Assembly: GCA_003023185.1 (NCBI GenBank)
Contig: PXSB01000035.1
Span: forward strand, 1 to 42,810
Reading direction: 5' to 3'
DNA: 42,810 bases
Source of the DNA: Halobacteriales archaeon QS_9_67_17
GTDB lineage: Archaea; Halobacteriota; Halobacteria; Halobacteriales; Haloarculaceae
Below the pieces are notes generated by a model. It saw nothing but the letters and a program-made list of their open reading frames with translations. It was not told the DNA's origin and searched no databases. Below are positions 1-42,810 of this stretch, piece by piece (positions within the stretch are counted from its first letter, which is position 1; the number at the start of each line of letters is the position of its first letter). A program made the translations under genes and the position numbers.

Positions 1-42
1 CCCGGAAGTTACCCTTTTCGCCGCGCGGCTCCTACCGAACGC

Positions 43-447
43 ATGGACGGTCCGGTCGTGCTGTTCGACGGCGTCTGCAATCTCTGTGCGTGGTCGGTCC
101 GGTTCATCGTCGAGCGGGACGACGGCACGCTCAGGTTCGCGCCGCTCCAATCGCAAGAAGGTGCCGCCCTGCTCGACGAGCACGGCCTCGCGGCCGACTA
201 CTTCGACTCGCTCGTCTACATCGACGAGTCGGGCGCGTACACGAAGAGCGACGGCGCGGTCCGCATCGCCCGCCATCTCGACGCGCCGTACCGGTGGGCG
301 TGGCACACTCGTCACGTCCCGCGGCCGCTCCGGGACGCGGCCTACGACCTGCTCGCGAGCGTCCGGTATCGGCTGTTCGGGAAGAAAGAGGCCTGTCTCG
401 TCCCGGACGGAGAGCTTCGCGAGCGGTTCATCGCGCAGTCCGGCTGA
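43..447 (+). CDS. DCC-family (DUF393) thiol-disulfide oxidoreductase-like protein
   Basis: This 134-residue protein has the DCC-family signature near its N-terminus: Asp9 followed by the CxxC motif CNLC at residues 12-15 inside FDGVCNLC. The family (DUF393) is thioredoxin-like and predicted to catalyse thiol-disulfide exchange in the cytoplasm; physiological partners are generally unknown. Length is typical. No signal peptide or membrane segment is visible. It converges on the flavoprotein gene at 479-1733 with only about 30 nt between the stop codons. The family call is firm, the substrate unknown. Confidence 0.85.
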   Translation: MDGPVVLFDGVCNLCAWSVRFIVERDDGTLRFAPLQSQEGAALLDEHGLAADYFDSLVYIDESGAYTKSDGAVRIARHLDAPYRWAWHTRHVPRPLRDAAYDLLASVRYRLFGKKEACLVPDGELRERFIAQSG

Positions 448-478
448 CGGACGCGCGCCGGGCCTACACAGCGAGTAG

Positions 479-1733
479 TTACACTGCGTACTCCGATTCC
501 CGTATCTGCGCGTAGCGGCGGCCGCGGCTGGCGAACTTCGCCCGCTTGTAGGCGTAGAGGAACCGGAGCCCGTCCGGTCCTCGCTTGAGGAGGTCACGCG
601 TCCGGTAGAAGCCGTCCTGTGGCATGATGGCGTCGACGACATCGAACACGCGGTTCCAGTCGTCGGGGCCGTAGTCGTGGACGATGTCGGCCATGGCGAC
701 GTTACGGCGTAGCTCCTCGCCGAGCGCGCGGTGCCACTCGGCGTTGTATGCGCGGAGATTCCCCTGTGCGGCGAGTCGCCCGGCGAGCTTGCCGGTGCGG
801 ACCGCGACGTGGTCGCCGCCCTCGTGGAAGGCGCTGGTCGCGCCCATCGCCCCGCCGGCGACGGCGACGTTCGCGGCCGTCGGCGACTCGATGGGCCGCG
901 TCGAGGAGATGGGATACGTCTCCGTTCCGTCCGTCTTCCCGCGGTCGGTCTGCAGGCGCGTACCCGTCGCGATTGTCGACATCGGACAGGTCCAGATCGA
1001 TGGGCATCGTGAGCCCGACGCGAGCCACGTTGCCGTCGTTCGGGAACACCCACGGGTAGGCCGTGTGTCCCGGCATATACCCCCACCAGAACTTGATCCG
1101 GTCCGGCTCCAGCAGTTCCTCGGGAATCTCGCGGTACTCCTGATAGGCGATGTGGTTGGCCTCCGTCGCGTCGAGGCGGTCGAGTTCGCCGTTTGGCAAC
1201 AGGGGCCCGAGCACCGCTCCGGTGACGGTCCGCTGTGGCCCGTCCGCGAGCACGAGATACCGGGTGTCGAACTCGGTGCCGTCGTTGAGGACGACTGTGT
1301 GCGAGGGCCGACCGGCAAGGTCGGTCTCCACGTCGCGGACGCCGGTGCCGACGCGGTACTCCGCGCCCGCCCGTTCGGCGCGCTCGCGGAGCCAGTCGTC
1401 GAACCGCGCCCGGTGCATCGTGAATCCGAAGTTCGGATAGTCGGCGTCCATCCCCGTCGAGTCGAGCGCGACAGCACTGTCCGGTCCGATGAAGTCCGCG
1501 CCCGACAGCTCCCGGTGTTTGACGCGGTCTGGAACCGGCTCGTCGAGGTCCATCAGCTCGACCCAGTAGTCGAGGATGCCGGCGGCGTCCGTCGAATCCG
1601 GGCCGAGTCCCTCGCGGTCGGCGCGCGGGACTCCCTTCTCGATGACGACCGTGTCCGCCCCCTCGGCCGCGGCCGCGCGGCCGGCCGCAGAGCCGGCCGG
1701 TCCCCCGCCGACCACGACGACGTCGTAGTCCAT
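479..1733 (-). pseudogene. Geranylgeranyl reductase-family flavoprotein, split by one frameshift
   Basis: The N-terminal part, read leftward from 1733, starts with a dinucleotide-binding motif (VVGGGPAGSAAG, residues about 7-18) and continues as a typical geranylgeranyl reductase/FAD-dependent oxidoreductase. In archaea such enzymes saturate the isoprenoid chains of membrane lipids and other prenyl compounds. After about residue 260 the frame becomes Arg-rich nonsense, while the next frame resumes family-like sequence (AGGAMGATSAFHEGGDH, then a conserved C-terminus ending at 479). Removing one G of the GG at 955-956 joins the two parts into one protein of about 417 residues. It is either a recent 1-nt mutation or a sequencing error, since the coding character on both sides is well preserved. 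The exact substrate cannot be told. Confidence 0.82.
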
Positions 1734-1754
1734 ACTCTCTGAGTGGGGTCGGGC

Positions 1755-1764
1755 GGCTTAAATC
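1755..1764 (-). promoter_or_regulatory. TATA-like box of the geranylgeranyl reductase-like gene
   Basis: Read on the minus strand this is GATTTAAGCC, centred about 27 nt before the ATG at 1733. That is the archaeal TATA position for a leaderless or nearly leaderless transcript. Confidence 0.5.
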
Positions 1765-1847
1765 GCTTGACACACGCGTCGCGGAGCAAGCGGGAGTGAG
1801 CACCGACGGGACACAGAGTTATGCGTTCACGGCGCTACGTCGCTCGT

Positions 1848-2129
1848 GTGTCCGAAGAAGTGCTGTTCGAATCGGAGCGCAGGCAGAACCGTGCGGAAAT
1901 CGCGTCGTTCCTTCGAACCGTCGCAGAGAAACTGGAAACGGGCGGCGACATCACCCTGCGTGCGGGCGAGGAGTCCGTGACGATGCGGCCACCTTCCCGC
2001 CCGACCTTCGAGGTGAAGGCCGAACGCGAGGGACCGTCAGGTGGGCCGTACGAACGCAGCGTCGAGTTCGAACTGGAGTGGGACGAGGACGCCGGAGACG
2101 ACGCGGACGGCACACTCGAAATCGAGTGA
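1848..2129 (+). CDS. Amphi-Trp domain protein
   Basis: A 93-residue acidic protein matching the small haloarchaeal amphi-Trp family: it opens VSEEVLFESE, has a central amphipathic helix with ASFLRTVAEKLETGG, then a predicted beta stretch and an acidic tail. The function of the family is not known. I chose the GTG at 1848 rather than the ATG at 1821. A TATA-like GAGTTATGCG at 1816-1825 overlaps that ATG and sits about 28 nt before the GTG, and family members begin at MSEE. The gene is divergent from the geranylgeranyl reductase-like gene. Confidence 0.8.
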   Translation: MSEEVLFESERRQNRAEIASFLRTVAEKLETGGDITLRAGEESVTMRPPSRPTFEVKAEREGPSGGPYERSVEFELEWDEDAGDDADGTLEIE

Positions 2130-2171
2130 CCGACGCGTACAGTTAACACGCCAGCGGGCGACCGCCCCACC

Positions 2172-2954
2172 ATGACTGACAGCGTGCGCGTCGAGCGCGA
2201 CGGCGCAGTCGGTCGCATCGTCTTCGACCGCCCCGATGCCAACAACGCGATGGACGCCACGGCGGCCGAGGGGCTTCGGGCCGCGGCGGCCGACCTCGCC
2301 AGCGACGACGACTGCCGATGTATCGTGTTTACGGGCGTCGGCGGCGTGTTCAACACCGGTGCTGACCTGACGGCACTCGACGGCGACGAGCGGGACGAGA
2401 CGGCGATCCGGGCGCTCGCGGGGACGCTCCACGAGTTCGTCGGCACGCTCGCCCACGCGCCGAAGCCAGTGGCCTGTGGCGTCAACGGCGTCGCTGCGGG
2501 CGGTGGCATCGGCCCCGCGCTGGTCGGGGATGTCGTCATCGCGGCGGCCTCGGCGCGCTTCCAGTTCGCCTACCCCGCAATCGGACTCTCGGCAGACGGC
2601 GGTTCGTCGTACTTCCTGCCGCGACTCGTCGGGATGCGCGAGGCCCAGCGCATCGCCATGCGCGACGAGCCCGTCGACGCGGCCGAGGCCGACGAGCTGG
2701 GGCTCGTCACGGAGACGGTGCCGGACGACGAGTTCGACGACGCCCTCCGGAGCGAGGCCAAGGCGCTCGCCGCGGGCCCGACGCGGGCGTACGCCGAGAC
2801 GCGCGAACTGCTGTGGACCTCGCTCGACCACGGCCTCGGCGAGCAGCTCGCACGCGAGGCCGACCGCATCGCCGGGCTGACGCAGACGGCCGACTATCAG
2901 GCGGGCTATGCGGCGTTCTTCGGCGAGAAATCGCCGGATTTCACGGGGGAGTGA
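2172..2954 (+). CDS. Enoyl-CoA hydratase/isomerase family protein
   Basis: A 260-residue crotonase-fold protein. The oxyanion-hole segments are visible: NNAMDAT and NTGADLTALDG in the N-terminal half, and AAGGGIGPALVGD around residue 113, followed by ADGGSSYFLPRLVG. Members hydrate enoyl-CoA, isomerise double bonds or act on related acyl-CoA esters in the cytoplasm. The second catalytic Glu of true hydratases is not obvious here (Asp in the ADGG region), so an isomerase or another crotonase activity is possible. A TATA-like CAGTTAACAC lies about 27 nt before the ATG. No other beta-oxidation gene is adjacent, so the pathway is unassigned. Confidence 0.88.
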   Translation: MTDSVRVERDGAVGRIVFDRPDANNAMDATAAEGLRAAAADLASDDDCRCIVFTGVGGVFNTGADLTALDGDERDETAIRALAGTLHEFVGTLAHAPKPVACGVNGVAAGGGIGPALVGDVVIAAASARFQFAYPAIGLSADGGSSYFLPRLVGMREAQRIAMRDEPVDAAEADELGLVTETVPDDEFDDALRSEAKALAAGPTRAYAETRELLWTSLDHGLGEQLAREADRIAGLTQTADYQAGYAAFFGEKSPDFTGE

Positions 2955-3036
2955 CCCGTGAGTCGGTGCCGCCGCGACCACTGCGTCACCCCGAGTCGAA
3001 CGGTTTTTACCCGGGCGACGAGTTTCTCCTCCCAAG

Positions 3037-3228
3037 ATGGCAATCAAGCCCGCCTACATCAAGAAGCTCGCGAGGGCGCTGTTAGAGCGCTACGAGGAGG
3101 CGTTCAGCACGGACTTCGAGCACAACAAGGAGGTCGTCGCGGAGCTGACCAACGTCCAGTCGAAAGGCGTTCGCAACCGCATCGCCGGCTACATCACCCG
3201 CAAGCAGCAGGGCGGCGTTCCGGCGTAA
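3037..3228 (+). CDS. rps17e: 30S ribosomal protein S17e
   Basis: This 63-residue basic protein reads as archaeal S17e throughout, with [20 protein letters not shown] and a C-terminal [12 protein letters not shown]. It is a small-subunit ribosomal protein present in archaea and eukaryotes and absent from bacteria. A TATA-like GGTTTTTACC precedes the ATG by about 30 nt. It stands alone between the crotonase gene and the TetR regulator. Family and length match well. Confidence 0.96.
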
Positions 3229-3276
3229 CGTTCCTTTCTGTTCTCCGACCCCGCGACGAAGCGATCCCGAAAGCCA

Positions 3277-3297
3277 CTTGACTGACTGGTTAGTAAG
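3277..3297. promoter_or_regulatory. Probable TetR operator (inverted repeat)
   Basis: The core ACTGAC-TG-GTTAGT (3281-3294) is an inverted repeat with 5 of 6 positions paired. It is flanked by CTT (3277-3279) and AAG (3295-3297), with one extra base at 3280. It ends about 10 nt before the TetR start codon, overlapping the expected TATA/initiation zone. This suggests autoregulation of the TetR-MATE operon. Confidence 0.6.
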
Positions 3298-3305
3298 CAC
3301 GCGCG

Positions 3306-3902
3306 ATGAACGACGAGACGCGGGAGGCCGTGATGACAGCGACCCATCGGGCGCTGTGCACGCACGGCTTCGCGGATCTCACGACCCAGCGGATCGCCGA
3401 CGAGTGGGGGAAATCGAAGGCGGCACTCCACTACCACTACGACACGAAAGAGGAGCTACTGCGCACGTTTCTCGATCACCTGCTGGCGAAGTTCGAATCC
3501 CGGCTCGCCTGCGAGTCGGCCGACCCACGGGTGCGACTCGACACGTTCGTCGACGCGGTGTTCGCGCCCGTCGAGGCTGACGACGACAGCCGCGAGTTTG
3601 CGGTCGCGCTGTTGGAGATCAAGGCGCAGGCTCCTTACTCGGAGACGTACCGGGACCGACTCGCTGCGCTCGACGAGCGGATGCGCGAGACGGTAGCAGG
3701 GGCCGTCCGCGACGGGATCGAAGCGGGCCACTTTCGACATGCCGACCCCGACGACGTGGCCAGATTCGTCGTGACCGCGATCAACGGCGCACACGTCCGT
3801 GAGGTCGCGCTTGACGAGTCGCCCAGCGAAGCGCGCCGACTCATCGAAGGGTATCTCGACGACGCGCTCGGTCGGGACCCCGCCACGGAGGTGCCGGCCT
3901 GA
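3306..3902 (+). CDS. TetR/AcrR family transcriptional regulator
   Basis: A 198-residue regulator with an N-terminal helix-turn-helix at residues about 20-60 (LTTQRIADEWGKSKAALHYHY, then DTKEELL), the usual TetR DNA-binding signature. The C-terminal two thirds is a helical ligand-binding and dimerisation domain. The last base of its stop codon is the first base of the MATE exporter ATG, so the two are co-transcribed. With the inverted repeat at 3277-3297 just upstream, the simple model is a repressor of its own operon that is relieved by a compound the exporter removes. The ligand is unknown. Confidence 0.9.
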   Translation: MNDETREAVMTATHRALCTHGFADLTTQRIADEWGKSKAALHYHYDTKEELLRTFLDHLLAKFESRLACESADPRVRLDTFVDAVFAPVEADDDSREFAVALLEIKAQAPYSETYRDRLAALDERMRETVAGAVRDGIEAGHFRHADPDDVARFVVTAINGAHVREVALDESPSEARRLIEGYLDDALGRDPATEVPA

Positions 3903-5413
3903 TGTTCAAAGGCAAGGAGGAGCTGGAGCTCACCCAAGGGGAGATCGGCAAGCCCCTGTTTTATCTCTCGATTCCCATCGTCATCACCAATCTGCTCCAG
4001 ACCGCCTACAATCTCGCGGACACGTTCTGGCTCGGGCAGTACTCCACGAACGCGCTGGCGGCCATCTCCTTCGCGTTCCCGATGGTGTTTCTCATCATCT
4101 CGCTTGGCTTCGGCGTCTCCGTGACCGGGAGCGTGCTCGTCGCCCAACACACGGGCGCCGGCGAGGACCGACGCGCGGAGTACGCCGCCTCACAGACCGT
4201 CGCCTTCGCCGTGCTCGTCTCCGTGCTGATCGGCGCGGTCGGCTACGTCGCCGTCGACGACCTGCTGCAGATATTCGGCGCGAGTCCGGCGGTGTTGGCC
4301 GCCGCCGCGGCGTACATGCGCGTCATCGCGCTCGGCCTGCCGGCGATGTTCGGCTTCTTCATCTTCCTCTCGCTGATGCGCGGCTACGGTGACACCATCA
4401 CGCCGATGCTCGTCATGCTCGGGACCGTGATACTCAACGTCGCGCTCGACCCGTTCCTCATCAACGGATGGACGCTCGTCGCGAACGCGCCGCTCGTCGG
4501 GACGGTCGCATTTCCCGAACTCGGGGTCACGGGGGCCGCCTACGCGACGGTGTTCTCTCGCGGCGTGGCGACGGTCGTCGGGATGGCCATCATGTTCTCC
4601 GGCACCCGCGGCGTCCGGATCCGGCTGAGTGACATGCGCCCCGACCTCACCTACGCCCGGAAGATGCTCCGTATCGGTCTGCCGGCGTCTATCGAAGGCA
4701 CTGGCCGGTCGCTGTCGGTCAACCTGATGCTCGTCGTCGTCGGGGCCTTCTCCACCAGCGTCGTCGCCGGCTTCGGGATCGGGATCCGCGTCTTCTCGGT
4801 CATCTTCCTGCCGGCCATCGCGGTCGCGCGGGGCGTCGAGACGATGGCCGGTCAGAACATCGGCGCGGGCCAACCCGACCGCGCCGAGGCCGCGGCCGAC
4901 TTCGCCGCACGCGTCATGTTCGGCGTGCTCTCCATCCTCGGGGTCGGCATCTTCCTGCTGCCCGAGCCAATCGTCTCGCTGTTCAGCAACGACCCCGCCG
5001 TGGTCACGACGGGCGCGGAGTTCCTCCGGTACGTCGCGCTCACGTTCGGCTGTATCGGCTTCATGCGCGGCTACACCGGCGGCTTCCGCGGCGCCGGACA
5101 GACGATGGTGTCGGCCGCCATCGCCATCATCTTCCTCGGCTTCATCCGGCTCCCTATCGCCGCGGTGCTGTCGTTCGGCGTCGGCGGGCCAGTCGGTCTC
5201 GCCGGCCTGACCGTGACGCTGCCGCAACTCGTCCCGGCGATGGGTTCGTCGGGCATCTGGTGGGGGTTCGTCGTCTCGAACGTCGCGGGCGCACTCATCG
5301 CTGTGGTGTGGTACAAACGCGGCACGTGGCGCGACGCCGACGTGCGCGACGAGTCGGAGCCCGCTGACCCCGCCGAGACGGACGACGTGGACGCCGCGGC
5401 CGGCGACGACTGA
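3902..5413 (+). CDS. MATE family efflux transporter
   Basis: A 503-residue integral membrane protein with about twelve hydrophobic segments. It has the MATE start (GEIGKPLFYLSIPIVITNLL, then YNLADTFWLG) and the repeat of this pattern in the second half (MLRIGLPASIEGTGRSLS). MATE proteins export cationic drugs or metabolites using Na+ or H+ gradients. The C-terminus is a short acidic cytoplasmic tail, as often seen in haloarchaea. The start overlaps the TetR stop by one base. The length is slightly above the family norm because of that tail. The substrate cannot be predicted. Confidence 0.93.
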   Translation: MFKGKEELELTQGEIGKPLFYLSIPIVITNLLQTAYNLADTFWLGQYSTNALAAISFAFPMVFLIISLGFGVSVTGSVLVAQHTGAGEDRRAEYAASQTVAFAVLVSVLIGAVGYVAVDDLLQIFGASPAVLAAAAAYMRVIALGLPAMFGFFIFLSLMRGYGDTITPMLVMLGTVILNVALDPFLINGWTLVANAPLVGTVAFPELGVTGAAYATVFSRGVATVVGMAIMFSGTRGVRIRLSDMRPDLTYARKMLRIGLPASIEGTGRSLSVNLMLVVVGAFSTSVVAGFGIGIRVFSVIFLPAIAVARGVETMAGQNIGAGQPDRAEAAADFAARVMFGVLSILGVGIFLLPEPIVSLFSNDPAVVTTGAEFLRYVALTFGCIGFMRGYTGGFRGAGQTMVSAAIAIIFLGFIRLPIAAVLSFGVGGPVGLAGLTVTLPQLVPAMGSSGIWWGFVVSNVAGALIAVVWYKRGTWRDADVRDESEPADPAETDDVDAAAGDD

Positions 5414-5486
5414 CGGGCGACGCGCCTCCATGGCAACGACTACCCACGACGACACCGTTTTGCTTCCCCCCGCCTGAGGCCGGACA

Positions 5487-6518
5487 ATGGTACGTATCGG
5501 AATTCTCGGCGCGACGGGCGCCGTCGGGCAGCGACTCATCCAGCTGCTCGAACCCCACTCCGAGTTCGACATCGCAACGCTCACCGCATCGCCGGCATCG
5601 GCCGGCAGGACCTACGCCGACGCGGCGAAGTGGCGCGCCGACTCACCCATCCCGGAATCGGTCACCGACATCGAAGTCGTCGAGACGGACCCGGAAGCGA
5701 TCCCGAACGACGTCGATCTGCTGTTCTCCTCGCTGCCGTCCGACGTGGGCGCGGCGGTCGAACCGGCGCTCGCCGAGGCCGGCTACGTCGTCTCGTCGAA
5801 CTCCTCAAACGCGCGGATGGACGACGACGTGCCGCTCGTCATCCCGGAGGTGAACCCCGACCACGTCAACGTCCTCGAAGTCCAGCGCGACGAGCGCGGC
5901 TGGGACGGCGCGCTCCTGAAGAACCCGAACTGCTCGACCATCACGATGGTGCCGACGCTCGCCGCGCTCGACGAGTGGGGACTGGAGGCGGTCTGCGTCT
6001 CGACCCTACAGGCGGTGTCGGGCGCGGGCTACTCCGGCGTCACCTCGATGGAGATCATCGACAACGCCATCCCGCACATCGGCGGCGAGGAGGCGAAGAT
6101 GGAACGCGAATCCCGGAAGCTACTCGGCGACTTCGACGGGGCCGAGATCACCCTCCACGGGATGGATGTGGCCGCCTCGTGTAACCGCATCCCGACCATC
6201 GACGGCCACCTCGAAAACGTCTGGGCGGACACGCGCGACCCGATCACCCCCGAGGGTGCCGCCGAGGCAATGGACGAGTACCCCTCCGCGGCGCTCCGTT
6301 CCTCCCCCGACCAACTCCTCCACACGTTCAACGATCCCGAACGGCCACAGCCCCGTCTCGACCGCAACCGCGGCAACGGGATGGCGGTCTGTGCTGGCGG
6401 CTTCCGCGACACGAGCGACGGCATCCAGTACAACTGTCTCTCGCACAACACCATCCGCGGCGCGGCCGGTGCGTCCGTCCTGAACGGCGAACTCCTCCTC
6501 GAAGAAGGCTGGGTCTGA
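5487..6518 (+). CDS. asd: Aspartate-semialdehyde dehydrogenase
   Basis: A 343-residue enzyme that reduces L-aspartyl-4-phosphate to aspartate semialdehyde with NADPH, the branch point to threonine, methionine, isoleucine and lysine. It starts with the nucleotide-binding motif GILGATGAVGQRL. The catalytic cysteine is Cys149 in NPNCSTI, followed by the substrate-binding AVSGAGYSG segment. The sequence matches the archaeal/fungal-type enzyme in length and order of motifs. A TATA-like CGTTTTGCTT lies about 30 nt upstream. It converges on the lipoprotein gene with a 23-nt gap. Confidence 0.95.
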   Translation: MVRIGILGATGAVGQRLIQLLEPHSEFDIATLTASPASAGRTYADAAKWRADSPIPESVTDIEVVETDPEAIPNDVDLLFSSLPSDVGAAVEPALAEAGYVVSSNSSNARMDDDVPLVIPEVNPDHVNVLEVQRDERGWDGALLKNPNCSTITMVPTLAALDEWGLEAVCVSTLQAVSGAGYSGVTSMEIIDNAIPHIGGEEAKMERESRKLLGDFDGAEITLHGMDVAASCNRIPTIDGHLENVWADTRDPITPEGAAEAMDEYPSAALRSSPDQLLHTFNDPERPQPRLDRNRGNGMAVCAGGFRDTSDGIQYNCLSHNTIRGAAGASVLNGELLLEEGWV

Positions 6519-6541
6519 ATCTCCGTAGACGGGCTGGCTTA

Positions 6542-7126
6542 TTACTCCAGCCTGAAATCGAACCCCAAAGTACCGAAATCCTCCGGCTCATACTCCACCC
6601 GATACTCACCTACCTCTGGACAGGTGTCGTTCAGCTCTCCAGCGACACCAGCAATAGCATACGAACGCTTTGTTTGCTCACCCGCTTCGAGAGCAGTACT
6701 TTGGGCTCCATCGGCTCGAACGAACTGATCGACTCGTGCACATCCGCTAGATGGGTTCATCAGTTGAGCTCGTATCTCGTCTTCCAATCCTATCACGAGC
6801 CCGCCAGTGTCTGAATCATGCACGCCTTGGGGGAAAGGTAGATCGCTGACACCTCCCCCGTAGGACCAGCTAACGGTTTCATTGCCAGTATTTTTCGCGG
6901 CGATCTCTACTATCGGCACGTCTGTCGTGCTCAGCTGTTCGTTCGATACCGTTACGTCGAAGGACAGAGGCTCGGGAGCGTCATCCACACTAATCAGTGA
7001 AAATCTCATCGGTGACTCCCCTGAGCTGGTATCTGCGCCAATAGCGTCGGTGAGGGCGCTAATACAGCCACTCACGGCGACGATAGCAGTACTACCTGCA
7101 CCAGCTAGGAACTGCCGCCGGTTCAT
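6542..7126 (-). CDS. Tat-exported lipoprotein of unknown function
   Basis: This 194-residue protein has a twin-arginine signal (RRQFL, residues 3-7), a hydrophobic stretch, and a lipobox with Cys21 (AVSGC). It should be exported by Tat and lipid-anchored on the outer face of the membrane. The rest is a predicted beta-rich domain with two Cys residues that could form a disulfide; it vaguely resembles BsuPI-type or DUF4352-type domains, but I do not assign it. The gene and its upstream region are visibly richer in A and T than their neighbours, including at third codon positions, which suggests recent acquisition or fast evolution. A TATA-like GTTATTCAA lies about 25 nt upstream. Confidence 0.75.
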   Translation of the reverse strand: MNRRQFLAGAGSTAIVAVSGCISALTDAIGADTSSGESPMRFSLISVDDAPEPLSFDVTVSNEQLSTTDVPIVEIAAKNTGNETVSWSYGGGVSDLPFPQGVHDSDTGGLVIGLEDEIRAQLMNPSSGCARVDQFVRADGAQSTALEAGEQTKRSYAIAGVAGELNDTCPEVGEYRVEYEPEDFGTLGFDFRLE

Positions 7127-7316
7127 ACTCTCGCATTAGTGCCCCGTTGAATAACCATCAGCTAGGATCAAGTAGCCGTTTTAACGAAAGAAGGGAGAAA
7201 ATACCCAATCTCCGAGTGCAAAGCGATGTTCACGTGAACTCAGGCAATACGACCGGTGAGAAACGATACCGGGGGTTACGAGCCGAGCCGCCGGACGGCG
7301 AGCCAACACCGACTGT

Positions 7317-7772
7317 TTACTCCTCGATGAGCGTTCGACCTTCGCGTTGCGGTGCGGTGTAGCCGGCGTAGATGCCGAGTACGGTGATGAGCACCCAGCC
7401 GGTGCCGGCGAGCCCGGCGACGACACTCCGCCCGTGGGTCGCGACCACCGAGAGGTCGCCCGCCGACAGCGCGAGGACGTAGTTCAGCCCGTAGAAGACG
7501 CCGTACGGCTCGTTCGCCGCGAAGACGTACACGAGCGTGACGGCGAAGGCCGCCCCGCCGAGCGACCCCGATAGCAGGCCGTGCCACGCGCCGGCGGTCG
7601 GTCCCTCGTCGGCCGCGATGCCCGCGGCGGAACCGGCGACGAGTCCCGTGGCGAGCACCAGCGGCACGCCGGCGAACCGCACCCCCTCGAAGCCCGGAAA
7701 CAGCGCGAGGACGGCGAGATACACCAGCGCCGCCCCCAGCCCTGAAACCACCGCCCGCCAGTCGGTAAGCAT
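7317..7772 (-). CDS. Small haloarchaeal membrane protein, four predicted helices
   Basis: A 151-residue protein with about four hydrophobic segments rich in Gly and Ala, the first at residues about 8-25. Gly-rich helices with AGSAAGIAADEGPTAGAWHG between them suggest a compact integral membrane domain of the kind often labelled DUF5518-like in haloarchaea, but I do not assign a function. I start it at the ATG at 7772 (MLTDWRAV); the open frame continues upstream with no membrane-protein character. The 190 nt between it and the lipoprotein gene (7127-7316) holds no gene I can see. Confidence 0.7.
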   Translation of the reverse strand: MLTDWRAVVSGLGAALVYLAVLALFPGFEGVRFAGVPLVLATGLVAGSAAGIAADEGPTAGAWHGLLSGSLGGAAFAVTLVYVFAANEPYGVFYGLNYVLALSAGDLSVVATHGRSVVAGLAGTGWVLITVLGIYAGYTAPQREGRTLIEE

Positions 7773-7817
7773 AGCTACCGTTCGTGACCCCGACGTTTGT
7801 GCGTGACGCCGTATGAA

Positions 7818-8033
7818 GGCGGTGTCCAGATACGCAAGGTGTCGCTCGACTGAGCAGCCGTAGTGGGTGGGACTGGAAGGGGCCGGTCGGTACGGGAAGC
7901 ACGGCGACGCAAGCACCGCAGCCCGACCGACGGAAGGGAAGGCGCGCAGCGAGCCGCGCGACCGTAGCGACCGGGGGCTTTCTACATCTCGGTGGCCGAT
8001 GAGTCTCCGGGGTCACTCTCAGCTGAACAGTAC
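7818..8033 (-). mobile_element. MITE-like element, copy A
   Basis: A 216-bp non-coding element, orientation defined by its inner motif. Left terminus GGCGGTGTCCAGATA at 7818-7832; right terminus AGCTGAACAGTAC at 8021-8033, an imperfect inverted match. Flanking 8-bp repeats CGTATGAA (7810-7817) and TGTGTGAA (8034-8041) match at 6 of 8. The internal stem pairs 7884-7895 with 7962-7973 (one mismatch), bounded by the G-rich loop 7880-7883/7974-7977 and the outer helix 7875-7879/7978-7982. It sits between the membrane protein and AN1 genes. The same element recurs at three other places in the window. Confidence 0.8.
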
Positions 8034-8051
8034 TGTGTGAACGCTCACAAC

Positions 8052-8060
8052 CACTATACG
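8052..8060 (+). promoter_or_regulatory. TATA-like box of the AN1 zinc-finger gene
   Basis: CACTATACG is centred about 29 nt before the GTG at 8085 and lies outside the mobile element that ends at 8033. It supports a leaderless transcript from that GTG. Confidence 0.45.
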
Positions 8061-8084
8061 AGACGAGCTACCAATACCCACGAC

Positions 8085-8252
8085 GTGTACCGGTGTAACG
8101 ACTGCGGCTCCGACACCAAACAGCCGTTCGAGTGTGACCACTGCGACCAGCGGTTCTGTTCCGACCACCGCCTCCCGGAGAACCACAACTGTCCGCTCTT
8201 CTCGACGGACGACGACATCTCCAACTTCGGCGGCGGCGGGCCGGGCACGTAG
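8085..8252 (+). CDS. AN1-type zinc finger protein
   Basis: A protein of 55 residues that is almost entirely one AN1 zinc finger. The spacing CxxC, CxxC, then FCSDHRLPENHNC gives the six Cys and two His needed for two zinc ions. A short Gly-rich acidic tail follows. AN1 proteins bind protein partners or nucleic acids; archaeal roles are unclear. An in-frame GTG at 7992 would add 31 residues, but that codon lies inside the mobile element and the extra sequence has no family likeness, so I start at the GTG at 8085. Confidence 0.78.
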   Translation: MYRCNDCGSDTKQPFECDHCDQRFCSDHRLPENHNCPLFSTDDDISNFGGGGPGT

Positions 8253-8381
8253 TCGAGGCTCGTCGGTCGACCCGCGCCGCGATCCTCGCCTACCGGGGCA
8301 GGGAGTGTCGCCGCCGACACAGTGATACGCCCGGTGGCTGGAGTGTGATGTGACGCGCCCATCCGGCGGCGCACACGAACC

Positions 8382-8747
8382 ATGGTCGAGATACTACACA
8401 CCTGTCTGAACGTTGCCGACGCCGAGACATCGATACAGTTCTACGAACAGTTCGGCTTCGAGGAGTCGTGGGGATTCGAGGACGGCGACACGCGCCACCG
8501 CTACGTCGCCGACGACGACGGCGTCGAGATACAGTTCGCCGACACCGAGGGTGACGAGACCTTCGAGGACGGCACGGCGTGGGACCACCTCGCCATCGGC
8601 GTCGACGACGTGGACGCCACCTTCGAGCGCGCCGACCACCACGGCGTCGTGAAGGAACCGGGGGACCAACCCGCGGCCGGCGCGCGGACGGCGTTCATCG
8701 AGGACCCCGACGGCCATGTCGTCGAACTCATCGAGCCGCTGGAGTAA
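8382..8747 (+). CDS. VOC-superfamily (glyoxalase/bleomycin resistance-like) protein
   Basis: A 121-residue protein with the paired beta-alpha-beta-beta-beta modules of the vicinal oxygen chelate fold. The N-terminal module has ILHTCLNVADAETSIQFYE; the second has WDHLAIGVDDVDATFE and ends in FIEDPDGHVVELIE. His6, the second-module His and the terminal Glu residues are candidate metal ligands, as in glyoxalase I. The enzyme activity could be a glyoxalase, dioxygenase or resistance protein and cannot be chosen from sequence alone. It converges on the large dehydrogenase gene with a hairpin between them. Confidence 0.85.
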   Translation: MVEILHTCLNVADAETSIQFYEQFGFEESWGFEDGDTRHRYVADDDGVEIQFADTEGDETFEDGTAWDHLAIGVDDVDATFERADHHGVVKEPGDQPAAGARTAFIEDPDGHVVELIEPLE

Positions 8748-8762
8748 TCCCTCCGTCGGCTT

Positions 8763-8782
8763 CGAGAACACCGTAGTTCTCG
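8763..8782. terminator. Hairpin between convergent genes
   Basis: CGAGAAC (8763-8769) and GTTCTCG (8776-8782) form a perfect 7-bp stem with a 6-nt loop, between the stops of the VOC gene and the dehydrogenase gene. It could help end transcription from both sides, although archaeal terminators mainly need T-runs and none is conspicuous here. Confidence 0.35.
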
Positions 8783-8815
8783 CACAGTAGTTCGAAAATA
8801 CGCAGTTACCTCTGC

Positions 8816-11800
8816 TCAGTCTAGCGCGACAGCCAACTTCTCGACGGGGTGGGGTGGCTGTTCGTGGCCTTCGCGGTCGCCCAACTGCGAGCGACAGGAC
8901 GCGCCCGGTGCGGTCACCGTCGGCGCGTCGCTCTCCTCGACCTGCTCGAACAGGATGTTGCCGATTGCCTTCGACAGCTCGTAGTGCTCTTCCTCGTAGC
9001 CGAAGGAGCCGGCCATCCCACAGCAGGAGGAGTCGAGCGGGTCAACGCCGTAGCCGGCGCGCCGGAGCACACCGACGGCGTGGTGGTCCTTGTTCGTCGC
9101 CTTCTGGTTACAGTGGCCGTGGTAGGCGACCTGCTCGTCGGGCGCGTCCCACTCGACATTCTCGTCGAGTCGTTGCATGTCGGCGTACTCCAGCACGCCG
9201 AACGCCGCCGCGCTGACCGCCTCGGCGGCGTCACCGTCGAGCAGGTCGCGGTACTCGTCTTGGAACATCACGGCGTCGGAGGGTTCGACGAAGATGACGC
9301 TTTTCCCGGCGGCGACGTGCCGCTCCAGCGCGTCCACGTTCGTGCGGGCACGTTCCTTCGCCTTGTCGAGGAAGCCCATCGAGAAGGCCGCGCGCCCGCT
9401 GGCGGCGACGCCGTCGGCCATCTCCACGCGCACGTCCGCCGCCTCCAGCAGCCGGACGGCCGCCTTCCCCGGTGCGGGGTAGCTGTAGTTCGTGTACGTG
9501 TCCGGGAACAGGACGACGGTGTCGCTGGCCTCCGGCTCCGACACGCCGGGACCGCCCCGCTCCTCGAACCAGTCGACCAACGTCTCGCTCGTGAACCGCG
9601 GCAGTTCGCGCTCCGAGTGGATGCCGAGCACCTTCTCCATGACCGTCCGTGCGCCCGGCAGCTTCGAGGCGGCGTTCGACAGCGGCGCGAGCGCGCTCCC
9701 GATCCGAGAGGCGGTGTCGATGTTGGCGAACAGCTTCTCGCGGAAGCCCGCACCCTCTTCTTGGTGGTGCTGGTGTTTCACCTCGGCTTTCAGCTTCGCG
9801 AGGTCGACGCCCGTCGGGCAGTTGCTCTTACACCCCTTACAGCCGACACAGAGGTTCAGGACCTCCTCTTGGAACCGCTCGCTGTGGATCTCGTCCTCGT
9901 CGAGTTCACCGGAGATGGCGGCCCGGAGCATGTTCGCCCGGCCGCGCGTCGTCTGCATTTCCTCCTGTGAGGCGCGGTAGGTGGGACACATCACGTCCGT
10001 GTCCGTCTGCCGGCAGGTGCCACAGCCGTTACACAGTTCGACGAGTTCGGAGAAGCTCCCCTCGTCGGAGAAGTCGAGTTCAGTCTGCGGCTCGATGCTC
10101 TGGTAGTCCGCGCCGTACCGGAGGTTCTCGCGCATGTCCGCGCCGACGCCCCGCTCGGAGTCCGGGCCGATGTCGTCGGGGCCCTCGCGGTAGACGACGT
10201 TGCCCGGGTGGAACATCCACTCGGGGTCGAACGCCGTCTTCAGCTGCTTGAACGCGGTCCACAGGTCCTCGCCGTACATCTTCGGGTTGAACTCCGTGCG
10301 CGCCATCCCGTCGCCGTGCTCGCCGGAGAACGCGCCGTGATGCTCCAAGACGAGGTCCGTCACGTCGTCCGTGATCGAGTGCATCTTCTGGATACCCTCC
10401 GACTCCTTCAGGTTGAGGATCGGACGAATGTGGAGCGTCCCGCTGCCAGCGTGCGCGAAGTACGCCGCCGAGGTGCCGTGGTCGTCGAGCACGTCCTCGA
10501 ACCGGCCGACGTACTCGGCGAGTTCGGCCGGCGGCACCGTCGCGTCCTCGATGAACGGGTACGGCTTCGGGTCGCCGTCGAGCGACATCAACAGTGGAAT
10601 AGCCGCCTTCCGGAGCTTCCAGATGTCGTCCTGTGCGGCCTCGCTGTACGCCTCCACGACACCGAACGCGTCGCCGTCGCCGACGAAGTAGTCGTTCGTC
10701 TCGCCGATGGCCGCCTCGAAGTCGTCGACCAGCTCGGAATCGAACTCCAGCATGAGCGCCGCCGTCGTCCCCTCCGGTATCACCTCGACGTACTCCGAGT
10801 AGCCGTCCGACTCGGCGGCGAGCCGGAACACCTCGTCGTCCATCAACTCGACGGCACTCACGTCGAATTCGAGCGCCTCGGGCACCGCCTGCATCGTCTC
10901 CACGAGGTCGTCGAAACAGTACAGCGCCAGCGCCGTCTCGTCGGGAACGGTCACGAGCGACAGCGTCGCCTCCACGATGACACCCAGCGTCCCCTCCGCG
11001 CCGACGAACAGCTTCGAGAGGTTGATTACCTCCTCGCCGTCGTCGTTCTCGTAGATGGCCTTGTGGAGGTTGTATCCCGAAACCGAGCGCTTCAGGCTCG
11101 GATACTTGTCGCCGATTTCCGCTTCGTGCTCCTCGGCGAGGGCACGCACCGTCTCGTAGATGCTCGCTTCAAGATCGTCCTTGGCGATGATCTCCTCGTA
11201 CTCCTCGGAGTCGAGCACGACCTCGCGTGTGTGAACCAGCGAGCCGTCCGCGAGCACGACCTCCAGTTCCTCAGTGTAGGCGTCGGTGATGCCGTACCGC
11301 ACCGAGTGTGCGCCGGTCGAGTTGTTGCCGATGCCGCCGCCGACGCTCGCCCGGTTGGAGGAGGCTGGGTCGGGCGCGAACTTCAGTCCGTGTTCGCCGA
11401 GCTTGGCGTCGAGGTGATCCTGCACGACGCCCGGCTGGATGGTCGCTCGCTGGGCGTCGGGGTCGATGTCGACGATGTCGTCCATGTGTCGGGACACGTC
11501 GAGGACGATACAGCCGGGCCCGACCGTCTGCCCGCCGAGCGAGGAACCCGTGCCCCGCGGCATCACCGGCACGCCGTGGTCGGTGGCCACCTCGACGACC
11601 GCCTGCACGTCCGAGCGGTCGCGTGGACAGACGACCCCTGCTGGCTTCGCCTGGTACACGCTCCCGTCGGTCGCGTACAACACCTGCGCGTATTCGTCGA
11701 ACTGTACCTCCCCTGCCACCCTCTCTCGGAGGTCATCAGCGAGCGCGCTGTACGCCGAAACGTCCGGTCGGTCGAAGCCGAGGGCGTCCGCCGACGTTTC

Positions 11801-11839
11801 CAGCCCGTCCGGCTCGTAGAACTGGTCCTCGACAGCCAT
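8816..11839 (-). CDS. FAD/Fe-S fusion dehydrogenase (D-lactate/glycolate dehydrogenase-like)
   Basis: A 1007-residue fusion. Residues about 55-230 are an FAD-binding type 4 domain (MPRGTGSSLGGQTVGPGC; GGGIGNNSTGAHSVRYG). Residues about 280-560 are the FAD-linked oxidase C-terminal domain. Next come two 4Fe-4S motifs (CNGCGTC with a downstream CP, and CVGCKGCKSNCP), then a C-terminal CCG-type cysteine-rich domain ending with SSCCGMAGSFGYEEEHYE. It therefore combines GlcD-like and GlpC-like halves. Likely reaction: oxidation of D-lactate, glycolate or a similar 2-hydroxy acid, with electrons passed to the membrane. A TATA-like AACTTATTATGAC lies about 27 nt before the ATG. Confidence 0.88.
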   Translation of the reverse strand: MAVEDQFYEPDGLETSADALGFDRPDVSAYSALADDLRERVAGEVQFDEYAQVLYATDGSVYQAKPAGVVCPRDRSDVQAVVEVATDHGVPVMPRGTGSSLGGQTVGPGCIVLDVSRHMDDIVDIDPDAQRATIQPGVVQDHLDAKLGEHGLKFAPDPASSNRASVGGGIGNNSTGAHSVRYGITDAYTEELEVVLADGSLVHTREVVLDSEEYEEIIAKDDLEASIYETVRALAEEHEAEIGDKYPSLKRSVSGYNLHKAIYENDDGEEVINLSKLFVGAEGTLGVIVEATLSLVTVPDETALALYCFDDLVETMQAVPEALEFDVSAVELMDDEVFRLAAESDGYSEYVEVIPEGTTAALMLEFDSELVDDFEAAIGETNDYFVGDGDAFGVVEAYSEAAQDDIWKLRKAAIPLLMSLDGDPKPYPFIEDATVPPAELAEYVGRFEDVLDDHGTSAAYFAHAGSGTLHIRPILNLKESEGIQKMHSITDDVTDLVLEHHGAFSGEHGDGMARTEFNPKMYGEDLWTAFKQLKTAFDPEWMFHPGNVVYREGPDDIGPDSERGVGADMRENLRYGADYQSIEPQTELDFSDEGSFSELVELCNGCGTCRQTDTDVMCPTYRASQEEMQTTRGRANMLRAAISGELDEDEIHSERFQEEVLNLCVGCKGCKSNCPTGVDLAKLKAEVKHQHHQEEGAGFREKLFANIDTASRIGSALAPLSNAASKLPGARTVMEKVLGIHSERELPRFTSETLVDWFEERGGPGVSEPEASDTVVLFPDTYTNYSYPAPGKAAVRLLEAADVRVEMADGVAASGRAAFSMGFLDKAKERARTNVDALERHVAAGKSVIFVEPSDAVMFQDEYRDLLDGDAAEAVSAAAFGVLEYADMQRLDENVEWDAPDEQVAYHGHCNQKATNKDHHAVGVLRRAGYGVDPLDSSCCGMAGSFGYEEEHYELSKAIGNILFEQVEESDAPTVTAPGASCRSQLGDREGHEQPPHPVEKLAVALD

Positions 11840-11873
11840 ACCGCCAGCTACACTCCTGTCATAATAAGTTCGT

Positions 11874-11888
11874 TGTTAGTTGGTAACA
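11874..11888. promoter_or_regulatory. Inverted repeat upstream of the lactate dehydrogenase-like gene
   Basis: TGTTA-GTTGG-TAACA is a perfect 5+5 inverted repeat directly upstream of the TATA-like box of the minus-strand dehydrogenase gene and about 30 nt before the start of the divergent CFI-box gene. Its place suits an operator or activator site for either gene. Confidence 0.35.
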
Positions 11889-11917
11889 CTCATACGGAGC
11901 GGGGAAATAGAGGGGCT

Positions 11918-12520
11918 GTGACCGAGGACGAGACGGACGACGACCGGCTCGACGCCTTCGTGGGCGACGGTCGCGAGAAGTATCTCGTCGCGCACACGAC
12001 CGACGGTGAACGGGTAGAGTACGGCGAGACGTACGTCAAACACGCGGCGGACGCGTACGCCGTCTCCGACGACCCGACGTTTCCCCCCGAGGAGACGGAG
12101 CGGCTGTCGAAGGCCGACCTCGCCCGCGTCGAGGTGGACCAACACCACTCGACGTGTTTCATCACGACGGCGGCGGGCGACGAGGGCGACCTCGCGGCGC
12201 TGCGTGGGTTCCGCGACGACGCGATGGCCGAGTCGCGCGTCGGCCGACCGCTCGTCGCGCTCTACGAACGAGTCAGCCCGCCGATTGCACGAACGCTCGC
12301 CGCGCATCCGACCGCGACGACGACGCGCTTCGTCGGGTGGCTCATCGGACGCTGTGCCGCGCTCGCCCGCCGCCGCGAGACGGCTGACCCCGTCCGGCCG
12401 CTCATCTCCGTACTACTCGTCGCGCTGTACGTCGTCGGGCTGGTGTGCGCGGCGGCCGGCCACGCCGCCATCCGCGCCCGTCAGTCGAAGAAGCGCGTGA
12501 TGCTCTCGCCGGGTCGGTAG
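11918..12520 (+). CDS. CFI-box membrane protein of unknown function
   Basis: A 200-residue protein. Residues 80-130 carry the CFI-box pattern: CFITTA, then LRGFRDDAM, then VGRPLVALYERVSPPIA. This conserved segment is seen in many bacterial and archaeal proteins and has no known role. The N-terminal 75 residues are acidic and soluble. A strongly hydrophobic segment at about 162-182 predicts a C-terminal membrane anchor followed by basic residues. The GTG at 11918 is used because the open frame upstream is antisense to the dehydrogenase gene. Its last 40 nt overlap the convergent gene ending at 12481. Confidence 0.75.
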   Translation: MTEDETDDDRLDAFVGDGREKYLVAHTTDGERVEYGETYVKHAADAYAVSDDPTFPPEETERLSKADLARVEVDQHHSTCFITTAAGDEGDLAALRGFRDDAMAESRVGRPLVALYERVSPPIARTLAAHPTATTTRFVGWLIGRCAALARRRETADPVRPLISVLLVALYVVGLVCAAAGHAAIRARQSKKRVMLSPGR

Positions 12521-13032
12521 CCGAGTCCCGACGCCTCCTCGAAGGCGACACCACGCGCCGAGAGCCACGGGTCCAGATCGCCGCCCAGCGCTGCGATGTC
12601 GCTCTGCTCGCGGTCGTGGAGTCGGTAGGCGTGACTCGACCCGACATCGGGGTAGACGCCGAGCCGGGGCCGACCGAGTCGGCCGCCGTCGTGGAGCGTC
12701 ACCCGGTCGAGGTTGTCGTACGCGTGCCACACCACCGTGTCGGCCTGTAACAGCACCTCGTCGACGCCGTGCACCTCGTACACCCGCTCCATCGCGGCGG
12801 CCTCGCGGCGGTGTTTCCGCGCGCCGACCCCGAAGATCGGCGTGAGATACTCGTACTCGGCGACGTAGAGCCCGTCCTCGACGAAGAACAGATCCGCCAG
12901 CCGAAGCGGGAAGGAGCCGGTCATCCCGAAGCCGATCCGGATCTCGACCTCGATGTCGGAGGTCGGGAGCTCCTCGAACTCCTCGGCCGACATCTCCTCG
13001 TCTGCCGGCGCTTGGCCGTCGGAACTACTCAT
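12481..13032 (-). CDS. Conserved haloarchaeal protein, third gene of transporter operon
   Basis: A 183-residue soluble acidic protein I cannot assign. It starts with a disordered acidic tail (residues 1-25). The folded part follows, with FPLRLADLFFVEDGLYVAEY and LTPIFG, then a stretch of charged helix and VLLQADTVVWHAYDNLDRV, a layout that suggests a PH-like or GRAM-like beta domain. Its start codon overlaps the stop of the upstream membrane protein gene by four bases, so it is translated from the same message as the Nramp-like transporter. Start chosen at the ATG at 13032. Confidence 0.72.
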   Translation of the reverse strand: MSSSDGQAPADEEMSAEEFEELPTSDIEVEIRIGFGMTGSFPLRLADLFFVEDGLYVAEYEYLTPIFGVGARKHRREAAAMERVYEVHGVDEVLLQADTVVWHAYDNLDRVTLHDGGRLGRPRLGVYPDVGSSHAYRLHDREQSDIAALGGDLDPWLSARGVAFEEASGLGYRPGESITRFFD

Positions 13033-13430
13033 TCGACGCCACCGTCGACGGTGCGGGCGATTGCTATTCGACCGAACGCTACCGCGCCGATGGCGAACAA
13101 TCCACCGATCCACAGTCGCCCCTGCAGGCCCAGATAGCCGCCGACCGCGATGCCGCCCAGCGCGGCGGCGACGGCGACCTGTGCCACCGCGCCCGGCGTC
13201 TCTATGTCGGCAGGGGCCGACGCGTCGTCCGTCTCGCCGGTCGCCCGGAGGCGTCGTTCGCCGATGTAGGTGACGACCATGGCGGCGAGCGCGACGGCGA
13301 CGAGCGCGGTCCGCACCGGCTGTGACACCGGGATACCGGCGGCTTCGAGCGCGGGCGGCGCGGTGATGACCGCTAGCCCGCCGAGGTAAACGACGTAACG
13401 GTGTCTCACGAGGGTCTGAACGAGGCTCAT
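13029..13430 (-). CDS. Small membrane protein, second gene of transporter operon
   Basis: A 133-residue protein with four hydrophobic segments (about 13-29, 38-56, 81-98 and 105-122) and a short polar loop containing ETDDASAP in the middle. No known domain is recognised. It starts 13 nt after the stop of the Nramp-like transporter gene and overlaps the next gene by four bases, so it belongs to a three-gene operon. An accessory or scaffold role for the transporter is an inference from position only. Confidence 0.7.
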   Translation of the reverse strand: MSLVQTLVRHRYVVYLGGLAVITAPPALEAAGIPVSQPVRTALVAVALAAMVVTYIGERRLRATGETDDASAPADIETPGAVAQVAVAAALGGIAVGGYLGLQGRLWIGGLFAIGAVAFGRIAIARTVDGGVE

Positions 13431-13443
13431 ACGGAGGTGAGCC

Positions 13444-15231
13444 TCAGGCCAGCAGGCCGCTGGCGTCCTCTGCGCCCTCGACGGTGCCGCTCGCGTCGAG
13501 CTTGGCGCGTGCCGACCGGTACATCGTGTACACCTGCACGACGAGAGCGAGCACCCACAGCACGTAGCCGCCGGCGCCGCTCCCGACGACGGCGATGTCG
13601 ACGGTGAAGGACTCGAAGAATACAGCCAGCGAGCCGAGCCCGTAGCTGGCGGCCGCTTCGGCGACCGGCCCGGCGAGCTGCCCGCCGATGAGCAGCACGC
13701 TGAAGAAGCCGAAGAAGCCCGTCGCCCACCACATGGCGACGACACGAGCCCAGCCGGGCTGGGTGTGTTCGGGGAGCCGCGTCGTGTTCAGGATAATCGT
13801 CAACGCGTTGTAGGGCCACATCATCACGCCGGCGATGGCCGCGCCGATGACCAGCAGAATCCACGGCTGGCTGATGAGCGCGACGGCGTTCGACAGCGCG
13901 ATAATGACGATACCCCACAGGGTGAAAAGCGACAGCGTCCCGAGGAACAGCTGCGACTCGTCGATGCCGCGCGCACGACCGTACACCTGATACAGGATAT
14001 CCACGCTGTTGCGGACGAACGACTCGACGATGGCGTACTGCGTGGAGAACAGCGCGATGAAGATCACCGCGTACAGCAGCGTCGCGGAGAGCCCACCGAG
14101 CTGTGGGATGATGACGCTGAGCCACATGTCAATTGCACCGCCCGTGTAACCCTCTGCGTACTCGATTGAGATGGTCATCGCGATGGTGGCGACGACGAGC
14201 AGCCCCACGACGAACGTGAGGAAGTGCTCGCGCTGCGTAACGCTCCACCAGCCGCGCCACCGCTTGAGGTTCTTCTCCGTCGGCTCGAACGCGAAGCCGC
14301 CCTGAATCCCTTCGGGTTCGGCACCGCGAAGCGGGTTCTTGAGTCGGCCCTGATACGTCCCCATGCCGTACCCCTTCTCGCGGGCCCACACGCCCTGCGA
14401 GAGGTTGATGTAGCCGCCGGCCCCGGCGTACGCCAAGCCGCCGAGGAAGGTGGCGATGTCGAGTTCGTCCGCCGGCGGGAGCGCCCCGAAGTTCACGGCT
14501 CCCGCGGGCACGTTCACGAGTTGCCCGGCCGAGCCGACGACCATCGCCAGCACGACTGCCGCTCCGACAGCGACGAACATCAGCGCGACCTGTGCGTTCT
14601 CGATGATGTTGTACAGGACGGGTCCGGCCTGATACGACAGCCAGATCAACACCATCGAGACGACGGCGATCATCCACCAGTCGCCCGTGGCGACGATACC
14701 CGTCCAATCGGCGAACACCTTCGCGCCGCCCGACGCCCAGCCGGGCCAGCCGAGATGGAACAGCCCGGCGACGAGGAAGAACCACGGCCAGACGCGACTG
14801 ATGCGGTCGTAGCCACGGAAGATACTCTCGCCGGTCGCCATCGTCCACCGCTGGAGCTCCGTGTTGATGAAGAACTGCGTGATGACGCCGATCCAGAACG
14901 CCCAGTAGAGGGTCCAGCCGTACTGGGCGAGTAGCTTCGGCCAGAACATCGTCTCCCCGCTGCCCAGCGAGGCCCCGAGCATGATCGCACTCGGGCCGAC
15001 GATGTGGCTGACCTTCGGCACCTTCGGCATCTCGGAGAGCTTGTAGCCGTCCTTCGTACCTTCCTCTGGGTACGACGACGTCGCTGGCGCCGACTCCAGC
15101 GAGTCGTAGTCGCGTTCCCTGTACACCGTATCTCGATACTGTTTGCCCACCTCTGCGGTCGTGTAAACGTCATCGTCCTCGGTGATGACGCCCCCGTCCG
15201 GTTCGGCCGGCTCCGAGTGCTCGTCTGCCAT
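13444..15231 (-). CDS. Nramp-like transporter, first gene of a three-gene operon
   Basis: A 595-residue membrane protein with about twelve hydrophobic segments after an 80-residue acidic N-terminal extension. The first membrane segment holds GPSAIMLGASLGSGETMFWP, which lines up in style with the Nramp entry motif of the APC superfamily, but the canonical DPGN metal-binding motif is absent. Substrate may therefore not be Mn2+ or Fe2+. The region after residue 300 has a long soluble loop. A purine-rich GGGGGGAG about 6-13 nt before the ATG is a plausible ribosome-binding site, unlike the mostly leaderless genes here. The family call is moderately sure. Confidence 0.65.
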   Translation of the reverse strand: MADEHSEPAEPDGGVITEDDDVYTTAEVGKQYRDTVYRERDYDSLESAPATSSYPEEGTKDGYKLSEMPKVPKVSHIVGPSAIMLGASLGSGETMFWPKLLAQYGWTLYWAFWIGVITQFFINTELQRWTMATGESIFRGYDRISRVWPWFFLVAGLFHLGWPGWASGGAKVFADWTGIVATGDWWMIAVVSMVLIWLSYQAGPVLYNIIENAQVALMFVAVGAAVVLAMVVGSAGQLVNVPAGAVNFGALPPADELDIATFLGGLAYAGAGGYINLSQGVWAREKGYGMGTYQGRLKNPLRGAEPEGIQGGFAFEPTEKNLKRWRGWWSVTQREHFLTFVVGLLVVATIAMTISIEYAEGYTGGAIDMWLSVIIPQLGGLSATLLYAVIFIALFSTQYAIVESFVRNSVDILYQVYGRARGIDESQLFLGTLSLFTLWGIVIIALSNAVALISQPWILLVIGAAIAGVMMWPYNALTIILNTTRLPEHTQPGWARVVAMWWATGFFGFFSVLLIGGQLAGPVAEAAASYGLGSLAVFFESFTVDIAVVGSGAGGYVLWVLALVVQVYTMYRSARAKLDASGTVEGAEDASGLLA

Positions 15232-15378
15232 GTGTGATCTCCCCCCTCGTTCGCTGGGGTCATCGCCACCTTTTGGCCCACCTCACAAAGTATTTGTCGT
15301 GGTCTTTTTACACAATAAGCCCTGAGCCGTCCGAGCGTTAGCCAACGGCGTTTTCCGAGTCCATCTCGAAGATATTCC

Positions 15379-15597
15379 GTGGAGCTATTCGGCTACGCCC
15401 TGACCCGCATGATACTGCTTGCCGCCGTCGCCATGGCGCTCAAGTACAGCCTGCTCGGGGTCTACTCGCTGGCCGCGATGTTCTGGCTCTCGCTCGCGGT
15501 GTACGGCTACCTGATCTGCTTCGGCGGGCGGCCCATCGAGCGACGGCTGTTCGGCCGTCCGGGACCGCCACAACCCCCCGAGCAGGGCGACCCGTAA
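15379..15597 (+). CDS. Small membrane protein, two predicted helices
   Basis: A 72-residue protein starting at GTG, with two hydrophobic segments (about 10-25 and 28-48) and a Pro-rich polar tail. No family is recognised. It points away from the transporter operon, and its last 158 nt overlap the run-on 3' end of the D-2-hydroxyacid dehydrogenase frame on the other strand. Its sequence has real membrane-protein character while the antisense reading is Arg/Ser-rich, so I regard this gene as the more believable of the two in the overlap. Confidence 0.6.
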   Translation: MELFGYALTRMILLAAVAMALKYSLLGVYSLAAMFWLSLAVYGYLICFGGRPIERRLFGRPGPPQPPEQGDP

Positions 15598-16567
15598 CGG
15601 TCGGTCCCCCCCGTGTCGGCGGAACGACGAGGTTCTCGAAGTCGGCGTCCCACCCCTCGCCGGCGGCGCGGTCGACGTTGCCAGCCACGATGTCGGCCAG
15701 CCGCTCGTAGTAGTCGGGGGTGTTGCCGGCGTTGTGTGGCGTGATCTGAACGTTCTGGAAGTCCCACAGCGGATGCTCGGGCGGGAGCGGCTCCGGGTCG
15801 GTCACGTCGAGGGTCGCACCGCCGATGCGGTCGGCTCTGAGCGCGCCGACGAGAGCGTCGGTGTCGACGACCGGCCCCCGCGCGACGTTGACGAGCAGGG
15901 CATCTGCCCGCATCGTGTCGAACTCGTCGCCGCCGACGAGACCGCGCGTCGCGTCCGTGAGCGGGCAGGCGAGCACCACCGCCGCCGCCCGTGCCAGCGC
16001 GTCGTGAAGACCGTCCGGGCCACGCACGGTGTCGGTGGGTCCGCCCTTCTCCGGCGAGGCGCGAACCCCGACCGTCTCCACGTCGAACGCGTGCAGTCGC
16101 TCGACCACCGCACGACCGATGTGACCGAGGCCAACGGCGGCGACCGTCGATCCGGCGAGTTCACGCACCTCGCAGGGCCGCCACTCGGCGCGCTCCTGTC
16201 GCTGATACGCCTCGCGGAACGACCGCACGTGGCCGAGCAGCGCCCCGAGGACGTACTCGCCCATGTTCGGTGCGTGGACGCCCGCGGCGTTCGTGACGCC
16301 GATACCGCGCTGGTCGAGGGCGTCGAGTGGCAGATGCTCGGTGCCGGCGAACCCTCCGGCGAACAGCCGGAGTTCGGTCGCGTGTTCCAGCAGGTCGGTG
16401 TCCACGTCGACGCCCGTGAGGACGTGCGCGTCGGCGACTTCTCGCTCCTCGGCCTCGCGAGTGCGTGCGTGCACGACCTCGTGGTCGGGGAGGCGGTCGC
16501 GGAGCGCGGTCGCGTACTCGCTGGCGTCGATCCCGTGGACGCCCTGTCGACGGACGAGCAGTTTCAT
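15440..16567 (-). CDS. D-2-hydroxyacid dehydrogenase, NAD-dependent
   Basis: A D-isomer-specific 2-hydroxyacid dehydrogenase that interconverts a 2-oxo acid and a D-2-hydroxy acid. It has the NAD-binding motif VGLGHIGRAV, the catalytic Arg in VNVARGPVVDTDAL, the Glu region DVTDPEPLPPEHPLW and the catalytic His in ITPHNAGN. The family normally ends near DFENLVVPPT (about 15620). Here no stop follows, and the frame runs on for about 60 Arg/Ser-rich residues to 15440, antisense to the small membrane protein. Either the natural stop was lost or a small sequence error hides it. Start at the ATG at 16567 (MKLLVRRQGV). Confidence 0.85.
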   Translation of the reverse strand: MKLLVRRQGVHGIDASEYATALRDRLPDHEVVHARTREAEEREVADAHVLTGVDVDTDLLEHATELRLFAGGFAGTEHLPLDALDQRGIGVTNAAGVHAPNMGEYVLGALLGHVRSFREAYQRQERAEWRPCEVRELAGSTVAAVGLGHIGRAVVERLHAFDVETVGVRASPEKGGPTDTVRGPDGLHDALARAAAVVLACPLTDATRGLVGGDEFDTMRADALLVNVARGPVVDTDALVGALRADRIGGATLDVTDPEPLPPEHPLWDFQNVQITPHNAGNTPDYYERLADIVAGNVDRAAGEGWDADFENLVVPPTRGGPTVTGRPARGVVAVPDGRTAVARWAARRSRSGSRTPRARARTSRPASRPRAGCT

Positions 16568-16656
16568 GTCCGGTCGCTCGCTCCCGGACATCAAAAGTCC
16601 CGTCGCTCGTTGGCGACGACGGAAAGCCCCTTGACGCGTCCCGCCGGAGTGGAGGT

Positions 16657-17565
16657 ATGAGCGACGCACTCGACGCAGAACGATACGAGAAACACCGACA
16701 GGCGGGCGAGATACTGGCGCAGGTGCGCGAGGAAGCGGCCGAACGAACCGAGGTCGGCACCGGCTATCTCGAGATCTCCGAGTGGACGGAGGACAGAATC
16801 CGCGAACTGGGCGAGGAGCGGGGCGTCGACGCGAAGCCGGCGTTTCCGGTCAACGTCAGCGTCGACCACGAGGCGGCACACGGCGCGGCCGCGCCCGAGG
16901 ACGACCGCGAGATCGGCGAGGAGATGGTGAAACTCGACATCGGCGTCCACGTCGACGGCTGGCTGGCCGACACGGCCGTCACCGTCGACTTTACCGGCAC
17001 TACCGAACTCGTCGATGCGGCCGAGGAGGCGCTCGACGCCGCGCTCGACGCCGTGGAACCGGGCGTCCACACGGGCGAGATCGGTGCCGAGATCGAGTCC
17101 GTCATCGACGGCTACGGCTACAACCCGGTCGTCAATCTCACCGGCCACGGGCTGGGCCACTGGGATCAGCACACGGAGCCGAATATCCCGAACCGGGCCG
17201 TCGAGAGCGGCACCGAACTCGCCGCCGGGGACGTGGTCGCCATCGAGCCGTTCGCGACCGACGGCGGCGGGAAGGTGACCGAGGGCGCAGACGAGGAGAT
17301 ATACATGCTCGAATCGGAGGCGTCCGTCCGGAACCGACAGGCGCGACAGGCGCTCGAACAGATCGTCGAGGAGTTCAGGACGCTCCCGTTCGCTCGCCGC
17401 TGGCTCGACACCTCGCGGGCGAAGATGGCACTGCGCAGGCTGGAGCAACAGGGCGTCGTCCACGGCTATCCAGTCCTACAGGAGGACGAGGGCACCCTCG
17501 TCTCACAGCGCGAACACACGGTGATCGTCACCGAGGACGGCTGTGAAGTGACGACGCGCCGCTGA
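16657..17565 (+). CDS. map: Type II methionine aminopeptidase
   Basis: A 302-residue archaeal-type enzyme that removes the initiator methionine from new proteins. The five dinuclear-metal ligands are visible: Asp94 and Asp105 in LDIGVHVDGWLADTA, His164 in GHGLGH, Glu197 in IEPF and the C-terminal Glu286 in REHTV. Residues about 205-275 form the helical insert that marks type II enzymes. Length fits archaeal homologues. Start at the ATG at 16657; the open frame upstream is antisense to the dehydrogenase gene. Confidence 0.94.
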   Translation: MSDALDAERYEKHRQAGEILAQVREEAAERTEVGTGYLEISEWTEDRIRELGEERGVDAKPAFPVNVSVDHEAAHGAAAPEDDREIGEEMVKLDIGVHVDGWLADTAVTVDFTGTTELVDAAEEALDAALDAVEPGVHTGEIGAEIESVIDGYGYNPVVNLTGHGLGHWDQHTEPNIPNRAVESGTELAAGDVVAIEPFATDGGGKVTEGADEEIYMLESEASVRNRQARQALEQIVEEFRTLPFARRWLDTSRAKMALRRLEQQGVVHGYPVLQEDEGTLVSQREHTVIVTEDGCEVTTRR

Positions 17566-17640
17566 GCGGTCAGCGCCGGCAGAGTAAGGAGAGGGGGAAC
17601 GACGATGGCGGTGTCGACGCGCGTCGAGTGAACCCGGAAG

Positions 17641-17844
17641 TCACGCGTTGTTCATTCGGATGCGCTCCTCGGTGCCGCAGGTCTGACAGACGCTGACGCG
17701 GTACGGCTCCCGCGAATACGCCGCGTTCTCGGAGTCGGCACTCTCCGTGAGTATCTGCACGGACACGTCGTGTGCGGTCGTCGATTCGCACTCCGGACAC
17801 TCCTCGACAATGCTCTCGTCGTTGGTCGCGGTGGTCGTTGCCAT
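17641..17844 (-). CDS. Small zinc ribbon protein
   Basis: A 67-residue protein with two paired-cysteine knuckles, CPEC near residue 16 and CQTC near residue 54, which should bind one zinc ion. It ends in a short tail RIRMNNA. Proteins of this kind are common and unexplained in haloarchaea. I start at the ATG at 17844 (MATTTATNDE). The 250 nt to the next gene (17845-18096) contain no clear gene. Confidence 0.75.
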   Translation of the reverse strand: MATTTATNDESIVEECPECESTTAHDVSVQILTESADSENAAYSREPYRVSVCQTCGTEERIRMNNA

Positions 17845-18096
17845 CGCATCGATTCGTAGCACGAAGGGAGACATAAACCGGAAACTCCGTTCTGTCGGTT
17901 CACCGTTGAAACCACCACACGACGGAGCGTCTGACGGAACCGAGCGACAGAGAGCGGCCGAGAGCGTTCAGAAACTTCTCTCAGACCGTTTGAGCCGTTG
18001 AACGGCCAGTAGATTCAAGTAGTAGCTCGGGCGTCGCATCCAGCATCGCTTGTCGGTGGGCGAGGGGCTTTACGCGCCACTCCCGTACCGGCGCGT

Positions 18097-18798
18097 GTGG
18101 ACGATCCGTTCGACGTGCTCGGAGTCGACCCCGGTGCGGACGAGGAGGCGGTCGAGCGGGCGTACCGGGAACGGGTGAAGGAGGCCCATCCGGACCACGG
18201 CGGCTCACAGCGCGCGTTCGAACGTGTCCGTGCGGCCTACGACGCCATCCAGTCGGGTGCCGCCACGACCCCCGACGAGGAGGACGACGACACCGAGGAT
18301 GACCCCGCTGACCGCCGCGGCCAGCGCCGTCGCCCGCCCGACGACAAGACGGACGAGGACACCGCCTCCGACCCCGAACGCAGTCGCGTCGAGTATCTGA
18401 ACTTCGAGGTGCTGGAGGACCACGGCTGGGATCTGAGCGACGACGACCTCTTCGAGAAGGCCTCGGCGGCTGATCTTGACCCCGCTGACTACGGCCGACT
18501 GCTGGTCGAACCCGGCGAGACGCTGCTCGAAGCCGCCGAGAACCGTGGCTTCGCGTGGCCCTACTCCTGTCGCGGCGGCGCGTGTTCGAACTGCGCCGTC
18601 GCGCTCGTGGCGGGAGAGATGCCGACGCCAGCGGGGCACATCCTCACCGAAGAGTGGCTCGACCGCGGCGTCCGACTCTCGTGTATCAGCTCCCCCGTCT
18701 CCGGAGACGCGAAGGTCGTCTACAACGTCAAACATCTGCCCGGGCTGGACGAACTCAGACTGCGGCCCCGTGGGTTCTCGGGCGCGCCACAGGACTGA
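18097..18798 (+). CDS. J-domain/[2Fe-2S] ferredoxin fusion protein
   Basis: A 233-residue protein with an N-terminal J domain (residues 1-55, HPD motif at 31-33), an acidic Asp/Glu-rich linker (about 57-95) and a plant-type [2Fe-2S] ferredoxin domain. The cluster ligands are Cys158, Cys163 and Cys166 in CRGGACSNC, plus Cys196. Plant-type ferredoxins carry electrons for 2-oxoacid oxidoreductases and other enzymes in haloarchaea. The J domain suggests contact with DnaK or a role in cluster delivery. Start is a GTG with a TATA-like GGCTTTACGC about 31 nt upstream. Confidence 0.88.
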   Translation: MDDPFDVLGVDPGADEEAVERAYRERVKEAHPDHGGSQRAFERVRAAYDAIQSGAATTPDEEDDDTEDDPADRRGQRRRPPDDKTDEDTASDPERSRVEYLNFEVLEDHGWDLSDDDLFEKASAADLDPADYGRLLVEPGETLLEAAENRGFAWPYSCRGGACSNCAVALVAGEMPTPAGHILTEEWLDRGVRLSCISSPVSGDAKVVYNVKHLPGLDELRLRPRGFSGAPQD

Positions 18799-18832
18799 GA
18801 GGAGTTATCCCCCCGGCGGTCACAGGTCCGGT

Positions 18833-19363
18833 ATGGAGAAGCTGTTCGCCCCGTGGCGCATCGAGTGGGTCGAACGCGAGGACGACCCCATCGACGGCTG
18901 TCCGTTCTGCGTCCTGCCCGAACGCGAGAACGCCCGCGAGGCGCGAGTGTTGGCGCGCAACGACACGGCGTTCGTCGTGCTCAACAACTACCCGTACAAT
19001 CCGGGCCACGCGATGGTCATCCCGCACCGACACACCGGGGCGTACCGCGACCTCGCGGAACCGACGCTGACCGGTCTCGGCCGTCTCAAACAGCGGACGT
19101 TCGACGCGTTAGAGCGGTCGCTCCACCCGGACGCGTTCAATACGGGGATGAACCTCGGCGGGCCGGCCGGCGGGTCGATCACCGACCACGTCCACACGCA
19201 CGTCGTCCCGCGGTGGGACGGCGACACCAACTTCATGCCGGTCGTCTCGGACACGACGGTCATCGTGGAGGCGGTCGACGAGACGTACGACCGACTCCGC
19301 GCGGCCTTTGCCGACCTCGACGGCGCGACCGACCCCGGCCCGGAGTCGGCGGTGGAGTTCTGA
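18833..19363 (+). CDS. HIT family protein (nucleotide hydrolase/transferase)
   Basis: A 176-residue histidine-triad protein. The triad HVHTHVVPR lies at residues 119-127 and an N-terminal CPFC at 23-26, with PHRH at 65-68, could bind zinc. HIT proteins cleave or transfer nucleoside phosphates; the closest style here is the FHIT/AP4A-phosphorylase-like subgroup, suggested by the length and the Cys pair. It follows the ferredoxin fusion by 34 nt and may share its transcript. Start at the ATG at 18833 (MEKLFAPWR). Confidence 0.88.
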   Translation: MEKLFAPWRIEWVEREDDPIDGCPFCVLPERENAREARVLARNDTAFVVLNNYPYNPGHAMVIPHRHTGAYRDLAEPTLTGLGRLKQRTFDALERSLHPDAFNTGMNLGGPAGGSITDHVHTHVVPRWDGDTNFMPVVSDTTVIVEAVDETYDRLRAAFADLDGATDPGPESAVEF

Positions 19364-19406
19364 GCCCGAACGACGGGTATTAGTCCGCGGCGGGAAACCG
19401 ACGAGT

Positions 19407-19847
19407 ATGAGCCTCAGGGTCGCCGTCGCCGCGCCGTTTCGCGCCGCCGGGGACCACCGGATGGCGGCGAGCAACTTCGTCGTCGACCTCTCGCTCGACC
19501 GCGACTGGTTCTCCCCCGATCAGGCGAAGCGGCTCGTCGACGTGGCCGCCGGCGAGGGGCTGCTCGACCGCGACGGCGAGGACCTCGTCGCGCAGTTCGA
19601 CCCCGACGACGTGACCGTCCCCGACGGTTTCCGGCCAGACGAGTCGCTGCTCCGCCAGCGGTCGACATTCGAGAAGGTGCTCGACGCCTGTACCGACGCC
19701 GGCATCGAGAAGCAGACGGCAGTCGCCGGCATCAACGAGCTACAGGCCGACCTCGCGGTGACGGTCGAGGCCGCGGCGGTGCTGTTCGCCCGCCGGCAAG
19801 GTATCGACGTGAGCGAGCACGCCGCGGCCGCAATCGAGGAGATATAA
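19407..19847 (+). CDS. DUF2240 family protein
   Basis: A 146-residue archaeal protein of the DUF2240 family, recognisable from MSLRVAVAAPFRAAG and the winged-helix-like stretch FSPDQAKRLVDVAAGEGLL. The family is archaeal, soluble and of unknown function. A TATA-like GGTATTAGTC lies about 30 nt before the ATG. Its stop codon shares one base with the next gene, so the two are probably an operon. Confidence 0.82.
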   Translation: MSLRVAVAAPFRAAGDHRMAASNFVVDLSLDRDWFSPDQAKRLVDVAAGEGLLDRDGEDLVAQFDPDDVTVPDGFRPDESLLRQRSTFEKVLDACTDAGIEKQTAVAGINELQADLAVTVEAAAVLFARRQGIDVSEHAAAAIEEI

Positions 19848-20242
19848 TGGTCCGCGACCGCACGACCGACGGCGTCCGTCTCGCAGAACTGCTCTCCTCC
19901 GAGATTCACGGCCGCGAGTCGGGACCGCTCGGACGGCTGACGGTCACCGACGCGGCCGACGACGTCGATCCGAGCGAGGCCGGCGCGTTCGCCTACGCGC
20001 TCGACTGTGACGGTACGCGGCTCGCGGCCGTCCACGCACATCCAGACCGGATACACGTTGAGTTCGAGCGCGGTGTCGAACGCGCGGCCGACGCGGGCCG
20101 CGAGGCAGAACTGCGCGTCCGTCCAAAGACTGTAGACCCGCCGCGGACGCTCCTCTTCGTCGAGGATGGCGCGGAGGTGAAGCGCGCGACCGACGCGCTG
20201 GCGGCGGTGGTAGAGGTGGTGAGCGAGGACGGCAACCGCTGA
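19847..20242 (+). CDS. Conserved haloarchaeal protein of unknown function
   Basis: A 131-residue acidic soluble protein with mixed alpha/beta character and no recognised domain. It contains GRLTVTDAADDVDPSEAGAF and a middle segment with AAVHAHPDRIHVEFE. The ATG shares one base with the stop of the DUF2240 gene, so the pair is translationally coupled. Its convergent partner is katG, separated by mobile element copy B. Confidence 0.7.
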   Translation: MVRDRTTDGVRLAELLSSEIHGRESGPLGRLTVTDAADDVDPSEAGAFAYALDCDGTRLAAVHAHPDRIHVEFERGVERAADAGREAELRVRPKTVDPPRTLLFVEDGAEVKRATDALAAVVEVVSEDGNR

Positions 20243-20278
20243 CCGTCGGGCCGTCGAGTATCTTCGGTCGGTTCGCTA

Positions 20279-20494
20279 GGCGGTGTTCAGATAGGCGATG
20301 GCCGACCGAGTGAGTGCGGTCGGGCGGGACTGGAAGGGGCCGCCGGCTCGACTCCCGGGCCTCGCTGCGGTCCTCGTCGTTCGCTCCGCTCACTCCTGCG
20401 GTCCTTGCGTCGTCCGGGTTCGTCGAGCCGGCGGGGGCTTCCAAGCCGGTTACGCTGACTCTGTCGGCTCATCCGGCCTTATTTGAACAGTACC
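20279..20494 (+). mobile_element. MITE-like element, copy B (interior inverted relative to rim)
   Basis: A 216-bp element with left terminus GGCGGTGTTCAGATA (20279-20293) and right terminus TATTTGAACAGTACC (20480-20494), flanked by a perfect 8-bp direct repeat GTTCGCTA at 20271-20278 and 20495-20502. The internal stem CGCCGGCTCGAC (20341-20352) pairs perfectly with GTCGAGCCGGCG (20422-20433), a sequence different from that of the other copies. The G-rich loop (20337-20340/20434-20437) and outer helix GGAAG/CTTCC (20332-20336/20438-20442) are kept. It fills the gap between convergent genes, with about 75 nt of plain sequence before katG. Confidence 0.85.
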
Positions 20495-20569
20495 GTTCGC
20501 TACGCACACTTGTCCGTGAGGGTTAGACGAGTACGCGCAGAAATTGAGCGGCGGCGGTCGCGTCCGGAG

Positions 20570-22944
<2,375 letters not shown>

Positions 22945-25322
22945 ATGGAACTCATCGTCACCGAGAAGGACAACGCCGCGCGACGCATCGCGGAGATCCT
23001 CTCGGACGGCGGCGCGGGCGTCGACCGACGCAACGGCGTCAACGTCTACCGGTGGGGCGACACGCGGTGTGTCGGTCTGTCGGGCCACGTCGTCGGCGTC
23101 GACTTCCCCCCGGAGTACAACGACTGGCGCGACGTTCGCCCCGTCGAACTGACCGAAGCAGAGGTCGTCAAGAACGCGACGAAGGAGAACATCGTCGCGA
23201 CGCTCCAGAGTCTCGCACGCGAGGCCGACCGCGCGAGTATCGCCACCGACTACGACCGCGAGGGCGAACTCATCGGCAAGGAGGCGTACGAACTCGTCGA
23301 CGAGGTGACCGACGTGCCAATCGAGCGCGTCCGCTTCTCCTCCATCACCGACCGCGAGGTACGCGACGCCTTCGCCGAGCCCGACGAACTGGATTTCGAC
23401 CTCGCGGCGGCGGGCGAGGCCAGACAGGTGATCGACCTGATGTGGGGCGCGGCGCTGACCCGGTTCCTCTCGCTGTCGGCCGGCCAACTCGGCGACGACT
23501 TCATCTCCGTCGGCCGGGTGCAGTCGCCGACGCTCCGGCTCATCGTCGAGCGCGTCGACAGACGACGAGGACGGCTTTGAGGCCCAGTACTTCTTCGAGG
23601 GCGAGGACGGCACGGAGCAGGAGCGCGTCTGGAACGAGACCGACGCGGAGGACGCTTACGAGCAGTTGCAAAATGCAGAGGCAGCGACCGTCGAGTCCGT
23701 CCGGCGACGCACCCGGACGGACGAGCCGCCGGCACCGTTCGACACGACTCAGTACATCCGGGCAGCGGGGTCGCTCGGCTACGCCGCACAGCAGGCCATG
23801 TCGATAGCCGAGGAACTGTACACCGCCGGCTGGATCACCTACCCGCGGACGGACAACACCGTCTACCCGGACGATCTGGACCCCGAGGAACTGCTCGCGA
23901 CCTTCGCCGACACGGGCGCGTTCGGTGAGGATGCGGCGAGCCTGCTCGACAGCGAGATAGCGCCGACCGAGGGCGACGAGGAGACCACCGACCACCCGCC
24001 GATCCACCCGACCGGCGAGATTCCCGGCCGGCAGGACCTGAGCGAGGACGAGTGGGAGATCTACGAACTCGTCGTCCGCCGGTTCCTCGCGACGTGCGCG
24101 GACCCGGCGACGTGGGCACACCTGCGCGTCGTCGCCGACGCGAACGGCGCGTCGCTGAAGTCGAACGGCAAACGGCTCGTCGAGTCAGGGTATCACGCCG
24201 TCTACCCGTACTCGTCGGCCTCGGAGAACCACGTCCCCGAGGTGGAGACGGGCGACGAACTCCGGCTGTTCGACCCGCGCGTAGAGGCGAAGGAGACGCA
24301 GCCACCTCGCCGGCGCGGCCAGTCGCGGCTCATCGAGACCATGGAGTCGATGGGGGTCGGGACGAAGGCCACCCGCCACGAGACCATCCAGAAGCTCTAC
24401 GACCGCGGCTACATCGAGAGTGACCCGCCGCGTCCCACCGGGCTGGCGATGGCCGTCGTCGAGGCGGCCGAGCGGTTCGCCGACGAGATAACCGACGAGT
24501 CGATGACCGCCCGACTCGAAGGTGACATGGACGCCATCGCCTCGGGCGAGAAGTCGCTGGACGAGGTGACCGCCGAGTCGCGGGAGATGCTCCAGCGCGT
24601 CTTCGAGGATCTCCACGACCACCGCGAGGAGGTCGGCGACTTCCTCCGCGAGTCGCTGAAGGCGGACAAGACCCTCGGTCCGTGTCCGGAGTGTGGCGAC
24701 GACCTGCTCGTGCGCCGCTCCCGGCAGGGGTCGTACTTCGTCGGCTGTGACGGCTACCCCGACTGCGAGTACACCCTCCCTCTGCCGAGTCAGGGGGAGC
24801 CGACCGTCATCGACGAGCACTGCGAGGAGCACGACCTCGGTCACGTGAAGATGCTCGCCGGCCGCTCGACGTTCACGCACGGCTGTCCGCTGTGCAAGGC
24901 GGCCGAGGCCGACGAAACCGACGACCGAGTCATCGGCGCGTGTCCGGAGTGCGGCGAGGAACACGGCGGCGAACTCGCGATCAAGCAGCTCCGCTCCGGC
25001 TCGCGGCTCGTCGGCTGTGCTCGCTATCCCGACTGCGAGTATTCGCTGCCGCTTCCCCGGCGCGGTGACGTGGAGGTGACCGACGCGCGCTGTGCAGACC
25101 ACGACCTGCCTGAACTCGCTGTCCATGATGGCGACGACGAGCCGTGGGAGCTGGGCTGTCCGATCTGTAACTACGCGGAGTATCAGGAGCGACAGGCCGC
25201 GAGCGACATCGAGGACCTCGACGGCGTCGGAGCCAAGACCGCCGAACGCCGAGGCCGTCGCCGGCGAGGTGCAGGGCGTCTCCGCCGACCGCCTCCGCGA
25301 CTGGCAGGCGCAGGTCGGATAG
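22945..25322 (+). pseudogene. topA: Type IA DNA topoisomerase I, broken by two frame-shifting deletions
   Basis: The gene encodes a TOPRIM domain (TEKDNAARRIAEI, then ATDYDREGELIG), the catalytic Tyr region TYPRTDNTVYP, four zinc-knuckle repeats (the first at CPECGDDLL) and a helix-hairpin-helix (IEDLDGVGAKTAER). Such enzymes relax negatively supercoiled DNA. Two breaks are present. Near 23548-23561 about 16-20 residues of the family segment after LIVER are missing and the frame moves by one; the first frame then stops at 23578-23580. Near 25247 about 16-18 residues after GAKTAER are missing and the frame moves again, so the proper end (DRLRDWQAQVG, stop at 25320-25322) is in the third frame. 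As read, no full-length enzyme can be made. Confidence 0.85.
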
Positions 25323-25337
25323 CAGTCGGTACGCGCA

Positions 25338-25553
25338 GCCGTGTTCAGGTAAGATCGATTCAGTTGGAGGAGCCAGCGACAAGGTGGAGAAAGCCCCCGG
25401 GCGCTACGGTCGCGCGGCTCGCTGCGGTCCGCCCGCTCGCTCCGCTCGCGGTACGGTCCTTGCATCGCCGTGCTTCCCGTAGCGCCCGGCCCCTTTCAGT
25501 CCCACCCACCGTGGTTTCTCGGCCAAGCGATGCCCCGCTTATTTGAACACCGC
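25338..25553 (+). mobile_element. MITE-like element, copy C
   Basis: A 216-bp element with left end GCCGTGTTCAGGTA and right end TATTTGAACACCGC, inverted to each other, flanked by TACGCGCA (25330-25337) and CGCGCGCA (25554-25561), matching at 6 of 8. The internal stem CGGGCGCTACGG (25398-25409) pairs perfectly with CCGTAGCGCCCG (25477-25488). The outer helix GAAAG/CTTTC is at 25389-25393/25493-25497, with C-rich loops (G-rich on the other strand) between. It occupies nearly all the space between topA and larC. Confidence 0.82.
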
Positions 25554-25602
25554 CGCGCGCACGGTCCAAACACTTTTTCGCCGCGGACGGCCCCGAACAG
25601 AT

Positions 25603-26925
25603 ATGCGAACGCTCGCCTTCGACGGCCGGACCGGCGCGGCCGGCGATATGCTACTCGGAGCCTTGCTCGCCGCCGGCGCGGACCGGGACGCTCTCGCGCC
25701 CGTCGAGGACGCGCTCCCCGTCGAGTATCGCGTCGAGCGCGTCGATCGCCACGGCGTCACCGCGACGGGCGTCGACGTGCTATCGACCGCGGACGACGAC
25801 AGAGACAGCGACGACTCGGACGACGGTTCGGAGGGTGATGACACGCCGTCACTCGACAAGGTCGGTGGGCACGCGCACGGCCACTCACACGGCGACGAGC
25901 ATACACACGACCACACGCACGCCGAGGGCCACGGGGTCACGCGCACCTACCCCGAAGTGGTCACCATCGTTGAGGAGATGGACATCCCCGAGCAGGCTCG
26001 CGACTGGGCGCTCGGCGCGTTCCGACGGCTCGGTGAGGCCGAGGCGGCCGTCCACGACACCGACCTCGACGAGACGGCGTTCCACGAGGTGGGAACGGAC
26101 GACGCCGTCGCGGATATCGTCGGCGCGGCGTTACTGCTCGCCGACCTCGACCCAGATCGGGTGGTGGCGACGCCCATCTCTGCTGGCGACGGTGAGGTAG
26201 AGATGGCCCACGGCGTGTATCCGGTGCCTGCCCCGGCCGTGGTGAACATCGCAGACAGCGCCGACTGGGAACTCCGAGGCGGCCCCGTCGCCCGCGAGTT
26301 ACTGACGCCGACGGGCGCGGCGTTCCTCGCGGAGGTCGCGGACGGCGTCGCGTCACTCCCCCCGATAGAAGTCGCGTCGTCGGGCTATGGCGCTGGCACG
26401 CTCGACCTGCCGGAGCGCCCGAACGTCGTCCGCGCGGTCATCGGCGACGCGTCCGGGGGGTTGGTCCGCGACGAGATTCGCGTGTTAGAGACGAACCTCG
26501 ACGACGCCTCGCCCGAACTGCTCGGTGATCTCCAGCGGTCGTTGACGGCGGCCGGCGCGCGCGACGTGACCATCCTCCCGGCGACGATGAAGAAGTCACG
26601 CCCGGGCCATCTCGTGAAGGTCATCGTCAAGCCCGACGACGTAGCGGCGGTCGCGCGCCGTCTCGCCGCGGAGACGGGGACGCTCGGCGTCCGCGAGACG
26701 GGCGCGGGCCACCGCTGGATCGCAGAGCGGTCGTTCGAGACGGCCGAACTCGCTATCGACGGCGAGACGTTCGGCATCGACGTGAAGATCGCCAGCGACG
26801 ACGAAGGGGTGGTGTACGACATGAGCGCGGAGTTCGACGACGCCGTGGCTGTCGCGGAGGCGGTCGACCGCCCGGTTCGGGAGATCATGCGTCGCGCGGA
26901 GGAAGCGGTTCGCGACGCGGAGTGA
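25603..26925 (+). CDS. larC: LarC-type nickel-pincer cofactor biosynthesis protein
   Basis: A 440-residue protein of the LarC (DUF111) family, which in bacteria inserts nickel into the pyridinium-derived pincer cofactor of lactate racemase, using CTP. Family features are MRTLAFDGRTGAAGDMLLGALLA at the start (first 20 residues decisive), ETNLDDASPELLG in the middle, and the basic MKKSRPGHLVKVI stretch. A His-rich loop at residues 90-110 and an acidic stretch before it (63-80) probably bind nickel. No larA, larB or larE is in the window. The ATG at 25603 is used because the upstream frame enters the mobile element. Confidence 0.88.
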   Translation: MRTLAFDGRTGAAGDMLLGALLAAGADRDALAPVEDALPVEYRVERVDRHGVTATGVDVLSTADDDRDSDDSDDGSEGDDTPSLDKVGGHAHGHSHGDEHTHDHTHAEGHGVTRTYPEVVTIVEEMDIPEQARDWALGAFRRLGEAEAAVHDTDLDETAFHEVGTDDAVADIVGAALLLADLDPDRVVATPISAGDGEVEMAHGVYPVPAPAVVNIADSADWELRGGPVARELLTPTGAAFLAEVADGVASLPPIEVASSGYGAGTLDLPERPNVVRAVIGDASGGLVRDEIRVLETNLDDASPELLGDLQRSLTAAGARDVTILPATMKKSRPGHLVKVIVKPDDVAAVARRLAAETGTLGVRETGAGHRWIAERSFETAELAIDGETFGIDVKIASDDEGVVYDMSAEFDDAVAVAEAVDRPVREIMRRAEEAVRDAE

Positions 26926-26929
26926 GTGG

Positions 26930-27679
26930 CTACGCCTCGCCGCCTCCCTCACGGTGTTCTGCGAGTGCCTCCTCGACCGTGAGGTCGCCCGCCGCGACAC
27001 GACGCGCGAGGAGTTCACTGATCGTCCGGTCGTCCTCGCTCCGCTCACGCGACCGGTTCTTGATCGTCTGTATCTCCCCCTTCGTCGGTTCGATGTCGCG
27101 CGAGTCGATGCGTTCCCCGTCGAGTCGGGCGATGTTGACGGCCGCGAGCACGTCGCCCATGCCGCGGGCCCCAGTGCCGAGATGCGGCGTCGTCCCCGCC
27201 TCGTCGACGAGTTCGAGCGGCGTGTCGGAGAGTTCGTCGACAAGCTTCGCACCCTGCAGGCGCGCGCCGTCGCCGATACGAACGAGCGGGTCGGTCGCGT
27301 CCTCGATCTCCGCGCGCACCGTTTCGGCGGCCTCGGCCAGCGGGACGTGAAACGCCGCGACGACCGTCTCGCCCGACAGCACCGCGACGCCGGGGCGCTC
27401 GCCGGGGTCGATGCCGACGACGGTGCGGCCCGACCCGCCGCGCAAGAGTGCGAGCGCCTCCTCGACCGCGCGGCGCGACTCGTCGGCAGAGGCACGGACG
27501 AGCGCGACATCGCCCGGGAGTTGCGGTTCGTGGATCGGGTCGTTATCGCCGGTGATCACCACCTCACACTCCGGGAGGTCGTCGCCGGGTTCGGCCGTGG
27601 TGAACGTCACGCCACGGTCACGGAGCGCGGCGACGACCTCGTGATACAGCTCGAAATCCGCCGTCGCGACGACCAGCAC
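26930..27679 (-). CDS. Conserved archaeal protein with RNase H-fold-like motif
   Basis: A 249-residue soluble protein. Residues 1-80 look like a small alpha/beta domain. Residues 86-190 open with VVGIDPGERPGVAVLSG (GIDPG at 89-93), the start of the RNase H-like fold seen in YqgF and RuvC, and contain further acidic positions that could bind metal. The C-terminal third is helical with KNRSRERSEDDRTISELLA. A nuclease or resolvase-like role is an inference from this motif. It is divergent from radB, with a 77-nt gap, and ends 4 nt from larC. Confidence 0.68.
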   Translation of the reverse strand: MLVVATADFELYHEVVAALRDRGVTFTTAEPGDDLPECEVVITGDNDPIHEPQLPGDVALVRASADESRRAVEEALALLRGGSGRTVVGIDPGERPGVAVLSGETVVAAFHVPLAEAAETVRAEIEDATDPLVRIGDGARLQGAKLVDELSDTPLELVDEAGTTPHLGTGARGMGDVLAAVNIARLDGERIDSRDIEPTKGEIQTIKNRSRERSEDDRTISELLARRVAAGDLTVEEALAEHREGGGEA

Positions 27680-27756
27680 GAGGGACGATTCGAACGCGCG
27701 GACATAAGCGACGCGGGAAACGGGGCCTTTTCATCGATGCCGGCGAACCCTCGGGT

Positions 27757-28455
27757 GTGAGCGACCCGATCCCGACGGGGTGTGCGAGCGTCGACGAGCT
27801 GCTGGGCGGGGGGTTCGACCGCGGCACGGTCACGCAGGTGTACGGTCCGCCGGCCGCGGGCAAGACGAATCTCGCGCTCGCGGCCGCCGTCGAAGCCGCT
27901 GCCGAAGGCGACTCGGCACTCTGCATCGACACGGAAGGGATCTCGGTCGACCGCTTTGAACAGCTCGCGCAGGGACGGGCGCGTGACGACCAGACCGTCG
28001 ACGACATCGCGGGTCGGGTGATCGTCACCGACGCGCTCGACTTCGAGGAGCAGGCGGAGGCCGTCCGCGACGCCGAGGAGTTCGCCGAGCGTGTCGAACT
28101 GATCGTCCTCGACTCCGCGACCGGGTTCTACCGGCTGGAGCGCGACGGCTCGGACGGCGGCGAGGCGCTGCGACGCGTCACTCGACAGGTGACGCATCTG
28201 CTCTCGCTCGCGCGGAAATACGACATCGCCGTCGTGATCACCAATCAGGTGTTCGCCGACCCGGACAGCGAGAGCGACCGCGTCCGGCCGCTCGGCGGCA
28301 ACACCCTCACTCACTGGTCGGGCGTCGTGCTTCGCGTCGAGCGATTCCGCGGCGGCAACCGTCGCGTGACGCTCGAAAAACACCGGTCGAAGCCCGCCGG
28401 CGACACCGCTCGCTTCCGTCTCACCGAGAACGGACTGGCCGTCGTCGAGCAGTAG
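27757..28455 (+). CDS. radB: DNA repair and recombination protein RadB
   Basis: A 232-residue RecA-superfamily protein, the archaeal RadA paralogue. Walker A is GPPAAGKT at residues 30-37 and Walker B is LIVLDS in the middle; the N-terminal DNA-binding domain of RadA is missing, as expected. RadB is thought to assist RadA in homologous recombination. The start is GTG with a TATA-like CCTTTTCATC about 30 nt upstream. Divergent from the RNase H-like protein gene, a pairing that hints at DNA metabolism for both. Confidence 0.94.
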   Translation: MSDPIPTGCASVDELLGGGFDRGTVTQVYGPPAAGKTNLALAAAVEAAAEGDSALCIDTEGISVDRFEQLAQGRARDDQTVDDIAGRVIVTDALDFEEQAEAVRDAEEFAERVELIVLDSATGFYRLERDGSDGGEALRRVTRQVTHLLSLARKYDIAVVITNQVFADPDSESDRVRPLGGNTLTHWSGVVLRVERFRGGNRRVTLEKHRSKPAGDTARFRLTENGLAVVEQ

Positions 28456-28542
28456 CGGCCCCGTATATTCGCGTTCTCACGGCGTGAAGAGATACGGGCG
28501 TTTTATGATAGCTCGACTAACATTATCGGTGGGGACTGTACA

Positions 28543-29754
28543 ATGCTTGACGTGATGGACGGTGGTGGGGAACACACCGTTTCACAGGGAGACGTAGAGG
28601 TGACTCGAACGGTAGAGGCGGACGGGAGCAAGATGGTCGGAGAACTGGAGATCACTTCGACGGCGGTACACACGGTGTCCGTCGAAGTCGTCGAGGAGTT
28701 TCCGTCGGACGCGTCGGTCGATTCGGTCCGGTTCAAATCCGACGCGGCGCCCGACGACCGCGACGTGTCTGCCGACCGGCTCGTCGTCGAGCAGACGGTC
28801 GACGACGAACCCGAGCGAATCGTCTACGGAGTCGTCTTCGCCGACTCCGTCGAGGACGTCGCCGTCTCGGAGCCCGTCATTCGCGGGGTGACGCCGGCCG
28901 CCGCCGAGACCGCGACCGACGCCGCCAGCGACGACCGCGCGATGGGCGATGGTGGCAGTGACCCGGAGAGGGACGGCGCGTCGCTCTCGCTTGACGACCC
29001 GGTCGCCGACCCGAACGACGAGAACGACTTCACAAGGGGCGGTGACCGTTCCGGTCACGACACAGGCCAGACCGCGGACGCCGACGAGGTGCCGTCTGGC
29101 CCCGAACTCGACGATCTGGATGACGGATCGGAGGCGGCCACCGACGAGCCGGCCGAGGTTGACCTCAGTGACCCCGCTTCAGCCGAGGAGACGACCGACA
29201 GCGACGACTCGTCTGCGGACGATACGGAATCCACCGACGACGAGGGGTCGACGCCCGGACAGCGGAGCATGGAGATGCGCCTCGACCACCTGAGCGCTCG
29301 CGTCGAGGAGTTCGGGGCGTACAGCTCGGCGCTGGAGAATTTCATCGACGAACACGGCACCGTCTCGGAGTTCTTCGACCGGGTTGAGGACGACGTCGCC
29401 GACCTCGAAGCCCGGGTCGACGGAACCAACGAGGAACTATCCGCCGAGATCGACGACGTTCGAGGGAACGTCAGCGACCTCGCGACGGAGATCGAACACG
29501 TCCGCGACGACGTGGGATCGATGCGGGAAGAGATCGTGACGCTGACCGCCGAGGTGCGCGAACTCCGGTCGATGCGAGAGTCGCTGGCGGCCGTCCTCGC
29601 CGGACAGGGTGCTCCGAGCGAATCTGTCTCAGTTTCGACCGCTGAGGGTGCTGACGCCGATGGCGGCGCACAGCCGCCGACCGATCTCGACGATGACGAA
29701 GACGACATCGCCGCGGCGGTCTCTGGGATCGAATCCAACCCGAGTGACGGGTAG
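28543..29754 (+). CDS. Acidic coiled-coil protein of unknown function
   Basis: A 403-residue soluble protein with three parts: a predicted beta-rich N-terminal domain (1-125), a long disordered stretch very rich in Asp, Ser and Glu (125-240), and a C-terminal coiled coil (about 245-350, with VEDDVADLEARVDG and similar heptads). It ends in another acidic tail. No enzyme motif is visible. The layout suits a structural or tethering protein. Nearby genes are radB, a CsaA-like protein and a RAD55-type ATPase. A TATA-like TTTTATGATA lies at 28501-28510. Confidence 0.75.
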   Translation: MLDVMDGGGEHTVSQGDVEVTRTVEADGSKMVGELEITSTAVHTVSVEVVEEFPSDASVDSVRFKSDAAPDDRDVSADRLVVEQTVDDEPERIVYGVVFADSVEDVAVSEPVIRGVTPAAAETATDAASDDRAMGDGGSDPERDGASLSLDDPVADPNDENDFTRGGDRSGHDTGQTADADEVPSGPELDDLDDGSEAATDEPAEVDLSDPASAEETTDSDDSSADDTESTDDEGSTPGQRSMEMRLDHLSARVEEFGAYSSALENFIDEHGTVSEFFDRVEDDVADLEARVDGTNEELSAEIDDVRGNVSDLATEIEHVRDDVGSMREEIVTLTAEVRELRSMRESLAAVLAGQGAPSESVSVSTAEGADADGGAQPPTDLDDDEDDIAAAVSGIESNPSDG

Positions 29755-29795
29755 ACGACGGCTGGCTTTTTGACGCGGCGCGGCCACGTGGAGAC

Positions 29796-30119
29796 GTGTC
29801 CGAGTCACCGCTGGATAGTACGGTCGTCGTCGGCTGCATCGAGGCGGCGGAGGCGTTCACCGCGGCGCGCAAACCCAAGTTGGCGAAGCTCCGCATCGAC
29901 CTCGACGACCGCGAAGTCGGATCGGCCGCACAGCTACTCTACAACCACGACATCGACGAACTGCCGGGGACGCGCGTGCTGTGTGCGACCGGTCTCGGTA
30001 CGGTCAACATCGCCGGCTTCGAGTCAGAGGTGCTGACGGTCGGCGTCCCGGACGAGGATGGGAATCCGGTGCTCGTGACGCCGGAGGCGGACGTGCCGCT
30101 CGGTGGTGTGCTGTACTGA
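29796..30119 (+). CDS. CsaA-like tRNA-binding domain protein
   Basis: A 107-residue protein made of a single tRNA-binding (OB-fold) domain like CsaA or the C-terminus of MetRS beta. It shows FTAARKPKLAKLRIDL, then QLLYNHDIDELPGTRVLCA and IAGFESEVLTVG, in the right order and spacing. Such proteins bind tRNA or act as small chaperones. GTG start, with a TATA-like GGCTTTTTGA about 30 nt upstream. It converges on the RAD55-like gene across the hairpin array. Confidence 0.82.
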   Translation: MSESPLDSTVVVGCIEAAEAFTAARKPKLAKLRIDLDDREVGSAAQLLYNHDIDELPGTRVLCATGLGTVNIAGFESEVLTVGVPDEDGNPVLVTPEADVPLGGVLY

Positions 30120-30196
30120 GGCGCATCCCGGACCGGGCTCGCGAGCACCCCGTCACTGCTGGTGGTACGTATCTGCCGAGCGAGCGAAGTGAGCGG

Positions 30197-30374
30197 GTTG
30201 CCGGCTCTGCCGGCAACCTACACCGTGGCGGCGGAGCAGTCACGCGATTCGCGGAAATCGAAGATTTCCGATGACGCCCGCGGACTAACGCGGCGCGCGG
30301 TTTGCGCCGCGGCAGGAGCAGACGCGCATAATTTTCTCCAAGTTTTTGCCCGACTGAGCGGCCCGAAGGGCCGC
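30197..30374. repeat. Array of four perfect hairpins in a convergent intergenic region
   Basis: Four perfect stem-loops follow one another: GTTGCCGGC-TCT-GCCGGCAAC (30197-30217); CGGAAATC-GAA-GATTTCCG (30252-30270); CGCGGCGC, 7-nt loop, GCGCCGCG (30289-30311); and GCGGCCC-GAA-GGGCCGC (30358-30374). Two have GAA triloops. The 280-nt gap (30120-30399) holds nothing that looks coding. T- and A-runs at 30342-30347 and 30386-30390 could end transcription of the two convergent genes. Confidence 0.65.
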
Positions 30375-30399
30375 GAAGGAGGTGCAAAAAGTGGAGGTT

Positions 30400-31326
30400 T
30401 TAGAAAATATTCGCCTGCTGGTACACCGAGATGCCGCTGTCGGTGATGTCGTAGGGCTTCGTCTCGCGCGAGTGGTTAGTGTTCCGTATCTTCTGTATCT
30501 CGACGGCCAGTCGCGTCTCTTGAAACTCCGAGCGGACGTACTGGAGGACAAAGACGGCGTCGGTGAGATACTCGATGATACCGTGGCGAGAGGCGTACGG
30601 GTTCCCCTCGCTCGCCTCGGAGGTGAGCATCGTCGAGACGCCGGCACTCTTGAGCGCCTTGGTGAAGTCGAACACCTCGGTGCGGCGCTCCGCTTGGTTG
30701 TCGTACATCATCTCCAACAGCGAGACGGAGTCCAAGACGAGCCGTTCGGCACCGAAGTCGTCGACGAGTCGCGGGAGGTCGCTGCGAATCGACGATAGGG
30801 AGTTGGCCATCTCGACCGGGTCGAGGTCGACGATGGCGAGTCGGCCCTCCTCGGCGTGCGTGCCGAAGTCCCACCCCTTCTCGCTGGCGGCCGCGAGGAT
30901 GGCGTCTCGCGTCTCTTCGAGCGTGATGTAAACGGCCTTCTCGTCGTTCTGGAGGCCGCGACGGAGGAACTGGAGCCCGAAGGTGGTCTTCCCGGTGCCG
31001 GCCGAGCCGATGACGACCATCAGCGACCGCGACGGGACGCCGCCCTGCATCATCTCGTCGAGGCCCTCGACGCCGACGTCGATACGCGGGATGTCCGAAT
31101 CGAAGTCCTCGTCGAAGCCGCCGCCGTCGCCGCCCTCGAACGCGGAACCGAAGCTGTCGTCGAACAGGTTTTCGTCCGCGTCTGCCGGGCCGTCGGCGTC
31201 GAATGGATCCGTGGTGTCGAAGCTCTCGCTCTCGGCGGGCTCGGCGTCGGGTGTCTCGGCCTCCGTCTCGGAGCCCTCACCGACGCCGGATTCGAACCAG
31301 TCGTCCTCGTCCGAATCCCCGCTCAT
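30400..31326 (-). CDS. RAD55/KaiC-like RecA-superfamily ATPase
   Basis: A 308-residue ATPase. The first 80 residues are an acidic, disordered extension. The KaiC-type domain follows with Walker A GSAGTGKTT at 107-115, a Walker-B-like LVLDSVSLLE, and a C-terminal ITDSGISVY typical of this group. Related haloarchaeal proteins (GvpD-like, ArlH-like, RAD55) act as ATP-dependent regulators or adaptors. A GAGGTGA sequence about 8 nt before the ATG at 31326 could be a ribosome-binding site. Exact role unknown. Confidence 0.85.
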   Translation of the reverse strand: MSGDSDEDDWFESGVGEGSETEAETPDAEPAESESFDTTDPFDADGPADADENLFDDSFGSAFEGGDGGGFDEDFDSDIPRIDVGVEGLDEMMQGGVPSRSLMVVIGSAGTGKTTFGLQFLRRGLQNDEKAVYITLEETRDAILAAASEKGWDFGTHAEEGRLAIVDLDPVEMANSLSSIRSDLPRLVDDFGAERLVLDSVSLLEMMYDNQAERRTEVFDFTKALKSAGVSTMLTSEASEGNPYASRHGIIEYLTDAVFVLQYVRSEFQETRLAVEIQKIRNTNHSRETKPYDITDSGISVYQQANIF

Positions 31327-31564
31327 CGCGAGGTCACCTCTGCCCGAATCATACAGAATATTGCGAGCGAAGCCGGATAAGTGTGGTCGGTCGCTCGGGA
31401 ATTCGCCGAGCAACTCTGCCAATTTCTGCCGAAACCGACGTGCCGGGACCGTATGGGAGTGACTCGTGCCGCTCTGGCTGGTCACGACCGGCGACGGAGC
31501 GCGCGGTCTCGCGCGACCGTCCGGCGGCGTGACGCTTATTCCAGCGCCCGTCGAAGCGCCGACG

Positions 31565-32377
31565 ATGCACGTAGGCGTCGTGGCACAGCGAACCGACGAC
31601 CGGGCGGTGTCGCTGGCCGCGGAACTCGTCGAGACGCTCGACGCCACCGTGTCGCTCGATACCGAAACCGCGACGGAACTCGGCCGCGATGGCGTTCCCC
31701 ACTCCGAGATGGACGACTGTGATCTGGTCGTCTCTATCGGCGGCGACGGCACGTTTCTCTACACGGCGCGGGGCGTCGGCTCGGCGCCGCTGCTCGGAGT
31801 CAATCTCGGCGAGGTCGGCTTTCTCAACGTCGTGCCGCCGTCGGAGGCGGTCGCGATGGTCACCGATACGGTCGGGGCTATCCGCGCCGGCGCGGCCGAG
31901 TACCGAGAGTTGACGCGCGTCGAGGCCAGCGGCGCGGGCGTCGACCTCCCGGCGGCGCTCAACGAGATCGCCGTCCTCGGCGCACAGCGCGGCCACGGCA
32001 ACGGGATCGATATCGAGGTCAGACTCGACGGGGAACCGTACTCCGAGACGCACGCCGATGGGGTCATCGTGGCGACGCCGACTGGGTCGTCGGCGTACAA
32101 TCTCTCGGAGGGTGGACCGCTCGTCCACCCGGACGTTGACGGCCTCGTCGTCACCGAGATGTGTGCCGGGGGAGCGATGCCGCCGCTGGTCGTCGCCCCC
32201 GACTCCGAGGTGACGGTTCGCGTCTCGGGCGCGGAGACGGCGTACGCCATCGCCGACGGTCGGACCCGCGCGAGCGTGGAGCCGCCGGCGGAGCTGACGG
32301 TCCGGCGCGGGGACGAGCCGGTGCGCGTCACCGGGCCGGCGCTCGATTTCTTCGCCGCGCTGGAGAAGCTGGAGTAG
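31565..32377 (+). CDS. nadK: NAD(+)/NADH kinase
   Basis: A 270-residue kinase that phosphorylates NAD to NADP. The hallmark GGDGTFL motif is at residues 59-65, followed by LNEIAVLG and [15 protein letters not shown] for nucleotide and substrate binding. Length suits archaeal members. The ATG at 31565 has a TATA-like CGCTTATTCC about 29 nt upstream. The 238 nt between it and the divergent RAD55-type gene (31327-31564) contain no gene I can defend. Confidence 0.94.
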
Positions 32378-32448
32378 TCGTCGTCACGCTCCTCGCACGA
32401 GCGTCGCCGAGAGTAACCCCTAAACGCCGTCCCCTCCTCCTGCCAGTG

Positions 32449-33372
32449 ATGAGTAAGCAACTCCCGGACGTGCAGGCGGACCGTCCGGACGTGAGCGTCG
32501 GCCTCAATCGGGTCGGCGTAACGGGAGTGGAGAAGCTCGTGAAGCTCGACCGCGAGGCGGACCGACCCATCGTCCTCATGGCCGAGTTCGAAGTGTACGT
32601 CGACCTGCCGAAGTGGCGCAAGGGGATCGACATGTCCCGCAACATGGAGGTCGTCGACGAGATACTGGAGGAGGCCGTCGCCGAGCCCGGCGAGCGCGTC
32701 GAGGACATCTGTGGCGACGTGGCCGAGCGGCTGATGGAGAAACACGAGTACACCTCCCGGGCCGAGGTGCGGATGGAAGCCGAGTACGTCATCCGCGAGG
32801 ACACGCCCGCGTCGGGTCGCTCGACGCAGGCGACGGCGGACATCATCGCCAGTGCCACCGCCGACGAAGACGGCACCCGCGAGGAGATCGGCTGTCACGT
32901 CGTCGGAATGACGGTTTGCCCGTGTTCGCAGGGGATGAGCGAGGCCCGCGCCCGCGAGACGCTCGCCGACCTCGGCGTCGAGGAGTCGGTCGCCGAGCAG
33001 TTCCTCGACGAGGTGCCACAGCCGGGCCACAGCCAGCGGGGCCACGCGACGCTCACCGTCGAGACGGACGGCACCCCGGCCGTGGAGCTTCACGACCTGA
33101 TCGACATCGCGCGCGACTCGATGTCGGCGCGCATCTACAACTTCGCCAAGCGGCCCGACGAGGACCACATGACCTACGAGGCGCACGCCGACGCGAAGTT
33201 CGTCGAGGACTGCGTGCGCGCCATGGCGGAACTCGCCGTCGAACAGCTCGATGTCTCCGACAGCGCCGTCATTCGAATGGAGCAGTCGAACGACGAGTCG
33301 ATCCACCAGCACAACGCACACGCGGAGCGAGTCGCCGAGTTCGGCCGGCTCAGCGAGGAGATGAACGACTAA
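32449..33372 (+). CDS. mptA: GTP cyclohydrolase MptA (archaeal, FolE2-type)
   Basis: A 307-residue enzyme of the FolE2/COG1469 group that opens GTP to the 7,8-dihydroneopterin cyclic phosphate, the first step toward methanopterin, and in haloarchaea toward folate. The metal-binding region [15 protein letters not shown] and the C-terminal QHNAHAERV are visible. The tunnelling-fold core [21 protein letters not shown] is well kept (first 20 residues decisive). Its stop overlaps the stop of the convergent TrmB gene by three bases. Confidence 0.93.
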
Positions 33373-34175
33373 AACGACAGCGGCTCCGCGCGCTGCCACC
33401 GCGGGCGAAACGCCTCGCGAACGGACGCGGCGAACTCTCCGTCGGTCAGGTCGACGACGCCGAACGTCGCCGCCCGATCCAGCGGATGCGGCACCTCGAC
33501 CACCGTCTCCACGCCGTCGATGAGGGTGAACGTCCCCGATAGCTCCGGCACCGTCCGCACCTCGAAGCGGTCATGGTCGGTCAGCGAGTCGCGGTACCGG
33601 ACGCCGATCTCTGGCGGCAGCTCCGGCACTACCTCCCGGCGCAACAGCAGTCGGACGGCGGCCCCTCGGTCGAGAGCGTCGACGAGCGCGTCCAGTAGCT
33701 CCGTGCCGTGTCGGTCCATATCGAATAGCTGCGGCGTCTGTGCCGACAGGACGCTCACCACCTCCTCGTCTGCGGTGCCGAGCCGCTCGACGAGGAGGTT
33801 GGCCGTCTCCTCGCGCCCGACTGCGGCGGTCCAGAACGTCTCGCCTCGTGGCTCCGCAGGGTCGAGTTCCGCCCGCAGCTCGTCGGCGATGGACTCGTAC
33901 TGCTCTTGGCGCGTCTCTAACTCTCGTGTTCGCTCCGCAAGCAGGCGGTCGAGCGCCGTCGACGGCTCGACGGCGACGTACTTCTTCGGCCGACTCGCCG
34001 ACTGTGACCGAACCAGTCCGGACCCTTCGAGGTCGTTCAACACGTCGTAGATGCGACCCATCGGCACGCCGCTGTTCTGTGACAACTCCTTGGCCGTTGT
34101 CGGGCCGGTGTCGAGCAGCGACCGATAGGTTTGCTCCTCGTACTCTGACAGCCCGAGATCGTGGAGTTCGGCCAT
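33369..34175 (-). CDS. TrmB family transcriptional regulator
   Basis: A 268-residue regulator with an N-terminal winged helix ([20 protein letters not shown], then [20 protein letters not shown]), a coiled linker around residues 80-105 and a C-terminal TrmB-type effector domain. TrmB proteins control sugar transport and central carbon genes in archaea. The ligand is not predictable. Mobile element copy D lies 49 nt upstream of its ATG, so the promoter may be within or against the element. Confidence 0.9.
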
Positions 34176-34224
34176 TAGGCTCTCGCACGCTGGGGTGGCA
34201 CAAAAACGCGGCGTCCGTTCACGA

Positions 34225-34436
34225 GGTGGGGTTTAGCTAAGGGTGACTCCAGAGCGTAGGCGAGCAACAGGTGTAGAAAGCCCCCGGGCGCTACGGTCGC
34301 GCGACTCGCTGCGCGCCTCGCTCACTGCGTTCGCTGTGGTGCTTGCGTCGCCGTGCTTCCCGTAGCGCCCGGCCCCTTTCAGTCCCACCCACCGCAGTCA
34401 CTCGGTCGAGCGATGACCCACGTAGCTGAACACCAT
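34225..34436 (+). mobile_element. MITE-like element, copy D
   Basis: A 212-bp element with left end GGTGGGGTTTAGCTA and right end TAGCTGAACACCAT, flanked by GTTCACGA (34217-34224) and CTTCACGA (34437-34444), matching at 7 of 8. Stem CGGGCGCTACGG (34285-34296) pairs perfectly with CCGTAGCGCCCG (34360-34371). Outer helix GAAAG/CTTTC at 34276-34280/34376-34380. Its left arm is closely related to the right arm of copy A. It lies upstream of the TrmB gene and 23 nt past the stop of the thioredoxin-domain gene. Confidence 0.82.
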
Positions 34437-34459
34437 CTTCACGAGAGGCAGAAACCCGT

Positions 34460-36082
34460 TTAGTCCTCGACAAGCATCTCGGGTCGCGTCGCGGCGGCCC
34501 GCTCCATCAGTCCCTCGGGAGTACCCGCGGGGTCGGCGCGCTCGCCGCCGCGGATCACGACCCCCGTCTCGCGGTCGCCCGGGACGACGACCTTCTCGTG
34601 GTCGGCGACGCGCCACGCCGCGCGGTGGAGGTCCGACCCGGCCGGCGGCGTCTCGATGACCAGCGGGTCGTAGACGTGGCGAGCACACGCTGCGCCGTAG
34701 TCGGCCACGTCCGCGCCCATCCGCGTCGCGGCCCCGGCGAAGGCGGCCAGCGCGTCGCCGGCGGCCTCGCGGTAGCGGTCCTCGCCGGTGATGGCCGCGA
34801 GGTCGATCAGCGCGTGGGCGAGTTCGACGTTCGCGTCCAGCGGTCGAAGCGGGCGGCCGAGCAGGCCAGCGCCCTCCCGTGGCCCATCGAGGAAGGCACC
34901 GTCCGCCGCCTGTAGGTCGAGCGTCGCGTCCGCGACGGCGCGAGCGGTGTCGACGTAACGATCCGCGCCGGTCGCCTGCACGCCAGCGGTGAGGCCGAGC
35001 AGGACGCGCGCGCCGTCGAGGAGGAGACCTGTCTCGCTCGCGCCGTCGAAGTGGGCCACGGTGCCGTCGGCGACGAGCGTGTCGAGCACGTGGTCGAGCG
35101 CGCGCTCGGCGTAGCGAGTCGCCCGCTCGTCGTCCGTGTACGCGCCGAAGCGGAAGAGCGCGTCCGCCGCCAGCCCGTTCCGGTCGGCGTAGACGGTGTC
35201 GTCGACCCGCGGCGGGTCGGTCCCCTCGCGGTCGGTCGGGTCGAGCGCGTAGTAGTCGCCGCCGGCCTGCGAGCCGGCGAAGGCGTCGCCGGTCCAGAGG
35301 TCGGTCGTGAGATACTCGACGGTCCCCGCGGCCGTCTCGCGGTAGCTCTCCTCGCCGGTGTAGAGATAGCCGGCCGCGAAGGCGCGCACGAGCGCCGCGT
35401 TCTCGTCGGTCAGCTTCTCGCGGTGGAGCCGACCGCCCCAGTTGCGGTTCGTCGCGTAGCGGTAGAAGCCGCCGTCGTAGGTGTCGTAGAGGTGCGTCTG
35501 CACCGCCTGTAGGGTGCGCTCCGCGCGGTCGCGGTCGCGCTTGGCGGCGAACTCCACGCTCCGAGGTAGCGGGAACTTGGCGTCCGTCCCCCAGCCGCCG
35601 AACTCCTCGTCGAACGAGGCGGCGACCTGTTCGACGAAGTGCGCCTCGACCTCGGCGGTGACCCGCCCGGCCGGCGGGTCGGGGTTTCGGAGCGCGCGGG
35701 GGACACTGCCGGCCCCCGTCCCCTTCGCGTCCCACGTCTCCCGCACCGTATCGAGCGCCGAGCGGAACCCCTCGGCGCCGAGCGCCCCCGCGCCGGTGAT
35801 GATGCGGCCGTTCGGCGTGCAGAACACCGTCGATGGGAAGCCGCCCATGTTGTACCGCTCGCGGACGCGGGGCTGGCGGTCGATGTCGACGCGCACGGGG
35901 ACGAAGCCGTCCTTCAGGTGGCCGGCGAAGCGGGGATCCGCGTACGTCGTCCGGTCCATCTCGTCGCAGGCGACACACCACGGGGCGGACAGCGACAACA
36001 GGAGCGGCTTGCCCGTCCGTTCGGCCTCCGCGAACGCCTCCGGGCCCCACTCGCGCCACTCCACGAGCGTGTCCTCTCTCAT
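34460..36082 (-). CDS. DUF255 thioredoxin-domain protein (YyaL-like)
   Basis: A 540-residue protein. Residues 1-165 are a DUF255 thioredoxin-like domain with SAPWCVACDEM (Cys36 and Cys39) and GGFPSTVFC. The remaining 370 residues are an (alpha/alpha)6-barrel-like region resembling N-acylglucosamine epimerase or glycosidase folds, as in bacterial YyaL and human spermatogenesis-associated protein 20. The enzymatic role is unknown; redox or sugar chemistry are both possible. About 100 residues shorter than many homologues of roughly 650-700 residues, though complete at both ends. Start at the ATG at 36082. Confidence 0.88.
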   Translation of the reverse strand: MREDTLVEWREWGPEAFAEAERTGKPLLLSLSAPWCVACDEMDRTTYADPRFAGHLKDGFVPVRVDIDRQPRVRERYNMGGFPSTVFCTPNGRIITGAGALGAEGFRSALDTVRETWDAKGTGAGSVPRALRNPDPPAGRVTAEVEAHFVEQVAASFDEEFGGWGTDAKFPLPRSVEFAAKRDRDRAERTLQAVQTHLYDTYDGGFYRYATNRNWGGRLHREKLTDENAALVRAFAAGYLYTGEESYRETAAGTVEYLTTDLWTGDAFAGSQAGGDYYALDPTDREGTDPPRVDDTVYADRNGLAADALFRFGAYTDDERATRYAERALDHVLDTLVADGTVAHFDGASETGLLLDGARVLLGLTAGVQATGADRYVDTARAVADATLDLQAADGAFLDGPREGAGLLGRPLRPLDANVELAHALIDLAAITGEDRYREAAGDALAAFAGAATRMGADVADYGAACARHVYDPLVIETPPAGSDLHRAAWRVADHEKVVVPGDRETGVVIRGGERADPAGTPEGLMERAAATRPEMLVED

Positions 36083-36205
36083 TAATCGGGGTTCGGCGTG
36101 CGCGCGGAAAGCGTCGGCGCTTCGACCGGAGGGCGGGAGACGCGCCGACTGTCGGTCGCACGGGGGTTCGGGAGCGTTAAGTGGCCGTCGGGGGAACCGT
36201 GGGTC

Positions 36206-37549
36206 GTGTCTGACCTGCAGCGCGCGGCCGCGTTCGCCGGCGTGGGCCTGCTGTCGCTCGCCGCGCCCGCGGTGACCCGACCCACCCCCCGAACCGCCGC
36301 CGTCCTCGCGGCGACCCCGTTCCTCGCCGTCGCCGCCTACGCGCTGTTCTTCGCCGAGCGCGGTCGAACCTTCGAGCTGTTCGCCCGTCGCGGCGACTAC
36401 GAGGAAGGCCGCCTGCTCGGATTGGGCGGGTTCGCGCTCGCCGGGGCCGGGGTGGCGGCGCTGGCGGCCGGCTCCTCGCTCCCCGCGACCGTGTTCGTGA
36501 TGAGCGTCTTCGCGCTCACCGGTGGCCGGGTGGTCGCCACGCTCGCCGGGCGGTCGCTCTCCCACGAGTTCCTGCTGATGGCCGCGTTCAGCGTCGGCGC
36601 GCTCGGCTGGGCGCTCGTCGGCGGCTACGCCGCGCTGGTCGTGGAGGCGCGGCGGGTGGTCACCACGTCGCCGGCGCTCGCGCCGACGCTGCTCGTCTTC
36701 CTCGCCGCGACGGCCGCCATCGGCGCTGGCTTACTCCGCGCGATGTTGTTCGAGCGCGACGACCCGCTCGTCGTCGTCTCGGTGACGCTGCTGTTGTGGC
36801 TGTTCGTCGAACTGGACGTGACGGTGCCGCCGTCGCGGCTGGGCGTCGGCCTCGCGGTGACGGTGTTACTCGGCTACGTCGCGTACGCGCTCGGCACGGC
36901 CAGCGTCTCGGGAATGTTGACGGGCGTGCTGCTCGCGCTGTTCGCCATCGTCCTCGGCGGCTACGGCTGGTTCGCGCTGTTGGTCACGTTCTTCGGCGTC
37001 GGCGGATTGGCCGCGAAGTACCGCTACGACGAGAAGGCCGCCCGCGGCATCGCCGAGGAGAACGAGGGTGCCCGCGGCTCGGGGAACGTGCTCGCCAACT
37101 CCGCGGCCGCGCTCGGGGCCATCATCGCGTTCGCGGCGAGTCAGGGTGTGTATCCGGCCGCCGCCCCGGCGTTCCGGTTCGCGTACGCCGGGGCCGTCGC
37201 CGCCGCGCTCGCCGACACGCTCTCCTCGGAGTTCGGCGGTCTCTTCGACGGCCCGCGGCTCGTCACCACGCTCGAACCCGTCGACCCCGGCACCGACGGG
37301 GCCGTCACGTGGCAGGGGGAACTGTTCGGCCTGCTCGGTGCCGGCATCATCGCGGGGCTCGCGGCCATCTCCTTCGGCCTCGGCCCGCTCGCGACCGGCG
37401 TCATCGTGCTCGGCGGCTTCACCGGGATGACGGTCGACAGCCTGCTCGGTGCGACGGTCGAGGGCGGGCGCGTCGGCAATCAGGGCGTGAACTTCCTCGC
37501 GACGCTCGCGGGCGCGGTGGCCTGCGGCGTCCTCGCAACCCTGCTGTGA
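36206..37549 (+). CDS. DUF92/TMEM19 family membrane protein
   Basis: A 447-residue membrane protein with about twelve hydrophobic segments. The DUF92 part is in the C-terminal half: KYRYDEKAARGIAEENEGARGSGNV (positions about 270-295), then ADTLSSEFGGL and FTGMTVDSLLGATVEG. In plants a DUF92 member (VTE6) phosphorylates phytyl phosphate, so a prenyl-phosphate kinase role in lipid or quinone salvage is a reasonable inference here. The start is the GTG at 36206. The stop overlaps the GNAT gene start by three bases. Confidence 0.85.
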   Translation: MSDLQRAAAFAGVGLLSLAAPAVTRPTPRTAAVLAATPFLAVAAYALFFAERGRTFELFARRGDYEEGRLLGLGGFALAGAGVAALAAGSSLPATVFVMSVFALTGGRVVATLAGRSLSHEFLLMAAFSVGALGWALVGGYAALVVEARRVVTTSPALAPTLLVFLAATAAIGAGLLRAMLFERDDPLVVVSVTLLLWLFVELDVTVPPSRLGVGLAVTVLLGYVAYALGTASVSGMLTGVLLALFAIVLGGYGWFALLVTFFGVGGLAAKYRYDEKAARGIAEENEGARGSGNVLANSAAALGAIIAFAASQGVYPAAAPAFRFAYAGAVAAALADTLSSEFGGLFDGPRLVTTLEPVDPGTDGAVTWQGELFGLLGAGIIAGLAAISFGLGPLATGVIVLGGFTGMTVDSLLGATVEGGRVGNQGVNFLATLAGAVACGVLATLL

Positions 37550-37989
37550 CGGTTCGCCCCGTCACGCCGGCCGACGCACCCGCTGTCCGTGCACTCCAAG
37601 AGGTGCTCGACCACCGAGCGCCACGGCTCCTCGATGCGGCGCTCGACGCCAACACCGCGGTGGGCGAGGTGCTCGTCGTCGAGACGGACGGGGATGGCAT
37701 CGTCGGCTACGCGCTCGCCGTGCCGGGCGCGACGAACGCCGACCCAACCACGGTGTATCTCGCGGAACTCGCCGTCGCGCCTCCGGCCCGCCGTGCGGGA
37801 CACGCGACGGCGCTCGTCGAGGCCGTCGCCGCTCGCTACGCCGGCTACGACGAGCTTCGGGTCGTGGTCGCGGTCGACGACGCGGCCGCACGGTCCTTCT
37901 ACGACACCACCGGATTTCGGGACCGCGCGCTCCTTCCGGATCGGTTCGACGGGGACGGCGGCCGGCTACTGGTCCGCAGTTTGTCGTAG
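37546..37989 (+). CDS. GNAT family N-acetyltransferase
   Basis: A 147-residue acetyltransferase with the GNAT acetyl-CoA motif: VYLAELAVAPPARRAGHATA, then LVEAVAAR, and the later VAVDDAAARSFYDTTGF. It transfers acetyl groups to an amine; a ribosomal protein, small molecule or peptide target are all possible. GTG start overlapping the DUF92 stop (GTGA), so the two are co-translated. Its 3' end overlaps dnaG by 24 nt on the other strand. Confidence 0.86.
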   Translation: MTVRPVTPADAPAVRALQEVLDHRAPRLLDAALDANTAVGEVLVVETDGDGIVGYALAVPGATNADPTTVYLAELAVAPPARRAGHATALVEAVAARYAGYDELRVVVAVDDAAARSFYDTTGFRDRALLPDRFDGDGGRLLVRSLS

Positions 37990-39387
37990 CTGGTCGGCCG
38001 TCCTGACGCGGACGCTGGCGGGTCGCTTGACGAACTCGCCGGTCGTGGCCGCGACGATCTGGTCGACGCCGCGCTGTGCCGCCACGTCCAGCACGCGCTG
38101 ACGCAACTCGGCGTCGAGGACGACCGCCGCCGGGACGGACTCGGCGTCACGCAGGCGTTCGAACGCCTCGTCGGCGTCACCCTCGGCGAGTGACTCGAAC
38201 TCGTCGTCGAGCAGCCGAACCCGGTCGGTGTCGGCATCAACGACCGCAGACACGTGGCCCCCGAGCGTCCGCGGCGTCTCGCTCGCCTCGGTTTCGCCGT
38301 CGGTGTCGTCCGTGTCGTCCGTGCCGTCCGCGTCCGCAGTCGACTCGCTGTCACTGTCGGCGGCAGTCTCGGTCACCGCGGCCGACTCGACTTCCTCGGC
38401 CATTGGGTCACCGACCTCGCTTTCGGTGTGGGGATTCGTTTCCGAGTCGGACGACCCGGCAGCGTCGGTTCCGAGCGCCGCGAGCACGCTGTCGGTCGCG
38501 TTCGTGATGTCGGTCACGCCGTCCGGGTCGGGAGCGAGCTCTGCGCGATCCGCCGCGACGGTGATGTCGCCGCTCTCGTCGGTTTCGGCGACCGCGTCGT
38601 ACGGCTGCTTGTTCCGGAGCGCGGCCATCACCTTGCTGCGGTCGAGATCTTCGACGGAGCGGTCGGGGGGCGCGAACGCCACGTAGTCGACCTCGCCAAT
38701 CTGTGCGAGCTCTCGCAACACGAGATCGCCGCCGCGGTCGCCGTCGAGGAACGTCGTCACCGTGCGCTCGCGGGTGAGCTCCGCGACTGGGTCCGGCACG
38801 TTCGTCCCCTCGACGGCGACGGCGTTCTTGATGCCGTACTGGAGGAGTTGGAGCACGTCCGCGCGCCCCTCGACGACGATGACCGCGTCGGAGTCGGCGA
38901 CGCGCGGTCCCGCCGGGTAGCCACGGTAGTTAGTGATGTCATCGACCCGGACGTGCTGTCGCACCTCCTCGACGAGTTCCTGACTGGAGAGCATCGACCC
39001 GTCGAAGGCGTCGTGAAGTAGCGTCGTCGCGCGCTCGACGACCTCGCGGCGCTTGGCGGCCCGAACGTCCTCGATGGCGTCCACGTCGATGGTCGACCGG
39101 CAGGGACCGACCCGCTCGATGGTTTCGAGCGCGGCCGCGAGGATGGCCGTCTCGACCTTGTCCAGTGAGGTCGCAATGGTGATCTCGCCGAACGACTGGC
39201 CGTGCTGGGAATCGATCTCCACGTCGATGCGGCCGACCTTCGAGGAGTCCTGTAGGTCGCGCAGGTCGAGACCGTCCCCGAGCAACCCCTCGGTTTGCCC
39301 GAAGACGGCCCCGACGACGTCGGACCGCTCGACCACGCCGTCGGCGGTGATGTCCGCGTGGATGAGGTATTTCGCTGTGTCTTGCAT
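37966..39387 (-). CDS. dnaG: Archaeal DnaG primase
   Basis: A 473-residue archaeal DnaG. The central TOPRIM domain is clear: VIVVEGRADVLQLLQYGIKN, then VTTFLDGDRGGDLVLREL. It lacks the bacterial zinc-binding and helicase-binding domains, as archaeal forms do. Archaeal DnaG is associated with the RNA exosome and can prime in vitro. An acidic Asp/Ser/Thr-rich low-complexity insert at about 300-375 is a haloarchaeal trait. Start chosen at the ATG at 39387 (MQDTAKYLIH); a 16-residue upstream extension has no family likeness. Confidence 0.93.
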   Translation of the reverse strand: MQDTAKYLIHADITADGVVERSDVVGAVFGQTEGLLGDGLDLRDLQDSSKVGRIDVEIDSQHGQSFGEITIATSLDKVETAILAAALETIERVGPCRSTIDVDAIEDVRAAKRREVVERATTLLHDAFDGSMLSSQELVEEVRQHVRVDDITNYRGYPAGPRVADSDAVIVVEGRADVLQLLQYGIKNAVAVEGTNVPDPVAELTRERTVTTFLDGDRGGDLVLRELAQIGEVDYVAFAPPDRSVEDLDRSKVMAALRNKQPYDAVAETDESGDITVAADRAELAPDPDGVTDITNATDSVLAALGTDAAGSSDSETNPHTESEVGDPMAEEVESAAVTETAADSDSESTADADGTDDTDDTDGETEASETPRTLGGHVSAVVDADTDRVRLLDDEFESLAEGDADEAFERLRDAESVPAAVVLDAELRQRVLDVAAQRGVDQIVAATTGEFVKRPASVRVRTADQLRQTADQ

Positions 39388-39430
39388 GATGAACTGCCCC
39401 GTGAGGGGCGGTGATGGTGATGTGGATAGC

Positions 39431-39449
39431 GTCACGGCGACACCGTGAC
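39431..39449. promoter_or_regulatory. Inverted repeat upstream of dnaG
   Basis: GTCACGG (39431-39437) and CCGTGAC (39443-39449) form a perfect 7-bp inverted repeat with a 5-bp centre, 44-62 nt before the dnaG start. A shorter hairpin, GCCCC-GTGA-GGGGC at 39396-39409, lies between it and the gene. One could be an operator, the other a leader hairpin. Confidence 0.35.
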
Positions 39450-39563
39450 AGCGTAACTACTCGACTCAACGACAAAACCGTACCGACGCGGCGACCGGAG
39501 CGTCGCTGCCGTCGCGGCGGTCGAAGAGAATAGTTGTTCGAAGCCTCGATTCGCAGGCAAAAC

Positions 39564-39592
39564 CAATAGTGATTAACCTACCGAAACTATTG
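39564..39592 (+). promoter_or_regulatory. Putative operator around the symporter operon promoter
   Basis: CAATAGT (39564-39570) and ACTATTG (39586-39592) are perfect inverted half-sites with centres 22 bp apart, about two helical turns. Between them lies a TATA-like GATTAACC (39571-39578), about 30 nt before the ATG at 39604. A dimer bound here would sit over the promoter. Confidence 0.5.
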
Positions 39593-39603
39593 ATCGTGCA
39601 CAT

Positions 39604-39870
39604 ATGGGCATCAATGGAACGTCTACCGTCGACCAGTCGCCGGTCGTCGCGGCGCTGTGGGGAGTCGCGCTTCTCGTCGTCGTCGCGCTCGCCGTGCCGT
39701 GGTTCCTGTGGCGGTCGGCGGCGGTGGTCGCCGGCCTCCCCGTCTGGCTCTGGTGGCACATCGGCTGGATGGTCGTCGCTACGGTCGTCTTCTACGCGTT
39801 CGGACAGCGCGCGTGGGGGCTGGGAATCGAGCGGCCGGCGGACAACGCGAACGACGAGGTGGAGCCGTGA
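39604..39870 (+). CDS. DUF3311 family small membrane protein
   Basis: An 88-residue protein with two hydrophobic segments (about 16-35 and 42-65). It contains VPWFLWRSAAVVAGLPVWLWW (first 20 residues decisive), a DUF3311 pattern. Such proteins are commonly encoded directly before a sodium:solute symporter and are thought to be its small subunit. Its stop overlaps the symporter start (GTGA), as expected for a coupled pair. Confidence 0.85.
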   Translation: MGINGTSTVDQSPVVAALWGVALLVVVALAVPWFLWRSAAVVAGLPVWLWWHIGWMVVATVVFYAFGQRAWGLGIERPADNANDEVEP

Positions 39871-41342
39871 GCCTCGCCGTCCAGCTCGGGGTCGTCGGCG
39901 GCTATCTCGTCGTCGCGCTGGCCGTCGGTCTCGTCGCCTACCGCGTGGCAGAGCGCACCGCCGAGGACTACTATCTCGCGGGTCGCACGCTCGGCACCGT
40001 CGTCCTGCTGTTCACGACCTTCGCCACGCTGCTATCGGCGTACACCTTCTTCGGCGGGCCGGACACGGCCTACGCGCTCGGTCCCGAGTGGATACTCGTG
40101 ATGGGACTGATGGACGGCGTGCTGTTCGCCGTCCTCTGGTACGTCGTCGGCTACAAGCAGTGGCTCGTCGGCCGCTCTGGCGGCTACGTCACGCTGGGCG
40201 AACTGCTGGGCGACCGGTTCGGCTCGACGGGCCTCCGAATGTTCGTCGCCGGCGTCTCGCTATTCTGGCTGTTTCCGTACGTGATGCTCCAGCAGAAGGG
40301 GGCCGGGCTCGCGCTCGCGGGGCTGACCGGCGGGGCCGTCCCGCTGTGGGGCGGGGCGGGGGCTATCACCCTCTTCATGATCCTCTACGTCGTCGCCAGC
40401 GGGATGCGCGGCGTCGCGTGGACCGACACCATCCAAGGGCTGTTCATGCTCGGGTTGGTCTGGGTGGCGCTCGCGTGGATACTCTCGGCGGTCGGTGGGC
40501 CCGGCGCCGCGACGCGGGCGCTCGCCGAGTCGAACCCCGAGTATCTCGCGCTCGGCGGCGGGGCGTACACCCCGCAGTTCGTGCTCGGCACCGCCGCCTA
40601 CATCGCGTTCGGCGTGGCGATGTTCCCGCAGATCAATCAGCGGTTCTTCGCCGCCCGCTCGAAGCAGGTGCTACAGCGGACGTTCGCGCTGTGGCCGGTG
40701 TTGGTGCTCCTGCTGTTCGTCCCGGCGTTCATGCTCGGCGCGTGGGCCGCCGGCCTCGGCGTGACCGTGCCCGAGGGCGAGAGCGTTCTGCCAGTCCTCC
40801 TGCGGACGTACACGCCGACGTGGTTTGCGTCGCTAGTCATCGCCGGCGCGCTCGCCGCGATGATGTCCTCCTCCGACTCGATGCTGCTGTCGGGCGCGTC
40901 GTATCTGACCCGCGACCTCTACCGACCGCTCCGAGGTACAGACCGGGACGCACAGCCCGCCCGCGAGACACTGCTCGCGCGCGGCGGCGTCGCCGTCTTC
41001 GCGACCCTCGCCTTCGTCGCGTCACTGTACGCACCCGGCACGCTCGTCGAGATCGGGAACACGGCCTTCGGCGGCTTCGCACAGCTCGCGTTCCCCGTCG
41101 TCGTCGCGCTCTACTGGCCGCAGACGACCCGCGCGGGGATGTACGCGGGGCTCGGACTACCGCAACTGTTCTATCTCGCGGCCGTCTTCGTCCCCGCCGT
41201 CCCGGGCACGTATCTCGGCTGGCCCGCCGCCGTCGTCGGGATGGCGCTCGGGCTCGTGCTTACCGTCGGCGTGAGCGCGGTCACGACACAGGATACCGAC
41301 GAGAAGACCGCCGTCGTGTTCGAGGGCGTTCGGGCGGACTGA
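39867..41342 (+). CDS. Sodium:solute symporter (SSS family)
   Basis: A 491-residue transporter with about thirteen membrane segments. SSS features are ERTAEDYYLAGRTLG at the start, YKQWLVGRSGGYVTLGELLG, and ALAAMMSSSDSMLLSGASYL, the conserved Na+-site segment, near residue 330. Members import organic acids, amino acids or sugars with Na+, which suits a halophile. GTG start overlapping DUF3311. The substrate is unknown; the pairing with DUF3311 recalls pantothenate- and monocarboxylate-type symporters. Confidence 0.9.
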   Translation: MSLAVQLGVVGGYLVVALAVGLVAYRVAERTAEDYYLAGRTLGTVVLLFTTFATLLSAYTFFGGPDTAYALGPEWILVMGLMDGVLFAVLWYVVGYKQWLVGRSGGYVTLGELLGDRFGSTGLRMFVAGVSLFWLFPYVMLQQKGAGLALAGLTGGAVPLWGGAGAITLFMILYVVASGMRGVAWTDTIQGLFMLGLVWVALAWILSAVGGPGAATRALAESNPEYLALGGGAYTPQFVLGTAAYIAFGVAMFPQINQRFFAARSKQVLQRTFALWPVLVLLLFVPAFMLGAWAAGLGVTVPEGESVLPVLLRTYTPTWFASLVIAGALAAMMSSSDSMLLSGASYLTRDLYRPLRGTDRDAQPARETLLARGGVAVFATLAFVASLYAPGTLVEIGNTAFGGFAQLAFPVVVALYWPQTTRAGMYAGLGLPQLFYLAAVFVPAVPGTYLGWPAAVVGMALGLVLTVGVSAVTTQDTDEKTAVVFEGVRAD

Positions 41343-41420
41343 CGCAACCTCGTTCCGCCCGTTTTCTGTCGGGATTTCGCCGAGTCTTCCGATGCACGCG
41401 GCGACCGGCCGACACTGCTC

Positions 41421-42485
41421 TCAGGACCAGGACCCATCCAGCGGCCACCTGCCTGCCGGCCCCGGGCTCTCCGTCTGTATCCGGACGTAGCTTCCCGCTG
41501 TTTGGCCTTCCGGTGGTCGTTTGAACGCGATCCACCCCTCTCTGGTCCCTCCGGTCTCCTGGTCGGGAGCGTAGATGGTGTAGTTTCGATCCCCGACACG
41601 CAGTTCGTCGATGACGACCTCGGGCCCATCGAACAGTGGATTCCCGCCGGGTATGAGGATGGTATCGGCACGGCTGCGGACCTGCTCCTCCGCAGCGGGT
41701 GTGACGAGACGAATCGCTTCGAGTAGCGGGCCTCCGCCCCGCCCGCGGTCGGTGGCCTGCACGCGAACGAGAATGATCTCCCCCGAGATGTCCTCATTGC
41801 TGGTGGGTCCACGCTTGATACACTCGCGAGCGTCGCAGTCGGCGCGCTCGATGTCGGTCACGGTGACGCCGACGCCCGCGTGTTCGTACATCCCGTCCGG
41901 GGTCTCGACCGTGGTGACAGGGTTGTATCCCGCGAGAAACGCTGCCGAGAGCGTCCCGACTACGACGACCACGACCGCGGCTCTGAGGGCGTTCTGCGAA
42001 GACACTGACACCGATCCGACAGCATCGGGGAGTGAGAACGGCGGGTCATCCAGTAGTCCCCGGGCCCCCGGTGCCAGCACCCACGCCCAGAGGGTCGCCT
42101 GGAGCCAACCCAACAGTACGACGTTGTCGACGGCGAGATTGACGGCGAATCGAGCCGAAACTGGTCCCATTCTGGTGTATCGGGCGGCTACGCTGGAAGC
42201 GAGTCCGAGATTCGATACGAACAGCAACAGTGCCGGCGCGGCGACGAACACGACGAATCCGATTATCGGACGCGGGGTCGCGTCGCTCTGCCTGTAGCCG
42301 ACTAACAACGGCGCGGTGAAACACAGAAACACCGCGTACGGGAGAACCTCGCCCGACCCCCAGAAGAACAGTCCGACGACGAAGAGGAGAGCAACCAGCA
42401 ACCCGAGTACGACGTTGGCAACGCCGACAGCAACTTTCGCGAGGATACCCCTACGACTCCCGTCTGCGGTTCCGTCGTCGTCCAT
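41421..42485 (-). CDS. Membrane protein with an extracytoplasmic C-terminal domain
   Basis: A 354-residue protein. The first half has about five hydrophobic segments (roughly 18-42, 48-62, 74-93, 117-136 and 168-187). After the last, residues 190-345 form a predicted beta-rich domain outside the cell, with CDARECIKRG carrying two Cys and a late REGWIAFKRPPEG that recalls DUF4352-like folds. I do not recognise the family. A TATA-like ATTTATTATC lies about 33 nt before the ATG. It is divergent from the HFX_2341 regulator gene. Confidence 0.7.
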   Translation of the reverse strand: MDDDGTADGSRRGILAKVAVGVANVVLGLLVALLFVVGLFFWGSGEVLPYAVFLCFTAPLLVGYRQSDATPRPIIGFVVFVAAPALLLFVSNLGLASSVAARYTRMGPVSARFAVNLAVDNVVLLGWLQATLWAWVLAPGARGLLDDPPFSLPDAVGSVSVSSQNALRAAVVVVVVGTLSAAFLAGYNPVTTVETPDGMYEHAGVGVTVTDIERADCDARECIKRGPTSNEDISGEIILVRVQATDRGRGGGPLLEAIRLVTPAAEEQVRSRADTILIPGGNPLFDGPEVVIDELRVGDRNYTIYAPDQETGGTREGWIAFKRPPEGQTAGSYVRIQTESPGPAGRWPLDGSWS

Positions 42486-42550
42486 ATAATGTCAACAGTA
42501 CATCTGTTCTGTCGATAATAAATCTTCCTTGGCACCGGTCCCGAGACTGG

Positions 42551-42559
42551 TATTTTAAA
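42551..42559 (+). promoter_or_regulatory. TATA box of the HFX_2341-family gene
   Basis: TATTTTAAA is centred about 28 nt before the ATG at 42583. It is the cleanest archaeal TATA box in the window and predicts a leaderless transcript. Confidence 0.6.
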
Positions 42560-42582
42560 TCAGCACCCCCTACTGCGCACAT

Positions 42583-42810
42583 ATGCAGACTCACATCGTG
42601 CCGGTCGGCTTCGACTACGACCGGCTCATCGCGCCGCTCGTCCGCGACCGGGTGACCGTCGACCGGGTCGTCCTGCTGGAGGGGGCGGTCGGCAGCGAGG
42701 CGAACGTCGAGTACTCGCGAAACCTCGGCGGGAAGTTAGAGCAGGACTTCGAGAACCTGCTCGGGGCCGAGACGGAACGCTACGGCGTCGAGGACGTGTA
42801 CGACTACGAC
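42583..42810 (+). CDS. HFX_2341 family transcriptional regulator (partial, 5' part)
   Basis: The first 76 residues of a protein that runs off the window. It begins MQTHIVPVGFDYDRLIAPL and continues with VLLEGAVGSEANVEYSRN, which matches the HFX_2341/DUF6293 N-terminal domain, a Rossmann-like fold related to CARF-type sensor regions; full members carry a C-terminal winged helix. They are predicted DNA-binding regulators that may sense a small molecule. The 3' part is missing, so the winged helix cannot be confirmed. Confidence 0.78.
   Translation, partial: MQTHIVPVGFDYDRLIAPLVRDRVTVDRVVLLEGAVGSEANVEYSRNLGGKLEQDFENLLGAETERYGVEDVYDYD

Follow-up and report, generated by a model that had tools for sequence, protein, structure and literature searches.

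IS6-family MITEs are a known kind of mobile element. MITEHarch3 of ISFinder, whose name points to a haloarchaeal host, is of the same non-coding kind as the elements analyzed here, a likeness of description rather than of sequence (available part of PMC6807381), and two IS6 MITEs of 227 and 336 bp appear in the accessible portion of PMC7986276. Elements of the ISH29 type are ~697 bp long and carry a transposase; our MITEs share their ends but not their interior. ISH29 and the haloarchaeal IS6 elements ISH14, ISHarch12 and ISHarch14 make 8-bp duplications, as seen in the MITEs (available part of PMC6807381). The MITEs, PATEs and SMRs of Haloquadratum walsbyi are likewise high-copy, transposase-free and haloarchaeal; in the available text of that survey, however, PATEs have neither terminal repeats nor target duplications, SMRs have no duplications, and an order-wide covarying core is described for none of the three (PMC3119063). 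Because IS6 MITEs are already known, finding such elements is in itself a modest result. The new part is their structured cargo, which is widespread in the order.

Repeats of other kinds invite comparison with the cargo itself. REPINs and BIMEs follow a single-strand logic, and bcr1 repeats have an RNA structure. As far as the accessible sources describe them, REPINs and BIMEs, with their RAYT transposases, are built of paired inverted repeats like the core, but the REPs are 20–40 bp long and linked to Y1-type transposases, whereas the core measures at least ~111 nt. The bcr1 repeats of the Bacillus cereus group reach up to 130 copies per genome and have mobile features; unlike the core, they are bacterial, tied to a TTTAT motif and, in the available part of the report, without IS6 ends (PMC6542083).

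The window, by which we mean the whole 42,810-nt stretch of contig PXSB01000035.1 of Halobacteriales archaeon QS_9_67_17, holds four elements, A to D, as the original prediction had observed, and the boundaries proposed there lie within 0–1 bp of those set by the terminal repeats. All four have the predicted inverted termini near GGCGGTGTTCAGATA, forming a TIR pair in each. Element A (7818..8034, 217 bp) is on the + strand, defined here as the strand of the GGGACTGAAAGGGG-type box; its structured core (7869..7982, +) scores 101.2 bits with the core model R1. Comparison with the empty site in the sister genome G005, a single GCGTGAAC, places the left target footprint of A, GTATGAA, at 7811..7817 and the right one, GTGTGAAC, at 8035..8042. 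Without gaps these agree at 6/8, and the empty site suggests that the left footprint has lost one base. Element B (20279..20494, +, 216 bp) lies between sequence-identical target duplications of GTTCGCTA at 20271..20278 and 20495..20502 (8/8). Its core, placed by the boxes at 20326..20442 (+), scores 34.1 bits with R1 on the + strand and 76.4 bits on the − strand, the hairpin interior being inverted relative to the boxes. Elements C (25337..25554, −, 218 bp; core 25389..25503, −, 109.4 bits) and D (34225..34437, −, 212–213 bp; core 34276..34386, −, 123.9 bits) occupy the same sites in G005. The footprint of C is weak, 6/8 at best; that of D becomes TTCACGAG/TTCACGAG, 8/8 in place of the 7/8 first reported, once the left edge is shifted by 1 bp, and the first base of D may belong to this target duplication rather than to the element. 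Thus, the predicted footprints of about 8 bp stand as given for B, are better than given for D, and remain imperfect for A and C.

The family is much larger than the four copies initially envisaged. The source genome is a MAG of 2.02 Mb in 102 contigs, in which the TIR pattern at up to two mismatches marks 135 ends (76 + 59), compared with 2 + 0 for the reversed control. BLAST with copy C gave at least 43 matches in the same genome; as the best 40 of 231 candidates were scored, the copy number is a lower bound. At least 70 distinct elements bounded by TIR-type ends (115–330 bp filter) were extracted from the sampled stretches, which comprise search loci and 40 of 61 further stretches selected for sampling. 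Their length, predicted to be constant, ranges from 122 to 322 bp with a mode of 218 bp (18/70). The copies are diverged (median pairwise identity 0.75 and maximum 0.88 among 41 elements), which rules out a fresh burst.

The flanks of these 70 elements bear out the predicted movement by transposition with target duplication: flank identity peaks at an assumed footprint of 8 bp (0.53) and is 0.24–0.33 at every other length from 4 to 12. With a boundary slack of 1 bp, 26 of the 70 match at 7/8 or better, versus 0.63% in 300 partner shuffles, and 37 match at 6/8 or better, versus 5.3% with partners shuffled. The 33 elements with no good footprint (5/8 or less) count against the explanation that we favor below.

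We compared the window with G005, which is collinear with it, the aligned blocks being 90–96% identical. The kind of empty site that the prediction had proposed to look for is found at A, which is missing from G005 and has its 8-bp target there once. At the position of B, G005 has diverged too far to offer a clean empty site, and B was not found there; C and D are common to both genomes. Near window position 1800, G005 has a 214-bp element of its own between perfect GTGCCGGC repeats, opposite which the window has one diverged target copy (5/8 by eye). The absence of A from G005 together with this G005-only element indicates that elements moved in both lineages after their split, unless they were cleanly lost; loss could be the alternative wherever an element is absent from one relative.

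The originally proposed assignment to the IS6 family is supported by the ends, by the 8-bp duplication and by the transposase found in same-ended elements. Halobacterium salinarum ISH29 is bounded by such ends, GGCAGTGTTCAGATAAGG and GGTAGTGTTCAGATAAGC, and duplicates 8 bp of its target, GATAGGCC. Over 15 bp, its ends are the same as variants that occur in the source genome, and the MITE ends agree with those of ISH29 and of IS6 copies in G001, G008, G014 and G025 at 0–2 mismatches in 15. Eight same-ended elements of 694–698 bp were cut from G001, G006, G008, G014 and G025; three (L151, L169 and L170) have perfect 8-bp duplications, and the other five match at 4 to 7 of 8. The L169 protein (G014) and the broken fragment of L151 score 196.6 and 138.7 bits with the NCBIfam model transpos_IS6 (cut-off 125), PF13610 matches in a same-ended element at 31.1 (cut-off 27), and the L169 protein shares 81.7% identity with the transposase of ISH29.

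Same-ended IS6 transposases occur in other genera. Within the genus of the source genome, the matches are two broken copies in G001 and a partial one, weak, in G002. The source MAG (67.5% complete) gave no match to an IS6 transposase, and neither did G005, which is 96% complete, nor the congeneric G000, G003 and G004. That no intact transposase of this type was found in the genus counts against our favored explanation. Some Haloquadratum MITEs moved even though, in the available part of the report, no functional matching transposase was found (PMC3119063). The simplest inference is that a transient plasmid was the transposase source.

Between the ends lies a conserved and structured module that the original prediction had missed. 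It is ~111 bp long and consists of two boxes, GGGACTGAAAGGGG and GGGGGCTTTC, around a long stem that is variable in sequence yet paired, together with conserved internal loops. In an alignment of 50 cores, double compensatory change is seen in 26 of 32 predicted pairs. Paired cells amount to 96.2%, as against 75.5% when shuffled and 34–51% when slid, and the covariation score is 0.496, as against 0.137 and ~0.05; the fold was predicted from these same 50 sequences, and shared ancestry inflates the cell counts. The 50 derive from 57 references, which comprise all 48 cores from outside the source genome of 94–122 nt without N and 9 of 61 cores from within it. The GAAAG/CTTTC helix becomes GGAAG/CTTCC in 2 of the 50 and CGAAG/CTTCG in most of 20 copies of G025. 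A known Rfam family as the identity of the core was rejected, since the covariance models of Rfam 15 gave no match at gathering over the window and, around element C, none even with E as high as 5.

The mismatches in the stem are biased by strand. Over the first 12 positions, read on the CCC strand with the strand not preselected, there are 3 G.T against 40 A.C mismatches, and 92 previously unused cores gave 9 G.T against 23 A.C (p 0.02), the individual counts being non-independent. These wobble counts leave out any core in which less than 10 of the 14 positions pair (15 in the new set). Pyrimidine-pyrimidine mismatches outnumber purine-purine ones by 45 to 11 in the first set and by 44 to 3 in the new one. 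On the GGG strand, the same positions are G.U wobbles and purine-purine mismatches, which are better tolerated in a single strand. The wobble bias is missing in G058 (4 G.T, 3 A.C) and G029 (2 and 3), which counts against the favored explanation. On balance, the strand bias favors the GGG strand, as RNA or as single-stranded DNA, over a duplex cruciform.

Surprisingly for MITEs, the best conserved part of these elements is the cargo and not the ends. The 20-nt 3' box is present within one mismatch in 52 of 64 end-ascertained elements, and in 0/320 tests with shuffled boxes. Among the 36 of these 64 that measure 210–221 bp, the boxes have mean pairwise identities of 0.98 and 0.94, compared with 0.72 and 0.82 for the TIRs, 0.57 and 0.67 for the arms and 0.69 for the stems. 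When C and D are compared with their G005 orthologs, the boxes (0.91–1.00) match the flanks (0.91–0.96) in identity, whereas the TIRs (0.80–0.88), the arms (0.63–0.87) and the core interior (0.68–0.75) do not. Arms and interiors thus seem to have been exchanged between copies while the boxes were retained, and we infer that the boxes are under purifying selection where the copies lie.

The core is found far outside the MITEs. Plasmid BLAST with copy C returned 8 records from six haloarchaeal genera, with alignments confined to positions 51–174; by eye, the flanks of the 6 records inspected have no IS6-type ends. The 124-bp core matches 39 of 59 genomes and R1 matches 44 of 59 (at most the best 64 candidates per genome), the source genome being included in both counts. 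With at most the best 13 candidates per genome, at least 40 of the 53 genomes sampled from the order have R1 matches; among the matches listed for 294 genomes of the phylum there is none outside it, the 234 unlisted genomes being placed outside the order according to their rank in the list. The near-complete genomes G008, G009, G014 and G044 of the same family have no R1 match (at most the best 64 candidates), so R1 does not fire on all haloarchaeal genomes. R1 copies number at least 92 in G058 and at least 90 in G025 (at most the best 150 candidates per genome). The named carriers, Halorubrum, Natrinema and Halobaculum, make the transcription, folding and mobility of the core testable. We found no description of it in the literature searched, in which few subscription journals are represented.

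Association with IS6 ends is frequent in the source genome and rare among the cores sampled elsewhere. In the source genome, 58 of 88 cores have both IS6-type ends and 17 have one; in G058, G029, G007 and G025, none of 82 cores has ends on both sides and a single core has one, and among 47 cores from other loci and plasmids both ends were found in 1 and one end in 3. At 20 loci of G025, the box follows on a conserved 5' domain, and the arms reach ~260 nt by eye; the MITEs hold just the half with the core. Gene context was classified with codon-based gene calls for 53 units, including a few own-genus copies: 20 are flanked by tandem genes, 12 by convergent and 12 by divergent ones, in 3 the unit overlaps with a called ORF, and 6 fell into no class. 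A terminator or UTR role was rejected on gene context, as all contexts are present and core orientation relative to genes has no clear bias (9 same, 6 opposite), which argues against a simple UTR function. Neither did we find a common neighboring gene, the best shared family occurring in 2 of 60 proteins (60 of 162 gene calls scanned), or phage carriage, as one full-length arm had no match in 50,697 phage records.

The ends match IS6/ISH29, the flanks agree at exactly 8 bp, and a close relative without A holds the target once and has an element of its own elsewhere. The interior is taken up by a conserved structured module of which other haloarchaea have many copies without these ends. We read the elements as ISH29-type MITEs with a constrained, strand-specific structured element, and consider it quite probable that they are non-autonomous IS6-family MITEs that captured this module as cargo. 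A putative ISH29-like transposase acting in trans, from a plasmid or from a lost or unsequenced copy, would have moved them. Cointegrates of IS6 elements are resolved by homologous recombination, according to the accessible part of PMC7986276, and host recombination is assumed to have done the same here. If so, short copies flanked by duplications would imply efficient cointegrate resolution, or else a simple-insertion route, in archaea. The IS6 ends would have captured one module and spread it in this lineage. Where the module lies, the constraint on it may act on its GGG strand, folded in single-stranded form, most likely as a putative RNA and less likely as a single-stranded DNA substrate, with arms and stem interiors swapped between copies by ectopic conversion and the boxes retained.

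What the core itself is can be said less firmly; it would be either a new mobile family of structured RNA or single-stranded DNA or a dispersed functional site in haloarchaea. We tentatively propose, at somewhat less than an even chance, that the core represents an undescribed family of mobile, structured and RNA-like elements that spans the Halobacteriales and is selected in place as a single-stranded fold, captured by IS6 ends and spread as cargo, the MITE being the vehicle. The anatomy that we would give this family is just as provisional: a half-unit of ~111 nt, a full arm of ~260 nt with a conserved 5' domain, divergent pairs in some genomes and ~90 detected copies in the richest genomes examined. 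The retention of the boxes in resident, diverged copies, and the occupation of the same site in two species of another genus (L192 and L202), would also be expected of a site or RNA that benefits the host (nucleoid architecture, gyrase-like binding or regulatory RNA) and is kept by working in place. This is a doubtful but serious alternative, against which stand the same-family genomes devoid of R1 matches, the lack of a preferred gene context and the finding that no protein family is common to more than 2 of the 60 neighboring proteins. It is unlikely that the core is itself mobile as single-stranded DNA, in the manner of a REPIN or PATE, through a Y1/HUH transposase with the IS6 ends incidental. 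Such mobility fits the strand-biased fold, intergenic spread, high copy number and divergent arrangement of all 18 close neighbor pairs among the 73 matches listed for G058, but no two of the 77 cores listed for G025 lie within 700 bp of each other. Moreover, footprints in the source genome sit exactly outside the IS6-type ends, and both lineage-specific insertions with readable footprints, A and the G005 element near window position 1800, have such ends. Across 59 genomes, Y1_Tnp counts do not follow core counts (rho −0.09, p 0.49; at most the best 64 core candidates), and G058, G025, G029 and G007 have no Y1_Tnp. This leaves IS200/605 (Y1) transposases rejected as the present driver and a REPIN identity without the expected association; a PATE or IS200-IS605 derivative is excluded by the terminal inverted repeats and target duplication of the source-genome elements.

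Plain IS6 MITEs with a neutral filler interior, whose palindromic, covarying look arose by template switching and gene conversion between arms, are improbable, even though exchange within elements is real, as the interiors of C and D (0.63–0.87) fall below their flanks, two hairpin interiors are clearly inverted (B and L003) and the core loops contain nested palindromes that are short and perfect. Neutral filler does not account for boxes beside variable stems that exceed the transposase-required ends in conservation, for an overall strand bias of mismatches that is unexpected from duplex DNA correction (wobbles are not biased in every genome), or for the recurrence of boxes and fold, free of these ends, in other genera. 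There is next to no chance that the repeats are accidental or an assembly artefact: the MAG behind the window is indeed fragmented and has some odd deletions, but this explanation is refuted by the ends in other genomes and by the core in other genomes and named plasmids. Both the original observation and its assignment to the IS6 family hold.

Several features of individual copies were observed as well. Inversion of the hairpin interior between the boxes was seen at window 20326–20442 and in L003 near 1770, with L036 marginal, among 64 cores of the source genome, and in 0/48 others. Nested in the core loops of some long copies, L156, L157, L164 and L121 among them, are several perfect palindromes as short as ~20 bp; their stems are unrelated, like hairpins inserted into hairpins. 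By their flanks, L192 and L202 represent a paired unit at one site, in which, by eye, one half has kept its stem and the other half has a compensated stem change. L325–L327 and L332 of G025 have tandem repeats of the element's 3' end past the tail, also by eye. In G005 near window position 1800 (L288/L289), a core of the GGAAG/CTTCC variant lies between ends of a second type, GGCGGTGTTTAG.

Other differences between the window and G005 concern the surrounding genes. The ~3.4 kb at window 12249–15627 face just 0.2 kb in G005. A gene for Topoisomerase I (Pfam) at window 22945–25546 is split into two frames, a split that could be an assembly error; relative to G005, the window is short of ~65 bp near 23555 and of 50 bp near 25245. 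The native stop of this gene (25320–25322) is 14 bp ahead of element C, and the shifted frame continues across C as far as a TGA in the right end of the element, which lengthens the product by 69 aa. The topoisomerase gene on G005 contig C9 (L287/L288) has a 1.6-kb insert, absent in the window, opposite window 24346–24371, which we take from its pattern to be intein-like.
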